From assembly GCF_001426185.1 (NCBI RefSeq), contig NZ_LMRP01000001.1, forward strand, positions 569,372-633,371: 64,000 nt of DNA. The letters are read 5' to 3'. Positions 1 through 64,000 of the stretch are shown here, piece after piece. The notes under the pieces are model-generated. The model did no database searches. It was given only the letters and a program-made list of their open reading frames with translations, and was not told where the DNA came from. A program made the position numbers and the translations under genes. This DNA comes from Rhodococcus sp. Leaf247 (lineage in GTDB: Bacteria; Actinomycetota; Actinomycetes; Mycobacteriales; Mycobacteriaceae). The number at the start of each line of letters is the position of its first letter. Position 1 is the first letter of the stretch.

Positions 1-1031
1 CAGAGCCCGTCGGGCCCCACCACCTCGGGAATCGCCCCGGTGCGGCTCACCACCAAGGGCGTCGCGCAGGCCATCGCCTCGATCGTCGGGAGTGAGAAGC
101 CCTCGTACAAGGACGGCACGCAGGCGACGTCCGCCGAGGACAGGACGCGCGCCAGTTCGGCGTCGTCGAGGCCGCTGCGGGTCCGCACGATGTCGCCGAT
201 CCCGAGAGCGTCGATCAGGACCCGTGTCGGTCCGGCCGGGTCGACCTTCGATACCAGCTCGAGCTCCACGTCGCGCTCGGTCCGGATCTTCGCCACCGCC
301 TCGAGAAGATGCCGCACTCCCTTGAGTGCGACGTCGGCGCTGGCGACCGCCACGATCCGCCCGGGAACTCGCGGCGCGACTCCCGGTGCGAACACCGTCG
401 TGTCGACACCGAGAGGGACCACGGTGACCGCCGCGGGATCGACGCCGAAGGCTTCGACGATGTCGACGGCGGACGAGTGCGACACGGTCAGCAGGCGCGC
501 GATGCGGCGCGCCACCCGCCTCTGCATGGTCAGGAAGCCGTACCAGCGACGGACGGTGATCTGTCGCCGCCACGGTGCTGCCGCGAGGTCGAGCGCGCGG
601 TCCCGCGTGATCGGGTGATGGATGGTGGCCACGAGGGGCAGCGGAACTCGCAACAGCCCGTAGCTCAAGGACTGATTGTCATGCACGACGTCGAACTCGT
701 CGGCCCGCGCGCGAAGCAGTCGTGCGACCCGGGCACCGAACGTGCGGGGTTCGGGGAAACCCGCGGTCCACATCGTGAGCACTTCGGACACGTCCACGAG
801 GTCTCTGATCTCGGACGGTTTCGGGGTGCGGAACGGATCGTCGTCCCGGTACAGGTCCAGACTCGGGACGCGGGTGAGGCCCACGCGTGGGTCGAGGTCG
901 GGGTACGGCTGACCGGAGAACACCTCGACGCTGTGTCCCTGGTCCACCAGGGCCCTGCTCAAACGCGAGACGTACACGCCCTGTCCACCGACGTGGGGCT
1001 TGCTGCGGTAGGACAGCAGAGCGATGCGCAC
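1..1031 (-). CDS. Glycosyltransferase family 4, C-terminus cut by window edge
   Basis: Predicted GT-B retaining glycosyltransferase. Reading the minus strand from a GTG at 1031 gives a protein beginning VRIALLSYRSKPHVGGQGVY, with the glycine-rich N-terminal donor/acceptor loop of GT4 enzymes. Further on are a VVPLGVD segment and the C-terminal PSLYEGFSLPTIEAMACATP block, in which the conserved Glu binds the nucleotide-sugar. A GGGGGA ribosome-binding site precedes the GTG. About 343 residues are visible and the last few dozen lie outside the window. The gene diverges from the AHSA1-like gene at 1158. Acceptor and sugar cannot be told from the sequence. Confidence 0.85.
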   Translation of the reverse strand, partial: MRIALLSYRSKPHVGGQGVYVSRLSRALVDQGHSVEVFSGQPYPDLDPRVGLTRVPSLDLYRDDDPFRTPKPSEIRDLVDVSEVLTMWTAGFPEPRTFGARVARLLRARADEFDVVHDNQSLSYGLLRVPLPLVATIHHPITRDRALDLAAAPWRRQITVRRWYGFLTMQRRVARRIARLLTVSHSSAVDIVEAFGVDPAAVTVVPLGVDTTVFAPGVAPRVPGRIVAVASADVALKGVRHLLEAVAKIRTERDVELELVSKVDPAGPTRVLIDALGIGDIVRTRSGLDDAELARVLSSADVACVPSLYEGFSLPTIEAMACATPLVVSRTGAIPEVVGPDGL

Positions 1032-1157
1032 GTGGGTCCCCCGAGCTGTCGCGGCAAATGATGACCCGATGTGTCTACCACCTCCGCTGTTCCTCGAATC
1101 CGCGTGACCGTCCGGTAGCGCCTCCGCGGCGGCGGGCGGTGGTCCAGACTGGACGAC

Positions 1158-1637
1158 ATGACGGGAACTGCGGACAGGGCCCTGCACATCCACCTGCCGG
1201 AAGGCGTGCCGTTCATCGATGTTCGGCGTGAGTTCGACGCACCGGTCTCCGCAGTGTTCCGAGCCCACGCCGAACCCGAACTGGTCGCCCGCTGGCTCGG
1301 CCCGGCGGGGTACGAGATGTCGGTCGAGGAGTACGACTTCCGCAGCGGCGGTCGCTATCGCTACATCCATCGTGATCCCGGTGGCGCCGAGTACGCCTTC
1401 CACGGCGTGTTCCACACCGTGCGCACCGACGAGTTCGCCGTGCAGACGTTCGAGTACGAGGGCTTCCCCGACGTGGTGAGCATCGAGTTCCTCACCTTCG
1501 TCGATCTCGGTGACCGGTGTCGGCTCGAGGGACATTCGGTCTACCCGTCCCTCGACGCGCGCGACGGGATGGCGGCGAGCGGAATGGAGAAGGGCATGCG
1601 CGAAGGGTACGAACGGCTCGATCTCCTCCTCGCCTGA
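1158..1637 (+). CDS. SRPBCC / AHSA1-like domain protein
   Basis: A 159-residue single-domain protein of the START-like SRPBCC superfamily, AHSA1 branch. Typical elements are an N-terminal strand with RREFDAPVSAVFRAH, the segment ELVARWLGP, the central strand pair GGRYRYIHRDPGG and the C-terminal helix GMEKGMREGYERLDLLL. The fold makes a hydrophobic pocket. Small bacterial members are often annotated as polyketide cyclase- or ATPase-activator-like, but the ligand is unknown. No signal peptide or membrane segment. It is convergent with the molybdenum hydroxylase operon, whose last stop lies 13 nt away. Function beyond the fold is not inferred. Confidence 0.85.
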   Translation: MTGTADRALHIHLPEGVPFIDVRREFDAPVSAVFRAHAEPELVARWLGPAGYEMSVEEYDFRSGGRYRYIHRDPGGAEYAFHGVFHTVRTDEFAVQTFEYEGFPDVVSIEFLTFVDLGDRCRLEGHSVYPSLDARDGMAASGMEKGMREGYERLDLLLA

Positions 1638-1649
1638 TCGGCTCGTCGC

Positions 1650-3743
1650 TCACAGGCGCAGCGCGGGATCCATCTTCTCGACGAGGGTGTCGAGACGGAT
1701 GGGAAGGTCCCGCACCCGCACACCGCACGCGTGATACACGGCGTTGGCGATGGCTGCTGCCGATCCGACGTTGCCGATCTCGCCGATCCCCTTGCTGCCC
1801 ATGGGATTGAGATCGTCGTCGTACTCGTCGACCCAGATCGCCTCGATGTCGCGGACGTCGGCGTCCACCGGCACGTGGTACTCCGCGAGGTCCGCATTGA
1901 GGAATCCGCCGTGTCGGCGGTCCACGATGCCTTCCTCCATCACAGCCATCCCCAACCCGAAGATCATGCCGCCCATGAGCTGCGACCGCGCCAACCGCGG
2001 ATTGAGCACGCGCCCCACGGAAAAGACACCGAGCATCCGGTTCACCCGCACCTCGCCGGTGTCCACGTCGACGTGCACCTCGGCGAAATGGGCGCCGAAG
2101 GCTTGACGAGCCCTTTCCGCACGCTCCTCGAGATCGTCGGCGGTGTCCGCCAGGACGCTCGCACCGGCGGCCGGGTCACCGTCGGCGACCAGTGCCCGGC
2201 AGGCCTTGGTCACCGCCCATCCCCACGACGACGTGCCCGACGATCCGCCGGCACCGGGTGCTGTCGGCAGCGAACTGTCGCCGACGTGGATGTGTACGCG
2301 GTCCAGGGAGACACCGAGGGCATCGGCGGCGATCTGCGCCAGAACGGTGCGAGCGCCCGTCCCGATGTCGGACGCGGCGATGGCCACGTCGACCGTGCCG
2401 TCACCGCGAGCGGTCGCGCGCGCGGTGCTCGGAGACGTCATGGCCGGGTAGGTCGCCATCGCCACCCCGGTGCCGACCAGCGTCCGCCCCACCCGTCGGA
2501 TTCCTGGACGCGGATCGCGCTCGGCCCACCCGAATCTGCGGGATCCGTCGTCGAACACCCGGCGGACGGTCCGGGAGGTGTACGCCTGCCCGTCTGCCGG
2601 GTCGACCGACGGCTCGTTGCGTAGTCGCAGCTCGATGGGATCCATGCCGAGGGCATAGGCGAGTTCGTCGACCGCGCACTCGAGCCCGAACATGCCGGGG
2701 CACTCACCGGGAGCCCGCATCCACCGCGGCGTGCCGACGTCGAGTGCGACGGCGCGGTGGGTCGTCGACACGTCGGCGACGTCGTACACGTGCCGGCTGC
2801 CCTCCGAGGTCTGCTCGACGAACTCCATGACCGTCGACGTCTGCTGAAGGGAGTCGTGCAGAAGCGCTGTCATCGAGCCGTCGTGGTCGGCCGAGAGCCG
2901 GATGCGCTGGATGGTCGGAGTGCGATAGCCGACGAAGTCGAAGGTCGACCGGCGCGGCACGGGGAACGACACGGGCCGACCCACGACGGACGACGCCATC
3001 ACCGCCACCACCGCGTTCGGCCGTGTGCTTCCCTTCGACCCGAATCCTCCCCCGACATGTTCGGCGACGACGCGCACTCGGCCGGGCTCGAGGTGGAAGA
3101 GTTCGGCCAGATCTCCGGCCACTCCCGACGGCGCCTGGGTGGAGTCCCACACCGTCAGCGTGGACTTGTCCTCGCTCCAGGACGCGATCGTGGCGTGCGG
3201 CTCCATCGGCGCGTTGTGCTCGGCCGGTGTCGTGTACCGGACGTCGACGCGCACCGGGGACGCGTCGAATCGTGCCTCCGGCTCCCCCTTGACGACGTCG
3301 GTGTCGAAGCCCGCGTTGACCTGTTCGGGAGCGTAGATGCCCGGGTGATGTTCTCGTAGCTCGTTGTCGCACTGCCTGCTCTCGTACGTCACGTCGACTG
3401 CCGACGCCGCGTCCTGGGCCTGCTCCAGCGTGTCCGCCACGACGACGGCGACGATCTGCCCGCGGTAGGAGACTGCGTCGGACTGCAGGACCTGGAGTTC
3501 GCCGTCCCCGGGGTCACCCAGCGTCGGGGCGTTGCCGTGCCAGAGCACGTCCAGAACACCCGGAAGCGCCAATGCTGATGCACGATCGACGTCGACCACC
3601 CGCCCGGCAGGAACGGTCGCCCCGACGATGACCGCGTAGGCAAGAGATCCGCCGACATCCTTGTATTCCGCCGCGTATCGTGCTGCGCCGGTGACTTTCT
3701 CGCGGCCCTCGAGCCTCACGACGGGCGTTCCCATGACGGTCAT
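1650..3743 (-). CDS. Molybdenum hydroxylase, molybdopterin-binding large subunit
   Basis: Large catalytic subunit of a xanthine dehydrogenase/aldehyde oxidoreductase-family enzyme, 697 residues, starting at MTVMGTPVVRLEGREKVTGA. It has the N-terminal a/b-hammerhead domain followed by the molybdopterin-binding region (AEHVGGGFGSKG, then SDIGTGARTVLAQ and AGGSSGTSSWGWA). An MGSKGIGEIGNVGSAAA block near the C-terminus carries the conserved catalytic Glu. No Tat signal is visible. It is the last gene of a three-gene minus-strand operon and overlaps the FAD subunit by 4 nt. Order and sizes resemble PaoABC/YagTSR. The substrate (aldehyde or N-heterocycle) cannot be read from the sequence. Confidence 0.93.
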   Translation of the reverse strand: MTVMGTPVVRLEGREKVTGAARYAAEYKDVGGSLAYAVIVGATVPAGRVVDVDRASALALPGVLDVLWHGNAPTLGDPGDGELQVLQSDAVSYRGQIVAVVVADTLEQAQDAASAVDVTYESRQCDNELREHHPGIYAPEQVNAGFDTDVVKGEPEARFDASPVRVDVRYTTPAEHNAPMEPHATIASWSEDKSTLTVWDSTQAPSGVAGDLAELFHLEPGRVRVVAEHVGGGFGSKGSTRPNAVVAVMASSVVGRPVSFPVPRRSTFDFVGYRTPTIQRIRLSADHDGSMTALLHDSLQQTSTVMEFVEQTSEGSRHVYDVADVSTTHRAVALDVGTPRWMRAPGECPGMFGLECAVDELAYALGMDPIELRLRNEPSVDPADGQAYTSRTVRRVFDDGSRRFGWAERDPRPGIRRVGRTLVGTGVAMATYPAMTSPSTARATARGDGTVDVAIAASDIGTGARTVLAQIAADALGVSLDRVHIHVGDSSLPTAPGAGGSSGTSSWGWAVTKACRALVADGDPAAGASVLADTADDLEERAERARQAFGAHFAEVHVDVDTGEVRVNRMLGVFSVGRVLNPRLARSQLMGGMIFGLGMAVMEEGIVDRRHGGFLNADLAEYHVPVDADVRDIEAIWVDEYDDDLNPMGSKGIGEIGNVGSAAAIANAVYHACGVRVRDLPIRLDTLVEKMDPALRL

Positions 3744-4741
3744 CGACGGGCCTCGTCGGCAGCGACGTCGGACAGGGACATCACGGTCGACGCCGCGGTC
3801 GATGCGACGAGCGACATCTTGTAGTTGTTGTCCGGGAACGTGTGCGCGGCACCGAGCTCGTGCTCCATCGCCGCCACCACCGCGGCGCGGGACGGAATCG
3901 AACCGAGCAGATCGTTCTCGGCGATCGTCGCCCGCCACGGTTTGTGCGCCACACCGCCCAACGCGATCCGCACGGTCGTGAAGACACCGTTCTCCACCAC
4001 CACCACAGCGGCGACTGACACCACGGCGAAGGCGTACGACGCTCGGTCCCGCACCTTGCGGTAGGTCGAGCGCGCACCGGACGGGAGCGGCGGAATGTCG
4101 AGGTGGCTGACCCACTCCCCGTCCCGCAGTGTCGAGTCCCGTTCCGGGGTGGATTCGGGTAGACGATGCAGATCGGCGAATCGGATCTCTCGGATCCCGT
4201 CCGTTCCGACGACACCGACGGTGGGGTCGAGGACCGCGAGGCCCACCGCCATGTCCGACGGGTGGGTGGCGATGCAGTACTGCGACGCGCCCAGCACCGC
4301 GGCGTTGCGGCGATCGCCCTCGAGAGCGGAGCATCCCGACCCCGGTTCGCGCTTGTTGCACGCAGTATCGACGTTCATGAAGTACGGGCAGCGAGTGCGC
4401 TGGAACAGGTTGCCACCGGTGGTCGCCATGTTCCGGAGCTGGCCCGACGCGCCCGACAACAGGGCGCGTGACAGCACCGGATACTGCGAGCGCACGACCG
4501 GATCGGCGGCCAGATCACTGTTGCGCACCAGCGCTCCGACGCGCAGACCACTGTCCGCGTTCCACTGCGTCTCGGCCAGGGCGAGGCCCGTGATGTCGAT
4601 CAGTCGATCCGGTGTCTCGACGCCCAGCTTCATGAGATCGACCAGATTGGTGCCACCGGCCAGCACCCGCGTCGCTCCCTGTGCCAGTGCCGGCGCCACG
4701 GACGCCGCGTCCTCGGCCCTGTCGTAGGCGAATGTCTTCAC
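3740..4741 (-). CDS. Molybdenum hydroxylase, FAD-binding subunit with extra Fe-S insertion
   Basis: Medium subunit (333 residues, GTG start at 4741) that passes electrons from the iron-sulfur subunit to FAD or an acceptor. The PCMH-type FAD loop AGGTNLVDLMKLGVE and the second motif ATTGGNLFQRTRC are clear. It contains a cysteine-rich insertion (RTRCPYFMN, DTACNKR, GSGCSALEG, QYCIATHPSD). In PaoB and 4-hydroxybenzoyl-CoA reductase beta such an insertion ligates an additional [4Fe-4S] cluster, so this enzyme probably has one too. The start codon overlaps the stop of the upstream 2Fe-2S gene (GTGA), indicating translational coupling. Confidence 0.93.
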   Translation of the reverse strand: MKTFAYDRAEDAASVAPALAQGATRVLAGGTNLVDLMKLGVETPDRLIDITGLALAETQWNADSGLRVGALVRNSDLAADPVVRSQYPVLSRALLSGASGQLRNMATTGGNLFQRTRCPYFMNVDTACNKREPGSGCSALEGDRRNAAVLGASQYCIATHPSDMAVGLAVLDPTVGVVGTDGIREIRFADLHRLPESTPERDSTLRDGEWVSHLDIPPLPSGARSTYRKVRDRASYAFAVVSVAAVVVVENGVFTTVRIALGGVAHKPWRATIAENDLLGSIPSRAAVVAAMEHELGAAHTFPDNNYKMSLVASTAASTVMSLSDVAADEARR

Positions 4742-5289
4742 GCCTCGACCCCTACGGTGGTGGCGTCGCGGGGCGGCATGTTCTCCCGCACCGCGGCGAC
4801 GATGTTGGCGTACGCGCCGCAGCGACAGATGTTGCCGCTCATGCGCTCTCGTATCTCGTCGTCGGTCGAGACCGCCGCGCTGTCGAGGTCGTCGGTGACC
4901 GCGCTCGGCCACCCGCTCTTCATCTCGTCCACCACGGCGACCGCGGAGCAGATCTGACCGGGCGTGCAGTAGCCGCACTGGAACGCGTCGTTGTCGAGGA
5001 AGGACGCCTGCATCGGGTGCAGGTCGTCGCCGTCCGCAAGACCTTCGACGGTCGTGATGTCGTCACCCTGCGCCGCGACGGCCAGGGTGAGACAACTGGT
5101 GATGCGGCGGCCCCCGGACAGCACCGTGCAGGAGCCGCACTGTCCGCGATCGCACCCCTTCTTGGAGCCCGTCAGGCCGAGCCTCTCGCGGAGTGCGTCG
5201 AGGAGTGTCGTGCGGACGTCGCACTCGACTCGATGCTGCTCCCCGTTGACGGTGAGGATGACGCTGACGTCCTGAGTGACCTGGCTCAT
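4738..5289 (-). CDS. Molybdenum hydroxylase, 2Fe-2S subunit
   Basis: Small subunit of 183 residues carrying two [2Fe-2S] clusters. The plant-type ferredoxin motif is GCDRGQCGSCTVLSGG with a later TSCLTLA cysteine. The four-helix domain motif is FQCGYCTPGQICSAV plus GNICRCGAYANIV. I chose the internal ATG at 5289 (MSQVTQDV) because the preceding in-frame codons are proline/arginine-rich and unlike the family's N-terminus. This is the first gene of the operon, giving the order 2Fe-2S, FAD, Mo subunit seen in PaoABC-type cytosolic or periplasmic aldehyde oxidoreductases. There is no Tat signal, so a cytoplasmic location is inferred. Confidence 0.94.
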   Translation of the reverse strand: MSQVTQDVSVILTVNGEQHRVECDVRTTLLDALRERLGLTGSKKGCDRGQCGSCTVLSGGRRITSCLTLAVAAQGDDITTVEGLADGDDLHPMQASFLDNDAFQCGYCTPGQICSAVAVVDEMKSGWPSAVTDDLDSAAVSTDDEIRERMSGNICRCGAYANIVAAVRENMPPRDATTVGVEA

Positions 5290-5328
5290 AGCCTCCGGTC
5301 TACCCGGCGGACCCGAGGCCAAACCGTC

Positions 5329-6126
5329 TCACAAGGGCAGCGCGGTCTCCTTCACCGTCCGCGGCGCATCGACGGCGGGCACGATCCGGCGGAACCACTC
5401 GGTCCCGAAGGCCGATGCGAGATCCGCGTCGGACATCGGGATGAACGGGCCGAAGTCGCCGATCTGCGATTCGTGCACCACCATCGCCGCACGCTTGGCG
5501 GCCAGCACGCCCGTCACGTCGACGGCCGTGGTCAGCTCCGACTCCGGAAGTCCGAAGGACTCGATGTCGAGCTGGGGCGCCTCGTCGTTCTCGGACGGAT
5601 CCCAGTTGGGATTGGCCGCCATCATCTCGCGCATACGGTCGCGGTTCATCGTCCCCTCGTAGACGAACGGCACCGAGGCGAGCTCCGCCGCACGAACTCC
5701 GACGTGATGCACCTGCACATGGTCGGGATGGCCGTAGCCGCCGTTGGGGTCGTACACCGTCAGCACGCGGGCCTGCTCCTCGTCGAGGACGTCGGCAAGA
5801 CGACGAGCAGCCTCCTCCACCGGCGCATTGGCGAAGGCGATCGGGTTGTCGTTGCCGTCAGTTCCCGCCATTCCGGAGTCCGCGTATCCGAGCATGACCA
5901 CTCGCTGGACACCGAGTATTTCTGCGGACCGCTCGAGCTCGAGTCGACGCCGATCGTGCAGCGATTCACCGTCCGCGAGCAGTCCTTCCGGGAACTCTCC
6001 CAGCGCACCGTCCGTGGCGGTCACCAGAACGACGCGGTGGCCGGCATCGGCCGCTGCACGCATGATGCCGCCGGTGCCGAACACCTCGTCGTCGGGATGG
6101 GCATGGAAGCACACCAACACACTCAT
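5329..6126 (-). CDS. PIG-L (LmbE-like) family deacetylase
   Basis: Zinc-dependent N-acetylglucosaminyl deacetylase fold, 265 residues. The signature HAHPDDEVFGTGG at residues 8-20 supplies the Asp and Asp/His metal ligands, and GYGHPDHVQVH supplies the third ligand and the downstream His. In mycolic-acid actinomycetes this family includes MshB (mycothiol biosynthesis) and Mca (mycothiol-S-conjugate amidase). This protein is shorter and more divergent than either, so a deacetylase of an unidentified GlcNAc-type or conjugated substrate is the safest call. It sits 39 nt beyond the 2Fe-2S subunit start, on the same strand, and could be transcribed into that operon. Confidence 0.9.
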   Translation of the reverse strand: MSVLVCFHAHPDDEVFGTGGIMRAAADAGHRVVLVTATDGALGEFPEGLLADGESLHDRRRLELERSAEILGVQRVVMLGYADSGMAGTDGNDNPIAFANAPVEEAARRLADVLDEEQARVLTVYDPNGGYGHPDHVQVHHVGVRAAELASVPFVYEGTMNRDRMREMMAANPNWDPSENDEAPQLDIESFGLPESELTTAVDVTGVLAAKRAAMVVHESQIGDFGPFIPMSDADLASAFGTEWFRRIVPAVDAPRTVKETALPL

Positions 6127-6163
6127 CGCCAGATCGTCGCACGGAGCGCGCTGCGGCCCGCGA

Positions 6164-7261
6164 TCAGACGGCGTATCTGCGCAGCCCTTCGATGCCGTCG
6201 CGCGGACTGATCCTCTCGTCGACCCGGATCACCTCGGCGTCGATGTGCAGCGCGCCGTACGGAACGGCCTCGTCGGCCCGCAATGTGCGGGTCGGTGACA
6301 CGCCGAACGCCGACAGCGCATCGGGGTCCGGGGCGATCATGGTGGGTGACTCGTCCGAGACCACGGTGACGTCGGGAAGATCACCGATCAGCACCGTCGC
6401 GAGGCTGCCGTCGCGGAGCGCCGCGCAGACGTCGTCCACCCCGTCGATCGCCAGTCCCGACCCGCGACCGAGCTCCGCGGACCACGTCTGCGCGGCGTCG
6501 TCCATCGCGGCGAGACGTCGACGCTCGATCTCCTCGTCGATCGCGCGGCCGAGCTCCTCGCTGTGGTCACCGCTGCCGCGCGCCCCGATGTCCAGGTCGA
6601 CGACGACGTCGGCCGTCCGCTCCGGGAGTGCGCCACGGAGATCGGACCGCGAGCGGACCTCACCGGCGACGAACACGACATCGAGTGCCCGCTGGTCCAC
6701 CAGCTCGGTCACCCGGTCCGCCACCGCGCCCACGTTGCGTCTCGCCGCGTCGTCGGTCCGACGCTGCGGGGTGCCGTACCCGGCGGACTCCGCCCCGGCG
6801 GCCTGGTGGATCGGTCCGGACACCGCGTCGACCGTCTCCTGGTGGGTTCCGCCGCTGCTCTGCACGGTGATGTCGGCCCCTGCATGGTCCACCCATGCGA
6901 GGAGGTAGCTCAGGTTTGCCGGCCCGTGATCGAACAGCGGCACGAGGTAGGGCAACTCGGAGACCCGGACCTCGGTTCGGACCGGCGGGCCGATCAGTCG
7001 CTCGTCGATCAGCACCGTCGATCCCGCGGCGATCAATCCGCGACCGCTCCGCCCGACGGCCGGCGGCGCGTCCAGCACCGCAGCGCGGAGAGCGTCCACC
7101 GTCTCCTCCGACGAGGAGTTCCGTCGGAGCTCCTCCTCGATCCCCCGCCACGACAGTTCGAGGCGGGTCCGGCCGTCCTCGGTGTCGTGGGAGTCCTCGA
7201 AGTAGACGGACACGAACGGTTCGCTCGACTCGGTCAACGTACGCAATGAATTCGGATGCAT
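6164..7261 (-). CDS. Rv2629-family baeRF protein (putative ribosome hibernation factor)
   Basis: A 365-residue protein that resembles Mycobacterium tuberculosis Rv2629, an archaeal-eRF1-like (baeRF/Pelota-related) family. Related Balon-type proteins bind the ribosomal A site during dormancy. Visible landmarks are the N-terminal EPFVSVYFEDSHDTEDGRTR segment, a central eRF1 domain-2-like part (DVVFVAGEVRSRSDLRGALPE) and a C-terminal domain ending TLRADEAVPYGALHIDA. A strong GTAGGAGG site precedes the ATG. Upstream, 7299-7323, is a possible SigF/SigB-type promoter (GTTT-N15-GGGCAG). Family assignment is from remembered similarity. The hibernation role is inferred from relatives, not shown here. 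Confidence 0.82.
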   Translation of the reverse strand: MHPNSLRTLTESSEPFVSVYFEDSHDTEDGRTRLELSWRGIEEELRRNSSSEETVDALRAAVLDAPPAVGRSGRGLIAAGSTVLIDERLIGPPVRTEVRVSELPYLVPLFDHGPANLSYLLAWVDHAGADITVQSSGGTHQETVDAVSGPIHQAAGAESAGYGTPQRRTDDAARRNVGAVADRVTELVDQRALDVVFVAGEVRSRSDLRGALPERTADVVVDLDIGARGSGDHSEELGRAIDEEIERRRLAAMDDAAQTWSAELGRGSGLAIDGVDDVCAALRDGSLATVLIGDLPDVTVVSDESPTMIAPDPDALSAFGVSPTRTLRADEAVPYGALHIDAEVIRVDERISPRDGIEGLRRYAV

Positions 7262-7298
7262 CGGTGCCTCCTACGGTCGAATGGTCTCGGCCGCATGG

Positions 7299-7323
7299 CT
7301 GCCCGTCACGCAACGAGTCAAAC
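7299..7323 (-). promoter_or_regulatory. Possible SigF/SigB-type promoter for the Rv2629-like gene
   Basis: Minus strand GTTT, 15 nt, GGGCAG. The -35 is perfect, while the -10 differs from GGGTAT at two positions, so this is weaker than the other sites in the window. It lies 38 nt upstream of the start codon, leaving a short leader with a strong ribosome-binding site. Confidence 0.4.
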
Positions 7324-7380
7324 GGCGGCACTGCTCCCGGGCCAGGATTGCGACCCTCCGGTGCGGGGAACGTCCGGTCG

Positions 7381-7731
7381 ATGACGGATACGAAGAAGAG
7401 CGGAACCCCCGACGGCCTGGACGACATCTGGGACGACTGGAACGACGCGGTGAACATGACCAGGAAGGAACTCTCGGACTGGTTGGCAACGGACGAATCC
7501 AAGTCGGTCGGTGACTCGAAGGACGGCGAGTCGACAGGACACGAGATGGGTCGACGGATCACCGACATCCTGGACACGAAGAAATCGGATCTGACCGACG
7601 ACGACGTCAAGGCGATGCACAAGGTCGTCGGCTACGTCCATCGGCACCGCGCGCAGGGGCCGTCGAAGGACGTGGAGCACTCGCGCTGGCGCTACTCCTT
7701 GATGAACTGGGGTAACGATCCCCTGAAGTAG
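7381..7731 (+). CDS. DUF3140 family protein
   Basis: A 116-residue hydrophilic protein matching the DUF3140 pattern: DIWDDWNDAVNMTRKELSDW, then GRRITDILDTKKSDLTDDD, HKVVGYVHRH and a C-terminal SRWRYSLMNWGNDPLK. Members are widespread in actinobacteria, sometimes labelled DNA-binding, but the role is not established. The ATG lies 9 nt after a GGGAAC hexamer (7366-7371) with a GATT 16 nt upstream of it, so a SigF/SigB-type leaderless transcript is possible. No ribosome-binding site is visible. Divergent from the Rv2629-like gene. Confidence 0.85.
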   Translation: MTDTKKSGTPDGLDDIWDDWNDAVNMTRKELSDWLATDESKSVGDSKDGESTGHEMGRRITDILDTKKSDLTDDDVKAMHKVVGYVHRHRAQGPSKDVEHSRWRYSLMNWGNDPLK

Positions 7732-7766
7732 GGGGCAGGTATTCGGAGCAGGTAGTCCGGTCGGAT

Positions 7767-7790
7767 GTTTTCTTCACACGATCCGGGTTA
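7767..7790 (+). promoter_or_regulatory. SigF/SigB-type promoter upstream of a glycosyltransferase relic
   Basis: GTTT at 7767-7770, 14 nt, GGGTTA at 7785-7790. Exactly 10 nt separate the -10 from an ATG at 7801. The same 10-nt spacing is seen at 19647/19658, 24987/24998 and 27749/27760, which supports both the promoter and leaderless initiation. Confidence 0.55.
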
Positions 7791-7800
7791 TACCTCGGAG

Positions 7801-7845
7801 ATGTCCGAATCCATGTCGGTGCTGCTGTGGCACGTTCACGGCTAG
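7801..7845 (+). pseudogene. Fourteen-codon relic of a glycosyltransferase (or leader peptide)
   Basis: The ORF encodes MSESMSVLLWHVHG and then TAG. As I recall, an actinobacterial glycosyltransferase family begins with a WHVHGSWTTAFVQG segment and often neighbours the kind of enzyme encoded at 7978. Here the serine codon after HG appears changed to a stop. The following TGG (Trp) is still in place, after which similarity fades. The ATG is 10 nt downstream of a SigF/SigB-type -10. The likeliest reading is the decayed 5' end of a deleted gene whose promoter now drives the downstream glycosyltransferase. A regulatory upstream ORF is the alternative. Confidence 0.5.
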
Positions 7846-7977
7846 TGGGCGTGCGCGTCCTTCGCTGACGCCGACGACACGACTTGCCGACCGCTCGACC
7901 CGCACCACCGACAGAAAGGGACGTCGTTCAGTCACCAGCGACGTCTCGCAACCGTTGTTCCGAGGGACGGATTCCTC

Positions 7978-9228
7978 ATGCGTATCGCCATGGTGTCTGA
8001 ACACGCAAGCCCGCTCGCCGCGCTCGGCGGCATCGACGCGGGAGGCCAGAACGTCCACGTCGCGGCATTGGCTGCCGCTCTCGTCGACCGGGGCCACGAC
8101 GTCTCCGTCTTCACTCGACGAGACTCGACCGACCTCCCCGACGACGTCACCGCCCCCGACGGCTACCGGGTCGTCCACGTGCCGGCCGGTCCACCCGCAC
8201 CGATAGCCAAGGACGATTTGCTGCCGTTCATGGGCGATTTCGCCGCCGGTCTGTCCGAGCACTGGATGGCGGATCGTCCGGACGTGGTGCACGCACACTT
8301 CTGGATGTCGGGTCTCGCGACCCAACTCGCCGCCGGCCCCCTCGCCATCCCGACCGTCGTGACCTTCCGTGCGCTCGGTGTAGTCAAGAAGCGGCACCAA
8401 GGCACTCGGGACACCTCTCCCCCGAGCCGCACGAAGATCGAAAGGCTCATCGCACGCAGCGCGGACCACGTAATTGCCACCTGCTCCGACGAGGTGACGG
8501 AACTCGTCCGGATGGGCATCCCGCGACGCCGAATTTCGGTGGTGCCGTGCGGTGTCGACCTCGAACAGTTCCAACCCGCAGCGATAGCATCGGCCGACCC
8601 GACTCGCCGAGGACGCCTCGTCGCGGTGGGCAGACTGGTGCCGCGCAAGGGCTTCGACCTGGCGATCGCAGCCTTCGCCTCGGTCCCCGACACCGACCTG
8701 ATCATTGCCGGCGGCGAGCGTAGCGACGTCTCCGACGATGCCGAGGCCAAACGCCTCAAGCAGATCGCCGCCGCTCACGGCGTGGCCGACCGCGTGCGCC
8801 TCGTCGGGCAGGTATCGCACGAGTCGATGCCCGACCTTCTCCGGTCGGCGGACATCGTGGTCTGCACGCCCACCTACGAGCCGTTCGGCATCGTTCCGCT
8901 CGAGGCGATGGCGTGCGGCATCCCGGTGGTCGCCACCGCGGTCGGTGGGTTCCTGGACACCGTGATCGACGGGGTCACCGGTGTCCTAGTGCACCGCCGG
9001 ACACCCGCCGCAGTGGCCGACGCCGTGCGTCGACTACTCGCCGACGAGGGTCGCCGCACCGGGTACGGCATGTCGGCCGCCGACCGCGCCCACGCGCGCT
9101 ACTCGTGGGAGCAGATCGCCGTGGACACCGAACGTGTCCTTCGATCACTGTTGCCGGAACCGGTTGTCGCGCAGCACGCCGAGATGGCCGAGGACGGAAC
9201 GAGAGACGGTCGCCTGGACCTCGTGTGA
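7978..9228 (+). CDS. Glycosyltransferase family 4
   Basis: A 416-residue GT-B enzyme. The N-terminus (EHASPLAALGGIDAGGQNVH) carries the glycine-rich acceptor/donor loop, DVVHAHFWMSG follows, and the hinge is ISVVPCGVDLEQF. The C-terminal domain shows LVAVGRLVPRKGFDLAI and the EX7E block CTPTYEPFGIVPLEAMACG. It resembles MshA/sucrose-synthase-like cytosolic glycosyltransferases that use UDP- or GDP-sugars. A GAGGGACGG stretch is a modest ribosome-binding site. The 246-nt leader contains the relic at 7801 and a SigF/SigB-type promoter, so it is probably stress-induced. Acceptor unknown. Confidence 0.9.
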   Translation: MRIAMVSEHASPLAALGGIDAGGQNVHVAALAAALVDRGHDVSVFTRRDSTDLPDDVTAPDGYRVVHVPAGPPAPIAKDDLLPFMGDFAAGLSEHWMADRPDVVHAHFWMSGLATQLAAGPLAIPTVVTFRALGVVKKRHQGTRDTSPPSRTKIERLIARSADHVIATCSDEVTELVRMGIPRRRISVVPCGVDLEQFQPAAIASADPTRRGRLVAVGRLVPRKGFDLAIAAFASVPDTDLIIAGGERSDVSDDAEAKRLKQIAAAHGVADRVRLVGQVSHESMPDLLRSADIVVCTPTYEPFGIVPLEAMACGIPVVATAVGGFLDTVIDGVTGVLVHRRTPAAVADAVRRLLADEGRRTGYGMSAADRAHARYSWEQIAVDTERVLRSLLPEPVVAQHAEMAEDGTRDGRLDLV

Positions 9229-9238
9229 GGCCGTGCTG

Positions 9239-10141
9239 CTATCCCACGTAGCGACGGGCCGCGGATCGGGACTGGGGTTCCTCGAGTAGGACGAGACCCC
9301 GTTCCACGGCCGGCGGTACGGGCTTGCGATGACGAATGACCCACCCGGCCGACATCATCGCCTCCCACACCGCCGATGCCGTCGCGCGGTCGCGGGGAGC
9401 CGACCGGAGCACCGCGACCGTTCTACGGACAGCGCTCCGAACGGGCCGCCGCAACCACAACGTCCACAGCGTGTTCCGGATACCGGGTTGGCGTCGACGG
9501 GTCGCATCCCGGCTGACCGACGGCTCGTGCTCGATGACCATGTGTTCTTCCCACACCATCCACCACCCGGCGGCAGCGAGATCGAGCGCGAGCAGTTCTT
9601 CCTCGCCGCCGAGCCACATCCTCTCGCAGAATCCACCCACCCGCCGGAACGCCGAGACGCGAATCATCGTCAGCCCCGCCATGATTCCGAGCAGCGCCGG
9701 CCCCGGCAGCCAGGAGGGTCCCTCGATCGGACTGTCCCGGAACTCGGCCGTGATCGGATCCTCGACCAGCGACGGGGCGACCAGACATTTTCCCGTGACC
9801 GTGGCGACGGCCGGGTAGGCGTCGAGACGCGCTGCCCCCAGGGACAGCGCACCCTCCTGCCATCGCGTGTCGTCGTCGCAGAACGCCACGTAGGGCGTCG
9901 TGACGATGTCGACGGCGCGGTTGCGTGCGACCCCGCCGAGGTTCTCCGACAGCGCCAGGAGCCGCACCTCGGGGAACAGGTCCCGGACCATCTCGACCGT
10001 GCCGTCCGTGGAGGCGTTGTCCACCAACACGATCGGAGTCTCGTCGGACAGCGAGGTCATGTGTTTCAGTGTCCGTTCCAGCTCCGCTCGACGGTTGTGC
10101 GTGATCATGACGACGGTGACGCGATCAGCAACCTCGGTCAT
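9239..10141 (-). CDS. Glycosyltransferase family 2
   Basis: A 300-residue GT-A enzyme. The opening VTVVMITHNRRAELERTL is followed by IVLVDNASTDGT and ENLGGVARNRA, and the metal-binding DXD-type motif is FCDDDTRW. The start at 10141 is preceded by GAGGAGG at ideal spacing, so I reject the longer ORF. A well-formed SigF/SigB promoter lies at 10284-10308. There are no membrane segments, so it is likely a cytosolic enzyme adding sugars to a lipid or small acceptor. It is convergent with, and 10 nt from, the GT4 gene at 7978. The two may act on one stress-related glycoconjugate, which is inference from position only. Confidence 0.9.
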   Translation of the reverse strand: MTEVADRVTVVMITHNRRAELERTLKHMTSLSDETPIVLVDNASTDGTVEMVRDLFPEVRLLALSENLGGVARNRAVDIVTTPYVAFCDDDTRWQEGALSLGAARLDAYPAVATVTGKCLVAPSLVEDPITAEFRDSPIEGPSWLPGPALLGIMAGLTMIRVSAFRRVGGFCERMWLGGEEELLALDLAAAGWWMVWEEHMVIEHEPSVSRDATRRRQPGIRNTLWTLWLRRPVRSAVRRTVAVLRSAPRDRATASAVWEAMMSAGWVIRHRKPVPPAVERGLVLLEEPQSRSAARRYVG

Positions 10142-10283
10142 GCGCGGACCTCCTCGGTCATGCTCGGGCCTCGTCGCTCGGTGGTGGCCCGCAGTCGCGG
10201 GCAGGGAGCCGGTCGACAGGACGGTGCTCCAGGCGATGTCCACGGGGTGACCGGGTCCGTGGGAGACAGTTCATCGCACGCCG

Positions 10284-10308
10284 TTACCCCCGTGACGGCC
10301 CGTCAAAC
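10284..10308 (-). promoter_or_regulatory. SigF/SigB-type promoter for the GT2 gene
   Basis: Minus strand GTTT, exactly 15 nt, GGGTAA. It sits 143 nt upstream of the GT2 start at 10141. Good match to the mycobacterial SigF consensus (GTTT-N15-17-GGGTAT). Confidence 0.65.
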
Positions 10309-10400
10309 CGGACGTGCGAGAGTTCGAGCCGGTGTGGCATCGGTCGGACTCGGCTGCTTGAATGGCCTTTCTGGACCGAACACCGAAAGGCAGGCATCCG

Positions 10401-10793
10401 ATGTCGATCGCCGAGAACACCACGGACGCATTCCGTGTCGACACCGAATGGCACGACGACGCAGCCGTTCTGACTGTCGTGGGCGAACTCGATCTGGCCA
10501 CCGCGCCGATACTTCAGGACGCGGTCGATGCCGTGCGCACCACAGCGTCGGGTGCTCTCGTCATCGATCTCACGGGCGTCGACTTCCTCGCGTCCGCAGG
10601 GATGACCGTGTTGGTCACCTCTCATCAGGCGGTCGGCGAGAACGTCGCTTTCGCGGTCGTCGCCCGCGGTGCGGCAACGGCTCGACCTCTGCAGTTGGTC
10701 GGTCTCGACGAGACCTTCCCGGTTCTCGACACCCGCGAGGCGGCCTTGGCGGCCGTCCGTTCGTCCGGGTCGCGCGCGACCGATCCCGCATGA
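10401..10793 (+). CDS. STAS-domain anti-anti-sigma factor (RsbV-like)
   Basis: A 130-residue STAS protein, the partner-switch component that binds the anti-sigma kinase when unphosphorylated and so frees a sigma factor. The signature is LTGVDFLASAGMTVL, with the phosphorylatable Ser at about residue 65, and VVGELDLATAPIL marks the N-terminal strand. The ATG at 10401 has a GAAAGGCAGG site, so the upstream in-frame ATG is not used. Its stop overlaps the start of the RsbW-like gene (ATGA), so the pair is translationally coupled. With the RsbU-like phosphatase downstream it forms an RsbV-RsbW-RsbU cassette. Confidence 0.9.
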   Translation: MSIAENTTDAFRVDTEWHDDAAVLTVVGELDLATAPILQDAVDAVRTTASGALVIDLTGVDFLASAGMTVLVTSHQAVGENVAFAVVARGAATARPLQLVGLDETFPVLDTREAALAAVRSSGSRATDPA

Positions 10794-11287
10794 GCGGTGC
10801 TCCCGGTGTGAGGACTGGTCACGCGTGGGGTACTCCTGCACCTGTGATCGACGACGCGACGACCGAGCACCGCCATCCGCCCACCCAGTTGTCGTTGACC
10901 GATCTGGACGCCGAGCCCCAGCGCATCACCGATGCTCGGGTGCGGTTCGGCGCCTGGCTCCGGCACACGCCGTTCGATTCGACACGGGCCTACGACATCG
11001 TCCTGGCCGTGTACGAGGCGATGGCCAACGTCGTCGAACACGCGTACGGACCGGCGGCCACGGGCCGCGGTCGACGCGTCTTCGATCTCCAGGCCACCTT
11101 CGATGCCCCACGCCTGGAGGTCGCTGTGCGCGACCACGGCACCTGGTCCGAGTCGTCGCCGGGCCCGCTGCGCGGCCGGGGTCTGCCTCTCATCGAGACG
11201 CTGTCCGACGACGTGACGTTGTCTTCCGCGGATTCGGGAACCACCGTGACGATGGCGTGGGATGTCGACGCGGCACCCGGGAGATGA
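10790..11287 (+). CDS. RsbW-like anti-sigma factor / serine kinase
   Basis: A 165-residue HATPase_c_2 protein of the anti-sigma kinase type. The N-box is YDIVLAVYEAMANVVEHAYG and the G-box region is GPLRGRGLPLIETLSDD, followed by the closing strand SADSGTTVTMAW. It is expected to hold a SigB/SigF-group sigma factor and to phosphorylate the adjacent STAS protein. The ATG overlaps the STAS stop. No sigma-factor gene is in the window, so the cognate factor must be elsewhere. The many GTTT-N15-GGGTAT-like promoters nearby make a SigB/SigF-type factor the natural target, which is inference. Confidence 0.88.
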   Translation: MSGAPGVRTGHAWGTPAPVIDDATTEHRHPPTQLSLTDLDAEPQRITDARVRFGAWLRHTPFDSTRAYDIVLAVYEAMANVVEHAYGPAATGRGRRVFDLQATFDAPRLEVAVRDHGTWSESSPGPLRGRGLPLIETLSDDVTLSSADSGTTVTMAWDVDAAPGR

Positions 11288-11417
11288 ACACCGGGTGGGA
11301 GATCGACACCGGCGGCCTCGTCTCGTAGACTTCCCGTAACTGCTGAGGCCCCATACGGAGCCTTGTCTCCTCCAGCCCCGGGGAGAGCACCCTCGCTCTC
11401 GTTCTTCCGGAGGCCCC

Positions 11418-12836
11418 ATGACTGCACTTCATCCCCGTCAGGTCGTCCCGGCCGATAACGCACCGTCGAGGCCGATCTACGCCTCGCATCCGATCGACGC
11501 CGCCCATGTCTTCGACTCCCCGAGGCGTGCATCGTCGCGAACCGCGATGGAACCGATCGACCTCGGTCCCGATCCAGCGCATTCCGCCGAGCTGGCACGT
11601 CTCGCAGCACTGGCACGCTACGACGTCGAGCACACCGCCGCGGACGGCGCCTTCGCTCGCATCGCTCGCCTCGCCGCTCGGTGGTTCGACGCTCCGTACG
11701 CCTCGGTGTCCATCATCGACGCCGATCTGGTGCGCTTCACCGCCACCTACGGCGACGGACTGCCCGACCACACGGAACGTCACGACGCCCTCTGCACGAT
11801 GGCCATGACGCACGACGGCCCCTTCGTCGCAGCGGACACGCTGGCTGATCCGTCCACCGCCGGCAGCGCCTTCGTCCGTGGTGAGCTGGGCATCCGCTTC
11901 TATGCGGGCGCACCGATCGTCACGGCCGACGGATTCCGTCTCGGCACCGTCAACGTGTACGACGTCACTCCACGTAGCGTGTCCGACGATCGTGCGGATA
12001 TCCTCATGGAGCTCGCCGACATTGCCATGGACGAGTTCGAGCTGCGCCTGTCCGCGGCGACGAAGGTCCGCGCCGAGCGCGAGTTGCGGACCAGAGCCGA
12101 ATCGGATGCGGCGATCATCGGTGACTACGCCGCGGTACTCCAGCGAACGCTGTTGCCGCCGTCGCTCCCCACGATCGAGGGCCTCACGCTGGCGTCGCAC
12201 TATCACGCGTCGTCGCCGTTGCAGGTCGGTGGTGACTTCTACGACGTCTTCGCGTTGGGCAACGACCGGTGGGCGTTCTTCCTCGGCGACGTGCAGGGTC
12301 ACGGCGCCGGCGCTGCGGCGGTCACGTCGTTGGTGCGCTACACCCTGCGCGCGGCGGCACTGCACCACGAGGACCCCACCGAGGGACTCGCGGAGCTCAA
12401 CCGCCTGCTCCTGATGGACACCTCGCACCAGCGCTTCTGCACGGTGCTGTTCGGCTTCATCACTCCGGACCCCCGCGGCGGGTTCCGCGTCACTCTCGCA
12501 ACGGGAGGGCATCCGCCCGCCTTGCTGCTCGACCCTGCGCGCGGAGAAGTGCACGAGATCCGTTCCAGCACGGGCATGTTCGTCGGCGCTCTCGAGAACG
12601 CCACGTTCAGCTCGTGCAGTTTCCGGCTCGAGGAGGGGCAGACCCTGCTCCTCTACACGGACGGCATCACCGAGGCGCGCCCCGACGGCCGGACGATGTT
12701 CGGCGAGGACGGACTCGCACAGTTCACGCAGGCCCGCCTCGGCTTGTCCACGGCGAAGGTGGTCGAGGATCTGGTCGCCCTGATCCCCGACCTCTCCCCG
12801 ATCGACGACATCGCGCTACTGGCTCTCGGAGCCTGA
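11418..12836 (+). CDS. GAF-PP2C (SpoIIE/RsbU-type) serine phosphatase
   Basis: A 472-residue two-domain protein. The GAF domain is at about residues 65-210 (ARWFDAPYASVSIIDADLVRF). The PP2C-like SpoIIE phosphatase domain is at about 250-470, with QVGGDFYDVF (metal-binding Asp), LGDVQGHGAGAAAVTSLVRY and LLYTDGITEARPDGRTMFGEDG. It should dephosphorylate the RsbV-like protein and so activate the sigma factor when the GAF domain senses a signal. It lies 130 nt downstream of the RsbW-like gene in the same direction, perhaps with its own promoter. The last 21 nt overlap the convergent CinA-type gene. Confidence 0.92.
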   Translation: MTALHPRQVVPADNAPSRPIYASHPIDAAHVFDSPRRASSRTAMEPIDLGPDPAHSAELARLAALARYDVEHTAADGAFARIARLAARWFDAPYASVSIIDADLVRFTATYGDGLPDHTERHDALCTMAMTHDGPFVAADTLADPSTAGSAFVRGELGIRFYAGAPIVTADGFRLGTVNVYDVTPRSVSDDRADILMELADIAMDEFELRLSAATKVRAERELRTRAESDAAIIGDYAAVLQRTLLPPSLPTIEGLTLASHYHASSPLQVGGDFYDVFALGNDRWAFFLGDVQGHGAGAAAVTSLVRYTLRAAALHHEDPTEGLAELNRLLLMDTSHQRFCTVLFGFITPDPRGGFRVTLATGGHPPALLLDPARGEVHEIRSSTGMFVGALENATFSSCSFRLEEGQTLLLYTDGITEARPDGRTMFGEDGLAQFTQARLGLSTAKVVEDLVALIPDLSPIDDIALLALGA

Positions 12837-13367
12837 CCGGGCGTGGTCGCGCAGCAGGCGTAGCGCACGTTCGATGGTCGCCGCGAGGACGTCCTTCGGG
12901 TCGCCCTCGAAAACGACGCGTTCCGCGCTGACGGTCCCGTGGTCGTCGACCCCGAACCAGACAGTGCCGGGGGGCACGTCCTCCATCGTCTCGGGTCCGG
13001 CCTCACCGGTGACGGCCACGGTGAGGTTCGCGCCGGTCGCGGATGCCACCCCGCTGGCCATGGCGGTCGCTGCCTCCTCGCTCACGACGGGGCCCCGCGG
13101 AACCTGCAGGAGCGTGTACTTGTCCTCGCTCGCGTAGGCGACGACCGAGCCGCGGAACCAGGTGCCCGACGACGGGGCGCGACCCAGGTTGGCGGCGATG
13201 TTCCCGGCGGTCAGTGATTCGGCGGTGGCGATACGAAGGTCGCGCGAGAGTGCGAGGTCCGCTATCTCGGAACAGATCTCGGCGAGATCGTCGTCGGTGT
13301 CGACTCGCTGTTCCGGTTCGGCCGCGTCCGCCTCGATGAGCTCGTCGCTCTCGGTGTGTTGCGACAT
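12816..13367 (-). CDS. CinA C-terminal-type nicotinamide-nucleotide amidohydrolase
   Basis: A stand-alone CinA-C domain (183 residues), the PncC-like NMN deamidase fold that recycles nicotinamide mononucleotide. The signature is [16 protein letters not shown], then [17 protein letters not shown] and [10 protein letters not shown], ending ALRLLRDHA. The first 40 residues are acidic and probably disordered. The ATG at 13367 was chosen because a good SigF/SigB-type promoter (13409-13433) ends 41 nt upstream. It is divergent from NAD synthetase (13485), so two NAD-metabolism genes share one intergenic region. The NAD recycling role is inferred from the family and this neighbour. Confidence 0.88.
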
Positions 13368-13408
13368 CTCTGGTCGATCCCCTCTGGAGAATGTGTGGAC
13401 CTCCGGAC

Positions 13409-13433
13409 ATTCCCGGTCTCGTCGGCGGCAAAC
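13409..13433 (-). promoter_or_regulatory. SigF/SigB-type promoter for the CinA-type gene
   Basis: Minus strand GTTT, exactly 15 nt, GGGAAT, placed 41 nt upstream of the start codon at 13367. Same architecture as the sites at 10284 and 28594. Confidence 0.6.
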
Positions 13434-13484
13434 ACTTCGTTCCCGCAGTGTCACATCGGGCGGATCGGCGCTAGCGTTGGTCTC

Positions 13485-14309
13485 ATGCCGACTCTTCGCG
13501 ACACCATCCGAACCGAACTCGAGGTCCGCCCGACCATCGATCCCGCAGCGGAGATCGACACGCGTGTGGGCTTTCTCGCCGATTACGCCGTCGCCACCGG
13601 CACCGCGGGCTTCGTGCTCGGTATCAGCGGCGGGCAGGACAGCACGCTCGTCGGACGCCTGTGCCAACTCGCGGCGGAACGTGTCCGCGCGAGCGGAGGA
13701 AAGGCGGAGTTCGTCGCCGTACGGCTCCCCTACGGCACCCAGGCGGACGAGGACGATGCGACCATCGCACTCGACTTCATCCAGCCCGACACCACGGCGA
13801 CGGTCGACATCAAGGCATCGGTGGACGGCGCCGCCGGTGCCGCGGCCGCAGCCCTGGGAGTCGATCGGCTGCGCGACTTCGTCCGCGGCAACATCAAAGC
13901 GCGGGAACGCATGGTCGCCCAGTACGCGCTGGCAGGCGAGCGCAATCTGCTGGTCGTCGGCACCGACCACGCGGCCGAGGCCGTCACCGGCTTCTTCACC
14001 AAGTACGGCGACGGCGGAGTCGACCTCACCCCGGTCACCGGTCTGACCAAGAGGCAGGGCGCTGCATTGCTGCGTGAGCTGGGAGCGCCCGAGAGCACGT
14101 GGAAGAAGGTTCCGACGGCAGACCTCGAGGACGATCGGCCGGCGCTTCCGGACGAGGAAGCCCTGGGCGTGACCTACGCCCAGATCGACGCCTACCTCGA
14201 GGGCGAGGACGTTCCGGACGACGCCGCTGCGACCATCGAGAACTGGTTCCTCAAGACGCGGCACAAGCGGACCACACCGGTCACCCCCAGCGAGACCTGG
14301 TGGCGTTGA
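13485..14309 (+). CDS. nadE: Ammonia-dependent NAD+ synthetase
   Basis: Last step of NAD biosynthesis, amidating deamido-NAD with ammonia and ATP. The protein has 274 residues, the size of the single-domain NH3-dependent enzyme. The PP-loop [12 protein letters not shown] is at about residues 48-59. Downstream are [23 protein letters not shown] and [21 protein letters not shown], the conserved substrate loops, and a basic C-terminal [12 protein letters not shown] segment. There is no glutaminase domain. The ATG at 13485 gives the usual N-terminus; the longer ORF upstream is spurious. It diverges from the CinA-type amidase. Confidence 0.96.
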
Positions 14310-14405
14310 CGACGGTGTGTACAGGTCCCGATCGGGGTAACCCCTGTCACAGCGCTCGAGAAGTGAGGCGTCGACACATCGAGGTGTTTCGACAGGAGTG
14401 AGAAG

Positions 14406-14564
14406 ATGGATACCGACACAGTCGTCTGGACCGATCCGAGTCCGCGGCAGGAATGGTGGGAAGCAGTCATGGCGCGGTGTGGAACCGGCAGCCTCCCCGA
14501 CCGATCGGGGCGCGAACCCGTGCCCCGCGACACCGGACCTCGCACCACCGTGACACGCAACTAG
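14406..14564 (+). CDS. Small hypothetical protein, 52 residues
   Basis: A short ORF starting MDTDTVVWTDPSPRQEWWEA. An AGGAG site sits 8 nt before the ATG, and its stop is 10 nt before a strong terminator hairpin, which favours a real gene. A GGGTAA hexamer at 14335-14340 with GTGT 14 nt upstream could be a SigF/SigB-type promoter. The composition is polar with several Trp and no membrane segment or signal. I do not recognise a family. It may be read through from nadE. Confidence 0.5.
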   Translation: MDTDTVVWTDPSPRQEWWEAVMARCGTGSLPDRSGREPVPRDTGPRTTVTRN

Positions 14565-14574
14565 GTAGCACCCA

Positions 14575-14616
14575 TGAGAAGTGCCCCCGAGGATCCGTCC
14601 TCGGGGGCACTTCTCA
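14575..14616. terminator. Bidirectional terminator hairpin
   Basis: A perfect 19-bp inverted repeat (arms 14575-14593 and 14598-14616) with a 4-nt loop, between the small plus-strand gene ending at 14564 and the minus-strand ferritin-like gene ending at 14630. T-runs are short on both sides, but the stem is exceptionally stable. Confidence 0.85.
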
Positions 14617-14629
14617 CGTTCGGGGTCGA

Positions 14630-15604
14630 TCAGGAGATGCCGACGATGTCCTTAGCCAGGGCAGCCAGACGAGTCTGCGCTGCCGAGACCACCGAGTGGC
14701 GGTTCTTGTTGCGCTCCTCGTAGGCGACCACCGTGCGGAGATCCGACGGGTCGGTCAGTTCCTTGATCTCCGCGACGGCAGCGGAGACGTTCAGGGAGTC
14801 GTAGTCGTCGATCGGCAGTTCCTGCTCGTCGAGCGTCCCACCGGCCGCACGCGTGCGGTGGATGGCGTCGGCGACACCGGTGGCGCCGCCCTCACGTGTC
14901 ACGTCCTCGGCCGTCTCGAGAGCAGCGTCGCGGCTCGCGGTGACAGTGTCGACGGCGAGCTCGGTGGCACGCTGGCCTCGACCGATGAGAGTCGACACCT
15001 TGGCGGGGACGTCCTTGGCCGTGCCGACCACGCGGTCGACGCCCCGGCTCGACCAGGTGACGGGAGTGTTGATCAGACGCACTGCAGCACCGGTCGCTGC
15101 CTGGATGGGCGTGCGGCGCAGGGCGGCGGGGCCACCTAGAGCATCTTCCGCGAGGACTGTGGTGAGCCACTCGACGGTTGCCGAGTGCGCGGTGACGAGG
15201 TCGTCGGCCAGCGACACCACCGCGGGCGCGGAGGCAGTCGTGGCGAGCGCCTTCACGTAGCGCGAGCGGTCGAGGAGCTGGTGTTCGAGAGCGAGGTCTC
15301 CCAGCAGTGCCTCGTCGAAGGGCTGTGCCTGCTCACCGATCGACTTGAGCAGCGCACTGAGCCGTCCGACGACGGGTGCGACGACGCCGGGGAAACCGCC
15401 GAGGTCGCGGATGGTGGCGTCGATGCGAGCAGCGCGATCGCGACCGTTGGACGCGTTCTGCAGCAGCTCGTCGCGGACAGCTTCCGTCCGTGCCTGCGCA
15501 ACGCGGGTCTCGGCGACCTGCACCTCGGTGTTGGTGAGTGCGAGAAGCGCGCGCAACTGGGCGACGAGTGTCGCCCGGTCGGTGTGTGCGGTGGTGCTGA
15601 CCAT
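14630..15604 (-). CDS. Ferritin-like domain protein, stress-associated
   Basis: A 324-residue mostly helical protein. The N-terminal half (about 10-150) looks like a ferritin-like four-helix bundle (NTEVQVAETRVAQARTEAVR, ALEHQLLDRSRYVKALA, LVTAHSATVEWLTTVLAE). The C-terminal half is Ala/Thr-rich, and the last stretch IKELTDPSDLRTVVAYEERN resembles SAP/helix-hairpin tails of actinobacterial stress proteins. Diiron ligands cannot be assigned with confidence, so metal binding is uncertain. A GTTT-N16-GGGTAA promoter lies 87 nt upstream of the ATG, overlapping the divergent promoter of the 15757 gene. A role in stationary-phase or oxidative stress is inferred from the promoter and the fold. Confidence 0.75.
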   Translation of the reverse strand: MVSTTAHTDRATLVAQLRALLALTNTEVQVAETRVAQARTEAVRDELLQNASNGRDRAARIDATIRDLGGFPGVVAPVVGRLSALLKSIGEQAQPFDEALLGDLALEHQLLDRSRYVKALATTASAPAVVSLADDLVTAHSATVEWLTTVLAEDALGGPAALRRTPIQAATGAAVRLINTPVTWSSRGVDRVVGTAKDVPAKVSTLIGRGQRATELAVDTVTASRDAALETAEDVTREGGATGVADAIHRTRAAGGTLDEQELPIDDYDSLNVSAAVAEIKELTDPSDLRTVVAYEERNKNRHSVVSAAQTRLAALAKDIVGIS

Positions 15605-15690
15605 GTGTTGTCCCCCTGTGAGTAGGTGGTAGGAGTTCGGTGCCAGAGCAGCCTGAACGACCGCCCCGCGTCATTCGGTGACACCGGACG

Positions 15691-15717
15691 GTTACCCGTC
15701 GGTACGACGGGGAAAAC
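15691..15717. promoter_or_regulatory. Overlapping divergent SigF/SigB-type promoters
   Basis: One 27-bp near-palindrome reads GTTT-N16-GGGTAA on the minus strand (15717 to 15692, for the ferritin-like gene) and GTTA-N15-GGGAAA on the plus strand (15691 to 15715, for the small acidic protein). Each -35 is the complement of the opposite -10. The minus-strand version is the better match. Confidence 0.55.
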
Positions 15718-15756
15718 GTGTGACGAGGCACATGCCCCACGATCGAAGGAGATCTC

Positions 15757-16008
15757 ATGGCAGACGAACTGGACGCGAAGCTCGACTCCGTACAGGAGAA
15801 GATCGACGAGGCGAAGCAGGCCGCGGGCGACATTCCGGAACAACGTGACGGCGGAGCCGACCAGGACGACCTGCACCACACCCCGGACGGCGCCGGCGAG
15901 CAGACGGGCGATGCGGCCGAGGCGACGCTCGACGAGTTCCGCAATTCCGACGGTGAGCGCGACGAAGGGATGACCGAAGGCGGCGGCGGAGGTCAGGGAG
16001 CCGCCTGA
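15757..16008 (+). CDS. Small acidic hydrophilin-like protein
   Basis: An 83-residue very hydrophilic protein rich in Asp, Glu, Gly and Ala. It begins MADELDAKLDSVQEKIDEAK (a short amphipathic helix or coiled coil) and becomes a disordered Gly-rich tail ending EGGGGGQGAA. There is no domain match. An excellent GAAGGAGAT ribosome-binding site and a divergent SigF/SigB-type promoter suggest strong stress-induced expression. Composition resembles hydrophilins or CsbD-like small stress proteins, but I do not assign it to a family. Its 3' end overlaps the convergent GCS2-like gene by 16 nt. Confidence 0.75.
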   Translation: MADELDAKLDSVQEKIDEAKQAAGDIPEQRDGGADQDDLHHTPDGAGEQTGDAAEATLDEFRNSDGERDEGMTEGGGGGQGAA

Positions 16009-17115
16009 ACACCGACCGAGTGCGGCACGGCGAGAGATGTCGCCACCTCGGGCACGCTCGATCCCGCGGCGAGCATCTCTCGCTGGCGGCGTGCACCGTT
16101 CCCGCGCGCCAGGAGCGCGTCGATGTGGGTCTCCACCGACTCGAGGTCGCCGGTCACGGTCAGGGCGTCTCGCACACGCGCCACCAGATCGGCGAGTCGA
16201 GACGCGGCCGGCAGGACGATTCCGGTCGCGGGATCCACGGCGTCCCCGTCCAGTCCGTCGTGAGCGGCGAGCCAGTACGCCCGCCGCAATCTGCTGTCCG
16301 GAACGACGGGTGCATCGACTTCCGGATCGACACTCATGACCAGAGCGCGACACAGACGTGCGAGAAGAAGGGTGTCGGCACTGTCGGCAGGAACATCCGC
16401 GACGCGTATCTCGACGGTCGGTAGTCGCCGCGACGGTAGGACATCCCAGTAGACCATCCCGTCGTCGAGAATCGTTCCCGCGCGGATCATCTCGGAGACC
16501 TCGCGGTCGTACTCCGCCTCGGACCGCAGGTGTGGAGGCGGGCCCGCGCTGAGCCATCGCGACCATTGCACCGATCGCCAACTGGCGTACCCCGTGTCGA
16601 CTCCGTCGTAGATCGGGGAGTTCGCGGATACCGCGAGCAGTGTCGGCAACCACGGTCGGACAGCCGTAGCGACAGCCACCGCGTGGGCTCGGGACTGCAC
16701 GGCCACGTGCACATGGCATCCGCAGACTACTGCCTGATCGGCGATCGGCCCGAAGCGCTCGGCGATACGGCGATACGGCGATACGGCGATACCGCGAGTC
16801 GTCGGCCACCGTCGTCCGCACCTGCCCCGGCGGATGCACGGGGGCGATTCCCATCGGCACGCCCACCGCGCCGTGTCTCGCCGACGCGTCCCCGACTGCG
16901 GCGCGAGAGGTGGTCAAGGCCTCGGCCAGATCGTCCATGTCCGTGACCACCGGGCTGGTGGTCTCCACCTGGCATGCCGTCAGCTCCATGTCCAGCGTGA
17001 TCCCCGAACGCGACTCGCTCGTCGCAGCCACCTCGCGGTTGCACTCCAGAGGCGACGCTGTCCGGGGGTCGAGGAGCAGGAACTCCTCCTCCGCCCCGAC
17101 GGTAGGTACATCCAT
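15993..17115 (-). pseudogene. Carboxylate-amine ligase (GCS2/YbdK-type), frameshifted at an octamer repeat
   Basis: The minus strand encodes both halves of a glutamate-cysteine-ligase family 2 protein, but in different frames. The N-terminal half starts at 17115 (MDVPTVGAEEEFLLLD, MELTACQVETTSP). The C-terminal half, read to 15993, has CGCHVHVAV, DTGYASWRS and LPTVEIRVADV. The frame breaks inside four perfect copies of an 8-bp unit (16761-16792). With two copies the reading continues smoothly through DSRYRRIAERFGPIADQ and gives a normal 368-residue protein; five copies would also be in frame. So the gene is off as sequenced, either mutated, phase-variable or misassembled. The GCS2 family ligates amino acids to glutamate. 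Confidence 0.85.
16761..16792. repeat. Four tandem copies of an octanucleotide within the GCS2-like gene
   Basis: GGCGATAC repeated four times without error. Because 8 is not a multiple of 3, each copy gained or lost shifts the reading frame of the gene running through it. Two or five copies restore the family's reading frame. Confidence 0.95.
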
Positions 17116-17164
17116 ACGCCGAGCAATGCCTACGCACGGATGGGGCAAACTCGTGACCTGCGCC

Positions 17165-17641
17165 TCAGGTGCCCCGGATGTGACGATCCAGTGTGTCGAG
17201 CAACGGACGTTGGCCCACCAGGATGCGCAGTCGAGCGGACTCGGAGTCGCACCACTCCACCCGATCGACCTCGGGAAACACCATCCGACGCCCCGATGTC
17301 GGGGGCCACTGCATCTCCACCTCGTTGCTGACGGCGGTCGACGGATCGAAATCGCCGCGCACGGCGAACGCGCGGACGGTCTTCGCGCGCGACTGTGTGA
17401 CCGTGCCCAGGTCGATCCACTCCCCGCTCGGCACCGGCGACCCCAACTCTTCCTCGAACTCGCGGGCGGCCGCCGATCGAGCATCCTCGGTCTCCGCGTC
17501 GTACTCGCCCTTGGGAACCGACCAGGCACCGGCGTCCTTCCGAGACCAGAACGGACCACCGGGGTGCGCCAGCAGAACTTCCAGGTTCGTCGGCTCGCCG
17601 CGGAAGAGCAGAATTCCGGCGCTCGTCTTCATCCTGCCCAT
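17165..17641 (-). CDS. NUDIX hydrolase
   Basis: A 158-residue NUDIX protein. [11 protein letters not shown] opens the fold, [16 protein letters not shown] leads into the box, and [14 protein letters not shown] carries the catalytic REXXEE. The spacing G-x6-E is one residue longer than the classic box, as seen in the KGEY subgroup of actinobacterial NUDIX proteins. Substrates of this subgroup are not well defined (nucleoside diphosphate derivatives). The start is 17641 (MGRMKTS) or the nearby ATG at 17632; neither has a textbook ribosome-binding site. It is divergent from the catalase and 49 nt upstream of the GCS2-like gene on the same strand. Confidence 0.88.
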
Positions 17642-17654
17642 TGTTCGTGACGAC

Positions 17655-17679
17655 GTTTCTCCGCCCGGAGGGCGGGTAC
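17655..17679 (+). promoter_or_regulatory. SigF/SigB-type promoter for catalase
   Basis: GTTT at 17655, exactly 15 nt, GGGTAC at 17674-17679. The catalase ATG follows 51 nt later behind a GAGGGAG ribosome-binding site. One of the best matches in the window. Confidence 0.7.
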
Positions 17680-17730
17680 GCGGTCCGTTGCACCGAACGA
17701 ACACGACAGAGCCACGAGGGAGTCGAGCAC

Positions 17731-19387
17731 ATGACAGACGTTGCGTCGCAGGGATCTACACCCGACGACGACCGGGACATCCTGACCGATCGTCAGGGGC
17801 ACCCCGTCTACGACAACCAGAACCAACGCACCGTGGGCTCGCGAGGCCCGGCGACACTCGAGAATTACCATTTCCTCGAAAAGATCAGCCATTTCGATCG
17901 CGAGCGCATCCCCGAACGCGTCGTCCACGCCCGCGGCGCCGTCGCCTACGGCTACTTCGAGGCCACCGGGAAGTGGGGCGACGAGCCCATCGAGAGGTAC
18001 ACCCGCGCCAAGCTGTTCGCCGAGGCCGGCAAGCGAACGGATCTCGCCATCAGGTTCTCGACCGTGATCGGCGGACGCGATTCGTCGGAAGCCGCACGGG
18101 ACCCGCGCGGTTTCGCGATCAAGTTCTACACCGAGGACGGCAACTGGGACCTCGTCGGCAACAACCTCGGGGTCTTCTTCATCCGCGATGCCATCAAGTC
18201 CCCGGACGTCATCCACGCGCTCAAGCCCGACCCGGTGACGTTCCGCCAGGAACCGGCGCGCATCTTCGACTTCATGTCGCAGACGCCCGAGGCGACGCAC
18301 ATGCTCGTGAACCTGTTCTCGCCCCGCGGGATTCCGGCCAACTATCGGACCCAGCAGGGCTTCGGCGTCAACACCTACAAGTGGGTCAACGCGGAGGGCG
18401 AGACCCACCTGGTGAAATACCACTGGATCCCGAAGGCCGGTGTCTCGTCTCTGACCGAGGCCGACGCCGCTGTCGTCCAGGGCCAGGATCTCGGCCACGC
18501 GAGCAAGGATCTGTACGACCACATCGAGAACGGCGACTACCCGGAATGGGAATTGCGCGTTCAGCTCATGAGCGACGACGAGCACCCGGAGCTGAACTTC
18601 GACCCGTTGGACGACACCAAGGTCTGGCCGGAGAACGAGTTCCCGCCGAAGGTCGTCGGCCGCACGGTTCTCGACCGCAACGTCTCGAACCATTTCACCG
18701 AGAACGAGCAGATCTCCTTCGGCACCGGCGTTCTGGTGGACGGGCTCGATTTCTCCGACGACAAGATGCTCGTGGGTCGTACGTTCTCCTACTCCGACAC
18801 CCAGCTACCGGGTGGGGCCGAACTACCTGCAGCTTCCGGTGAACCAGCCGAAGAACGCGTCCGTCGCCACCAATCAGCAGGGCGGCCAGATGCAGTACGC
18901 GGTGGACCGTAACGGGGGCAATCCCCATGTCAACTACGAGCCGTCCATCACCGGCGGGCTGCGTGAAGCGCAGTACCCGACGCACGACGAGCAGGGTCCG
19001 GAGATCTCGGGTCGCCTCACCCGCAAGCGGATCGATCGCACGAACGACTACGAGCAGGCGGGTCAGCGTTACCAGCTGATGGATCAGTGGGAGAAGGACG
19101 ATCTGGTGGCGAACCTGGTCGCCAATATCTCCGAGGCGACCCGTGAGGTCCAGGAGCGCATGGTGTGGCACTTCCTGATGGCCGACGACGAACTGGGCGC
19201 GCGGGTCGGTGACGGTCTGTCGATCACCGCCGACGACGTCCGCGGACTCGAACCGCTTGCCTCGCAGACACTCTCGGACGAGGAGAACGAGCGTCGAGCG
19301 AACCTGGGCAAGAACGGCCCCCGAGACGTGACCGGCCTGGAGATGACGCACTGCGTCCCGAACGAGCGTGACGTGAAGGCCGGCTGA
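17731..19387 (+). pseudogene. Monofunctional haem catalase with a frameshift
   Basis: It decomposes hydrogen peroxide. The N-terminal frame (17731 to about 18805) carries the distal His motif ([15 protein letters not shown]), the Asn-containing [18 protein letters not shown], and the proximal haem-ligand region [13 protein letters not shown]. At about 18806 the frame is lost. The expected continuation [18 protein letters not shown] appears only in another frame, from about 18807 to 19387. Two nucleotides seem to be missing between CAG and TACCGG. Repaired, the protein would be about 552 residues. As sequenced, translation stops at 18912 and the C-terminal third is lost. A good ribosome-binding site, SigF/SigB promoter and terminator remain, so the lesion is either very recent or a sequencing error. 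Confidence 0.88.
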
Positions 19388-19575
19388 CGCGCAGGTCGAC
19401 TTCCTCTGGACAACAGGTGACGGCGGGGTTATCGTCGATTCTGCAAGCCACACGGATCGGTAGACGAACGTAAGGCAGGTGGTGCGTATCAACGAGGTGA
19501 AGCGAAACTACGTGTTCCTTCCATCGCGAGGCCGTCACTGTCCGTGATCGCGCCCGCATCATAATTGTCCGACAA
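19388..19575. other. Intergenic stretch after catalase, no gene recognised
   Basis: About 190 nt between the catalase stop and its terminator. I see no ORF with a ribosome-binding site, no tRNA-like structure and no clear promoter. Confidence 0.6.
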
Positions 19576-19611
19576 CCCCGGTGCCTTTCCCAGGCACCGG
19601 GGTTTCTCTTT
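19576..19611 (+). terminator. Rho-independent terminator
   Basis: Eleven-bp perfect stem (CCCCGGTGCCT and complement, 19576-19586 and 19592-19602), 5-nt loop, followed by TTTCTCTTT. Placed to end the catalase transcript before the permease promoter. Confidence 0.9.
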
Positions 19612-19622
19612 GTTCCGGGCGC

Positions 19623-19647
19623 GTTCGTTCGCAGGGGAAACGGGTAT
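19623..19647 (+). promoter_or_regulatory. SigF/SigB-type promoter, leaderless configuration
   Basis: GTTC at 19623, 15 nt, GGGTAT at 19642-19647, then exactly 10 nt to the ATG of the permease at 19658. That places the transcript start at or just before the initiation codon, and no Shine-Dalgarno is present. Confidence 0.65.
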
Positions 19648-19657
19648 GCCCCCGCCC

Positions 19658-21001
19658 ATGACTGAAGTCGACAAAGCGCCGGTGAGCGAGCAGGGGAACG
19701 GCCTCCGCACGGCGATCTCGGGGAAGTTGCTGTTCGTGTTCATCCTCGGAGACGTCCTGGGGGCGGGCATCTACGCCCTCGTCGGGGAGATCGCCGGCGA
19801 GGTCGGAGGCGCCGTCTGGGTTCCGTTGCTCGTCGCCTTGGCGATGGCGATGCTGACGGCGTCCTCCTACGCGGAGTTGGTGACCAAATACCCCCGCGCC
19901 GGGGGCGCCGCAGTCTTCGCCGAGCGCGCCTTCCGTCGGCCCGTGGTGTCGTTCCTGGTGGGGTTCTCGATGCTGGCCGCCGGAGTGACCAGCGCCGCGG
20001 GACTGTCCGTCGCCTTCGCCGGCGACTACCTCGGAGCGTTCCTGGACGTCCCCACCGTCCCCGCGGCACTCGTCTTCCTCGCCGTGGTCGCGCTCCTCAA
20101 CGCCCGAGGCATCAAGGAGTCGATGCGCGCCAACGTCGTGATGACGATCATCGAGGTCAGCGGCCTCGTTCTGGTGGTCGTGCTCGCAGGCATCGTTCTC
20201 GGTCGAGGCGACGGAGACATCGGCCGCACGATGGACTTCGCGGACGGCGTGAATCCGGCGGTGGCGATCCTCGCGGCAGCGTTGTTGGCGTTCTACTCCT
20301 TCGTCGGGTTCGAGACGTCGGCCAACATGGCCGAGGAGGTCCATGACGTGCACCGCGTCTATCCGCGCGCCCTGTTCCTGTCCCTGACCGTGGCAGGCGC
20401 GGTCTACGTCGCCGTGGGGCTCGCGGTCAGCGCCGTCGTTCCGGCGACTGATCTCGCGGACACGTCGGCGCCTCTCCTGGCAGTCGTGTCGGCAGCGGAC
20501 GTCGGGATCCCCGACAAGCTCTTCGGCGCCATCGCCTTGATCGCCGTGGCGAACGGCGCGCTGTTGACCATGATCATGGCCAGCCGACTCACCTACGGCA
20601 TGTCCAATCAGGGCCTGCTTCCCTCCGCCGCGGGACGGGTTCTGCCGCGCCGTCGTACGCCGTGGGTCGCCATCCTGGCCACGACCATCGTCGCCATGAT
20701 CCTCGCCGCCACCGGGACGGTCGCCGCGCTCGCGGAGACGGTCGTGCTCCTGCTGCTGATCGTGTTCGTCAGCACCAATCTCGCCGTGCTCGTGCTGCGC
20801 CGCGACACGGTCGAACACCCGCACTTCCGCACCCCGGCAGTACTTCCGGTGCTCGCCCTCGTCAGCTGTGTCGTCCTGGCCACCCAGCAGAGTGCCGGGA
20901 CCTGGCTCCGGGCCGCGGTGCTCCTTCTGGTGGGTGTGGTCCTGTATGCGGCGATGAGATGGACACGGAGTTTGAGAAGTCCGGAAATCGTCAACTCGTG
21001 A
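19658..21001 (+). CDS. APC family amino-acid permease
   Basis: A 447-residue integral membrane transporter with about 12 hydrophobic segments. The first transmembrane helix has the characteristic unwound glycine motif (FILGDVLGAGIYALVG), helix 2-3 carries SSYAELVTKYPRAGGAAVF, and helix 6 has AFYSFVGFETSANMAEE, both typical of the amino acid-polyamine-organocation superfamily. It probably imports or exchanges an amino acid or polyamine. The ATG at 19658 (MTEVDKAP) lies 10 nt after a SigF/SigB-type -10, so I prefer it to the ATG at 19646, which lies inside the -10 element. Substrate not assignable. Confidence 0.9.
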   Translation: MTEVDKAPVSEQGNGLRTAISGKLLFVFILGDVLGAGIYALVGEIAGEVGGAVWVPLLVALAMAMLTASSYAELVTKYPRAGGAAVFAERAFRRPVVSFLVGFSMLAAGVTSAAGLSVAFAGDYLGAFLDVPTVPAALVFLAVVALLNARGIKESMRANVVMTIIEVSGLVLVVVLAGIVLGRGDGDIGRTMDFADGVNPAVAILAAALLAFYSFVGFETSANMAEEVHDVHRVYPRALFLSLTVAGAVYVAVGLAVSAVVPATDLADTSAPLLAVVSAADVGIPDKLFGAIALIAVANGALLTMIMASRLTYGMSNQGLLPSAAGRVLPRRRTPWVAILATTIVAMILAATGTVAALAETVVLLLLIVFVSTNLAVLVLRRDTVEHPHFRTPAVLPVLALVSCVVLATQQSAGTWLRAAVLLLVGVVLYAAMRWTRSLRSPEIVNS

Positions 21002-21039
21002 TCCGTCTCCTGTAGAACGGGAGAGTTCGATGTGTGTCC

Positions 21040-21059
21040 GACGCCGGGCTACCGGCGTC
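21040..21059. other. Small hairpin before the repeat-peptide gene
   Basis: Perfect 8-bp stem with a 4-nt loop (21040-21047 and 21052-21059) between the permease stop and the repeat peptide. No T-tract follows, so it may be a weak terminator or an RNA-stabilising structure in the leader. Confidence 0.4.
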
Positions 21060-21085
21060 CGGTCGTGACGAGTGAAAGGCAGTCG

Positions 21086-21340
21086 ATGGCTATCAACGAC
21101 GACGACATCACCACCTCCGGAGCAGCAGGCGGAGAAGGCCCCGCCGACGGCGGCTCCAACCCCGGCGGCCACGACGGCGGCGCGGACGGTTCCGCGAGCA
21201 GCGGTGAAGGGCCCGCCGACGGCGGCTCCAACCCTGACGGACACGACGGCGGCGCCGACGGTTCCGCAGGAGGAGAAGGGCCCGCCGACGGCGGCTCCAA
21301 CCCCGCCGGCCACGACGGCGGTGCGGACGGTACGGCTTGA
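21086..21340 (+). CDS. Triple-repeat Asp/Gly-rich peptide, possible RiPP precursor
   Basis: An 84-residue protein. A 16-residue leader-like N-terminus (MAINDDDITTSGAAGG) is followed by three near-identical 21-residue units, EGPADGGSNPxGHDGGADGxA, at residues 17-37, 41-61 and 64-84, each with one His. The last unit runs to the C-terminus. A GAAAGGCAG site precedes the ATG. The stop overlaps a TTG that starts a JmjC/cupin-type oxygenase. Multi-core layout plus an adjacent, coupled hydroxylase-fold gene suggests a ribosomally made, post-translationally modified peptide. A plain glycine-rich stress protein is the alternative. I recognise no named family. Confidence 0.7.
   Translation: MAINDDDITTSGAAGGEGPADGGSNPGGHDGGADGSASSGEGPADGGSNPDGHDGGADGSAGGEGPADGGSNPAGHDGGADGTA
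21134..21337 (+). repeat. Three tandem 63-nt coding repeats
   Basis: Units at 21134-21196, 21206-21268 and 21275-21337 encode the same 21-residue motif with changes only at two variable positions. Spacers of 9 and 6 nt keep the frame. Confidence 0.9.
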
Positions 21341-22617
21341 GCCGACAGTTCGACGAGCAACGCGGATCGGGAAACCGGTCCGCGTTGCGTCGTCTCATGA
21401 GTATCGAGGCTCGAACGTTCGCGGACGAGCACTGGGGCATCGCTCCGCTGCTGACGCGGCGAGAGGACCTGTCGTCGACGTTCGAGGACCTGCTGTCGGT
21501 GGACGCCGTCGACGAACTCGTCTCCGAGCGCGGGGTGCGGACCCCGTTCGCGCGCATGGCGAAGAACGGGTCGCTCACCGCGCGCGAGAACTTCACCGAC
21601 TCCGGCGGTTTCGGCGCCGAGGTGACCGACCAGCTCGATTCCGCGGGGATACTCGCGGCCTTCGCCGACGGTCACACGTTGGTTCTGCAGGGTCTACATC
21701 GACTGTGGCCGCCGCTGATCCACTTCGCCGGCGAGTTGGTGCGCGACCTCGGCCACCCGGTCCAGGTGAACTCCTACATCACACCGGCGTCGTCCCGCGG
21801 GTTCGATCCGCACTACGACGTGCACGATGTGTTCGTCCTCCAGATCTCCGGCGAGAAACGGTGGATCCTGCACCCGCCCGTGCATCAGCACCCCCTGTCG
21901 CACCAGCCGTGGTCCGACCGCAAGGACGATGTCGCAGCGATGGCGCGAACCACGCCGACCATCGACACCGTTCTGCGCGAAGGTGATTCGCTGTACGTGC
22001 CGCGCGGGTGGATCCACTCGGCACAGGCACTGGGCGACACGTCGATCCATCTGACCGTCGGAATGTCGGCGTTCACCCGATACGACCTGCTCCACCACCT
22101 CGTGTCGACATTCGCCGAGGACGCACGGTTCCGCAGCCCACTCCCCGTCGGGATCGATCTCACCGACGCGGATGCGGTAGCACCCCATGTGCGCGCGCTG
22201 CTCACCGATCTGGTCTCCGCACTGGACGAGAACGACGCTCCCGTGAATCGCGAGCATGCGGTCGCCGATCGGGTCGGACGGCGCTTCACCGAGGTCACGC
22301 GCCCCGCTCCCGTGCGCCCGCTCGCGACGATCGGGTCGATGGCCGCGCTGTCCGCGAACTCGGTCGTGGGATGGCGTCCGGGTCTGCACGCGCGGATCGT
22401 CGACGCCGACGACGCGGTCACCGTCACGACCCGGACGAAGTCGGTGCGGCTGCCTGCGGTGTGCGCCTCCGCCGTTCACCAGCTGCATTCCGGCAAGGAC
22501 TGCGTCGTGGGAGAGCTGAGCGGACTGGACACCGACGACGCTCTCGTCGTGGTCCGGCGGCTGCTGCGCGAGGGCATCGTGGTTCCGCGATCGAGCCCTG
22601 TCCCACCGACCGACTAG
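21337..22617 (+). CDS. JmjC/cupin_4-type Fe(II)/2-oxoglutarate oxygenase
   Basis: A 426-residue protein of the cupin_4 group, which includes the ribosomal oxygenase RoxA/YcfD. The iron triad is visible: His159 and Asp161 in GFDPHYDVHDVFVLQISG and His227 in LYVPRGWIHSAQ. KRWILHPP follows the first motif as in the family. A C-terminal winged-helix-like region (QLHSGKDCVVGELSGL, VVRRLLREGIVVP) resembles the RoxA C-terminal domain. The TTG start overlaps the stop of the repeat peptide; the alternative ATG at 21397 would trim 20 residues without harming the fold. Target: ribosomal protein, or, given the coupling, the peptide encoded just upstream (inference). Confidence 0.85.
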   Translation: MSRQFDEQRGSGNRSALRRLMSIEARTFADEHWGIAPLLTRREDLSSTFEDLLSVDAVDELVSERGVRTPFARMAKNGSLTARENFTDSGGFGAEVTDQLDSAGILAAFADGHTLVLQGLHRLWPPLIHFAGELVRDLGHPVQVNSYITPASSRGFDPHYDVHDVFVLQISGEKRWILHPPVHQHPLSHQPWSDRKDDVAAMARTTPTIDTVLREGDSLYVPRGWIHSAQALGDTSIHLTVGMSAFTRYDLLHHLVSTFAEDARFRSPLPVGIDLTDADAVAPHVRALLTDLVSALDENDAPVNREHAVADRVGRRFTEVTRPAPVRPLATIGSMAALSANSVVGWRPGLHARIVDADDAVTVTTRTKSVRLPAVCASAVHQLHSGKDCVVGELSGLDTDDALVVVRRLLREGIVVPRSSPVPPTD

Positions 22618-22679
22618 AGTCGACGAAGGCATATTCGGACCGGGTCCGACGAAGCACTGTTGGGGAAAGAGAACGCGAC

Positions 22680-23261
22680 GTGGAGCTGGTAGTACTTCTC
22701 GACGAGGACGGCCGGGCCATCGGGACCCACGACAAGGCCACCGTCCACCACGACGCCACGCCGCTCCACCTCGCGTTCTCGAGTTACGTCGTGAACCGGG
22801 ACCGCGAGGTTCTGGTCACTCGTCGTGCTCACGAGAAGCGCACGTGGCCGGGCATCTGGACGAACACGTGCTGTGGGCATCCCGCGCCCGGTGAACGCCT
22901 GGACTCGGCCGTTCTGCGGCGCCTGGACCACGAGCTCGGTATCTCCGCCTCGAACGCGGAGCCCGTACTCCCCCGTTTCCGCTACCGCGCGGTGATGAGC
23001 AACGGCGTCGTCGAGTACGAGATCTGCCCGGTCTTCCTCGTTCTGCACGACGATCGGTCGGTGGATCCACGTCCGGACGAGGTCGCAGACTTCCGGTGGG
23101 AACCGTGGTCCGACTTCGTCGCGGCCGTGTTCGAGGGTCGCAGCGACCTCTCGCCGTGGTGCCAGGACCAGGTGCGCCAACTGCACGCGCTGGGGAGCGA
23201 TCCGCTGGCGTGGCCCACCGGCGGCACGGCGTCGTTGCCGCCCGCTGCGCAGGTGGCGTGA
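22680..23261 (+). CDS. idi: Isopentenyl-diphosphate delta-isomerase, type 1
   Basis: It interconverts IPP and DMAPP for isoprenoids. The protein has 193 residues from a GTG at 22680. Type-1 landmarks are HLAFSSYVVNRDREVLVTRRA, the active-site Cys in WTNTCCGHP, the NUDIX-like RRLDHELGI and the second active-site Glu region NGVVEYEICPVF. A GGGGAAAGAG stretch serves as ribosome-binding site. Its stop overlaps the GTG of the phospholipase D-like gene (GTGA), so the two are co-translated. No other isoprenoid gene is nearby. Confidence 0.95.
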   Translation: MELVVLLDEDGRAIGTHDKATVHHDATPLHLAFSSYVVNRDREVLVTRRAHEKRTWPGIWTNTCCGHPAPGERLDSAVLRRLDHELGISASNAEPVLPRFRYRAVMSNGVVEYEICPVFLVLHDDRSVDPRPDEVADFRWEPWSDFVAAVFEGRSDLSPWCQDQVRQLHALGSDPLAWPTGGTASLPPAAQVA

Positions 23262-24952
23262 GCACCTCCGGCGACGGCGCGCGTCAGCGTCGCGACAATG
23301 TCGCGATGAGGGCGATCGACCGGGTGTCCAGTGCTCTGGGGCGGTCCTCGATCTTCGACGACATCGATTTCGACGACACCCATCCCTGGTTCCTGACGGG
23401 CGAGGAGCGTGCCAACGCCGACACCCGCATCCGGCCGTGGACCGACGGAAACCTCTGCCGCGCACTCGTGCACGGCGACACGTACTTCCGTGTGCTCGAC
23501 GAGCACGTCGCAGCAGCGGACGTGGACGATCTGGTGCTGTTCACCGATTGGCGTGGCGACCCGGAGCAGGTACTCACCGATCACGGTCCGACGGTCGAAG
23601 GTGCGCTGACGCAGGCAGCCTCGCGCGGCGTCGTCGTCCGAGGACTGCTGTGGCGTTCGCACGCGGAATCGATCGGCTACACCGGCGGCAAGAACAGCGC
23701 GTTGGCCTCCGCTCTGGAGGAAGCCGGAGGTGAATGCGTCCTGGACCAGCGCGTCCTGAGCTTCGGGTCGCATCACCAGAAACTCGTGGTGATCCGTTCG
23801 GCCGAGCGATCCGACCAGAACGTGGCATTCGTCGGCGGCATCGATCTGGCGCGTGCCCGACGCGACGACATCCATCACCACGGCGACGCACTCAGTCGTC
23901 CGTTCCCGCCGGAGTACGGGGAAACCCCTGCCTGGCACGACCTCCAGCTCGAGGTGCGTGGACCGGCCGTCCGGGACGTGGAGGACACCTTCCGCGAGCG
24001 GTGGGAAGACCCGGCAGCGTTGTCCCGGCTTCCGTGGCACGTCGTCTCCGATATCGTCCGGCGACACCGACGCGAGCCGTCGGAGCTGCCCGCGCCCCTG
24101 CCGGATCCACCGACCGCCGGCACGTGCTCGGTACAGCTCCTGCGCACCTATCCTCGGCGACGTCCCGCCTACCCGTTCGCCCGCGACGGAGAACGCAGTG
24201 CGGCTCGGGCGTACGCGAAAGCACTGGGACGCGCGGAACGCCTCATCTACATCGAGGACCAGTACCTCTGGTCCGTGGACGTGGCACGTGTCTTCGCGCG
24301 CGCCCTCCGGCGCTCACCACGTCTGCGCATGATCGTCGTGGTGCCGCGCCATCTCGACGACGACAGCGCGATGACCATTCCTCCGGCGCTCCTCGGCCAT
24401 GCCGCCGCCCTCGACCTGCTTCGCGACGCGGGAGCCGACAGGGTTCTGGTTCTGGACGTCGAGAACGACGACAGCGTGCCGGTCTACGTCCACTCGAAGG
24501 TTTGCATCGTCGACGACATCTGGGCAGCCGTCGGCAGCGACAACTTCAACCGGCGGTCGTGGACGCACGATTCGGAGCTGACGGCCGCGGTGGTGGACGA
24601 GACCCGGGACGAGCGGTCCCCCGTGGACCCGTCCGGACTCGGCGACGGGGCGCGAGTCTTCGCCCGCGACCTCCGCTTGGAACTGCTCACCGAGCACCTC
24701 TCCCGCGACCCGGCCGACGTGGACGACCTACTCGACCCCGACGAGTGCTTCGACGCGGTGTCCGATCACGTGGCCAGGCTCGATGCGTGGCACGACGGCG
24801 GTCGAGACGGTGACCGGCCGGTCGGGCGCCTGCGCACGCACGCCATCGAGGTCCCACCCGTGTGGAAGCAACGCGTGTTCTCGGTGCTGTACCGACTGGT
24901 GGTCGATCCGGACGGACGCCCCCTGCGATTGAGACTCACGCGTCGCTTCTGA
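23258..24952 (+). CDS. Phospholipase D-family protein
   Basis: A 564-residue protein with two HKD half-sites: SHHQKLVVIRS (about residue 170), where the usual downstream Asp is replaced by Arg, and VYVHSKVCIVDDIWAAVGSDNFN (about residue 410), which is complete. FVGGIDLARAR and WHDLQLEVRGPAV are further PLD landmarks, and IYIEDQYLWS precedes the second half. No signal peptide, so probably cytoplasmic or peripheral. It may hydrolyse phospholipids or synthesise phosphatidyl derivatives. The GTG at 23258 overlaps the idi stop; an ATG at 23306 is an alternative start nearer to the recognisable domain. Confidence 0.9.
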   Translation: MSTSGDGARQRRDNVAMRAIDRVSSALGRSSIFDDIDFDDTHPWFLTGEERANADTRIRPWTDGNLCRALVHGDTYFRVLDEHVAAADVDDLVLFTDWRGDPEQVLTDHGPTVEGALTQAASRGVVVRGLLWRSHAESIGYTGGKNSALASALEEAGGECVLDQRVLSFGSHHQKLVVIRSAERSDQNVAFVGGIDLARARRDDIHHHGDALSRPFPPEYGETPAWHDLQLEVRGPAVRDVEDTFRERWEDPAALSRLPWHVVSDIVRRHRREPSELPAPLPDPPTAGTCSVQLLRTYPRRRPAYPFARDGERSAARAYAKALGRAERLIYIEDQYLWSVDVARVFARALRRSPRLRMIVVVPRHLDDDSAMTIPPALLGHAAALDLLRDAGADRVLVLDVENDDSVPVYVHSKVCIVDDIWAAVGSDNFNRRSWTHDSELTAAVVDETRDERSPVDPSGLGDGARVFARDLRLELLTEHLSRDPADVDDLLDPDECFDAVSDHVARLDAWHDGGRDGDRPVGRLRTHAIEVPPVWKQRVFSVLYRLVVDPDGRPLRLRLTRRF

Positions 24953-24962
24953 CGCACGATCG

Positions 24963-24987
24963 GATTGGCCCGTCCAGTCCGGGGTAT
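24963..24987 (+). promoter_or_regulatory. SigF/SigB-type promoter, leaderless configuration
   Basis: GATT at 24963, 15 nt, GGGTAT at 24982-24987, then exactly 10 nt to the GTG of the helicase at 24998. The -35 is one base off GTTT. Confidence 0.55.
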
Positions 24988-24997
24988 CAGGGCTCTC

Positions 24998-26635
24998 GTG
25001 AGTCCTTCGAGCGACACCGCGCACCGCGTCGACACCGCAGGGTCGGCACTCGGGTACACGGAACTTCATCCTGCGCAACGTGATTCGGTAGCGGCCCTCG
25101 CCGGGGGCCGGGACGTCCTGGCACTGCTCGCCAGTGGTTACGGCAAGTCTGCGATCTATCAGATCGCCGCCTCGATCCTCGACGGTCCTACCGTCGTGGT
25201 GACTCCGCTGATCGCTCTGCAACGCGACCAGGTCGAGAGCCTGCGCCGTCGGACCGGCGAGATGCGCGCCGTCGCAGTGCATTCGGAGCAGACGACGTCG
25301 CAGAACGACGACGCGTGGCGCTCGCTGGAGACCGGCGACGCGACGATGCTCTATCTCACTCCGGAATCGGCGTCTCGACCCGACACGCGGCGGCGACTGC
25401 GTGAGATGTCGGTCGCCTGTGTCGCCGTCGACGAGGCGCACTGCATCGCGGCGTGGGGCCACGACTTCCGACCTGCCTATCTGCGCCTCGGCGAATTCGT
25501 CGACGCGATCGGGCGGCCGCCCGTCGTGGCGACCACCGCTACCGCCCCGCCGCCCGTTCGCGACGAGATCGTCGAGCGACTCCATCTCGTCGACCCCTTC
25601 GTCGCGGTGGGGTCGTTCGACCGGCCGAACATCCACCTGTCCGTCGTCCGCCACCATCACGCGATCGACCTGACCGACGCCGTGGTCGACGACGTCGTGG
25701 ATCGCGTCGACGCACTGCGGTCCGGTGCCGTCGGCCTGGTGTACGTGGCCACTCGCGCGCAGACGCATGACTACGCAGACCTGGTGGGGCAGCGGGGAGT
25801 CGACGCCATCGCCTACCACGCAGGACTCTCCCGCCACGACCGCGAGGATGCGCATCGCGCCTTCCGAGACGGGACGGTGGACGTCGTGGTGGCGACGTCC
25901 GCGTTCGGTATGGGCATCGACAAGCCGGATGTCCGCTTCGTCGTCCACACGTCGCCGCCGGAGTCCCTCGAGCGCTACTACCAGGAGTTCGGGCGGGTCG
26001 GACGAGACGGCGACGATGCCGCGGCGGTCCTTCATTTCCGCCCGGAGGATCTCGGCTTGTCCACCTTCTTCGCCACCCGGAATCCGCAGCGTGAGGCGCT
26101 GGCCGGGGTGTACCGGGCCATCTCCTCCACGACCGCGCCGATACCGACCGATTCCCTGGCAGCGCTCCCCTCGGCGTCGGGCCGCGCGGCGGAGTCGGCG
26201 GTGGAATTGCTCGATCGGGCCGGGGCCGTTCGGTGGCAGGACGGGGGGTGGACGGACTGCGGGATGGAGACGGCCGATGCGGTGGAGCTGGCCTGCGAGG
26301 CTGCGCATCGCGGGGAGACCGCTGCACGCTCGCGTGTCGAGATGGTGCGGAAGTACGCCGAGACGACGCGGTGTCGACGACGCGTCCTGCTCGAGTACCT
26401 CGGCGAGGTGCCGTCCGGACCGTGCGGTCGATGCGACACGTGCGAATCCGGTGCGTCGACGGAACCGGACGACGGCGACGGTCGTTTCCGGCCCGGCGAC
26501 GTTCTGCATCACCGTGAGTGGGGCACGGGGGACGTCGTGTCCGCGGAATCGGACCGAGTGACCGTCCACTTCCCCGATCAGGGGTACCGCACCCTGTCCA
26601 CGGCCGTCCTCCTCGACGAGAACATCGCCGAGTGA
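24998..26635 (+). CDS. RecQ-type ATP-dependent DNA helicase
   Basis: A 545-residue SF2 helicase. Q-motif-like LHPAQRDSVAAL is followed by Walker A ASGYGKSAIYQ, motif II VDEAHCIAAWGHDFRPAY (DEAH with the RecQ aromatic loop), motif III ATTATA, motif V TSAFGMGIDKPDVRFV and motif VI QEFGRVGRDG. The C-terminal zinc-binding cysteines are present (TTRCRRRVLLEY, GPCGRCDTCE). No HRDC domain follows; instead there is a short SH3-like tail (GDVLHHREWGTGDVVSAES). It unwinds DNA in repair and recombination. The GTG lies 10 nt after a SigF/SigB-type -10, consistent with a leaderless stress-induced transcript. Confidence 0.93.
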   Translation: MSPSSDTAHRVDTAGSALGYTELHPAQRDSVAALAGGRDVLALLASGYGKSAIYQIAASILDGPTVVVTPLIALQRDQVESLRRRTGEMRAVAVHSEQTTSQNDDAWRSLETGDATMLYLTPESASRPDTRRRLREMSVACVAVDEAHCIAAWGHDFRPAYLRLGEFVDAIGRPPVVATTATAPPPVRDEIVERLHLVDPFVAVGSFDRPNIHLSVVRHHHAIDLTDAVVDDVVDRVDALRSGAVGLVYVATRAQTHDYADLVGQRGVDAIAYHAGLSRHDREDAHRAFRDGTVDVVVATSAFGMGIDKPDVRFVVHTSPPESLERYYQEFGRVGRDGDDAAAVLHFRPEDLGLSTFFATRNPQREALAGVYRAISSTTAPIPTDSLAALPSASGRAAESAVELLDRAGAVRWQDGGWTDCGMETADAVELACEAAHRGETAARSRVEMVRKYAETTRCRRRVLLEYLGEVPSGPCGRCDTCESGASTEPDDGDGRFRPGDVLHHREWGTGDVVSAESDRVTVHFPDQGYRTLSTAVLLDENIAE

Positions 26636-26855
26636 CGGGGCGGCGAAACGAACGCGAGCCGCGCCACGGGGGCAGGTAACCGGCGCGCTACCCGGAGAGC
26701 TCCCCTCGCACCGGACACCGAGTAGGTTCGGCCCGCCAACCTGCCCGTTTGCGGCGCGAAGCTGCTGCGATGACCGTAGATTCGCGAGAGATGCGGTGTG
26801 TCGGGGGACCATGCCGCGTCCTATTCCTGCCGTCGAGTGTGAGGTTGCTACACCC
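26636..26855. other. Intergenic region before the cyclopropane synthase
   Basis: About 220 nt with no convincing ORF. It must contain the promoter of the methyltransferase at 26856, but I cannot place -35/-10 hexamers with confidence. Confidence 0.5.
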
Positions 26856-27716
26856 ATGACAGACCTGAAGCCCTTCTTCAAGAACGTTCAGTCGCACTAC
26901 GACCTGTCCGACGACTTCTTCGCGCTGTTCCTCGACCCGACATGGACCTACAGCTGTGCGTACTTCGAGCGCGAGGACATGACGCTCGAGGAGGCTCAGC
27001 TGGCCAAGATCGATCTGGCCCTGGACAAGCTCGGACTCGAATCCGGTATGCGGTTGCTCGATGTCGGCTGCGGCTGGGGCACGGCCATGATCCGCGCGCG
27101 CGAACGATTCGACGTCGACGTCATCGGCCTGACGCTCAGTGAGCACCAGTTCGGCCGCGTGCAGTCCCGGCTCGACGACCTGCCCGGTACCCGCTCGGCC
27201 GAGGTCAGGCTGCAGGGATGGGAAGAGTTCGACGAGCCCGTCGACCGCATCGTCAGCATCGGCGCCTTCGAGCACTTCCGGCGTACACGGCACGTCCCGT
27301 TCTTCGAGAAGGCCAGCGCGATCCTGCCGGCCGACGGGGTCATGCTGCTCCACACGATCGTCGGCTACGGCCTGGACGATCTCGCCGAGAAGGGCGTCGC
27401 CGTCGACAAGCGTGACGCCGTGTTCATGCGCTTCATCCTCCGGGAGATCTTCCCCGGTGGTGAGCTCGAGCGGCCCGTCACCATCGAGGAGCGCGCCACG
27501 TCGGTCGGATTCTCGGTGGACCGCGTGCATTCGCTGCAGCAGCACTACGCGCGGACACTCGAGATCTGGACCGAAAACCTCGAGGCACGCAAGGACGACG
27601 CCATCCGTATCGCCGGCGACGTGGTCTACGACCGCTACATCAAGTACCTGAGCGGCTGCGCGCAGCAGTTCCGCCGCGGGACCATCGACGTCATGCAGTT
27701 CACGCTGTCGAAGTAG
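26856..27716 (+). CDS. Cyclopropane mycolic-acid/fatty-acid synthase family methyltransferase
   Basis: A 286-residue SAM-dependent enzyme of the CmaA/PcaA/MmaA group that modifies double bonds of mycolic or fatty acyl chains. Family landmarks are FFKNVQSHYDLSDDFFALFL, TWTYSCAYFEREDMTLEEAQ, the SAM motif LLDVGCGWGTAM and GAFEHFRRTRHVPFF. The central VVLLHTI-like strand is present as MLLHTIVGYG. No signal peptide; cytosolic. The ATG at 26856 gives the usual MTDLKPFF start. Its presence fits a mycolate-producing actinobacterium. Confidence 0.93.
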   Translation: MTDLKPFFKNVQSHYDLSDDFFALFLDPTWTYSCAYFEREDMTLEEAQLAKIDLALDKLGLESGMRLLDVGCGWGTAMIRARERFDVDVIGLTLSEHQFGRVQSRLDDLPGTRSAEVRLQGWEEFDEPVDRIVSIGAFEHFRRTRHVPFFEKASAILPADGVMLLHTIVGYGLDDLAEKGVAVDKRDAVFMRFILREIFPGGELERPVTIEERATSVGFSVDRVHSLQQHYARTLEIWTENLEARKDDAIRIAGDVVYDRYIKYLSGCAQQFRRGTIDVMQFTLSK

Positions 27717-27724
27717 CGACAGCT

Positions 27725-27749
27725 GTTTGGTGCCGTACCGGCGGGGAAG
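27725..27749 (+). promoter_or_regulatory. SigF/SigB-type promoter, leaderless configuration
   Basis: GTTT at 27725, exactly 15 nt, GGGAAG at 27744-27749, then exactly 10 nt to the ATG at 27760. It starts only 9 nt after the stop of the cyclopropane synthase gene. Confidence 0.6.
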
Positions 27750-27759
27750 CCCCGTCGGT

Positions 27760-28584
27760 ATGGCTACCGGCACCTACACGTTCATCGGCAATGCGACGGG
27801 ACTGCTGTCCTACCGGGACGTCACACTGCTGACGGACCCCAACTTCCTCCATGCCGGTGAACGTGCCTATCTCGGGCACGGCCTGTTCTCGACCAGGCGC
27901 CTGGATCCGGCGATCTCACTGGACGACCTTCCGCCGCTGTCGGCGATCCTGTTGTCGCACATGCACGGTGATCACTGGGATCGACGTGCGCAGGCGGGCC
28001 TGGACTCTGCGCTGCCGGTTCTGACGACGCCGCACGCCGCGTCGAAGCTGCACCACCGAGGCTTCGACGGCGCGGTCGGCCTCGACACCTGGCAGTCCCG
28101 ACGCATCGAGGTCGGCGACACGGTTGCGACCGTGTCCGCGATGCCGGGACGACACGGACCGATGTGGGCACAGAAACTGCGAGTCCTGCCCCCGGTCATG
28201 GGGACGATGGTGGAGTTCTCGACGGCCGACGGTCCGGTGGATCTGCGGGTGTACATCTCCGGGGACACGCTGATGGTGGACGAGCTGCGGGAGATTCCGA
28301 CGCGATTCCCGGAGATCGACACGGGGGTAGTGCATCTCGGCGGTACCACCCTTCCGTTCGGACAGAACCCGCGCTTCGGAGCGATGGTGACCATGGACGG
28401 ACGGCAGGGAACCGATGCGATGGAGTGCATCGATCCGCGACAGGTGCTGCCCGTTCATTTCGAGGACTACGGCGTGTTCGCCTCTCCCCTGTCCGACTTC
28501 ACCCGCGCGATGACGCAACGGGGTCTCGGAGATCGCATCACCCACGTCGGGCGTGGTGAGACGGTCACGGTCGGCTCGCGGTGA
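27760..28584 (+). CDS. MBL-fold metallo-hydrolase
   Basis: A 274-residue metallo-beta-lactamase-fold enzyme of the UlaG/YfiR-like group. The zinc motif is LLSHMHGDHWDRRAQ, followed by VSAMPGRHGP, YISGDTLMVDEL and the late ligand region PVHFEDYGVF. TFIGNATGLLSYRDVTLLTD opens the fold. The substrate is unknown; members act on lactones, phosphodiesters or N-acyl phospholipids. The longer upstream start is rejected because it lies inside the promoter. The ATG at 27760 fits a leaderless SigF/SigB-type transcript. Confidence 0.9.
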   Translation: MATGTYTFIGNATGLLSYRDVTLLTDPNFLHAGERAYLGHGLFSTRRLDPAISLDDLPPLSAILLSHMHGDHWDRRAQAGLDSALPVLTTPHAASKLHHRGFDGAVGLDTWQSRRIEVGDTVATVSAMPGRHGPMWAQKLRVLPPVMGTMVEFSTADGPVDLRVYISGDTLMVDELREIPTRFPEIDTGVVHLGGTTLPFGQNPRFGAMVTMDGRQGTDAMECIDPRQVLPVHFEDYGVFASPLSDFTRAMTQRGLGDRITHVGRGETVTVGSR

Positions 28585-28593
28585 GGTCCGCCG

Positions 28594-28618
28594 GTTTCCC
28601 CGGTCACCGGGCGGGTAT
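28594..28618 (+). promoter_or_regulatory. SigF/SigB-type promoter for the ChaB-family gene
   Basis: GTTT at 28594, exactly 15 nt, GGGTAT at 28613-28618: a perfect consensus. The ATG follows 30 nt later with a GAGAGAGGA ribosome-binding site. Confidence 0.75.
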
Positions 28619-28648
28619 CTCTCGCCCACATCGCGAGAGAGGACGACC

Positions 28649-29068
28649 ATGCCGAAGACCGATGACGACGGCAACGCCGTGAAGTCCGAACTGCCGTCGA
28701 CGTTGCAGAAGTCCGACGAGAAGGCCCAGCGCACCTATGCCAAGGCTCTCGACTCGGCCGAGGACGAGTACGACGACGAGTCGCGCGCCCATCGTGTCGC
28801 CTACGCGGCCCTGAAGCACACGCACGAGAAGATCGGCGATCACTGGGAGCCGAAGGACGAGAAGGGCCCGTCGGACGATCGCGCCCGCAGCGGCGGCAAG
28901 AACCCGTCCGGTGAGAGCGCAGGCGGCGTCGACGCCAATGCCTCCAAGAAGCACCTCGAGCGTGTCGCGCGGGAACTCGACATCACCGGTCGGTCGACGA
29001 TGACCAAGGACGAGCTGGTCACCGCCATCGACAAGGAGAACCGGAAGCAGACTGCGAAGAACCGGTGA
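28649..29068 (+). CDS. ChaB-family protein with Rho-N-like C-terminus
   Basis: A 139-residue hydrophilic protein. The ChaB domain occupies about residues 14-75 (LPSTLQKSDEKAQRTYAKAL, HRVAYAALKHTHEKIGDHW). A disordered linker follows, then a SAP/Rho-N-like helix pair (SKKHLERVARELDITGRSTM, TKDELVTAIDKEN). ChaB was first linked to the E. coli ChaA cation antiporter, but in actinobacteria these proteins are usually general-stress proteins of unknown activity. Its promoter is the best SigF/SigB-type match in the window. Convergent with the acyl-CoA dehydrogenase, 6 nt away. Confidence 0.88.
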   Translation: MPKTDDDGNAVKSELPSTLQKSDEKAQRTYAKALDSAEDEYDDESRAHRVAYAALKHTHEKIGDHWEPKDEKGPSDDRARSGGKNPSGESAGGVDANASKKHLERVARELDITGRSTMTKDELVTAIDKENRKQTAKNR

Positions 29069-29074
29069 CGCAGG

Positions 29075-30283
29075 TCAGCGGAACGCTTGGTGCCCCGTGA
29101 GCGCCTTGCCGATCGAGAGCATGTGCATCTCGCTGGTGCCCTCGTAGGTCAACACCGATTCGAGATTGTTGGCGTGCCGCAGCGGCGAGTACTCGAGGGT
29201 GATGCCGCTTCCCCCGAGAATGGTGCGGCATTCACGAGCGATCGCGATGGCCTCGCGCACGTTGTTGAGCTTGCCCAGGCTGATCTGATCCGGCGAGATC
29301 TCGCCACGGTCCTTGATGCGTCCGAGGTGGACTGCCAGCAGGAACCCCTTGCCGAGCTCCAGCGTCATGTCCGCCAGCTTCTGTTGCGTCAACTGGAAAC
29401 TGCCGAGCGGCCGGTCGAAGACTTCCCGTGAGTTCGCGTACGCGATGGCCGTCTCGAGACTGTCCCGCGCGGCGCCCAGCGCTCCGAACACGATGCCGAA
29501 CCGCGCCTCGTTGAGGCAGGACAGCGGGGCACCCAGGCTCGTCGCGCCGGGCAACATCGCCGAGGCCGGCAGCCGGATGTCGTCGAACGCGAGCTCGGCT
29601 GTCACGGATGCACGCAGCGACAACTTCTTCCCGACGGCATGGGCCGTGAAACCCGGTGTGTCCGTGGGTACGAGGAACCCGCGGAACCCCTCGTCGGTGC
29701 GAGCCCACACGGTGGCGACGTCCGCGAGGGTTCCGTTGGTGATCCACATCTTCGAGCCCGACAGGATCCAGTCGTCGCCGTCTCGGCGGGCGCGTGTCCG
29801 CATTCCGGAAGGATTGGAACCGAAGTCCGCCTCGGTCAGCCCGAAGCACCCGATGGCGTCGCCCGCGGCGAGTCGGGGAAGCCACTCCTGCTTCTGCTCC
29901 TCCGAGCCGTACCGGTGGATGGAGTACATCGACAGCGACCCCTGCACCGAGACGAAACTGCGGAAGCCGCTGTCCCCTGCCTCGAGCTCCATGCAGGCGA
30001 GTCCGTAACTGACAGCGTTCGTCCCCGCGCATCCGTAGCCCTCGAGGTGCATCCCCATCAGTCCGAGGCTGCCGAATTCCTTGGCCAACTCCCGCGGCAG
30101 AGTGCCTGATTCGAACCAGTCCCCGACCTCCGGCTTGAGCCGCTTGTCGACGAACGCTCGGACCGTCGCGGCGATATCGCGCTCGTCCTGGTCCAGGAGC
30201 GACTCCGCGGCGAACAGGTCGAGCGGGCGCACCGGCGCGGGCGCGGTGCGGGGGGCTGCGTCACGTGGAGCGGTCGTCGTCAT
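29075..30283 (-). CDS. Acyl-CoA dehydrogenase, glutaryl-CoA dehydrogenase-like
   Basis: A 402-residue FAD enzyme. GCFGLTEADFGSNPSGM and WITNGTLADVATVWAR are the flavin and substrate signatures. The C-terminal YEGTSEMHMLSIGKALTG contains the catalytic Glu in the position used by glutaryl-CoA dehydrogenases. FGIVFGALGAARDSLE is also typical of that branch. It would oxidise (and possibly decarboxylate) glutaryl-CoA or a similar short acyl-CoA in lysine, tryptophan or aromatic degradation. No electron-transfer or CoA-transferase partner is adjacent. The ATG at 30283 gives the usual length. Confidence 0.9.
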   Translation of the reverse strand: MTTTAPRDAAPRTAPAPVRPLDLFAAESLLDQDERDIAATVRAFVDKRLKPEVGDWFESGTLPRELAKEFGSLGLMGMHLEGYGCAGTNAVSYGLACMELEAGDSGFRSFVSVQGSLSMYSIHRYGSEEQKQEWLPRLAAGDAIGCFGLTEADFGSNPSGMRTRARRDGDDWILSGSKMWITNGTLADVATVWARTDEGFRGFLVPTDTPGFTAHAVGKKLSLRASVTAELAFDDIRLPASAMLPGATSLGAPLSCLNEARFGIVFGALGAARDSLETAIAYANSREVFDRPLGSFQLTQQKLADMTLELGKGFLLAVHLGRIKDRGEISPDQISLGKLNNVREAIAIARECRTILGGSGITLEYSPLRHANNLESVLTYEGTSEMHMLSIGKALTGHQAFR

Positions 30284-30328
30284 CGTGGTCCTCGCAAGAT
30301 CTGCCGGGGTGTGCGGTCGACTCCGAAC

Positions 30329-32536
30329 CTACCCGGCGACAGCTGTCGACTCGGCGGGTTCTTCAATCGGCGCCGGATCGTCCGGTCGGTACTCGATGAG
30401 CCGTGCACTGTTACCGACCACGATGATCGACGACGCGTTGTGCAGAATCGCGGCGAGGACGGGCGACAACGCTCCTCCGGCGCTCACCGCGAGACCGATG
30501 GCGTTGACCGCGATGGACATGCCGTAGTTCTGCCTGATCACGGCCACCGACCGGCGCCCCAGCGAACGCACGTCGAGCAACCTGGCCAGGTCGTCCCCGG
30601 CAAGCGCCACATCCGCGGTCTCGACGGCGACGTCGGTTCCGGCGGCGCCCATCGCGATCCCGATGTCCGCGGCGGCGAGGGCGGGCGCATCGTTGGTGCC
30701 GTCGCCGACCACTGCCACCACGTGGCCCGCCTCCTGCAACTCCCGCACGACGTCCAGCTTGTCCTCGGGCATGACCTCGGCACGCCACTCGTCGATACCC
30801 AGTTCGGCGGCCACTGCAGCCGCGGTGGCGGGGTTGTCCCCAGTGAGCATCACGATGCGACGGACGCCGTCCGCCCGCAACGCATCCAGTACCTCGGAGG
30901 CGTTGTGTCGGATCTCGTCCCACAGACTCACCAGTCCCACCAACACGCCGTCGACGGCGAGAAGGAGAGGAGTCTCGGCGCGATGCTGAAGGCGAGTCAT
31001 CCACCCCGTGGCATCTTCCGATACCGCGACGTTCTCGCGCCGGAGCAGAGATGCGCTGCCCAACAACAGCGTTCGACCGTCCGAGACGGTACGCATACCG
31101 AGACCCACCAGCACTTCGCATTCCTCGTGCGGCGGAATCTCGATACGTCGCTCTTCCGTACTCCGGATGACGGCCTCGGCCAGCGGGTGTCTGGAGTGGA
31201 TCTCGGAGCTGGCCGCGTAGGCCAGAACCTGCTCCGGCTCCCATGCGTCGTCGAAGGCGATGACATTGGTGACCACGGGACGACCGACGGTCAGCGTTCC
31301 GGTCTTGTCGAAGACGAACGCATCCACCCGGCCCGCTTGCTCGAGGTGCGAGCCGCCCTTGATCAGAATGCCGCGGCGGGCACCGTTTCCGATGGCAGCA
31401 CTGATAGCCGTGGGTGTCGACAACCCGACCGCACAGGGACACGCGACCAGAAGCATCGTCATCGCACGGCGAAGGTCCCGAGTGACGACAAGCGTGGCAG
31501 CCGAGAGCAGGAACGATGCGGGCACGAAACGACGCGAGAAATTGTCGCCCACGGTCTGGATCGGTGCGCGGTCCTCCTGCGCCTGCTCCACCCGCGCGAT
31601 GATGCGGCCGATGGCGGTGTCACGGCCGACAGCGGACGCCCGCACCACGACCCGTCCGCGGAGCACCACCGACCCTGCCGAGAGCCGACTTCCAGCGGCC
31701 ACGGTCACCGGGAGTGTCTCTCCGGTGATGGCGGACTGGTCGACCACGGCGTCACCCTCGACGACGACGCCGTCGACGGGGACTCCGACACGGTCGTGCA
31801 CCACGACCTCGTCGCCCACTTCGAGGGAATCGATGTCCACGGACACCTCGGTACCGTCGCCCGTGCGGATCCACGCTGTGTCGTGCGTGCCACTCAGGAG
31901 GTCGGAGATCGCACGCCGTGTGCGACGGAGAGTCAGATCCTGCAGGTACTCCCCGATATTGAGCAACCAGAGCACCGTCAACGCGACGACGTTCTCGCGC
32001 AGCACCAGACTCGCGACCGTGGCGGCCGAGACCAGGGCGTCGGTGCCGGCGCCGCGCCTACCCGCGATGGACCGCACCGCGCCCCGCAGGAACGGGTACC
32101 CCGTGAAGACTGTGACACCGGTGGCGACGAGTCGACTGGTCGACCCCAGGACAGGCGGTCGACGTAGGCCGTACCGCCGGAGCCCGAGCAGAACCAGCGC
32201 CGCAGCGCCGACGGTCAAGCGCAGCAACTCGCCCGTTCCCACATCCGCTGAGCGCGGCGTCCGCACCGGAACCTGCGCGGACGACGAGACGACAGTCGGT
32301 GTCGACGCCAGCGCGGTGGTCACGGTGTCGACATCGGTCCGCGTCCGTGAATACCAGACGACGACCGATGCAGTCCTCGGATAGGCATGTACCGCACGGA
32401 CTCCCGGCACCGCGTCCAGTAGGTCCTCCACGGCGACCGCAAAGGCGTCCTGACCGGCGATCCAGTCGAAGCGCAACCGGATGCGTCCGGCCCCCACGGA
32501 CAGCAGCGTCGGTCGGGTCTCCGTCGGCGCGAGCAT
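30329..32536 (-). CDS. ctpC: CtpC-like P1B-type metal-transporting ATPase
   Basis: A 735-residue heavy-metal P-type ATPase closely resembling mycobacterial CtpC, reported as a Mn/Zn exporter. The degenerate N-terminal metal-domain region reads RIRLRFDWIAGQDAF and VRAVHAYPRTASVVVWYS. Then come transmembrane helices with ENVVALTVLWLLNIGEYLQD, the actuator TGE loop SAITGETLPVT, the metal-binding CPCAVGLSTPTAI (about residue 365) and the phosphorylation site DKTGTLTVGRPV with Asp410. The hinge is VAVVGDGTNDAPALA. It starts 1 nt after the stop of the DUF1490 gene, so the two are one unit, as in mycobacteria. The start at 32536 is set by that junction. Confidence 0.93.
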   Translation of the reverse strand: MLAPTETRPTLLSVGAGRIRLRFDWIAGQDAFAVAVEDLLDAVPGVRAVHAYPRTASVVVWYSRTRTDVDTVTTALASTPTVVSSSAQVPVRTPRSADVGTGELLRLTVGAAALVLLGLRRYGLRRPPVLGSTSRLVATGVTVFTGYPFLRGAVRSIAGRRGAGTDALVSAATVASLVLRENVVALTVLWLLNIGEYLQDLTLRRTRRAISDLLSGTHDTAWIRTGDGTEVSVDIDSLEVGDEVVVHDRVGVPVDGVVVEGDAVVDQSAITGETLPVTVAAGSRLSAGSVVLRGRVVVRASAVGRDTAIGRIIARVEQAQEDRAPIQTVGDNFSRRFVPASFLLSAATLVVTRDLRRAMTMLLVACPCAVGLSTPTAISAAIGNGARRGILIKGGSHLEQAGRVDAFVFDKTGTLTVGRPVVTNVIAFDDAWEPEQVLAYAASSEIHSRHPLAEAVIRSTEERRIEIPPHEECEVLVGLGMRTVSDGRTLLLGSASLLRRENVAVSEDATGWMTRLQHRAETPLLLAVDGVLVGLVSLWDEIRHNASEVLDALRADGVRRIVMLTGDNPATAAAVAAELGIDEWRAEVMPEDKLDVVRELQEAGHVVAVVGDGTNDAPALAAADIGIAMGAAGTDVAVETADVALAGDDLARLLDVRSLGRRSVAVIRQNYGMSIAVNAIGLAVSAGGALSPVLAAILHNASSIIVVGNSARLIEYRPDDPAPIEEPAESTAVAG

Positions 32537-32537
32537 C

Positions 32538-32819
32538 TCAGTGATCGTGGCCGTGGCCGACGTCGGACGCGGCGGGCGGACGCGCTTCCTCCCCGAGTCG
32601 GTCCTTCGCCTCGGAGACGACATCCGAGACGGCGAGGCGTGCGGACTCCGCCTTGACCTCGGCTTTGCGCACCCCGCGCAAGCCGACCTCGGTAGCGCGG
32701 ACGGCCGCTTCGCGGAGCGGAGCGCGGTCGACGACCTTCTTGACGCCGTTGTAGGCGGCCACACCGACGACGCCGGTCACGACGGTCGATGCCGCTTTGG
32801 CGATGAACGGGACCAACAT
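32538..32819 (-). CDS. DUF1490 / PacL-like partner of CtpC
   Basis: A 93-residue protein resembling Rv3269 (PacL1), the partner that stabilises CtpC and clusters with it in membrane patches. It has an N-terminal hydrophobic segment (FIAKAASTVVTGVVGVAAY), a long amphipathic Glu/Ala/Arg-rich region (EVGLRGVRKAEVKAESARLA) and a His/Asp-rich metal-binding tail ending GHGHDH. GAGGAG precedes the ATG at 32819. Its stop is 1 nt from the ctpC start. It probably acts at the membrane as a metal chaperone or scaffold for export of Zn or Mn, inferred from the mycobacterial pair. Confidence 0.88.
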   Translation of the reverse strand: MLVPFIAKAASTVVTGVVGVAAYNGVKKVVDRAPLREAAVRATEVGLRGVRKAEVKAESARLAVSDVVSEAKDRLGEEARPPAASDVGHGHDH

Positions 32820-32979
32820 CTCGCAGAACTCCTCACGGTCTGCTCGGCAGACACGGGTCGGGGGTACAGGTGACGCACGTGGCGGCGACCGTTGTCGCAC
32901 CCGAACACTAGCCTTACCGAACATCGTTGTCGGCAATCGGTCGCTCGATCGGACTGTTTCCTGCCCGGCGACAGAGCGA

Positions 32980-33696
32980 TCAGGCAGCAATCATCAGGTC
33001 TCGTCCGGTCAACGTCTCGGTCTCGTGCAGGATGCGTGTGAAGACGTCGTCGCTGACGTGGTCGGCCAGCATGTAGCGGTCCCACCACATCATGCGCGTG
33101 CGGTACCGCTCGTCGGGATAGGCGGCAGGAGCGATGTTCTCGGCCACCCGGCCACCGCCGGACTCCCACCGACGCAACACGTGGTCGGCCGCCGTGGCCA
33201 TCACGTACCGAGCACCGGTGAACACCATCGTCGGAAGCGCCGTGCGGGAGAGCAGCGCGGACAATGCTCCCGGGTGGTCGGCGTCGGACGAGACGAACGC
33301 CGTCTTCATCTCGACGACACCGTCCGGAAGACGACCGTGGATCAGATCGGCGACATCGGACTTCGCGGAGTTGCCGTCCCATTCGACGAGCGCATGCGAT
33401 TGCTCGGCGCTGATGTACGGGCCTTGCCCGCGCACACCCGCGACGACACGTCCGGAACGGTCCACCGCCGCGTAGAACACGGCGGTGTCGACCCCGTCCT
33501 CGACGCGCTCGAAGTCCAGGGCGACACCCACTCCGTGACGCTCGTACGACTTCTTGGCGCAGTCGAGGTAGTCGTTCCAGAGAGCGCGATCCTCCGACGG
33601 AGTGCTCATCACCAGAACCGTTCCACTATCACGATCGGCGAGCCGTGAGCGACCGCGCGTCACGAGCCGAGTAGGGGCTAGCAGTGTCGTCGTCAT
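32980..33696 (-). CDS. FeeM-like N-acyltransferase domain protein (tentative)
   Basis: A 238-residue protein whose middle (VEDGVDTAVFYAAVDRSGRV, VAGVRGQGPYIS) and later part (GVVEMKTAFV, TALPTMVFTGARYVMATAAD) resemble the GNAT/autoinducer-synthase fold of N-acyl amino acid synthases (FeeM-like). I am not certain of this. No signal peptide or membrane segment. The ATG at 33696 has GAGAGGTG upstream. It is 160 nt upstream of the pacL-like gene on the same strand but probably a separate unit. A long, relatively AT-rich region lies ahead of it. Confidence 0.5.
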   Translation of the reverse strand: MTTTLLAPTRLVTRGRSRLADRDSGTVLVMSTPSEDRALWNDYLDCAKKSYERHGVGVALDFERVEDGVDTAVFYAAVDRSGRVVAGVRGQGPYISAEQSHALVEWDGNSAKSDVADLIHGRLPDGVVEMKTAFVSSDADHPGALSALLSRTALPTMVFTGARYVMATAADHVLRRWESGGGRVAENIAPAAYPDERYRTRMMWWDRYMLADHVSDDVFTRILHETETLTGRDLMIAA

Positions 33697-34064
33697 CGGA
33701 CACCTCTCGAGAAAGAGTTGTCGGACCGCCGTCCGGCGCCCCGACCAACAGACCACGGACCCGCCGGACGACGAATCCACACAGTGATTGTCCCGCTTCC
33801 GGCGCGAAAAGTGGATTCCGCCCCGAAAGTCGTACGCGCAGGTGGCGCTGCCCTTTTCGCGGGCCGTTAACGAACCGCAGGTCAATAACTCGATTCTGGT
33901 GCAGTACCCGAGTTACTCGCTCGTATTCCCGGACAGTTCAGTGACAGGTTGCAGAGTTGAGCCAGTGAAACGGACCAAATTTCGTGAAAAGACACGAATG
34001 GTCCGCGGGCGTTTCGCGGCGCGAATGGACACTGTCACGTCCGAAGAAACCGGTCGGTTGCCAC
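33697..34064. other. Relatively AT-rich non-coding region
   Basis: About 370 nt without a supported gene, less GC-rich than its surroundings, especially 33780-34060. It should contain the promoter and leader of the acyltransferase-like gene at 33696. I could not settle on a promoter or riboswitch, but small inverted motifs occur around 33965-34005. Confidence 0.6.
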
Positions 34065-34103
34065 AAAAAAGGATGCCGCACCCCGTTTCGGGGTGCGGCA
34101 TCC
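34065..34103 (-). terminator. Rho-independent terminator of the ferredoxin-reductase gene
   Basis: Perfect 15-bp stem (34071-34085 with 34089-34103), 3-nt loop, followed on the minus strand by six T (34070-34065). It lies 30 nt beyond the stop at 34133. Confidence 0.95.
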
Positions 34104-34132
34104 ATTGTCGACGGGTGGCTCCGGCGTGTCGG

Positions 34133-35611
34133 CTACTTCCGCGCGGAACGCCGGAAGACCGAGCGACGCGTCGTCGACGCGGTCGTGGACGAGTCGGCGA
34201 GAGCGTCCGCGAGGAGGAGGTCGACGGTGCGCTCCGCGTCGGCTTTGTTGTCGCCGATCCCGCCCGACGCACCGCGCTTCGCCCAGCCGACCACGTACGC
34301 GCCCGCGAGTGGATCGCCGTCCTCACCGATCACTCGTCCGTCGACGTTGCGCACCGTTCCGCGGTCCTCGTCGAAGGGAAGTCCGGGCAACGGTGATCCG
34401 CGGTACCCGGTCGCCTGCAGAACGAGGTCGGCCGCGATCGTCCGCGTGCCGTCGGCGTCGCGAACGTCCAGTCCGCGCACACCCCCGTCGTGCCGGATCG
34501 CCACCGGTGTCCGTCCGAACGAGAACACGATCCGTCGTGCGGTCTCGGAGGCCGCCGGCACAGACGCCACCGGCACCGTGGCCAGAGGGGATGCCGATGC
34601 GGACATCGGGAGAGAACCGAGAGCAGACACGATGTCGTCCGGCCCGTCGACGACCACGGGAACCGAACGACGGCTGACCAGCGCCTGGCATTCGGAGCGG
34701 GTGAAGGCGGCGAACTCCGGCCCACGACGGCCCAGCACGGTGACCTCGGAGACGGAACTGTTCCGCAGCGCTGCCAGCGCGTGCGGCGAGATGTCCGTGC
34801 CGACGAGGCCGTCGACATCGGCCGTGAGAATCCGTGCTGCATCGAGAGCGACGTTGCCGTTGCCGATCACGACGACACGCTCGACTCCGCTCAGATCGAT
34901 CGCGTCGGCCGCGACATCCGGGTGTCCCGTGTACCAGCCCACGAGCAGGCGGGCGCTCACGGGGACGGACTCGTCTCCCAGCGGGAGCGCTCTGTCGCGA
35001 TCGGCACCCACCGCGTAGACGACGGCATCGAACTCGGCCGACAACTGCTCCGGGGTGATGTCCACCCCGACCTCCACGCCCATCCGCATCGTCACGCGGG
35101 AGTGGACGAAGAGGGAGCGGAAGTGCTCACCGATCCGGCGAGTACTTGTATGATCCGGCGCCACACCGTATCTCGCCAATCCACCCGCGGTGGGCAGTCT
35201 GTCGAAGAACGTAACGGTCGCGTCCGTCTGTCGCAGCAGGGCTGTCGCGGTGTAGCACGCGGCAGGCCCGGTGCCGACCACCGCGACCCGTCGCAGCGCG
35301 ACCTTGCCGATGTCGGCGGGCGGGAAAACCGGTGCGCCCCAGGCGTGGTCGACCGGCCGGTCCTTGTAGTAGTCGGCGTTCAGCTCCGCGTACACCTGCT
35401 GGGACGGGGACAGCCGCGAGACTCGGGTGATGGCATCCACCGGGCACGCATCGGCGCACGCCCCGCAGTCGATGCAGGTCCGTGGATCGATGTACAGCAG
35501 GTCGGTCTTCCCGAAGTCCGGCTCGTCCGGCGTGGGATGGATGCAGTTCACCGGACACACCGACAGACACGATGCGTCGTTGCAGCAGTTCTGGGTGATC
35601 GCGAAGGCCAT
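34133..35611 (-). CDS. Ferredoxin-fused ferredoxin-NADP+ reductase (FprB-like)
   Basis: A 492-residue fusion. The N-terminal ~75 residues are a 7Fe-type ferredoxin (NCCNDASCLSVCPVNCIHP and CIDCGACADACPVDAI). The rest is an adrenodoxin-reductase-like flavoprotein with FAD motif VAVVGTGPAACYTA, GLARYGVAPDH, the NADP motif VVIGNGNVALDAARIL and the C-terminal VVGWAKRGASGGIGDNK. It moves electrons between NADPH and its own or another ferredoxin. It starts 7 nt after the diiron oxygenase stop on the same strand, so it is very probably that enzyme's electron donor. A strong terminator ends the operon. Confidence 0.94.
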   Translation of the reverse strand: MAFAITQNCCNDASCLSVCPVNCIHPTPDEPDFGKTDLLYIDPRTCIDCGACADACPVDAITRVSRLSPSQQVYAELNADYYKDRPVDHAWGAPVFPPADIGKVALRRVAVVGTGPAACYTATALLRQTDATVTFFDRLPTAGGLARYGVAPDHTSTRRIGEHFRSLFVHSRVTMRMGVEVGVDITPEQLSAEFDAVVYAVGADRDRALPLGDESVPVSARLLVGWYTGHPDVAADAIDLSGVERVVVIGNGNVALDAARILTADVDGLVGTDISPHALAALRNSSVSEVTVLGRRGPEFAAFTRSECQALVSRRSVPVVVDGPDDIVSALGSLPMSASASPLATVPVASVPAASETARRIVFSFGRTPVAIRHDGGVRGLDVRDADGTRTIAADLVLQATGYRGSPLPGLPFDEDRGTVRNVDGRVIGEDGDPLAGAYVVGWAKRGASGGIGDNKADAERTVDLLLADALADSSTTASTTRRSVFRRSARK

Positions 35612-35618
35612 GGAGGTA

Positions 35619-36527
35619 TCAGACCATGTGGATGGTGCGGTACACAGCCGCAGCAGGCTTCGTCAGCAGACCGCAGTCGCTGAGGAACGCCATCAGATGC
35701 TGGCTGCTGGTGCGCATCATCACGTGATGGTGGGTGTTCTTCTTCGCTTCGCGCACCGCGCGATCGGTGTCCAGACCGGCGGCGGCGTACACGTCCTTGT
35801 TCACCATGTTGGACACGATGACGCGCGCTGCGATGGCGATGAGCAGCGCGGCGGACTTGCGTCGGGCGGTCGAGATACCGTCCATGTGCTCGCGCATCTG
35901 CTGACGCGCGAACGTCATGTGGCGCGATTCCTCGACGACGTGGATCTTGCTCGTCGTGCGCACCAGCGGCAGGACGTTCTCCCCGCGCATCCAGTCGCGC
36001 TGCATGACGTCGAGCACTTCCTCCGCCACCAGGATGCCGCCGTACGCGGCCTCCGACACGGCGAGAGTCTTGAAACCGCGACCGAGCTCGACGCTCAACC
36101 GGCGGGGCACGTAGGCCTTGATTCCCATAGTGGTGCAGGCGCGCGCGAACATCAGCGAATGACGGCACTCGTCGGCGATCTCGGTGAGAGCGAACTGGAA
36201 GTCGGACGAGGAGTAGTCGCCGCAGTACTGATCGCGCAGCACCATCTGCTGCAGGATCATCTCGAACCAGATACCCGTGCTCATGATCGAGCAGACCTCG
36301 TGGCGGGTGAGAGTGACGCGCTGCTCCGGCGTCATCTCCTTCCACAGATCGGTGCCGTAGAGGGTGCTCCACTCGGGGTTGAGACCGAACTGCTCCGGGT
36401 CGAGAGGGGCCTCCCAGTCGACCTCCTGCATCGGGTCGTAGGACAGCGCGGCGACGGAATCGAGCAACCGGGCGGAGACGTCCTCCATGTTCGAGGTCGT
36501 GAGATCGGTGTCGAGTGTGCTGGTCAT
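35619..36527 (-). CDS. AurF-like diiron oxygenase
   Basis: A 302-residue helical protein of the p-aminobenzoate N-oxygenase (AurF) family. Helices carry the carboxylate/histidine diiron ligands: RHEVCSIMSTGIWFE, LTEIADECRHSLMF and IHVVEESRHMTFARQQM. Known members oxidise aromatic amines to nitro compounds or hydroxylate acyl chains. Here no natural-product genes flank it, only its likely reductase (FprB-like) 7 nt downstream. The ATG at 36527 has a GGAAGGACG stretch. A TAAC-N10-GTTA element at 36566-36583 might be an operator. The actual substrate cannot be read from context. Confidence 0.88.
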   Translation of the reverse strand: MTSTLDTDLTTSNMEDVSARLLDSVAALSYDPMQEVDWEAPLDPEQFGLNPEWSTLYGTDLWKEMTPEQRVTLTRHEVCSIMSTGIWFEMILQQMVLRDQYCGDYSSSDFQFALTEIADECRHSLMFARACTTMGIKAYVPRRLSVELGRGFKTLAVSEAAYGGILVAEEVLDVMQRDWMRGENVLPLVRTTSKIHVVEESRHMTFARQQMREHMDGISTARRKSAALLIAIAARVIVSNMVNKDVYAAAGLDTDRAVREAKKNTHHHVMMRTSSQHLMAFLSDCGLLTKPAAAVYRTIHMV

Positions 36528-36565
36528 CGCGTCGTCCTTCCGTGGGGCGGGTGCATGTCCGTGAC

Positions 36566-36583
36566 TAACTGTGACAGAGGTTA
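36566..36583. promoter_or_regulatory. Possible operator upstream of the diiron oxygenase
   Basis: Short inverted element TAAC-N10-GTTA with an internal TGTGACAGA, 39 nt before the oxygenase start. Imperfect and short, so only suggestive of a TetR-type site. Confidence 0.3.
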
Positions 36584-36689
36584 TCAGGTACCAAGCGTCA
36601 CGGGAAGTGTGCGGACGGACGGACACGTCGGCGCCGCAGCTGTGACACGTGCGAAGCCTCGGCCCGGGGACCGGTGTGACAATGGACCC

Positions 36690-37028
36690 GTGCGTCCATG
36701 GTTTCTGCTGGTCCTCGCCATCGCGAGCGAGGTCACGGGCTCACTCGCGCTCGCGGCGGCGGTGACGACACCGCCCTGGTACGCCGTGGTGGTGGTCGGA
36801 TACGTGGCATCGTTCGTGTTGCTCGGTGCCGTGCTCCGCGCGGGCATGCCGCTGGGAGTCGCGTACGGAGTCTGGGGTGCGATCGGAGTGGCATCGACAG
36901 CGGCGTTGTCGAGCGTCATCTTCGACGAGAAGCTCACCGTCGTGACGATCCTCGGCCTCGCGCTGGTGATCGCCGGGGTGGTCGTGGTGGAACTGGGATC
37001 GCATCGCGCACGGACACCGCAGCCGTGA
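36690..37028 (+). CDS. Small multidrug resistance (SMR) transporter, first of a pair
   Basis: A 112-residue four-helix membrane protein. WFLLVLAIASEVTGSLALAA in helix 1 carries the conserved membrane Glu that binds proton and drug, and GVAYGVWGAIGVASTAALSS is the SMR signature. The GTG at 36690 gives the standard length. It overlaps the following SMR gene (TGATG). Paired SMR genes often form obligate antiparallel heterodimers (EbrAB/YkkCD type) that export quaternary ammonium compounds or other cations. The convergent TetR gene 5 nt beyond the pair may regulate it or the MFS gene. Confidence 0.92.
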   Translation: MRPWFLLVLAIASEVTGSLALAAAVTTPPWYAVVVVGYVASFVLLGAVLRAGMPLGVAYGVWGAIGVASTAALSSVIFDEKLTVVTILGLALVIAGVVVVELGSHRARTPQP

Positions 37029-37348
37029 TGTGGTTGCTGCTTGCCTGCGCCATCGCCTCGGAGGTGACGGCCACCCTCTCGCTGCGAGTCGCCGTCCACG
37101 GCAGGCGCGCGCTGTACGCCGTGGTCGTCGCCGGCTACCTCGCGTCCTTCGTCTTCCTCGCCCTCACGTTGTCGGCGGGGCTCGGCATCGGGGTCGCCTA
37201 CGGGATCTGGGCGGCGACCGGCATCGCCGTCACCGCGATCGCGAGCCGTCTGCTGTTCGGCGAACCGTTGACCAGGACGATGTCCGCGGGAATCGTGTTG
37301 ATCATCGCCGGGGTGCTCCTGATCGAGACCGGCAGCTCGCACACCTGA
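37028..37348 (+). CDS. SMR transporter, second of a pair
   Basis: A 106-residue four-helix SMR protein with the helix-1 Glu (LLLACAIASEVTATLSLRVA) and AYGIWAATGIAVTAIAS signature. The ATG overlaps the stop of the first SMR gene, so equal, coupled synthesis of both subunits is expected. Heterodimer formation is inferred from the arrangement. It is convergent with the TetR gene at 37353. Confidence 0.92.
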   Translation: MWLLLACAIASEVTATLSLRVAVHGRRALYAVVVAGYLASFVFLALTLSAGLGIGVAYGIWAATGIAVTAIASRLLFGEPLTRTMSAGIVLIIAGVLLIETGSSHT

Positions 37349-37352
37349 CCGG

Positions 37353-37991
37353 TCACCTCGTGACGGTCGCCTGCCAGATTCCGACGATGGCGTCGACCAG
37401 ATCGGTCCCGCTCGCCCGCCACAGTGCGGCGCGGTCTCCGTCGGACGCGGCGATCTCAGCTTCGCGCTCGGCCATGACGTGGACGAGCAACGTCCGAGCC
37501 ATTCCGCCTCGGGCGACACGCACGTCGACGGGCATGGGAGGCAGGCACGAGTTCACGCCGTCCACCGTCTCGCGCAAACCCGGCGAGGACAGTGATTCGT
37601 CCACGAGGATCGTGCGGAGCGTCGGATCCGTCATCACCTGACTGGCGAACCGGGCGTACCAGGTGGAGTGTCCGACGTCGGCGAAGTACTCGGTGGACGG
37701 CCGTACGAGTGCCGACACCCACCCGCGAAGGTCGGGGCGGTCACCGAGGGCGGCGACATGCGACGCCCGGAACTGCTCGACCCCCGCGGATCGCCGCACC
37801 ACGATGGCCCGGACGAGGTCTTCCTTGGTGCCGAAGTGGTACCCGACAGCCGCACTGTTGGCCTGACCGGCCGCATCTCCGACCTGCCTGTTGGACACCG
37901 ACACCACGCCGTTCTCGGCATAGAGGCGTTCGGCCGCATCGAGGATCGCTTCGCGTGTGTTCTCCGAACGCGCCGTGCGGACCCTGGTCAC
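37353..37991 (-). CDS. TetR-family regulator, second gene of an MFS operon
   Basis: A 212-residue TetR protein. The N-terminal HTH is REAILDAAERLYAENGVVSV and NSAAVGYHFGTKEDLVRAIV. A C-terminal ligand domain follows. It starts 15 nt downstream of the MFS transporter stop on the same strand, so transporter and regulator are co-transcribed. The palindrome at 39519-39544 upstream of the MFS gene is the obvious site for autorepression. Likely inducers are substrates of the transporter or the neighbouring SMR pair. Confidence 0.9.
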   Translation of the reverse strand: MTRVRTARSENTREAILDAAERLYAENGVVSVSNRQVGDAAGQANSAAVGYHFGTKEDLVRAIVVRRSAGVEQFRASHVAALGDRPDLRGWVSALVRPSTEYFADVGHSTWYARFASQVMTDPTLRTILVDESLSSPGLRETVDGVNSCLPPMPVDVRVARGGMARTLLVHVMAEREAEIAASDGDRAALWRASGTDLVDAIVGIWQATVTR

Positions 37992-38006
37992 GACTGAAGA
38001 GCGTAG

Positions 38007-39491
38007 TCAGTCGACGGGCTGGACCGGTCGGACGCCGTGCACGTCGACCGGACCGCCCACCACGTCCGAGACCGCGTCGTCCGTACGACCGTGGGCGGGC
38101 AGGAACGACGCCAGCAGAACCGAGAGCACAGCGGCCCCTGCGGCCACGGCCATCACGACGCGGAACGCGTTCTGGGTGGGCACCTGCGCGGAGCCGAGTG
38201 TCACGGTCATCGAGGCCAGGATCACGCCGGCGACAGCGCTGGCGAACGACGTTCCGAGAGAACGCATGAGCGTGTTGAAGCTGTTCGCCGCGGCCGTCTC
38301 GGTCGCCGGGACGGCGGACATGATCAAGGCCGGCATGGCGCCGTACGCGAGGCCGATTCCTGTGCCGATGATCAGCGAGACCACGACCAGCTGCCACACG
38401 GCGCCCATCAGGACGATGCCGGCGAGGTAGCCGACGGCGACGACACCGGCGCCCGCCATCAAGGTGGTCTTGGGGCCGCGCGTGGTGGTGATCCGCGACG
38501 ACAACGGCGCGACCGCCATCATCACGAGGCCGGACGGCGCCATCACCAGACCGGCCACCAGAACGGACTTGCCGAGGCCGACTCCGGTCGCCGCGGGAAG
38601 CTGGAGAATCTGCGGCAGAACGAGACTGAGCGCAAACATGGCGAAGCCGAGCATGATGGACGCGGCGTTGGTGAACAGCACCTGTCGACGCATCGAGACT
38701 CGGAGATCGACCAGCGGCTGCGGTGAACGCAGCTCCCACGTCACCCACGCAGCGAACGCCACCACGGCCACGACCAGCAGTCCGAGTGTGCGCGCACTCG
38801 TCCATCCCCAGTCGGATCCCTTCGAGATGCCGAGCAGCAGAGTCACCAACGCGACCGACAGCGTTGCGGCGCCGCCGAAGTCGAACGCACCGCCGGTCCG
38901 TGCGTCCGACTCGGGGATCACGGCGACGACGAGTGCCGTGACGATCAGCCCCAGAGCCGCGGCGGTCCAGAAGAGGAAGTGCCAGCTGGCGTACTCGGCG
39001 ATGACCGCGGCGGCCGGAAGTCCTAGCGCTCCACCGACTCCGAGCGACGCACTCATCAGCGCGATGGATCCGGGCAGCTTCCGGCTCGGCAGGACGTCGC
39101 GCATGATCGAGATGCCCAGGGGAATGACACCGGCCGCCAGACCCTGCAGCGCACGGCCGATGATGAGCGGAATCAGGCTGGTGGCCAGGGCGCCCACCAC
39201 GGACCCTGCCACGAGCAGAGCGAGACTGACCAGCAGCAGTCGGCGTTTGCCGAACATGTCGCCGAGTCGTCCCGTGACCGGCACGGCGACCGCACCGGCC
39301 AACAGAGTCGCGGTGATGGCCCACGCGGTGTTCGCGGCGGACGCGTTCACGAGCGTCGGGAGTTGCGGGACGATCGGGATGATCAACGTCTGCATCAGCG
39401 CGACCGTGATGCCGGCGAATGCCAGAACGCCGACGATCCGACCGGTGCCGGTCACGTCCTCGTCGAGAGAGGTGGGTGGGGATGTCGTCAT
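38007..39491 (-). CDS. MFS drug/metabolite exporter (EmrB/QacA type)
   Basis: About 494 residues with 14 predicted membrane segments. It has the MFS motif A region GRLGDMFGKRRLLLVSL, the exporter motif LGVGGALGLPAAAVIAE in helix 5 and SDWGWTSA in the middle loop. Its start is taken at the ATG at 39491 (MTTSPPTSLD); a second in-frame ATG lies at 39503. A palindromic operator lies at 39519-39544, immediately upstream. It forms an operon with the TetR gene at 37353. The substrate is not known. Confidence 0.92.
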   Translation of the reverse strand: MTTSPPTSLDEDVTGTGRIVGVLAFAGITVALMQTLIIPIVPQLPTLVNASAANTAWAITATLLAGAVAVPVTGRLGDMFGKRRLLLVSLALLVAGSVVGALATSLIPLIIGRALQGLAAGVIPLGISIMRDVLPSRKLPGSIALMSASLGVGGALGLPAAAVIAEYASWHFLFWTAAALGLIVTALVVAVIPESDARTGGAFDFGGAATLSVALVTLLLGISKGSDWGWTSARTLGLLVVAVVAFAAWVTWELRSPQPLVDLRVSMRRQVLFTNAASIMLGFAMFALSLVLPQILQLPAATGVGLGKSVLVAGLVMAPSGLVMMAVAPLSSRITTTRGPKTTLMAGAGVVAVGYLAGIVLMGAVWQLVVVSLIIGTGIGLAYGAMPALIMSAVPATETAAANSFNTLMRSLGTSFASAVAGVILASMTVTLGSAQVPTQNAFRVVMAVAAGAAVLSVLLASFLPAHGRTDDAVSDVVGGPVDVHGVRPVQPVD

Positions 39492-39518
39492 CACGAGCTC
39501 CATCAGCCGTCGAAGTTA

Positions 39519-39544
39519 AACCAGTTGATTTAAACCAACTGGTT
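39519..39544. promoter_or_regulatory. Palindromic operator of the MFS-TetR operon
   Basis: Perfect 9-bp inverted repeat AACCAGTTG / CAACTGGTT (39519-39527, 39536-39544) with an 8-nt AT-rich centre, 27 nt before the MFS start. The position fits repression by the co-transcribed TetR protein. Confidence 0.7.
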
Positions 39545-39609
39545 CAACGTACGTTCCCACCCGCTTACCGAACCAACTCCCGACCGAAGTTGTGGTGCGG
39601 CTCACTCCG

Positions 39610-41328
39610 TTACCGGACGAAACGGTCGAGGAAGGCATTGGAGAACACCCGATCGGGGTCGAGCCGGTCCACGACGTCGACGACCGTGTCCCACGTGCGA
39701 TCCCCCTCGTACCCGTCGCGATACGACTGCGGGATCGCGCTACCGAGAGCCTCGGCATCCTCGTACGGCCGGTCCTCCGAGAACGCCCATCCTTTCGACC
39801 ACTCCGGTCGGAACATCGAATCGACCCCGTCGAAACGCTGCCGCATCCACTGCTCCATCTCCCGGTAGAAGGCGAACATTCCGGGCGTACCGGGAATGCC
39901 CAGCACGTTCAACCAGATTGCCGTGTCCCATTCCGGACGATCCGGCCGCGGACGCATGGCGGACAGCGTCGGCGCCCCTGCCGACTCCACGAGCACGTCG
40001 TCCTCCTGATCGAGTCCACAGCACCGGATCTCGACCGGACCGTTGATCGGGTACCGACCGAGCGCAGCATAGTGATCCACCCGCGCGCGGAACCACTGCG
40101 TGAAGTCGTGGACGACAGTGGCAGCGTTCGCTCGCGACGTGAGCACCGCACCACCGCCCTCCGTCAACAGAAGCGTGCTCGGACGGATGTAGAACTGCAC
40201 GTTCTTGGGATTGCCCCAGATGTCCGACGACGCGGTCGCCGCCAAGCCCGCCACGGTCGCCGCCAGGAACATCCTGCCGAGTCCGGGTGTCAGGTCGGTG
40301 CGGCCGGAGACGACGGCACCGATGACGTCCGAGACGGCCTCCGGCAGAGTGTCGGAGAACGGATAGTTGTACGGCTCCGTCACCTGTCGCGAACCCGGTG
40401 GTCGCATCGGGGCGAGGGACCAGACCTTGAGCCACGGCGTGTCCGTGAACGGATACCAGATCGCCTCCGCACGCCCGGCGCTGTCGAGGAACGACTCCAT
40501 GGTTCGACCGGGAGACCCCGCGGGTGCGAACATCTCGGACCAGCCGATGTCGGTGAAACTCCGACACCGCATGGGCACCAGCTCGTGTGCCTGCAGAGTC
40601 ACCTCGGTGACGAACGCCCGGCCGAGATGGGTAGCCAATACCGGTGCGTCGTCGTCGCCCCGTGCCACCGTGCGAAGCTCGAAACCGTTGCTACCCTTGG
40701 CGATCACCCGCATCGACGTCACCAGATTGCTCAGCGAGCCGAGCGTCGAACCGGGCGCTCCGACTTCTCCCGTCGCGCGCAATGCCGCACCGTGCGCTCC
40801 CACCGCGAGCGCTCCGGCGATGGACAGCACCCCCGGCGCGGGCACGCTCGACCACGCGAGGCCGTGAGCTTCCAACGCCGAGAGGATGGCGTGCAGAGTG
40901 GCGCCGGCTCCCGCCGTGACGGTGGACCGTTCGACGTCCACGGAGACCTCGGTCATCCCGGTCATGGTGTCCACCAACACCACTCGACTGAGGTCCTCCC
41001 CCACCTCGATGGTGAAGGGCGTCCACCCGTGCATCGCGCCGCGAGGCCTGAGCCGGTAGCCGTGCTCGACCGCCCAGTCCGCGAGGGTGACGACGTCGTC
41101 CGCGTGTCGAGGTGAGCATGTCCAGACACCGTCGACGACGATCTCCTTCGACCAGTTCTGATATTTCTGGCGGAACAGCGCGATCCCGGCCGGAAAGTTC
41201 GGCGGCACCGACCCGGCGGCAGCAGAGTCGGCGGGAACGGCACCGGCAGGAACGGCGCGGGCAACGCTCGCGAAGGCCACGGCAGCAAGAGTGCCCGTGA
41301 TGAACGTACGTCGGTCGTGGGTGAGCAT
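39610..41328 (-). CDS. Cholesterol oxidase, covalent-FAD (BCO2/VAO) type, Tat-exported
   Basis: A 572-residue secreted flavoprotein. The N-terminus (HDRRTFITG and a hydrophobic stretch to about residue 30) is a Tat signal peptide. The motif RLRPRGAMHGWTPF places a histidine at about residue 100 where BCO2-type cholesterol oxidases bind FAD covalently. GALAVGAHGAAL and the cholesterol-oxidase substrate domain follow, with IWYPFTDTPWLKVWSL and YIRPSTLLLTEGGGAVLTS. It oxidises and isomerises cholesterol to cholest-4-en-3-one, making H2O2. A perfect TGACAA-CA-TTGTCA palindrome overlaps its -35, next to a TetR gene. Other steroid genes are absent nearby. Confidence 0.9.
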   Translation of the reverse strand: MLTHDRRTFITGTLAAVAFASVARAVPAGAVPADSAAAGSVPPNFPAGIALFRQKYQNWSKEIVVDGVWTCSPRHADDVVTLADWAVEHGYRLRPRGAMHGWTPFTIEVGEDLSRVVLVDTMTGMTEVSVDVERSTVTAGAGATLHAILSALEAHGLAWSSVPAPGVLSIAGALAVGAHGAALRATGEVGAPGSTLGSLSNLVTSMRVIAKGSNGFELRTVARGDDDAPVLATHLGRAFVTEVTLQAHELVPMRCRSFTDIGWSEMFAPAGSPGRTMESFLDSAGRAEAIWYPFTDTPWLKVWSLAPMRPPGSRQVTEPYNYPFSDTLPEAVSDVIGAVVSGRTDLTPGLGRMFLAATVAGLAATASSDIWGNPKNVQFYIRPSTLLLTEGGGAVLTSRANAATVVHDFTQWFRARVDHYAALGRYPINGPVEIRCCGLDQEDDVLVESAGAPTLSAMRPRPDRPEWDTAIWLNVLGIPGTPGMFAFYREMEQWMRQRFDGVDSMFRPEWSKGWAFSEDRPYEDAEALGSAIPQSYRDGYEGDRTWDTVVDVVDRLDPDRVFSNAFLDRFVR

Positions 41329-41436
41329 GAGGCTCCAGAGGTCGAGGCGTGACAGTTCGACAGCGTCGCGCCTCGTGAGCGCTGATCAGTCCCCCGGATC
41401 GTGATCCCCCCGGATTGCTTACAGCTTTTACAGAAG

Positions 41437-41451
41437 TGACAACATTGTCAA
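41437..41451. promoter_or_regulatory. TetR-type operator overlapping the cholesterol oxidase -35
   Basis: Perfect palindrome TGACAA-CA-TTGTCA (41437-41450). On the minus strand it includes TTGACA (41451-41446), a consensus -35, with TAAAAG 15 nt further. It overlaps the stop codon of the TetR gene at 41448. Confidence 0.65.
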
Positions 41452-42014
41452 GCGGGTGGTCGGAGGTGCAACGAGGGGAGAAGCCGTCGCCGCAGGTAGC
41501 CCCTGAGATCGTCGTCGGATCGCGTTGCCGCGCTGTCCAACTGGATGAGGGACAGGAACAGACGGATGCAGAGATCGGCGATCTCGTCGTGCTCCGCAGC
41601 CTCGACGTCGACCAGCGCCGGCGCCAGGAAGGCCGACGCCATGGCGAGGACCGCGGGAGCGAACACCGTCTCGTCCGAGATGACCGAGCCGGGGCGCGGA
41701 TGCACCAACGGCGCGAATGCAGGCGAGGAGCGGAAGCTCGATCGAGCAGCGACCATCGCCTCGACGAGGAACTCCGACGGAGACTTCGCGTCCGCCACGG
41801 CCTCCACGACGGCGGTGACCGTTCGCCCACTGACGACGCGGAGTGCCTCCGAGAGCAGCAGATCGCGAGTTCCGAAGTGCGCGTACACCGTCGGGCGAGA
41901 AACCCCCGCCTGCTCGGCGACGGAACTGACGGACACCGAATCGACGCCGCCGGTCTCGAGGCGGGACACGGCAGCCGCGAGAATGCGGTCCTTCACCTCC
42001 ACCGGGCAGACCAT
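41448..42014 (-). CDS. TetR-family regulator next to cholesterol oxidase
   Basis: A 188-residue TetR protein with HTH DRILAAAVSRLETGGVDSVS and QAGVSRPTVYAHFGTRDLL. The ATG at 42014 lies 22 nt inside the end of the ABC1 kinase gene, so the pair is translationally coupled. Its own stop codon is embedded in the palindrome preceding the cholesterol oxidase, suggesting it represses that gene. No domain other than the generic TetR C-terminal ligand pocket is visible. Confidence 0.9.
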   Translation of the reverse strand: MVCPVEVKDRILAAAVSRLETGGVDSVSVSSVAEQAGVSRPTVYAHFGTRDLLLSEALRVVSGRTVTAVVEAVADAKSPSEFLVEAMVAARSSFRSSPAFAPLVHPRPGSVISDETVFAPAVLAMASAFLAPALVDVEAAEHDEIADLCIRLFLSLIQLDSAATRSDDDLRGYLRRRLLPSLHLRPPA

Positions 42015-43357
42015 TCTGCGATGTCGACACCCATCGGCGTGGCCGGAGCCTCGTCGTAGAGCCATTCTCGTGCGATTCGGCCCCAGTTGCCCGTGGCCCG
42101 CAACTGGCCCAGGATGCCGAACGTCAGGAAATCCGCACGCCGTGAGAACACGTGTTCCGGCGGCAGCCACTGCTTCGTCATCTCGCCGAAGTTCCCGGAG
42201 CGAGGATCGACGGCAAGGAGGAAACATGCCCCCGCCATCTCCGGAGTGACTGTCACCTGCTCGTCGGTGAGGCTCAATTCTGCTGCGGCCTCGACATAGT
42301 CGAGGCAGTCCTGCCCCGTGACCCTCGCCGCGGGGTCGAGTATTCCGCGCGAGGACATCGCGGCCAGCAGGTCGTCTCCCCGCCCTTCGACGGCCGCACG
42401 CAGACAGTCCCGCTCGAAGGCGACATCCGCGGGAGTCATTCTCAGATAGAGCCCGAAGTCGATGAAGGTGACGCGGCCGTCTTTCGCGAGCAGCACGTTC
42501 CCCGGGTGCGGATCACCGCAGAACTCGCCGAGTGTGTGCAGCGACCCGATGTAGAAGCGGAACACCGTTTCTCCGACACGATCACGGACGTCGGCCGGCA
42601 TCGCCCGGATGTCCTCGAACGACACCGCGTCGACGAAATCCGTCGTCAGGACCGCGGAACCGCAACGCTCCGGAACGGTGTCCGGAACGAAGAAGTGAGG
42701 ATGCTCGCGATAGAGAGCGGCCGCCCGCCGGTGCGTCGCTTCCTCGGTGACGTAGTCGAGTTCGGCCTCGAGATTGCGCCGCAACTCGTCGACGACCGCA
42801 CGCGAGGACAGCATCGGGATGCTCGTCGGCAGCAGCTTGAGATAGAACGACAGATTCTTGAGGTCGGCGCGGACGGCCTCGTCGATGCCGGGGTACTTCA
42901 CCTTGACCGCGACGATCCGACCGTCGTGAAGTTCTGCGCGGTGCACCTGTCCGATGGACGCCGCCGCGAACGGTTCCTCGTCGATGTGGGCGAACAACGT
43001 GGACATCGGTGCACCCAGATCGGCCTCCACGACCCGCCGTATGTCCGCGAACGACACCGAGGGAGCCCTGCTCTGCAGGTCTGCGAGCTTGCGGTGGAAC
43101 TCCTCGCGGTGCTCGTCGGGCACGAAGGACAGGTCGAGCGTCGACAGCATCTGGCCCAGCTTCATCGCCGCGCCTCGGAGACCGCCGAGTACCGTCACGA
43201 CCCTTTCGGCCGAGCGAACGGCTTCCTTCTCCGACAGGGCGGTGCGCAGCGCCTCGGTGCGGCCGGCCATCCGGATGCGGAGGGTGGCGTTGCGCGCGGT
43301 GCGGCCCGCGACGAGGCGACCCACCTCGGCGCCCCGGGCCACCCTGGACGTCGGCAT
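41993..43357 (-). CDS. ABC1/AarF (UbiB-like) atypical kinase
   Basis: A 454-residue ABC1 kinase. The N-terminal family motif is GGLRGAAMKLGQMLSTLDLSF (KxGQ). AAASIGQVHRAEL replaces the usual P-loop with the Ala-rich loop, KVKYPGI follows, and the catalytic FCGDPHPGNVLLAKDGRVTF and IDFGLYL motifs are present. Such proteins are involved in quinone or isoprenoid lipid metabolism and act as ATPases more than protein kinases. The ATG at 43357 follows GGAG; a GTG at 43369 is possible. Divergent from the carboxylic acid reductase gene, sharing about 200 nt. Confidence 0.9.
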   Translation of the reverse strand: MPTSRVARGAEVGRLVAGRTARNATLRIRMAGRTEALRTALSEKEAVRSAERVVTVLGGLRGAAMKLGQMLSTLDLSFVPDEHREEFHRKLADLQSRAPSVSFADIRRVVEADLGAPMSTLFAHIDEEPFAAASIGQVHRAELHDGRIVAVKVKYPGIDEAVRADLKNLSFYLKLLPTSIPMLSSRAVVDELRRNLEAELDYVTEEATHRRAAALYREHPHFFVPDTVPERCGSAVLTTDFVDAVSFEDIRAMPADVRDRVGETVFRFYIGSLHTLGEFCGDPHPGNVLLAKDGRVTFIDFGLYLRMTPADVAFERDCLRAAVEGRGDDLLAAMSSRGILDPAARVTGQDCLDYVEAAAELSLTDEQVTVTPEMAGACFLLAVDPRSGNFGEMTKQWLPPEHVFSRRADFLTFGILGQLRATGNWGRIAREWLYDEAPATPMGVDIAEWSARWR

Positions 43358-43491
43358 CTTCTCCGGCACGCGATCAGTATCCGCCACCGATGCGCGCGCC
43401 CGATTCGCGGGACTGCGACGACACGGATCTTCCTCGCAGAGCGGACTTTTCGGACTGTGTATGGCACACATCACGTTTCCCGCGGCCTCGG

Positions 43492-43511
43492 CCGAACTAC
43501 TCTTAGTTCGG
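43492..43511. promoter_or_regulatory. Perfect palindrome upstream of the carboxylic acid reductase
   Basis: CCGAACTA-CTCT-TAGTTCGG, a 20-bp perfect inverted repeat, followed by two direct TAACGAT copies and a TATAAC -10-like hexamer. It is 43 nt before the start codon. Probable repressor operator; the cognate regulator is not identified. Confidence 0.6.
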
Positions 43512-43554
43512 GTAACGATATAACGATGGATCGGCATACCGAGGGGGAAACATC

Positions 43555-46500
43555 ATGACCAGCACCATCACGCGGGAGCACGACCGGGCACGGAAAGTCT
43601 CCGAACGCATCTCCGAGCTCTTCGCCGACGACGACGAGTTCCGCGCAGCGGCACCGGACCGATCGGTCTCGGACGCAGCCACGGAACTCTCGCCCGACCT
43701 GATCCGCATGGTGGACGAGGTCATGTCTCGATACGCCTCACGCCCTGCGCTCGGCCGGCGTGCACACGACGTCACCGCGGATGCGAACGGACGCCACGTC
43801 CGGTCCCTCCTCCCCCGCATCGACACCGTCACCTACGCCGACCTCTGGTCGGACGCACGCTCGCTCGCCACCGCCGTGGCCGACGTCGTGACACCCGGAT
43901 CGTTCATCGCGACTCTCGGCTTCGCCAGCGCCGAGTACGTGGTGGCCGAGCTCGCCACCGTGTGGTCGGGAGCGGTGTCGGTACCGCTCCAAGCCGGCGC
44001 AGCCGCCCGACGCCTCGTCGACATCACCGCCGAGGTCGAGCCGGTCGTCCTGGTCGTCGACAGCGGGCACCTTCCGGTGGCGTCCGACATCGTCGCCGCG
44101 TGCCCGACGGTCCGCCGAGTGGTCGTGCTCGATCACGACTCACGGGTGGACGACGACGCGGACCGTCTTCGGACAGCGCGCGAGACGGTGGCCGACAGCG
44201 GAGTCGTCGTCGAAACGCTGGCCGAGGCCGTGCAGCGCGGCGCGGCGTCCGCTCCCGTACCGCGCGCGGAATCCGGCGATCCCGAGCGCATCGCCACACT
44301 CGTCTACACCTCCGGCAGTACCGGCACCCCGAAGGGCGCGATCCACACGGAGCGGATCGTCGCACGCCAGTGGTCCACGGCCCACTGGTACAGCCGCTCG
44401 GACGACGATGCAGGCGAGAACACACCGCCCGTGATCACGCTCGACTACCTCCCTATGAGCCACCTCGCCGGACGCGCACTCGTGTTCACGACACTCGCGT
44501 CCGGTGGAACCGTGCACTTCACGGCGTCGAGTGACCTGTCCACCCTGCTCGAAGACTTCTCGCTCGCCCGCCCGACGGTCGCGATGTTGGTCCCGCGGGT
44601 CTGCGATCTGCTCCGCCAGACAGCACTCGGGCGTATCGACAAGGAAGCGCACCGCACCGGCCGCAGCGCGGACGACGTGCGTTCGGAGGTTCTCGCGGAC
44701 ATGCGCTCCACGACGCTGGGCGGACGCATCCTCTCGGCGGTGGTGGGAACCGCACCGACGTCCCCGGAGGTCGTCGAGTTCATGTCCGAGCTCCTCGAGA
44801 CGCAGGTGCAGAACAACTACGGGTCGACCGAGGCCGGCATGGTGCTCTTCGACGGTGTCGTCCAGCGGCCCCCGGTCACGGAGTACCGCCTCGACGACGT
44901 TCCCGAGCTGGGGTACCTCACGTCGGATCGACCCCACCCACGCGGCGAACTGTTGCTCAAGACCACCTCGCTCATCCCCGGGTACTACAAGCGGCCCGAC
45001 GTGACCGCGGACATGCTCAGCGACGACGGCTTCTACCGCACCGGTGACGTCGTCGAGGAGACAGCGCCGGACCATCTGGTGTACCTCGATCGCCGCAAGA
45101 ACGTGCTGAAGTTGGCGCAGGGCGAATTCGTCGCGTTGTCCAGGCTCGAGTCGATCTACGCATCCGCGGATGCGGTGGACCAGATCTTCGTGCACGGGAG
45201 CGGCGAGCGTGCGTACCTGCTGGCCGTCGTGGTTCCGACCGACGGCGCCGACGCCCGTGAGGTGCTGGCGTCCGTGCAGCGGGTCGCCCGTGCCGAGGAG
45301 CTCGAGTCCTACGAGATTCCCCGCGACGTCATCCTGGCCGACGAGCCGTTCACGGTGGCGAACGGTCTGCTCTCGGGAGCGAACAAGCAGCTCCGTCCTG
45401 CGCTGACCGACACGTACGGCGCGGCCCTCGAGGCGCGCTACCGCGACATCGACGAGGGGCAGAGCACGAAGCTCGGCGAGCTCCGCCGCCGTGGACCCGG
45501 CGCACCGGTCGCCGAGACCGTCGCCGAGGCAGCCGCGGCACTGCTGGGGTGCGCCGACACCGACGTCGAGCCTTCCGCACGCTTCATCGATCTCGGCGGA
45601 GACTCGTTGTCCGCGTTGACCTTCGCGACGGTCCTGCACGACATCTTCGACATCGACGTCCCGGTGTCCGTCGTCATCTCGCCGACGTCGGACCTCGCAG
45701 CCGTGGCCGCGTACATCGAGAAGACGGTCGCCAGTGATTCCGGGACCACGACGTTCGCGTCCGTCCACGGGCGAGGGGCAACCGAGGTACACGCCGACGA
45801 TCTCCGCCCGGACGCGTTCTTCGATGCGGAGTTCCTGTCCGCGGCGGAGTCCGCCGACCCGGTTCGCACCGAGGTGAGCACCGTTCTGCTCACGGGCGCC
45901 AACGGGTATCTCGGACGCTTCCTGTGCCTGGAATGGCTCGAGCGCATGGCTGCCGTCGACGGCACGCTCCTGTGTGTGGTCCGTGGTCGCGACGCCGACG
46001 ATGCTCGGGCTCGCCTCGATGCCGCCTTCGACAGCGGCGACGACGAGCTGACGGCTCGCTACAGGGCCCTCGCCGAGACGACTCTGCAGGTGGTCGCGGG
46101 CGATGTCGGCGATCCGATGTTCGGGATGTCTCCCGAGGCATGGACAGCACTGTGCACCGGGGTGGATCGCATCGTGCACCCCGCCGCTCTGGTCAACCAC
46201 GCGCTGCCCTACGAGCAGTTGTTCGGCTCGAACGTCGTCGGAACCGCGGAGGTGATCCGTCTGGCGCTGACCGACCACGTCAAGCCGGTGACCTATCTGT
46301 CGACGGTGGCCGTGGCAGCCGGTGTGACCGATTTCGTCGAGGACGGGGACATCCGTGACGTCAGCCCGAGCCGCCCTGTCGACCAGTCCTACGCCAACGG
46401 ATACGGCACGTCCAAGTGGGCCGGAGAGGTGCTGCTGCGCAACGCGTTCGACAGATTCAGTCTCCCGGTGACGGTTTTCCGGTCCGACATGATCCTCGCG

Positions 46501-47085
46501 CACCCGCGATGGACCGGGCAGCTAAATGTCCCCGACATCTTCACCCGCACGATTCTGTCCGTCATCGCGACCGGAATCGCACCGGAGACGTTCTACCGCA
46601 CCGACACCGGCGTCCCGACGGACGATGCGGGTCGCCCGCGCGGACACTACGACGGGTTGCCGGCCGACTTCACGGCGTCGGCCATCACCGAGCTGGGAAG
46701 CCGCGGAGTCGACGGGTACCGCACCTTCGACATCATCAACCCACACGACGACGGGGTGTCCCTCGACACCGTCGTCGACTGGATCGTCGACTCGGGCAGG
46801 ACCATTCGCCGTATCTCCGACCACGACGAGTGGTTCCGGGAATTCTCGGACGCACTCGCCGCGCTGCCGGCGTCGCAACGGACGCATTCCGTGCTCCCGT
46901 TGGTGCACGCCTATGCGCACCCGGACACCCCGACCCCGGGATCCCCCCTTCCCGCCGAGGTGTTCCGCGCCGCGGTGAAGGAGGCCGGGCTCGGCGACGC
47001 AGGTGAGATCCCGCATGTGACAAAGGATCTGATCGAGAAGTACGTGCGTGATCTCGAGTCGCTGGGTCTACTGTCCGCCCGCTGA
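43555..47085 (+). CDS. car: Carboxylic acid reductase
   Basis: An 1176-residue three-domain enzyme reducing carboxylic acids to aldehydes with ATP and NADPH. The adenylation domain (about 1-645) has LVYTSGSTGTPKGAIHTER, NNYGSTEAGMVLFDG and the hinge VYLDRRKNVLKLAQGEFV. The carrier domain has FIDLGGDSLSALTFA with the phosphopantetheine Ser at about residue 684. The reductase domain starts near residue 778 (VLLTGANGYLGRFLCLEWLE) and keeps the SDR Tyr/Lys region (SYANGYGTSKWAGEVLL). It needs a phosphopantetheinyl transferase, not present here. GAGGGGG is the ribosome-binding site. It resembles the Nocardia and mycobacterial CARs. Native substrate unknown. Confidence 0.96.
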   Translation: MTSTITREHDRARKVSERISELFADDDEFRAAAPDRSVSDAATELSPDLIRMVDEVMSRYASRPALGRRAHDVTADANGRHVRSLLPRIDTVTYADLWSDARSLATAVADVVTPGSFIATLGFASAEYVVAELATVWSGAVSVPLQAGAAARRLVDITAEVEPVVLVVDSGHLPVASDIVAACPTVRRVVVLDHDSRVDDDADRLRTARETVADSGVVVETLAEAVQRGAASAPVPRAESGDPERIATLVYTSGSTGTPKGAIHTERIVARQWSTAHWYSRSDDDAGENTPPVITLDYLPMSHLAGRALVFTTLASGGTVHFTASSDLSTLLEDFSLARPTVAMLVPRVCDLLRQTALGRIDKEAHRTGRSADDVRSEVLADMRSTTLGGRILSAVVGTAPTSPEVVEFMSELLETQVQNNYGSTEAGMVLFDGVVQRPPVTEYRLDDVPELGYLTSDRPHPRGELLLKTTSLIPGYYKRPDVTADMLSDDGFYRTGDVVEETAPDHLVYLDRRKNVLKLAQGEFVALSRLESIYASADAVDQIFVHGSGERAYLLAVVVPTDGADAREVLASVQRVARAEELESYEIPRDVILADEPFTVANGLLSGANKQLRPALTDTYGAALEARYRDIDEGQSTKLGELRRRGPGAPVAETVAEAAAALLGCADTDVEPSARFIDLGGDSLSALTFATVLHDIFDIDVPVSVVISPTSDLAAVAAYIEKTVASDSGTTTFASVHGRGATEVHADDLRPDAFFDAEFLSAAESADPVRTEVSTVLLTGANGYLGRFLCLEWLERMAAVDGTLLCVVRGRDADDARARLDAAFDSGDDELTARYRALAETTLQVVAGDVGDPMFGMSPEAWTALCTGVDRIVHPAALVNHALPYEQLFGSNVVGTAEVIRLALTDHVKPVTYLSTVAVAAGVTDFVEDGDIRDVSPSRPVDQSYANGYGTSKWAGEVLLRNAFDRFSLPVTVFRSDMILAHPRWTGQLNVPDIFTRTILSVIATGIAPETFYRTDTGVPTDDAGRPRGHYDGLPADFTASAITELGSRGVDGYRTFDIINPHDDGVSLDTVVDWIVDSGRTIRRISDHDEWFREFSDALAALPASQRTHSVLPLVHAYAHPDTPTPGSPLPAEVFRAAVKEAGLGDAGEIPHVTKDLIEKYVRDLESLGLLSAR

Positions 47086-47688
47086 GGCCCGTCGGACGAC
47101 GCGGTCCACGACGGCGAGGACAGTCGACAGGTCCTCGCCGTCGCGGGGCGCATACAGGAACACGTAGGAATACGGCAGGCCCAGCATCCGTCGGCCGGCG
47201 AGCGGATGCCGCTCACCCCAACCCCTGCTCACGATGACCTCCGCATCACCCGGATCCGCCACGACGTGCAGGGAGCCCTGCCCCGTGTGGACATGCGCCA
47301 ACTCCCCACCTGCCTGTCGGATCCATGGCGGCGCATCCGCGGTGTCCGCGAGGAACAGCGCATCTCCTCGGCGCTCGAACCTGCTGCGTGCCGTCCTGAA
47401 GGACGGATCGTCGGCGACGGCGAGGAGGTGGCGTTCGAGGGCGCGGACGGTGTCGGGTTCCGCGTCCATGGCCACCTGCCGGTGCGGAACGGGGTGCGGC
47501 GCCACTGTCGGGCGCTCGCCCCGACGGAACGGCAGATCGAGATCCGACGCAGCATCGACCGCCGCGATGGTGCCGTCCCTGCCGAACGGCCGAAGGAGCG
47601 TCGTGCAGGCCCACCCCAGCGGATTGGCCGGCAGACCGCCCGGTCCCAGATTCCTCCACGATCGATAGTCGTCTCGCACAGCACGCAT
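47068..47688 (-). CDS. DUF5519 / luciferase-like small domain protein
   Basis: A 206-residue cytosolic protein. The C-terminal half (AGGELAHVHTGQGSLHVVA, SRGWGERHPLAGR, YSYVFLYAPRDGED) matches the family often annotated as luciferase-domain or DUF5519. This name comes from sequence similarity to a fungal luciferase-associated domain and does not imply light production. The N-terminal half is unassigned. GGGGAGG lies 7 nt before the ATG. Its last 18 nt overlap the convergent car gene. Function unknown. Confidence 0.75.
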   Translation of the reverse strand: MRAVRDDYRSWRNLGPGGLPANPLGWACTTLLRPFGRDGTIAAVDAASDLDLPFRRGERPTVAPHPVPHRQVAMDAEPDTVRALERHLLAVADDPSFRTARSRFERRGDALFLADTADAPPWIRQAGGELAHVHTGQGSLHVVADPGDAEVIVSRGWGERHPLAGRRMLGLPYSYVFLYAPRDGEDLSTVLAVVDRVVRRASAGGQ

Positions 47689-47747
47689 GAACAGCCTCCC
47701 CCGCCGAGGAATCTCCCCCGAGATTCGCTGAGGGGAGGTTACGCGCC

Positions 47748-49136
47748 CTACGTCCGTCCGCCGCGGAAGATTCGCACGACCGGGCCGACCACGTATCGAC
47801 GCACGAGAGACAGCACGCCTGCCAGGCGCGACGACGCAGCCGGTGAGGATTCTCCTGCCGGGCCTCGTCGTTTGGCCCGCACCGCGTCGATCCCGTTGCG
47901 CTGCAGGGACGATACGAGCGTGCGCGTGATCGGCCGAGCCGGATCCGGCTCCTTGCCCGCTCCCATGCGGTGCAACTGATCGGTGTGCCACTGCAGGTCG
48001 AGCAATCCGTCGAGCGACCGGACGGACCGCGTGGTGGCGAATCTGGCGGGCACCGGGACGGAGATCGACGGGCTGGGCAGGGTGTCGATGCGACCGGAGA
48101 GAACGTCGCGCGCCGCGTCGGGAGCTACCGCGGTCGGTCGACCGAGCCCCACCACGTGGCAGGCGCTGGACGCGATCGCGTCGTCCATGCCCGCACGGGT
48201 GCGGAAGCCGCCGGTGACGGCCAGCGGGATGTGCGGGGCGATGTCGCGGACGGTCACCGCGTACTCGAGGAAGTACGCCTCTCTCGACGCCGTGCTCGCC
48301 GACACCGACTTCCCCATCATGGCCGGGGATTCGTAACTGCCGCCGCTGATCTCGATCAAGTCGACCGGGAGGTCGCCGATCATCGCGATGACGGCGCGCG
48401 ACTCGTCCTCGCTGAATCCACCACGCTGGAAGTCGGCCGAGTTGAGCTTGACGCCGACGGCGAACCCGGGACTCACGCGTGACCGGACTCGACGGATGAC
48501 CTCGAGCAGGAAACGAGCGCGGCCGTCGATGTCGCCACCCCACTCGTCGGTACGCACGTTCGAGAGCGGTGACAGGAACTGACTGACGAGATACCCGTGT
48601 GCCGCGTGGATCTGGACTCCGTCGAAACCGGCTTCCTCCGCGAGTGCCGCTGTCACCGCGAAACGTTCGATGATCGACTCGATCTCGTCGGTCGTCGCCG
48701 CGCGTGGGGCAGGTATGCCGGGGATGTCGAGACCGACCGCCGACGGCGCGATGGTGCCCCCGACCGTCGTGACCGGGTTGCCCTGCCTGCCGGGGTGGTT
48801 GATCTGCATCCAGATCGGCGTGCCGCCGTCCTGCGCCGTCTTCGCCCAGCGGGACAGTGCGTCCATGTCGCGGCGGTCCTCGACCGCGACGTTGCCGGGC
48901 TCACCGAGGTGGCGATGATCGACCATCACGTTGCCGGTGACCAGCAGGCCGTAACCGCCCTCGGCCCACCGTCCGTACAGACGTGTCAGCCGGATGTCGG
49001 GTGCGTTGTCGGACGTACCCAGAGCTTCGCTGAGCGCGGACTTCATGATCCGGTTCGGCAGGACCTGGCCGTTCGGCAGCGTCAGGGGGCTGGACAAAGA
49101 CCGGGGAACATCGGGTGTCTCCGGGACAACGGACAT
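47748..49136 (-). CDS. Old yellow enzyme-type NADH:flavin oxidoreductase
   Basis: A 462-residue FMN-dependent TIM-barrel ene-reductase. Landmarks are LPNRIMKSALSEALG, IWMQINHPGRQ, AGFDGVQIHAAHGYLVSQFLSP (the OYE substrate His pair), SNVRTDEWGG and VTGGFRTRAGMDDAI. A C-terminal extension of about 80 residues follows the barrel. It reduces activated C=C bonds. It is divergent from the flavin monooxygenase/SDR pair with a shared palindrome at 49228-49249, which suggests the three genes form one pathway for a ketone or terpenoid. Confidence 0.93.
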   Translation of the reverse strand: MSVVPETPDVPRSLSSPLTLPNGQVLPNRIMKSALSEALGTSDNAPDIRLTRLYGRWAEGGYGLLVTGNVMVDHRHLGEPGNVAVEDRRDMDALSRWAKTAQDGGTPIWMQINHPGRQGNPVTTVGGTIAPSAVGLDIPGIPAPRAATTDEIESIIERFAVTAALAEEAGFDGVQIHAAHGYLVSQFLSPLSNVRTDEWGGDIDGRARFLLEVIRRVRSRVSPGFAVGVKLNSADFQRGGFSEDESRAVIAMIGDLPVDLIEISGGSYESPAMMGKSVSASTASREAYFLEYAVTVRDIAPHIPLAVTGGFRTRAGMDDAIASSACHVVGLGRPTAVAPDAARDVLSGRIDTLPSPSISVPVPARFATTRSVRSLDGLLDLQWHTDQLHRMGAGKEPDPARPITRTLVSSLQRNGIDAVRAKRRGPAGESSPAASSRLAGVLSLVRRYVVGPVVRIFRGGRT

Positions 49137-49227
49137 CGGGGCTCTTTCCAGTGGGGTACGCGCAGTGGGCTGTGTCGGTCGAGCCAGTAGATCATCCGGC
49201 CCCGTCCGTGGTGTGATGGTGCCCGAG

Positions 49228-49249
49228 TGTGATGATGCCTGTCATCACA
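49228..49249. promoter_or_regulatory. Perfect palindromic operator between OYE and monooxygenase genes
   Basis: TGTGATGA-TGCCTG-TCATCACA, 8-bp perfect arms, 20 nt before the monooxygenase GTG and 92 nt before the OYE start. Its position allows control of both divergent units. No regulator gene is adjacent. Confidence 0.6.
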
Positions 49250-49269
49250 TGCTGGAAGGAGCTCGCGAC

Positions 49270-50751
49270 GTGCCCAGCTTCACGGTCGTCATCATCGGTA
49301 GCGGATTCGGCGGACAGTGCGCTGCACTCGAACTGCTTCGTCGAGGGATCGACGACTTCGTCATCCTCGAACGACGCGACTTCCCGGGTGGCACCTGGCG
49401 ACAGAACTCCTACCCCGGCGCGGCCGTCGACGTCCAGAGCCCGCTGTACTCGATCGCGTCCGAGCCCTACGACTGGTCGCGGATGTTCGCCGAGCAGCAC
49501 GAACTCGAGGAGTACACCACCCACGTCGTGACCAAGCACGGGCTCGCCGACCGCACCGTGCTGGGCGCCACGGTCGAGCGCATCGAGTGGATCAACCACA
49601 CCTGGCACATCTCGACGAGCGCGGGCGAGTTCTCCGCGCAGTTCGTCGTCAATGCCACCGGCCCGTTGAGCACGCCCGTGATTCCGCCGTTCCCGGGCCG
49701 GGACACCTTCGCCGGCGACCGGTTCCACACCAACGAGTGGGATCACGACGTGGACTACCGGGGCAAACGGGTCGCGATCATCGGTAGCGGTGCGAGCGCC
49801 GCTCAGATCATCCCGGCGATCCAACCCGACGTCGCGTCGCTCCACGTGTTCCAGCGGTCCCCGCACTGGGTGATGCCGCGACCGGACCGCACGTTCCGAC
49901 CGTGGCAGCGTCGACTCCTGAAGATCGGGCCGGTGCACCGCGCGCTCCGCGCCGCCGTCTACTGGAAGCTCGAGACCAGGATCATCGGGTTCAAGTACTC
50001 GCGGGCAGGTCTGTGGCTGTTCGCGGAAAGACACGCGCGCAAGCTGCTCGAGACCCAGGTCGCCGACCCCGAACTGAGGGCGGCCCTGACTCCCGACTAC
50101 ACCATCGGGTGCAAGCGGATCATCCTGTCCAACACTCTCTATCCGGCCATTGCGGCGCCGAACACGACTCTGCACGATCGGAACGACGGCATAGCCGAGA
50201 TCACGCCGAGCGGGATCACGACCACCGGCGGACATCGCATCGACCTCGACCTCATCGTGTTCTCCACCGGCTACGACGCGACCGACGGCGTGATCTCCTA
50301 CCCCGTGATCGGGCAGGACGGGACGACCCTGCGGGACGTGTGGGCGGACTACCCACGCGCGTACCTCGGAACGGCCGTGCCGCGGTTCCCCAACCTGTTC
50401 ATCGTGACCGGGCCCAACACCGGTATCGGCCACACCTCGGCGATCTTCGTCATCGAAGCTCAGATGAGGTACATCATGGATGCGATCACCCACACGATCG
50501 GCCGCGGCGCACGCAGCATCGAGGTCACGACCGAGGCCGAGGCCGAGTACACGGAGATGGTGCACCGCGAGATGACCCGAACCGTGTGGAAGACCGGCGG
50601 GTGCACCAGTTGGTACCAGTCGAAGTCGGGTCGGGTCATCGCGATGTTCCCCGGTTTCAGCTTCACCTATCGACGGCTCGCCTCCCGCTTCCGTCGTGAC
50701 CACCACCGTCTCCGTCCCGTCACCAGCCACGAGAGGACCGCAGTCGCATGA
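49270..50751 (+). CDS. Flavin-dependent Baeyer-Villiger-type monooxygenase
   Basis: A 493-residue class B flavoprotein. The FAD motif is VVIIGSGFGGQCAA (residues 7-18), with ERRDFPGGTWRQNSYPG typical of Baeyer-Villiger enzymes. The type I fingerprint FAGDRFHTNEW is at about 147-157, the NADPH motif is VAIIGSGASAAQIIP, and FIVTGPNTGIGH comes later. It inserts oxygen next to a ketone (or oxygenates a heteroatom) with NADPH and O2. A GGAAGGAG site precedes the GTG at 49270, so I prefer it to upstream ATGs. Its stop overlaps the ATG of the SDR gene (ATGA). Confidence 0.92.
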   Translation: MPSFTVVIIGSGFGGQCAALELLRRGIDDFVILERRDFPGGTWRQNSYPGAAVDVQSPLYSIASEPYDWSRMFAEQHELEEYTTHVVTKHGLADRTVLGATVERIEWINHTWHISTSAGEFSAQFVVNATGPLSTPVIPPFPGRDTFAGDRFHTNEWDHDVDYRGKRVAIIGSGASAAQIIPAIQPDVASLHVFQRSPHWVMPRPDRTFRPWQRRLLKIGPVHRALRAAVYWKLETRIIGFKYSRAGLWLFAERHARKLLETQVADPELRAALTPDYTIGCKRIILSNTLYPAIAAPNTTLHDRNDGIAEITPSGITTTGGHRIDLDLIVFSTGYDATDGVISYPVIGQDGTTLRDVWADYPRAYLGTAVPRFPNLFIVTGPNTGIGHTSAIFVIEAQMRYIMDAITHTIGRGARSIEVTTEAEAEYTEMVHREMTRTVWKTGGCTSWYQSKSGRVIAMFPGFSFTYRRLASRFRRDHHRLRPVTSHERTAVA

Positions 50752-51605
50752 TCGGTCGACACAGCAGGCTCCCCATCCGAGGCGCCGTCGCCGTCGTGAC
50801 GGGCGCGGGTGGGGGCATCGGATCCGCGGTGGCGCGTGAACTCGCTCGCCGCGGCGCGTCGGTGGTCCTCCTCGACGTCGCGCCCGCGGTCGACGACGTG
50901 GCCCGCGACATCGGAGGCGACGCGACGGCGCTCCGGGTGGATGTGACGTCGCAGGCCGACCTCGAGGCCATGGCCGCGACGGTGCGCGAACGTTTCGGTC
51001 GGATCGACATCGTCCACGCCAACGCCGGTATCTCCAGCGGGAGCGCCGCCCACACCGTCGCCACGGTTCCCGACGGTGTCTTCGAGAAGGTCGTGGCGGT
51101 GAACCTGCAGGGTGTGTGGAACACCGTGCGCGCGACCCTTCCCGACGTCGTCGAATCCCGCGGACACATCCTGATCACGTCGTCGACGTACGCGTATCTC
51201 AACGGGGTGGCGAACGCGCCGTACGCCGCCACCAAGGCCGCGGTCGAGCAGATCGGACGTGCTCTGCGCGCGGAGCTGGCGCACACCGGAGCGACCGCCG
51301 GCGTTCTCTACCCGGGCTGGGTATCAACCCCCATCGCCGACGTTGCCTTCGGCGGGGACGACCTGGCGACACGACTGGTCCAGCGGGCATTCCCGACGCC
51401 GCTACTGACACCTGTCGACCCCGCCGACGTCGCGGTCGGCGTCGCCGACGGCATCGAACGACGTCGCCCGCGCATCCAGATCCCCGGCCGGTGGCGTCCG
51501 ATGTCGGCACTGCGGGGCATCGCCAACCCGGTGACGGACCTGCTGCTCGAACGGGACCGCACGATCAGGTCGTTGATCCGCGATCTGGAGTCCCGCCGAC
51601 CCTGA
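50748..51605 (+). CDS. Short-chain dehydrogenase/reductase
   Basis: A 285-residue classical SDR. The cofactor motif TGAGGGIGSAVA is near the N-terminus, NAGISSG follows, and the catalytic YAATK is preceded by ITSSTYAYLNG. Asp in LLDVAP at the end of the second strand suggests NAD(H) preference. A ~40-residue tail follows the fold. It overlaps the monooxygenase by 4 nt and probably supplies or uses its ketone/alcohol substrate. The two with the divergent OYE look like a small catabolic module. Confidence 0.92.
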   Translation: MIGRHSRLPIRGAVAVVTGAGGGIGSAVARELARRGASVVLLDVAPAVDDVARDIGGDATALRVDVTSQADLEAMAATVRERFGRIDIVHANAGISSGSAAHTVATVPDGVFEKVVAVNLQGVWNTVRATLPDVVESRGHILITSSTYAYLNGVANAPYAATKAAVEQIGRALRAELAHTGATAGVLYPGWVSTPIADVAFGGDDLATRLVQRAFPTPLLTPVDPADVAVGVADGIERRRPRIQIPGRWRPMSALRGIANPVTDLLLERDRTIRSLIRDLESRRP

Positions 51606-51686
51606 ACGGTCTTTTCACCCGTTTATCGGCCTTTTATCCGGTCGTCTGCACCATTGATCGAGCCATGACGGGTATCGTCCCCGTCC

Positions 51687-52823
51687 ATGACGCTGCGCGC
51701 GCTGGTGAGGGAGTGCTGGGATTCCCAGCGCGATACTCACCTCCTGCGTATGTTCGTCGAGTCCCGGGGACTCGGTCGCTGGATCCGCGTCTTCGTCTCG
51801 CTCCTGACGATCGTTCTCACGGCCATCGCGCTGCTCTCACTCGGATCACCGTCCGGCGCTCAGGGCACGGTCGACCGCATCGTCGTCGTGACGGTGATCG
51901 TCCTGGGGATCGCCTGGGCGGTCCGATGGAACGTCGCGGACTGGCCGTCGTTCCGGGAATCGATCGCGTTCCTCGCCTTCTCCGACATCGCGATCACGCT
52001 GGTCTGCTTCCTCGACTCCAACACGCTCGCCGGCCTCAGCGGTGCCGGATTGCTGGTCCTGCTCGGCACCTATGCGACCTTCCTCCTGGGTCCTAGAGTT
52101 CTGGTCGCGCACGTGGCGTGGTGCGCGTTCTCCATCGCACTGCTGTCCGTGCGGGTGGTCCTCGATCCCGCCTTCGACCTGGCCATCGGTGCCGCGAAGG
52201 CCGTCATGCTGACGGTCGTGGGTGTGGTCGTCCCGCTGACCATCGAGTTGGGCGTCCACCTCATCCGCGTCGACGCGGACATGTCGCTGTTCGATCCATT
52301 GACGGGTCTGTCGAACAGACGTGGTCTCGAGACCCGGCTGCGGGTCCTCGCCGACGACGCGCGGACGGACGATCAGCGGCCGGTCGCCGCGGTGATCATC
52401 CTGGATCTGGACAAGTTCAAACGCATCAACGACGAACTCGGGCACAACGTCGGGGACGAGGTGCTGATCCGTGTCGCGCGCGGCCTCGTCACAGCCGCGG
52501 GTCCCACCGCCGTCATCACCCGGCACGGCGGTGAGGAGTTCCTGATCTTCGACCTCTACGACGATGCGCTGGACGCTCTGCGGACCGCCCGTGCGGTCCG
52601 CGACGTCGTCGCGGGGAACGCGGCGGGCCCGACCGTGACCGCGAGCGTCGGACTGGCCATGTCGGCGACCAGGGCGCTGCTGTCCGACAGGAGACGACTG
52701 ACGTCCACGGTGGCCGATCTCGTCGACCGCGGTGACGCCGCGATGTATCGCGCGAAACGATCAGGGGGCCACTGCGTCGCCGTCGACGGGGGAGCGTCGC
52801 GGGGACTGGCTGCTACCGGTTGA
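51687..52823 (+). CDS. Membrane-bound GGDEF diguanylate cyclase
   Basis: A 378-residue protein with about six hydrophobic segments in the first 190 residues (FVSLLTIVLTAIALLSLGS, VVVTVIVLGIAWAV and others). A GGDEF domain follows from FDPLTGLSNRRGLE. The active site is RHGGEEFLIF at about residue 281, and LDLDKFKRINDELGHNVGDE is the metal/nucleotide motif. It should make c-di-GMP from two GTP. No EAL domain. An inhibitory RxxD site is not obvious. It overlaps or abuts the following TetR gene. Confidence 0.93.
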   Translation: MTLRALVRECWDSQRDTHLLRMFVESRGLGRWIRVFVSLLTIVLTAIALLSLGSPSGAQGTVDRIVVVTVIVLGIAWAVRWNVADWPSFRESIAFLAFSDIAITLVCFLDSNTLAGLSGAGLLVLLGTYATFLLGPRVLVAHVAWCAFSIALLSVRVVLDPAFDLAIGAAKAVMLTVVGVVVPLTIELGVHLIRVDADMSLFDPLTGLSNRRGLETRLRVLADDARTDDQRPVAAVIILDLDKFKRINDELGHNVGDEVLIRVARGLVTAAGPTAVITRHGGEEFLIFDLYDDALDALRTARAVRDVVAGNAAGPTVTASVGLAMSATRALLSDRRRLTSTVADLVDRGDAAMYRAKRSGGHCVAVDGGASRGLAATG

Positions 52824-52831
52824 ATGGCCGG

Positions 52832-53476
52832 GTGACAGATCAGGCTCGCGCACCGCGCACCTACGGCGGCCAGAGCCCCGACGAACGCACGGCTCGGCGG
52901 AGGCGTCAGATTCTCGACGCGGGCAGGCAATCCTTCGGTTCGGTCGGATTCCGGGCGTCGACGGTGCGCGGCATCTGCCGCGACGCACACGTGGCCGACC
53001 GGTACTTCTACGAGCTGTTCCCGACGATGGAGGACCTCCTCGTCGCCGTCTACCTCGAGTGCATCGACACCTTGACCGACGCCGCGGCCACCGCGTTGTC
53101 GACGGCGCCGCCCGGCGCCGACACGTCGGAATTCGTCCGCCGCGGCCTCGACGGCTTCTTCGCCGCGGTACAGGACCGCACGACGGCCCGCGTCGTCTGG
53201 CTCGAAGTGCTCGGCGTAGCCCCGCAGGTCGACAGCACCTACCTGGCGACGATGCGGAAGTTCGGGGACTTCATGACGTCCTACCTCGCGCAGGTTCTCC
53301 CCGAAGCCGCGGACGCCGAATTCACCGACCGATTGGTCACCGCCGCCGTCGGCGGTCTCAGCCACACCGCCCTGACCTGGATCATGGACGACTACCGAAC
53401 TCCGCGGGCCGACCTGGTCGAGGGATCGGTGCGATTCGTCGTCGGCGTGCTCGAGGCTGCTCGGCCGACGCGATAA
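52832..53476 (+). CDS. TetR-family regulator
   Basis: A 214-residue TetR protein with an unstructured N-terminal ~25 residues. The HTH is ARRRRQILDAGRQSFGSVGF and VRGICRDAHVADRYFYELF. The start is uncertain: GTG at 52832 (used here) or TTG at 52820, which overlaps the cyclase stop. It is close enough to the GGDEF gene to be co-transcribed. A ligand-binding C-terminal domain is present. The target is unknown, perhaps the preceding operon. Confidence 0.85.
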   Translation: MTDQARAPRTYGGQSPDERTARRRRQILDAGRQSFGSVGFRASTVRGICRDAHVADRYFYELFPTMEDLLVAVYLECIDTLTDAAATALSTAPPGADTSEFVRRGLDGFFAAVQDRTTARVVWLEVLGVAPQVDSTYLATMRKFGDFMTSYLAQVLPEAADAEFTDRLVTAAVGGLSHTALTWIMDDYRTPRADLVEGSVRFVVGVLEAARPTR

Positions 53477-53559
53477 ATCAGTCGACGTGCAGTGGTCGTC
53501 GCTGCCACTCTGATCGGGCAACGTACGACCGAGACGACCCGATCAGCACCAGGACTGCC

Positions 53560-53772
53560 ATGTATCCCACCCATCCCGACGTGTTCCTGCTCGTCCAGCG
53601 GCAGGAACTGGCCCAGCACGTCCGCGACGGCGAGCGTCGCCGCATCGCTGCCGCTCGACGGCGCCTCGAGCGTGACGAGGATCGCCTGCAGCGTGCGTTC
53701 GTCGAACTGACCGTGGCTCTGGCCGACAGGTCCGAGTCGCGGCGACGGGTGGAGGAACTGGTCGGGCGGTAG
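53560..53772 (+). CDS. Small Arg/Glu-rich helical protein
   Basis: A 70-residue protein, MYPTHPDVFLLVQRQELAQH then a highly charged helix (Arg, Glu, Ala) likely to form a coiled coil. No signal peptide or membrane segment. The ribosome-binding site is weak (CCAGGA). I do not recognise a family, though short proteins starting with MYPTHPD-like sequences may exist in Rhodococcus. It is convergent with the TetR at 53782, 9 nt away. Confidence 0.6.
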   Translation: MYPTHPDVFLLVQRQELAQHVRDGERRRIAAARRRLERDEDRLQRAFVELTVALADRSESRRRVEELVGR

Positions 53773-53781
53773 CGCCGGGGT

Positions 53782-54387
53782 TCAGACCTGCTGCTCGGGT
53801 CGCCGCAGTCCTGCCAGCACGATGTCGACGGCGGCGTCGATCGTGGCGTCGTCGGGAAGCGTCCCGTACATCAGGGCGGGGCAGATGACGGCGCCCGAGA
53901 GCATCGTGACGGCGGCATCGAGATCGGGACCCGAGGCGATCTCGCCGATGATGCGCCGCGCGTACTGCTGACCGTCGTCGACGATGCGCTGCCGCATCCG
54001 TCCGATCTCGTCCACACTCGCTCCCCACTGCGCCATGGCCATGAGGATGCGGTCGAGGCGCCGCTCGCTGATGGCGCGACGGAATTCGTGCAGCTCCCCC
54101 ACCAGATCGGTCCGGGCATCGCCGGTCATCTCGTGGTGCGGCATGTCGCCGATCGCGTCCAGCGCCATGCCCAGGAGGTCGAACCGGGACGGCCAGTGCG
54201 TGTACAGCGTGGTCTTGGAATATCCCGCGACACGTGCCACGTGAGCGTGGGTGACGGCTTCCCACCCCTCGTTCGTGAGGACGTCCAGAGCTGCTCGTGA
54301 GACATCCGCGCGTGTACGCGAGACGCGTGCGTCCTCTGCCGCGATCTGATCGCCGATTCTGTTTCGAGCGTCCGGGGTACTACTCAT
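53782..54387 (-). CDS. TetR-family regulator divergent from the mycosporine operon
   Basis: A 201-residue TetR protein. The HTH is RAALDVLTNEGWEAVTHAHV and RVAGYSKTTLYTHWPSRFDLL; the C-terminus resembles the TetR_C_11/16 type. A strong GAGGAGGTGA precedes the ATG. It diverges from the HAD gene that begins the mycosporine operon, sharing a 209-nt region with an AGTACAG...CTGTACT inverted pair. It is the most likely local regulator of the cluster, by position. Confidence 0.88.
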   Translation of the reverse strand: MSSTPDARNRIGDQIAAEDARVSRTRADVSRAALDVLTNEGWEAVTHAHVARVAGYSKTTLYTHWPSRFDLLGMALDAIGDMPHHEMTGDARTDLVGELHEFRRAISERRLDRILMAMAQWGASVDEIGRMRQRIVDDGQQYARRIIGEIASGPDLDAAVTMLSGAVICPALMYGTLPDDATIDAAVDIVLAGLRRPEQQV

Positions 54388-54596
54388 CTGTTCGCGTCAC
54401 CTCCTCACTGTGAAGGTGAAGTTACGCGAGTTTCGAGTACAGACCTATTGAACGGCGAGTCCACTACTGTACTGTCGGGTAAGTTTCGTGCTCGGCAGGT
54501 CGATCGACCGGTGTCACAGCACCAGTGGCTGGCATCGCCTGATCTCGACATCTCTGCCGCCGTGCTCCCCCACCATGGTTCTCTGGAAGGACAACG
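54388..54596. promoter_or_regulatory. Divergent regulatory region of the mycosporine operon
   Basis: The region separates the TetR gene from the operon. AGTACAG (54436-54442) and CTGTACT (54467-54473) form an inverted pair 24 nt apart. GGAAGGA precedes the HAD start. I cannot fix -10/-35 elements. Confidence 0.45.
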
Positions 54597-55268
54597 ATGT
54601 CTGCAATCCTCTTCGGCTCCATCAGCACCCTCGCCGACACCTCCGAACTGCAACGACGAGCGTTCAACGAGGCATTCTCGACCCACGGTCTCGACTGGAA
54701 CTGGTCTCGTGAGGACTACATCTCGATGCTGGGATCCAACGGTGGCGCCAACCGGATCGAGGACTTCGCGACGGAGCGCGGCGTCGACGTCGACGCGTCC
54801 GCCGTGCACGCGACCAAGTCCGAAATTTTCCGATCGTTGATCGCCTCGACCGGCGTCTCACCGCGACCCGGCGTCGTCGACACCATCTCCGCAGCGAAGA
54901 AGAACGACGTCAAGGTCGGTTTCGTCACCACGACCTCCAAGGACAACGTGGCAGTGCTGCTCGAGGCGCTCGCCCCCGAGGTCTCCGCGGACTCCTTCGA
55001 CGTGATCGTCGATGCCGACGACGTCGAGCAGGGCAAGCCCGACCCGGCGTCCTACGCCTTCGCACTGGGCAAGCTCGGTGAATCCGCGGCATCGTGCGTC
55101 GCGGTCGAGGACAACGCCGGCGGCGTGAAGGCGGCCGTGGCGGCGGACATCACGTGCGTCGCGTTCCCGAACGAGAACACCACGGGCAGCGACTTCGCCG
55201 GCGCGGCCGAGACGGTCGAATCCCTGGACCCCGTCCGCCTCGAATCCTTGGCGACGGCTCGATCCTGA
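54597..55268 (+). CDS. HAD-fold protein lacking the catalytic aspartate, mycosporine operon
   Basis: A 223-residue HAD-IA (CbbY-like) protein. The N-terminal motif that should read FDxDGTL is FGSISTL (residues 6-12), so the nucleophile Asp is Gly7 and the general acid/base Asp is Ile9. Later motifs are intact: FVTTTSKDN (motif II), [12 protein letters not shown] (motif III Lys) and [15 protein letters not shown] (motif IV). The fold should be sound but the normal phosphoaspartate chemistry impossible. It may be a pseudoenzyme or use other chemistry. It heads the operon, 67 nt before mysA. Ribosome-binding site GGAAGGA. Confidence 0.85.
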
Positions 55269-55335
55269 GCCGAGAGTCCGACTCCACCTTTCCAGCGCCG
55301 AGCGCCCCGCTCGCGCACTGTTTTCCCCGGGAGAG

Positions 55336-56583
55336 ATGCAAGTGAGCAATCTTCAAGCAAGCGTGACGGCAGACGAGAGAACCTTCCATGTGGAGGGCTA
55401 CGAGAAGATCGAGTACGACCTGGTCTACGTCGACGGCGTCTTCGACGTCGACAACACCGAACTCGCCGACAGCTACACGCCCTACGGCCGATGCCTCATG
55501 GTCGTGGACGACAGCGTCCTCGAGCTGTACAACGACCGGATCACCGCGTACTTCGCCCATCACCACATCGATCTGACGGTCGTACCCGTCCAGATCAAGG
55601 AGACGGCCAAGTCGATCGAGACGTTCGAACGCATCGTCGGCAAGTTCGACGAGTTCGGACTCGTCCGCACCGAGCCGGTACTGGTCGTCGGCGGAGGCCT
55701 GACCACCGACGTGGCCGGTTTCGCCTGCGCGAGCTACCGACGCAACACCCCCTACATCCGCATCCCGACCACGCTCATCGGTCTGATCGACGCGAGCGTG
55801 AGCATCAAGGTCGCCGTCAACTACGGCAAGCACAAGAACCGCCTGGGCGCGTACCACGCGTCGCAGAAGGTGTTGCTGGACTTCAGTTTCCTCGCCACAT
55901 TGCCCGAGGATCAGGTTCGCAACGGCATGGCCGAACTGATCAAGATCTCGGTGGTGGGCAACCTCGAGATCTTCGAGATGCTCGAGAAGCACGGTGCCGA
56001 GTTGCTGACGACGCGGTTCGGACACCTCGACGGCACCGCCGAGCTGCGGGACATCGCGGACCGTCTGACGTACAAGGCGATCGCGACGATGCTGGAACTG
56101 GAAGCGCCCAATCTCCACGAGATCGACCTCGATCGCGTGATCGCTTTCGGCCACACCTGGAGCCCCACACTCGAATTGACTCCGCCCGCTCCGTTCTTCC
56201 ACGGGCACGCCATCAACATCGACATGGCCTTGTCGACGACGCTGGCCGAACAGCGCGGACACATCACCGCCGAGGACCGCGACCGAGTTCTCGGAGTCAT
56301 GAGCCGCATCGGTCTCGCACTCGACAGCAGCTATCTCACGGCCGACCTGCTGGCCGACGCCACGTCGTCCATTCTCAAGACTCGTGATGGGATTCTCCGC
56401 GCGGCAGTGCCGGCGCCCATCGGGTCGTGCGAATTCCTCAACGACGTGACCGTCGACGAGTTGGCGGACACGCTCACGCTGCACAAGAAGATCTGTCTCG
56501 AGCACGATCGGGACGGTGACGGCGTGGACATGTTCACCTCACCTGCGCCCGAGGCCGGAGTCGGTTCGTCGACCGATGCCTGA
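55336..56583 (+). CDS. mysA: Desmethyl-4-deoxygadusol synthase (sugar-phosphate cyclase, MysA)
   Basis: A 415-residue member of the 3-dehydroquinate synthase-like sugar-phosphate cyclases. It turns sedoheptulose 7-phosphate into desmethyl-4-deoxygadusol, the first step of mycosporine synthesis. [18 protein letters not shown] is nearly the cyanobacterial DDGS sequence. [20 protein letters not shown] binds [14 protein letters not shown] and [11 protein letters not shown] carry metal ligands, and [12 protein letters not shown] a further one. [10 protein letters not shown] has Ala270 where, as I recall, EEVS enzymes have Asp, supporting DDGS over valiolone synthase. The ATG at 55336 is preceded by GGGAGAG. 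It overlaps mysB by 8 nt. Confidence 0.93.
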
Positions 56584-57388
56584 TACGCACGAAACAGCGG
56601 GGCCACGTCCGGTCACTCCGACGACGATCGCGGCGCACGAGCTGACGGTTCTGTGCGACGAGATCGCGTCGGGCAGCAGCGGTGACGACATCGTCGCGCG
56701 TCTACGGCGTGCTCGCGATGTCGTCGCCGGTCTCGATCCGTACCTGGACCGGTGCACGTCCCCCGAAACCCCTGCTCTGGCCGACCTGGCTGCTCGCACC
56801 AGGTCGGCCGAGTGGGCCGGGAGCGCCCTGGAGCAGGAAATGCTGTCCGGCCACGTCGAGGGTCAGTTCCTCAAGTTCCTCGTCGGCATGACCGGTGCGG
56901 TGAACGTTCTCGAGATCGGCATGTTCACCGGCTACTCGGCGCTGGCGATGGCCGAGGAACTTCCGGCGGGTGGACGCGTGGTCGCCTGCGAGGTGGACCG
57001 GGCGGTCGCCGACTTCGCGCGGTCGTGCTTCGACGCCTCCCCCGTCGGCGATCGGATCGACATCGTCGTCGGGCCCGCGGCGGACACTCTTCTCTCCCTG
57101 GCGTCGGACGAGCGCACCTTCGACCTCGTCTTCATCGACGCCGACAAGGGCGGGTATCTGCACTACCTGAATGCGCTGCTCGACTCGACACTGCTGGCGC
57201 CCCGCGCTGTCATCGCCGTCGACAACACGCTGTTGCAGGGCGAGCCGTACCTCGACGAGTCCCGGTCGGTGAACGGTTCCGCGATCGCGGCGTTCAACGA
57301 CGCGGTCGCCGCGGATCCCCGCGTGGAGCAGGTCGTCCTACCGCTACGGGACGGACTGACTCTCATCCGTCGATCGACCGCATCATGA
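56576..57388 (+). CDS. mysB: 4-Deoxygadusol O-methyltransferase (MysB)
   Basis: A 270-residue class I SAM-dependent O-methyltransferase. It shares with cyanobacterial MysB the [16 protein letters not shown] start region, [20 protein letters not shown], the SAM motif [34 protein letters not shown] and [13 protein letters not shown]. It methylates desmethyl-4-deoxygadusol to 4-deoxygadusol. Its start overlaps mysA (8 nt) and its stop overlaps mysC (ATGA). Confidence 0.95.
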
Positions 57389-58680
57389 GGGGCACGACCG
57401 GCCGGTCCGTCACGGCGCTGGCGGTGCTGGCGCTCACTGCCCCACTCGATCTGATCGCCGTCGCCACCACGGTCGGGTCACGGCGCACCGCTCCGGGAAC
57501 TCCCGCCCGGGAACGGCGGACGGTGCTGATCAACGGCGGCAAGATGACCAAGTCGCTCCAACTCGCACGCTCCTTCCATGGGGCAGGACACCGCGTAGTC
57601 CTGGTGGAGTCGGCGAAGTACCGCTACACCGCTCATCGGTTCTCCCGAGCCGTCGACGTCTTCCACACCGTCCCCGAGGCGTCCGACGTCGGCTATGCCG
57701 AGGCTGTCGCCGAGATCGCCCGCCGCGAGAACGCAGACGTGTTCGTTCCCGTGTCGAGCCCGGCATCGAGCGTCCCCGACGCGGAGGTCGGCCGACTGCT
57801 CGCCGGGGTGTGCGACGTCATCCACGTGGACTCCGCCACGGTGGCGATGCTCGACGACAAGGTCCAGTTCTCGAAGACGGCCGAATCGCTGGGCCTCCGA
57901 GTTCCGCAGTCCCACCTGATCACCGATCGCCGACAACTGCTCGATTTCGACTTCCCGCCGGGGCGCCGCTTCATCCTCAAACGGATCGCCTACAACCCGG
58001 TCGGCCGCATGGACCTGACGCCGTTGTCCCGGGATACGCCGGATGCCAACGCGGAGTTCATCTCTCGGTTGTCCGTGTCGGCCGACGATCCCTGGATCCT
58101 GCAGGAGTTCGTGGACGGGCAGGAGTACTGCACTCACTCGACCGTCAGGAACGGACGGGTCCAGGTGTACGGGTGCTGCGAGTCCTCCGCGTTCCAGATC
58201 AACTACGCGATGGTGGACAAACCCGAAATCCGCTCCTGGGTAGAGCATTTCGTGGGCGAGCTCGGGCTCACAGGTCAGGTGTCCTTCGACTTCATCGAGG
58301 GCGCCGACGGTCACCCCTACGCCATCGAGTGCAACCCGCGCACACACTCGGCCATCACGATGTTCCACGATCACCCGGACGTCGCGGCGGCGTACCTCGA
58401 GGACGGCCATCCCGTCATCACTCCACTCCCGACCGCACGCCCCACCTACTGGCTCTATCACGAGGTCTGGCGGCTGCTCACCGAACCGGGACGCGTGCAC
58501 CGACTGCGGACCATCCTCGGTGGCAAGGATGCGGTCTTCACCCGCTGGGATCCGCTGCCGTACTTCATGCTCTACCACCTGCACCTGCCGTCATTGCTGT
58601 GGGCGAACCTGCGCAAGGGCGGGTCGTGGAGTCGAGTCGACGCCAACATCGGCAAACTCGTGGAGGCCGGCGGTGACTGA
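57385..58680 (+). CDS. mysC: ATP-grasp ligase forming mycosporine-glycine (MysC)
   Basis: A 431-residue ATP-grasp protein with an N-terminal hydrophobic segment (ALAVLALTAPLDLIAVATTV), as in cyanobacterial MysC. INGGKMTKSLQLARSFHGAG is strongly conserved. RRFILKRIAYNPVGRMDLTPL and WILQEFVDGQEYCTHSTV are ATP-grasp elements, and AIECNPRTHSAITMFHDHP is the metal-binding C-terminal block. It condenses 4-deoxygadusol with glycine to give mycosporine-glycine. Overlaps mysB by 4 nt and mysD by 8 nt. Confidence 0.95.
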   Translation: MRGTTGRSVTALAVLALTAPLDLIAVATTVGSRRTAPGTPARERRTVLINGGKMTKSLQLARSFHGAGHRVVLVESAKYRYTAHRFSRAVDVFHTVPEASDVGYAEAVAEIARRENADVFVPVSSPASSVPDAEVGRLLAGVCDVIHVDSATVAMLDDKVQFSKTAESLGLRVPQSHLITDRRQLLDFDFPPGRRFILKRIAYNPVGRMDLTPLSRDTPDANAEFISRLSVSADDPWILQEFVDGQEYCTHSTVRNGRVQVYGCCESSAFQINYAMVDKPEIRSWVEHFVGELGLTGQVSFDFIEGADGHPYAIECNPRTHSAITMFHDHPDVAAAYLEDGHPVITPLPTARPTYWLYHEVWRLLTEPGRVHRLRTILGGKDAVFTRWDPLPYFMLYHLHLPSLLWANLRKGGSWSRVDANIGKLVEAGGD

Positions 58681-59740
58681 CACGACGACTCCCGACACCT
58701 CGGGAACCCTGGCGATCCTGCACCTCGTCGGCTCGGCCGTCGACGACTTCCACTCGGATCTCTCGCGCGTCTACGCGCGGGACGCCCTGTCCTCCCTCGC
58801 CGACCCGGCGAAATACACCATGCACATCGCCTTGGTCTCCCCCGATTCGACATGGCGGTTCCCGGCCGACCTGTCCGACGCGGCCGTCGCCGCGGCGGAC
58901 GCGATGTCGGTGTCCCGAGCACTCGATCACATCGCCGACCTCGGTATCGACGCGGTGGTCCCGCAGATGTTCTGCCTTCCCGGCATGACCTCGTACCGCG
59001 CACTGTTCGACGTGCTTCGAATCCCTCTGCTGGGCAACAGAGCCGATGTCATGGCCCTCGCCGCCGACAAGGCCCGGACGCGGGCGATCGTCGCCGCCGC
59101 AGGGGTCGATGTACCCGAGGGCGTCGTGGTGACGGCGCGGAGCGACGGCGGCAGCCCTCTCTCCCTTCCGGTCGTCGTCAAGCCCGTCGACGCCGACAAT
59201 TCCGTCGGAGTGGCCCTTGCCCGGACTGCCGACGACTACGCGGCGGCACTCGTGGACGCCGGTCGTCATTCCTCGCGAGTGCTGGTCGAGACCTATGTCG
59301 ACCTCGGCCGCGAGGTGCGGTGCGGCATCATCGTCGTCGACGGGCAGGTCGTGTGCCTGCCGCTCGAGGAATACGCGGTCGACGCGACGAGCAAGCCGAT
59401 CCGCACCCGTGACGACAAACTCGCCCGTGACGACGACGGCGAACTGTACCTGGTGGCGAAGAACGCGACGCGGGCATGGATCGTCGCCGAGGACGATCCG
59501 GTGACCGAGCGGGTCTGGGAGATGGCACGAATCGCTCACCGCGCGTTGGGTTGTCGGCACTACAGCCTGTTCGATTTCCGCATCGACCCGGACGGTCGGC
59601 CGTGGTTCCTCGAGGCCGGCCTGTACTGCTCGTACGCCCGCGGCAGTGTCGTGGCCGTGATGGCCGCCGCTGCCGGTATCGGTCTGCCCGATCTGTTCGC
59701 GAGCGGCCTGAAGGAACTCGCCGAAGAAGGAGAACGCTGA
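58673..59740 (+). CDS. mysD: D-Ala-D-Ala ligase-like amino-acid ligase (MysD)
   Basis: A 355-residue D-Ala-D-Ala ligase-fold ATP-grasp protein, starting at GTG 58673, which overlaps the mysC stop. Landmarks are VVPQMFCLPGMTSYRALFD, PVVVKPVDADNSVGVALA, LVETYVDLGREVRCGIIVV and DFRIDPDGRPWFLEAG. In cyanobacteria MysD adds Ser, Thr or another amino acid to mycosporine-glycine, giving shinorine or porphyra-334. The attached amino acid here cannot be predicted. Its stop overlaps the ATG of the dioxygenase gene. Confidence 0.92.
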   Translation: MTDTTTPDTSGTLAILHLVGSAVDDFHSDLSRVYARDALSSLADPAKYTMHIALVSPDSTWRFPADLSDAAVAAADAMSVSRALDHIADLGIDAVVPQMFCLPGMTSYRALFDVLRIPLLGNRADVMALAADKARTRAIVAAAGVDVPEGVVVTARSDGGSPLSLPVVVKPVDADNSVGVALARTADDYAAALVDAGRHSSRVLVETYVDLGREVRCGIIVVDGQVVCLPLEEYAVDATSKPIRTRDDKLARDDDGELYLVAKNATRAWIVAEDDPVTERVWEMARIAHRALGCRHYSLFDFRIDPDGRPWFLEAGLYCSYARGSVVAVMAAAAGIGLPDLFASGLKELAEEGER

Positions 59741-60501
59741 TGCGCCATACCGTCATCGACCCTGTCGGAGTGCTCGTCGAGGACGCCGACGTCGAGTCGC
59801 TCGAACCCTCTCAGGTCGAGGAGATCCGCACTCTCGCCGCGGAGCACGGCGTCGTCGTGTTCCGCGAGCAGACCCTCGACGACGTGCGCTTCGCCGACTT
59901 CCTCCGAAGCCTCGGCGAGATCGTCTTCACCGAGGGTGAGACGCCCGTCGACGGACATTCCGATCTGAACGTCATCAGCAACGTCGGCCGCACCACGACT
60001 CCTCGATCCACTTTCCACGTGGACACGAGCTATGTCGCGAAGCCGCCGTCGTACACCGCTCTCCGCGCGGTGACGGTCCCCCGCGAGGGCGGGCAGACCG
60101 TCTTCAGCAACCAGTACCGCGCGTGGGAGACGCTGCCGGTCGACATGCGTTCCGATCTCGAGGACCGCACTCTGACCCACGTCGTCACCGGACTGGACCT
60201 GCCCGACGACGCCGAGTCGTCCGCGGAGCATCCTCTGGCGGCACTGCATCCCCTCTCGGGCCGCCGGTCGCTGTACATGTCCACCCCCAAGCGGTGCGCC
60301 TCGATCAGCGGGATGACCGCTGAGCAGACGGCCCGGACCGTGCAGTTCCTCTACGACCACTCCACCGCGGAGAGAAACGTCTATCGGCACACCTGGCAGC
60401 CCGGCGACGTCGTGCTGTGGGACAACCGGTGCGTCATGCACCGGGCGGACCATTCCGGGGTCGTCGGCGACAGGGTGATGCATCGCGGCATGGCCCGGTA
60501 G
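59740..60501 (+). CDS. TauD-type Fe(II)/2-oxoglutarate dioxygenase, mycosporine tailoring
   Basis: A 253-residue TauD/TfdA-family enzyme. The iron ligands are His93 and Asp95 in STFHVDTSYVAKPPSYTALR and His234 in DNRCVMHRAD. The following HR/R residues (about 248-253) would bind 2-oxoglutarate. The ATG overlaps the mysD stop (TGATG) and has GAAGGAG, so it belongs to the operon. Known MysH enzymes are PhyH-type oxygenases converting disubstituted mycosporines to palythine types; this one is from a different family. It is likely to hydroxylate, desaturate or dealkylate the mycosporine, which is inference from position. Confidence 0.88.
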   Translation: MRHTVIDPVGVLVEDADVESLEPSQVEEIRTLAAEHGVVVFREQTLDDVRFADFLRSLGEIVFTEGETPVDGHSDLNVISNVGRTTTPRSTFHVDTSYVAKPPSYTALRAVTVPREGGQTVFSNQYRAWETLPVDMRSDLEDRTLTHVVTGLDLPDDAESSAEHPLAALHPLSGRRSLYMSTPKRCASISGMTAEQTARTVQFLYDHSTAERNVYRHTWQPGDVVLWDNRCVMHRADHSGVVGDRVMHRGMAR

Positions 60502-60608
60502 CCGAAGGACCCACAGGCACTTCCCAGCTTCCTGTCAGCAGGATCGCGGGTCGGACGCGCACTCTGGTGATCGTCACCGAACCACTCGATCGTCAGGAGC
60601 AATCCCCC

Positions 60609-60767
60609 GTGCTGGACTACCTCGTCACCTCGTCCGCCGCTCTCGGCGCCGTCGGCATCCTGGCCGTCATGGCTGCCGCGGGCTCGGTAGCGAAGTCCGC
60701 ACCCGCGGGCCTCGTCGAACCCGATCGCCACGGCCCCGTCCTGCAGGACGTCAGCGGCCGACGATAG
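60609..60767 (+). CDS. Small single-pass membrane peptide
   Basis: A 52-residue ORF from GTG 60609. A 25-residue hydrophobic segment (LVTSSAALGAVGILAVMAAA) follows the start, then a short hydrophilic tail. AGGAG lies 10 nt before. It follows the mycosporine operon by 107 nt and its last 17 nt overlap the convergent LysR gene. No family recognised. It could be a small membrane protein linked to the cluster or unrelated. Confidence 0.45.
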   Translation: MLDYLVTSSAALGAVGILAVMAAAGSVAKSAPAGLVEPDRHGPVLQDVSGRR

Positions 60768-61659
60768 CGGGGCCTCGCCGCACCACCATGTCGCGGAACG
60801 CGATGGCGGGGGCCGGCATCTGCCGAGCGGGCCACACCACTCCGATCCGCCGACGCGCTGCCCTGTCGTTCAACGCGATGTCGACAGTGGGCAACACCCC
60901 TGCGGAGCCGTTCGCGGGTGGGAGGACGCTCACGCCGAGTCCCGCACCGACCAGTCCGCGCACCGTATGGAAGTCCTGCCCTTCGAAGGCGATGGTGGGC
61001 GCCATACCCGCGTCCGCCCACAGCGTTTCGCACACCGAGCGCATCCCGTAACCGTGCTCCATGACGACGTACGGCTCGTCCGCGGTCTCCACGAGGTCCA
61101 TGACCCGTCGCCCGGCCAGACGGTGGTGCGCCGGAACCACCGCGACGAGGCGTTCCTCGTACAGCCCGAACGACGTGTCGGGACCGTGCTCGTCGCCGAG
61201 GGAGACGAAGGCCAGGTCGGCGCGGCCGTCCTCCAACCGGTCGAGGCACCGAGCGCGTGCGCCCTGATCGAGCGCGAACGTCACCGCCGGGTGGTCGGCC
61301 AAGAACCGTCGGATCAGCAATGGCAGGACACCCTCGCCGACAGTGTTCTGGAAGCTCACCGATATGCGGCCGCGCGTCCGGGCATCCTGTTCGCTCATCG
61401 CGTCGAGCCCGGCCTCCACGTCGCGAGCGGCACGTTCGAGGAACGGCATCAGAGCTCGACCCGCCGCCGTCAGAGCGATTCCGCGACCGCGTCGTTCGAT
61501 CACCGGAACACCCAGGATCGACGACGCGCGAGCCAATTGCCTGCTGACGGTCGGTTGCGGAACGCCGAGCCGGTGGGCGGCCTCGGTGATGTGTTCGGTG
61601 TCGGCCACGGCCAGCAGCGTAGGGATCAGCGGCAGCAGCGATTCGGCCTCGGTGCGCAT
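60751..61659 (-). CDS. LysR-family regulator, YnfL-like
   Basis: A 302-residue LysR regulator. The N-terminal HTH is ADTEHITEAAHRLGVPQPTV and SRQLARASSILGVPVIERRG, followed by a LysR substrate domain (RISVSFQNTVGEGVLPLLI). The ATG at 61659 (MRTEAESL) fits the usual start; an ATG 24 nt upstream is possible. It is divergent from an MFS transporter with a T-N11-A-like ATTGGACGAAT element between. The arrangement matches YnfL-YnfM type pairs, so it likely controls the exporter. Confidence 0.9.
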   Translation of the reverse strand: MRTEAESLLPLIPTLLAVADTEHITEAAHRLGVPQPTVSRQLARASSILGVPVIERRGRGIALTAAGRALMPFLERAARDVEAGLDAMSEQDARTRGRISVSFQNTVGEGVLPLLIRRFLADHPAVTFALDQGARARCLDRLEDGRADLAFVSLGDEHGPDTSFGLYEERLVAVVPAHHRLAGRRVMDLVETADEPYVVMEHGYGMRSVCETLWADAGMAPTIAFEGQDFHTVRGLVGAGLGVSVLPPANGSAGVLPTVDIALNDRAARRRIGVVWPARQMPAPAIAFRDMVVRRGPAIVGR

Positions 61660-61737
61660 ACCCGAAAGATACGCCGAGATCATCGATCGACGACGTCGAA
61701 TGCATTGGACGAATGGATCGTCACCGGCCTACCGTCG

Positions 61738-62985
61738 ATGACTGTGAGCACCGATCGTTCTTTCACCGACGCGCCGATCGCGCAGGATCAGTGGGACGGC
61801 CACGTCAAGGGATCGCGGGAGTACCGCAAGCTCGTCGCGGCCCTGCTCCTGGCCGGTATCGCGACGTTCGCCCAGCTCTACTCCGTGCAGGGCATCCTGC
61901 CGCTGATCGCGTCGTCGCTGTCCATCACTCCGTCGCAGTCGTCCCTCGCCGTCGGATGCGCCACCGTCGGCGTCGCGGTCGCGGTACTTCCGTGGTCGAT
62001 GGTGGCCGATCGGGTGGGACGCGTCCGGGCCATGAGCATCTCGATCGTCACCGCCACAGCCCTCGGACTCGTCGTCCCGTTGTCCACCTCGTTGCCGATG
62101 CTTCTCGGCGTCAGGTTCGTCGAGGGAGCCGCCCTCGGCGGACTGCCTGCCATCGCGATCGCATACCTCAGCGAGGAAGTGGACCGCCGCCACACCGCGG
62201 TCGCCGCGGCCACCTACGTGTCCGGAACGACCATCGGCGGCCTGCTGGGCCGCATCGTCGCCGGTCCGGTGGCCGAGGCGACCAACTGGCGCATCGGCAC
62301 GCTCACCGTGTCGATCATCGCGGCACTGGCCGCGGCGACCTTCCTGCGGCTGGCACCCACTCCGCGGCGAGCCCTTCCCGACGGACAGGACGGGCCGGGG
62401 CTGCGCGAGAAGATCATGTCGAACCTGCGCGACCCGGGTATGCGCGCCCTGTACGGACAGGCGTTTCTGCTGATGGGCGGATTCGTCACCGTCTACAACT
62501 ACCTGGGGTTCCGGCTCGAGGCAGCCCCGTTCGGTCTTCCACAGTCGCTGATCAGCCTGATCTTCGTCGCGTACCTCAGTGGAACAGTGTCCTCCCGTGT
62601 CGCAGGACAGCTGGCCGGGCGTTTCGGGCGGAGTGTCGTGCTCGCCGGATCGACCGGCGTCATGATCGCCGGCGTTGCCCTGACCGCCTTCGACGCCTTG
62701 GCGATCGTCCTCGTGGGACTGGTGATCTTCACCGTCGGGTTCTTCGCGGCGCACGCCATCGCATCCGGATGGACCGGGCACCGTGCGACCGTCGGCCGGG
62801 CGCAGTCCGCCTCGCTGTACAACCTCTTCTACTACGGGGGATCGAGCATCGTCGGGTGGACGGGCGGTGTGATCTTCCAGGCGTTCGGGTGGACCGCGAT
62901 GGCCGCCTTCGTCATCTCCCTGGCCGTGCTGGCAGCGCTGTGGTCACTGGTACTGCGAACCCCCCGGCCAGCTCAGAGCCGATAG
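61738..62985 (+). CDS. MFS transporter, YnfM-like
   Basis: A 415-residue transporter with about 12 membrane segments. AQLYSVQGILPLIASSLSIT is the YnfM/arabinose-exporter-like opening, MVADRVGRVRAMSI is motif A and GLPAIAIAYLSEEVDRRHTA follows. The ATG is taken at 61738. It is divergent from, and probably regulated by, the LysR gene. It might export a metabolite of the mycosporine cluster, but this is speculation. Confidence 0.9.
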   Translation: MTVSTDRSFTDAPIAQDQWDGHVKGSREYRKLVAALLLAGIATFAQLYSVQGILPLIASSLSITPSQSSLAVGCATVGVAVAVLPWSMVADRVGRVRAMSISIVTATALGLVVPLSTSLPMLLGVRFVEGAALGGLPAIAIAYLSEEVDRRHTAVAAATYVSGTTIGGLLGRIVAGPVAEATNWRIGTLTVSIIAALAAATFLRLAPTPRRALPDGQDGPGLREKIMSNLRDPGMRALYGQAFLLMGGFVTVYNYLGFRLEAAPFGLPQSLISLIFVAYLSGTVSSRVAGQLAGRFGRSVVLAGSTGVMIAGVALTAFDALAIVLVGLVIFTVGFFAAHAIASGWTGHRATVGRAQSASLYNLFYYGGSSIVGWTGGVIFQAFGWTAMAAFVISLAVLAALWSLVLRTPRPAQSR

Positions 62986-63013
62986 CCGGCGGGTGGCCGG
63001 TAGCGTTGCCGCG

Positions 63014-63739
63014 ATGAGCGTCGTCGTGATTCCCTCGGCCGAGCGCATCCGGTGGCGCGACGGGTGGCTGGATTCGCGTCAGTCGTTTCCCGTTGCCGGC
63101 AACTACGATCTGGCCGCCAACGCGTTCGGCCTCCTCCTCGTCCACAACGACGACACCGTCGACGCCGGAGAAGGGTTCGACAGTCACCAGCACGCGGACG
63201 TCGAGATCGTCACGTGGGTTCTCGAGGGAGCGCTCGTCCACCGCGATTCGATGGGCAACGAGGGCGTGATCACCGAAGGTCTGGCGCAACGTATGAGTGC
63301 AGGGACGGGAGTCGTGCACTCCGAGCGCAACGCGGCCGGGTACAGCTCGAGGGCTCGCCTGCGGGTGGTCCAGATGTGGTTACCGCCGGATCGCCTCGGA
63401 TTGGAACCGAGCTACGAGGAGTACGCGGCCGGCGAGGATCTGGCGTCGGGACGGCTGATCACCGTCGCATCCGGGATGGAACGCGACCGCGGTGGCACCG
63501 CCGTCGGACTGGGCAACGGCGCTGCGGCGCTGCATGTCTCACGACTCGTGGCGGGAACGCCGGTGCTGCTCCCCCGAGCCCCGTTCGTGCACGTGTTCGT
63601 CTCCCGTGGCACCGTCACCGTCGACGGTGTCGGCACGCTGGACGAGGGCGACGCCCTTCGTGTCACCGACTCCGGTGGACACCGCGTCACCGGTGACGGC
63701 GCAGAGATCCTGGTGTGGGAGATGCACTCTCACGCGTGA
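63014..63739 (+). CDS. Pirin-family cupin protein
   Basis: A 241-residue bicupin. The N-terminal metal motif reads GFDSHQHADVEIVTWVLEGA then a later His/Glu pair (MSAGTGVVHSERNA), typical of pirins with a His/His/Glu/His site. Members are quercetinase-like dioxygenases or regulators. The ATG at 63014 is the likely start. It overlaps the convergent CoA-transferase by 10 nt. Function not further assignable. Confidence 0.9.
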   Translation: MSVVVIPSAERIRWRDGWLDSRQSFPVAGNYDLAANAFGLLLVHNDDTVDAGEGFDSHQHADVEIVTWVLEGALVHRDSMGNEGVITEGLAQRMSAGTGVVHSERNAAGYSSRARLRVVQMWLPPDRLGLEPSYEEYAAGEDLASGRLITVASGMERDRGGTAVGLGNGAAALHVSRLVAGTPVLLPRAPFVHVFVSRGTVTVDGVGTLDEGDALRVTDSGGHRVTGDGAEILVWEMHSHA

Positions 63740-64000
63740 TCGGTGTGCTCGCCGACGCTGTCCAACACCTCGGTTGTGTGCTGCCCCAAGGCGGGCCCCG
63801 GAGGGCGGACACGGCCCGTCCGCTCCCCCAGCACCGGGACGACCCCGGTGAAGAGGACATCGATCGTCTCGTCGTCACCGGTATCGACCGACACCGTCTC
63901 GATCATTCTGCGCGCCACGAACTGCGGATCCACCGAGACGTCGGCCGCGGTGTTGATGGCCCCACACGGCACGTCAGCGGCGCCGAGCAGTCGGAGCGCG
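63730..64000 (-). CDS. CoA-transferase family III (CaiB/BaiF), C-terminal fragment at window edge
   Basis: The last ~90 residues of a class III CoA-transferase: LLGAADVPCGAINTAADVSV, DPQFVARRMI and a tail RVRPPGPALGQHTTEVL, all typical of CaiB/BaiF C-termini. The rest lies outside the window. It transfers CoA between carboxylic acids; the substrate cannot be seen. Confidence 0.88.
   Translation of the reverse strand, partial: ALRLLGAADVPCGAINTAADVSVDPQFVARRMIETVSVDTGDDETIDVLFTGVVPVLGERTGRVRPPGPALGQHTTEVLDSVGEHTDHA

Follow-up and report, generated by a model that had tools for sequence, protein, structure and literature searches.

A predicted mycosporine-like amino acid operon in Rhodococcus sp. 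Leaf247 encoding a HAD-fold protein that lacks the motif I aspartates

The window, a stretch of 64,000 nucleotides of the Rhodococcus sp. Leaf247 genome, contains six genes between positions 54597 and 60501, for which reading of the sequence gives the order HAD-mysA-mysB-mysC-mysD-tauD (Table 1). The open reading frames and protein families bear out the initial annotation in that mysA, mysB, mysC and mysD form an array between a HAD-fold gene and a TauD gene, with a divergent TetR gene upstream. The array was also described as strictly overlapping, which is true from mysA to tauD only, where the successive overlaps are 8 nt (mysA/mysB), 4 nt (mysB/mysC), 8 nt (mysC/mysD, with mysD starting at a GTG codon) and 1 nt (mysD/tauD), but not of the HAD gene, which is separated from mysA by 67 nt. 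This gene set is found side by side repeatedly, both in the genus and outside it, so the operon is not a chance arrangement, and the synteny that was to be sought in other Rhodococcus genomes is indeed present. A pattern search ahead of the operon found no sigma-70 consensus promoter, and an Rfam search gave no match.

Table 1. Genes and a candidate regulatory site at the predicted mycosporine-like amino acid (MAA) locus of the window.
Feature	Coordinates	Strand	Basis
Divergent TetR-family regulator	53782..54387	-	TetR_N, TetR_C_11 domains
CACTACTGTACTG, near-palindrome, candidate TetR operator (inferred)	54462..54474	+	intergenic
HAD-fold protein, CbbY type, without motif I aspartates (putative pseudophosphatase)	54597..55268	+	HAD_2
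MysA, 2-demethyl-4-deoxygadusol synthase (DDGS) type	55336..56583	+	DHQ_synthase; bit scores; tree
MysB, O-methyltransferase	56576..57388	+	Methyltransf_3, 166.5 bits
MysC, ATP-grasp ligase	57385..58680	+	ATP-grasp_3 (weak); PRK06849
MysD, D-Ala-D-Ala-ligase-like ATP-grasp	58673..59740	+	Dala_Dala_lig_C, 65 bits
TauD/TfdA-type Fe(II)/2-oxoglutarate dioxygenase	59740..60501	+	TauD, 184.2 bits

MysA scores 570.8 bits against 5tpr and 278.8 bits against the EEVS ValA (4p53), and is 61-69% identical to the MysA proteins of 14 cyanobacterial clusters. It has the features of a DDGS-type enzyme and is not closest to ValA, and in a phylogenetic tree it lies in the DDGS clade beside cyanobacterial MysA. 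The closeness to cyanobacterial counterparts claimed earlier thus holds by both tree and sequence identity, and because MysA stands apart from six EEVS-like cyclases in that tree, the grouping with EEVS that had been named as evidence against an MAA operon is not seen. It is extremely improbable that the cluster makes an EEVS-derived compound of the gadusol or pseudosugar type instead of an MAA. MysA does belong to the same superfamily (as does EboD, another of its cyclases; PMC5133447), and six genomes of the genus also carry an EEVS-like cyclase elsewhere, one of which was tested and scores 391 bits to ValA 4p53 versus 267 to 5tpr. However, the score of the window's MysA to 5tpr is twice that to ValA, it lies within the DDGS clade, and MysB, MysC and MysD are all present, such that an EEVS-derived product is already largely refuted.

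The other members of the array also match an MAA cluster, with a MysB O-methyltransferase adjoining MysA, an ATP-grasp ligase in the MysC position, and a MysD for the second amino acid. MysB is 51-58% identical to the MysB-position proteins of cyanobacterial clusters (the match in locus L194 is only partial) and MysC is 49-55% identical to the MysC-position proteins of the 14 cyanobacterial clusters. Pfam support for MysC is weak (ATP-grasp_3, 24.6 bits with a cut-off of 23.2), and its score of 399.9 bits to PRK06849 is slightly below the cut-off of 406. MysD is 53-58% identical to MysD in six of the seven cyanobacterial loci with a match, and 36% identical in the seventh.

The steps catalyzed by MysA to MysD are established pathway knowledge, and the window's proteins would be expected to follow them: MysA would convert sedoheptulose 7-phosphate to 2-demethyl-4-deoxygadusol, which MysB would methylate to 4-deoxygadusol, to which MysC would add glycine to give mycosporine-glycine, and MysD would add a second amino acid to give a shinorine-type compound. 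By analogy with the operon of R. fascians, TauD may then hydroxylate an amino-acid carbon beside the nitrogen, and cleavage of the C-N bond would yield palythines. Residues H93, D95, H234 and R249, which we take to be the HxD...H iron triad and the 2-oxoglutarate arginine of a TauD/TfdA enzyme, are kept in all 95 distinct TauD proteins of at least 200 bits, a count that leaves out shortened or weak matches below that score (such as those of L057, L141 and L150). A TauD/TfdA-type dioxygenase, MysI, has been proposed for a palythine step in Nostoc sp. UHCC 0926 (PMC10510106), and it is likened to the window's TauD here by its published description. Across 244 cyanobacterial genomes, Chamaesiphon excepted, even the top TauD matches do not exceed 33% identity and 103 bits. 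The locus is thus predicted, by analogy on the product side, to be an operon for palythine-type MAAs flanked by a TetR gene.

The presence of HAD and TauD genes had been taken to make this variant possibly new in product, and this part of the MAA reading falls, although the complete mysABCD set and the DDGS-type MysA stand. As described in the GATOR-GC preprint (PMC11888242), both genes are conserved in actinobacterial MAA clusters, with Pseudonocardia alni as an example, and a 2018 meeting abstract cited there reports shinorine, palythine and palythine-serine from an operon of the same type in Rhodococcus fascians D188. Those clusters, as far as they are described there, have the same six biosynthetic gene types as the window with no visible difference in gene content, and the operon is one more genome for a known actinobacterial cluster type. 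Cyanobacterial mysABC(D/E) clusters share MysA, MysB and MysC with it but differ in that no HAD or TauD relative is present in the stretches read of 14 clusters (13 genomes), whereas the window has both; Chamaesiphon polymorphus, read in addition to these, has both. The earlier remark that mycosporines are known from only a few actinobacteria is outdated for some groups: within the window's genus, 31 of 37 genomes have a DDGS-type MysA, as do 20 of 249 sampled from the order, though only five of 396 sampled across the phylum. The useful part of the locus is the HAD protein, a type that annotation names a hydrolase.

The closest solved relative of the HAD protein by both sequence and fold is CbbY, a xylulose-1,5-bisphosphate phosphatase (PDB 4uar, 4uat). 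Its predicted model has a pLDDT of 95 and its best Foldseek match is CbbY D10N with xylulose-1,5-bisphosphate; a viral fold library returned distant HADs only. Motif I aligns without gaps on that of CbbY, which reads DVD, whereas the window's protein has GSI. Both aspartates are replaced in all 104 distinct HAD proteins (GSI in 102 and GSL in two; matches below 150 bits were left out of the residue counts), while N117, K147, E171 and D172 are present in all 104 and S114 in 99. We take the motif I aspartates to be the nucleophile and the acid/base, and these other residues to form motifs II, III and IV. Judged as a CbbY-type phosphatase, the protein thus has the fold, as modelled, and motifs II to IV, and lacks the DxD of motif I, an absence that was overlooked when the gene was correctly called HAD-fold. 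A Fisher test from the HAD and TauD residue-count step gave p = 0.0045, with kinship ignored. The pN/pS values of HAD, 0.24-0.49 in six pairs, are within the range of MysB, MysC, MysD and TauD.

The sequences argue strongly that the locus is an MAA operon whose HAD protein has lost the phosphatase mechanism. The protein would have a CbbY-type fold in which the nucleophilic aspartate and the general acid are gone and the rest of the pocket is kept, and the fold and pocket residues are what could be cited for an active phosphatase or other HAD enzyme, such as one that provides MysA with sedoheptulose phosphate or repairs this substrate. That role is highly unlikely, since the nucleophile and acid/base are missing in every one of the 104 proteins and the MysA reaction itself is described as already involving a dephosphorylation (PMC4426668). 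A literature search found no description in print of the HAD protein of MAA clusters as a degenerate CbbY-type fold, and nothing useful on dead HAD phosphatases. The preprint treats it as an enzyme of unvalidated role and asks what its enzymatic role is, and its main text nowhere uses the terms aspartate, catalytic, pseudoenzyme, active site or phosphatase (PMC11888242).

Comparison of the clusters bears on what the HAD protein may do. Among 52 Actinomycetota genomes found by MysA searches, 50 have HAD and 48 have a TauD match of at least 200 bits (including the TauD of G032, which is split over two frames), and in the stretches read TauD is never present without HAD. In 78 of 80 loci (80 of 107 confirmed) the gene immediately preceding MysA is HAD, some loci ending early at contig ends. 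That TauD is not seen without HAD, together with TauD also being present in the single cyanobacterium with HAD, could reflect a non-phosphatase step run by the remaining pocket residues, such as breakdown of the TauD-hydroxylated intermediate, and different chemistry via K147, E171 and D172 may occur. We consider such a step rather unlikely, since HAD is kept in five clusters without TauD (four genomes whose whole sequence gave no TauD match at E 1e-30, and G273, with none in the 18-kb locus) and the related palythine step in Nostoc is proposed to finish spontaneously (PMC10510106). These five clusters show that HAD is not tied to the palythine step only, and they rule it out as a dedicated TauD partner. 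Nor is it a requirement of MysA: only one of 14 cyanobacterial genomes with MysA has HAD (that one being the centre of the sample), so the MysABC reactions can in general do without it. The HAD protein is probably a non-catalytic accessory of the pathway that binds a phosphate or sugar phosphate, and no phosphatase. More tentatively, it could be a conserved pseudoenzyme, derived from a sugar-phosphate phosphatase of CbbY type in which the catalytic aspartates were lost once and the ligand pocket was retained, and recruited into MAA operons for binding, assembly or regulation, where it would couple sunscreen synthesis to the TauD step or to the supply of sugar phosphate. With the usual HAD phosphatase mechanism excluded by the sequences, tests of binding, of complex formation and of drop-outs become more informative than phosphatase assays.

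The dead HAD protein is in an MAA setting in all 80 loci read (80 of 107 confirmed), 79 of which have a MysA match (split in L139), the remaining one (L159) having MysC, MysD and TauD only. The locus scan used two patterns, one of which contains FGSIST and leans it to the GSI motif. This is not so for a full-length HAD search of 386 actinobacterial genomes, in which the seven strong matches (at least 213 bits) are all MAA-associated, the next best scores 113 bits, and all eight weaker matches listed keep an intact DVDGT. Among plasmid records, six of seven HAD relatives have DVDGT and one, on Roseobacter plasmid pROLI81 and annotated as a HAD-IA family hydrolase, has GSIGT, the same dead motif I. 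Its neighbours are genes for TrkA, TrkH and an L,D-transpeptidase; MAA genes are absent within 10 kb, and the remaining operon proteins have no match in the 20.6 kb read there (E 1e-3). The dead subfamily is thus not confined to MAA clusters, and exclusivity to them is ruled out.

Upstream of the HAD gene, a TetR relative of more than 120 bits is present within 1.5 kb in 34 of 81 loci, including that of the window, and the TetR protein is likely the local regulator of the operon. The candidate operator pattern CACTACTGTACTG has one match in the window where 0.02 are expected and one in the whole genome, but a reversed control pattern also has one genomic match, so that rarity alone is no argument. 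Of the 34 loci with TetR, 11 have its core TACTGTACTG in the 450 nt preceding the HAD gene, as against none of the 47 without, and the site is invariant in a six-row alignment representing about three lineages.

Among the various departures from the common organization, we note that three clusters lack mysB and two have a divergent cyclase in place of MysA; these are places to seek unusual MAAs.

The operon in the window is a real and complete MAA (mycosporine-like amino acid) operon of a type already published. The full mysABCD set claimed in the initial annotation is present, and the overlaps of 8, 4, 8 and 1 nt it described are confirmed by the coordinates. Pfam and NCBIfam assignments of the operon proteins are concordant. 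The 1 kb blocks of 54001-60000 have G+C contents of 62.9-68.0%, and the block starting at 54001 is the lowest in the window, where the maximum is 71.1%; the genome is 4.53 Mb.

Operon genes and control region in the window
Feature	Coordinates	Strand	Description
TetR gene	53782-54387	divergent from operon	reading frame
TACTGTACTG	54465-54474		in TetR-HAD gap, within near-palindrome CACTACTGTACTG
HAD	54597-55268	+	reading frame
mysA	55336-56583	+	reading frame
mysB	56576-57388	+	reading frame
mysC	57385-58680	+	reading frame
mysD	58673-59740	+	reading frame
tauD	59740-60501	+	reading frame

The closest solved structure to MysA is 5tpr (570.8 bits), the 2-demethyl-4-deoxygadusol synthase (DDGS) of Anabaena variabilis. 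The match of MysA to ValA (4p53), an EEVS (PMC4426668), scores 278.8 bits. Six genus genomes also encode another cyclase, about 40% identical, and the one tested behaves in the opposite manner (391 bits to 4p53, 267 to 5tpr). In a tree of 50 proteins MysA falls not with EEVS but inside a clade of 41 DDGS-type rows (97/89) that takes in every one of the 15 cyanobacterial MysA rows; outside it lie the six EEVS-like rows and AroB, which has a very long branch.

The HAD and TauD genes are reported in PMC11888242, in its available text, to show good conservation (over 60%) across MAA clusters and to occur in Actinomycetota, Pseudomonadota and Bacillota, not Cyanobacteriota, with the HAD role left open. 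The same source cites unpublished work (Osborn and Mahmud, 2018 meeting abstract) in which the R. fascians D188 operon yielded shinorine, palythine and palythine-serine in S. coelicolor M1152, and the TauD-type MysI of Nostoc has been named for a palythine step (PMC10510106). The variant is therefore known and its likely products reported, and the earlier suggestion that HAD and TauD make it possibly new in product is not sustained.

DDGS-type MysA is present in 31 of 37 genus genomes, including this one (33/61 in that search overall), in 20/249 genomes of the order sample, 5/396 of the phylum sample and 14/194 cyanobacteria, counting the sample centre Chamaesiphon. When the three actinobacterial searches were pooled, MysA was found in 52 different genomes (33 in the first, then 3 and 16 newly met). 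Of these, 50 have HAD and 48 have a TauD match of at least 200 bits; none of the 48 lacks HAD. Genomes G755 and G816 lack both, and G273 has HAD without TauD. Two further operons are otherwise matched throughout: the tauD of G031 (L057:2124-2603) is a 73.6-bit remnant with no HxD found and looks broken or shortened, and that of G032 (L056:8714-9456) is split across two frames. The bare mysABCD layout of G755 and G816 is that reportedly described for Actinosynnema mirum by Miyamoto in 2014.

The HAD protein is nearest in sequence to CbbY (137.8 bits), and its predicted model (pLDDT 95, pTM 0.91) best matches CbbY D10N with xylulose-1,5-bisphosphate (Foldseek E 4e-20). CbbY motif I, FDVDGT, is replaced by FGSIST in an ungapped alignment. 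Positions 7-8 are GS in 93/93 distinct proteins, and in 104/104 with further loci added; at position 9, 102 of them have I and two have L, and N117, K147, E171 and D172 are invariant in all 104. General decay of the operon is rejected as the cause of the motif loss, because TauD proteins from the same loci keep their four catalytic residues (95/95). HAD pN/pS is 0.24-0.49 in six pairs, within the range of MysB, MysC, MysD and TauD together (0.23-0.47) except for two slightly higher pairs, and above that of MysA (0.11-0.26). The oddity is testable, and literature searches, covering the main text of PMC11888242, found no paper reporting it.

The HAD aspartyl-phosphate route needs a nucleophile aspartate, and since this is absent such catalysis by the window HAD is impossible. 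The retained pocket residues, together with purifying selection, suggest that the protein binds a ligand; CbbY D10N is of the same fold type and, according to its crystal entry title, holds substrate despite a changed motif I. A pathway function is suggested by the position of the gene directly before mysA (78/80 loci) and by TauD depending on HAD but not the reverse. Five clusters that carry HAD but lack TauD argue against a role limited to the TauD step.

Roseobacter litoralis plasmid pROLI81 (L260:9992-10663) encodes a CbbY-like HAD whose motif I is dead in the same way (GSIGT), beside TrkA, TrkH and L,D-transpeptidase genes, with no match to other operon proteins in the 20.6 kb locus. In a midpoint-rooted tree a branch (100/99) separates this protein and 19 MAA HADs from 11 intact CbbY-type proteins, of which two have genes adjoining Calvin-cycle genes. 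The simplest reading of these sequences is that motif I would have been lost once, either before the association with MAA genes arose or apart from it.

Of the 34 loci with a TetR gene, 11 have the TACTGTACTG element upstream of HAD and 23 lack it; none of the 47 loci without a TetR gene has it, some loci being short upstream. This fits a candidate TetR operator in some family members.

Several clusters depart from this organization. The order HAD-mysA-mysC-mysD-tauD is found in two Mycobacterium MAGs and in a further genome from the window's family (L113:10714-13308, L130:5523-8092, L245:8932-11510); mysB is absent, because the gap between the mysA and mysC matches is only ~70-90 nt, and no MysB-like gene over 77 bits was found elsewhere in these genomes. 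These clusters may make O-desmethyl MAAs. At L165:4692-11289 and L166:5015-10991, HAD, MysB, MysC, MysD and TauD occur with a divergent cyclase (~39% identical; 237 and 254 bits) replacing MysA; the two are sister to the DDGS clade, and that of L165 has ~200 extra N-terminal residues with no Pfam match. Microlunatus flavus (L159:10001-13919) has HAD, TauD, MysC and MysD, with no MysA or MysB match in the 20.6 kb locus. HAD occurs in just one of the 194 cyanobacterial genomes, and Chamaesiphon polymorphus CCALA 037 (L147/L207) encodes HAD, TauD, MysA and MysB consecutively, which disagrees with what the available text of PMC11888242 states for Cyanobacteriota; its HAD and TauD may point to transfer between phyla.
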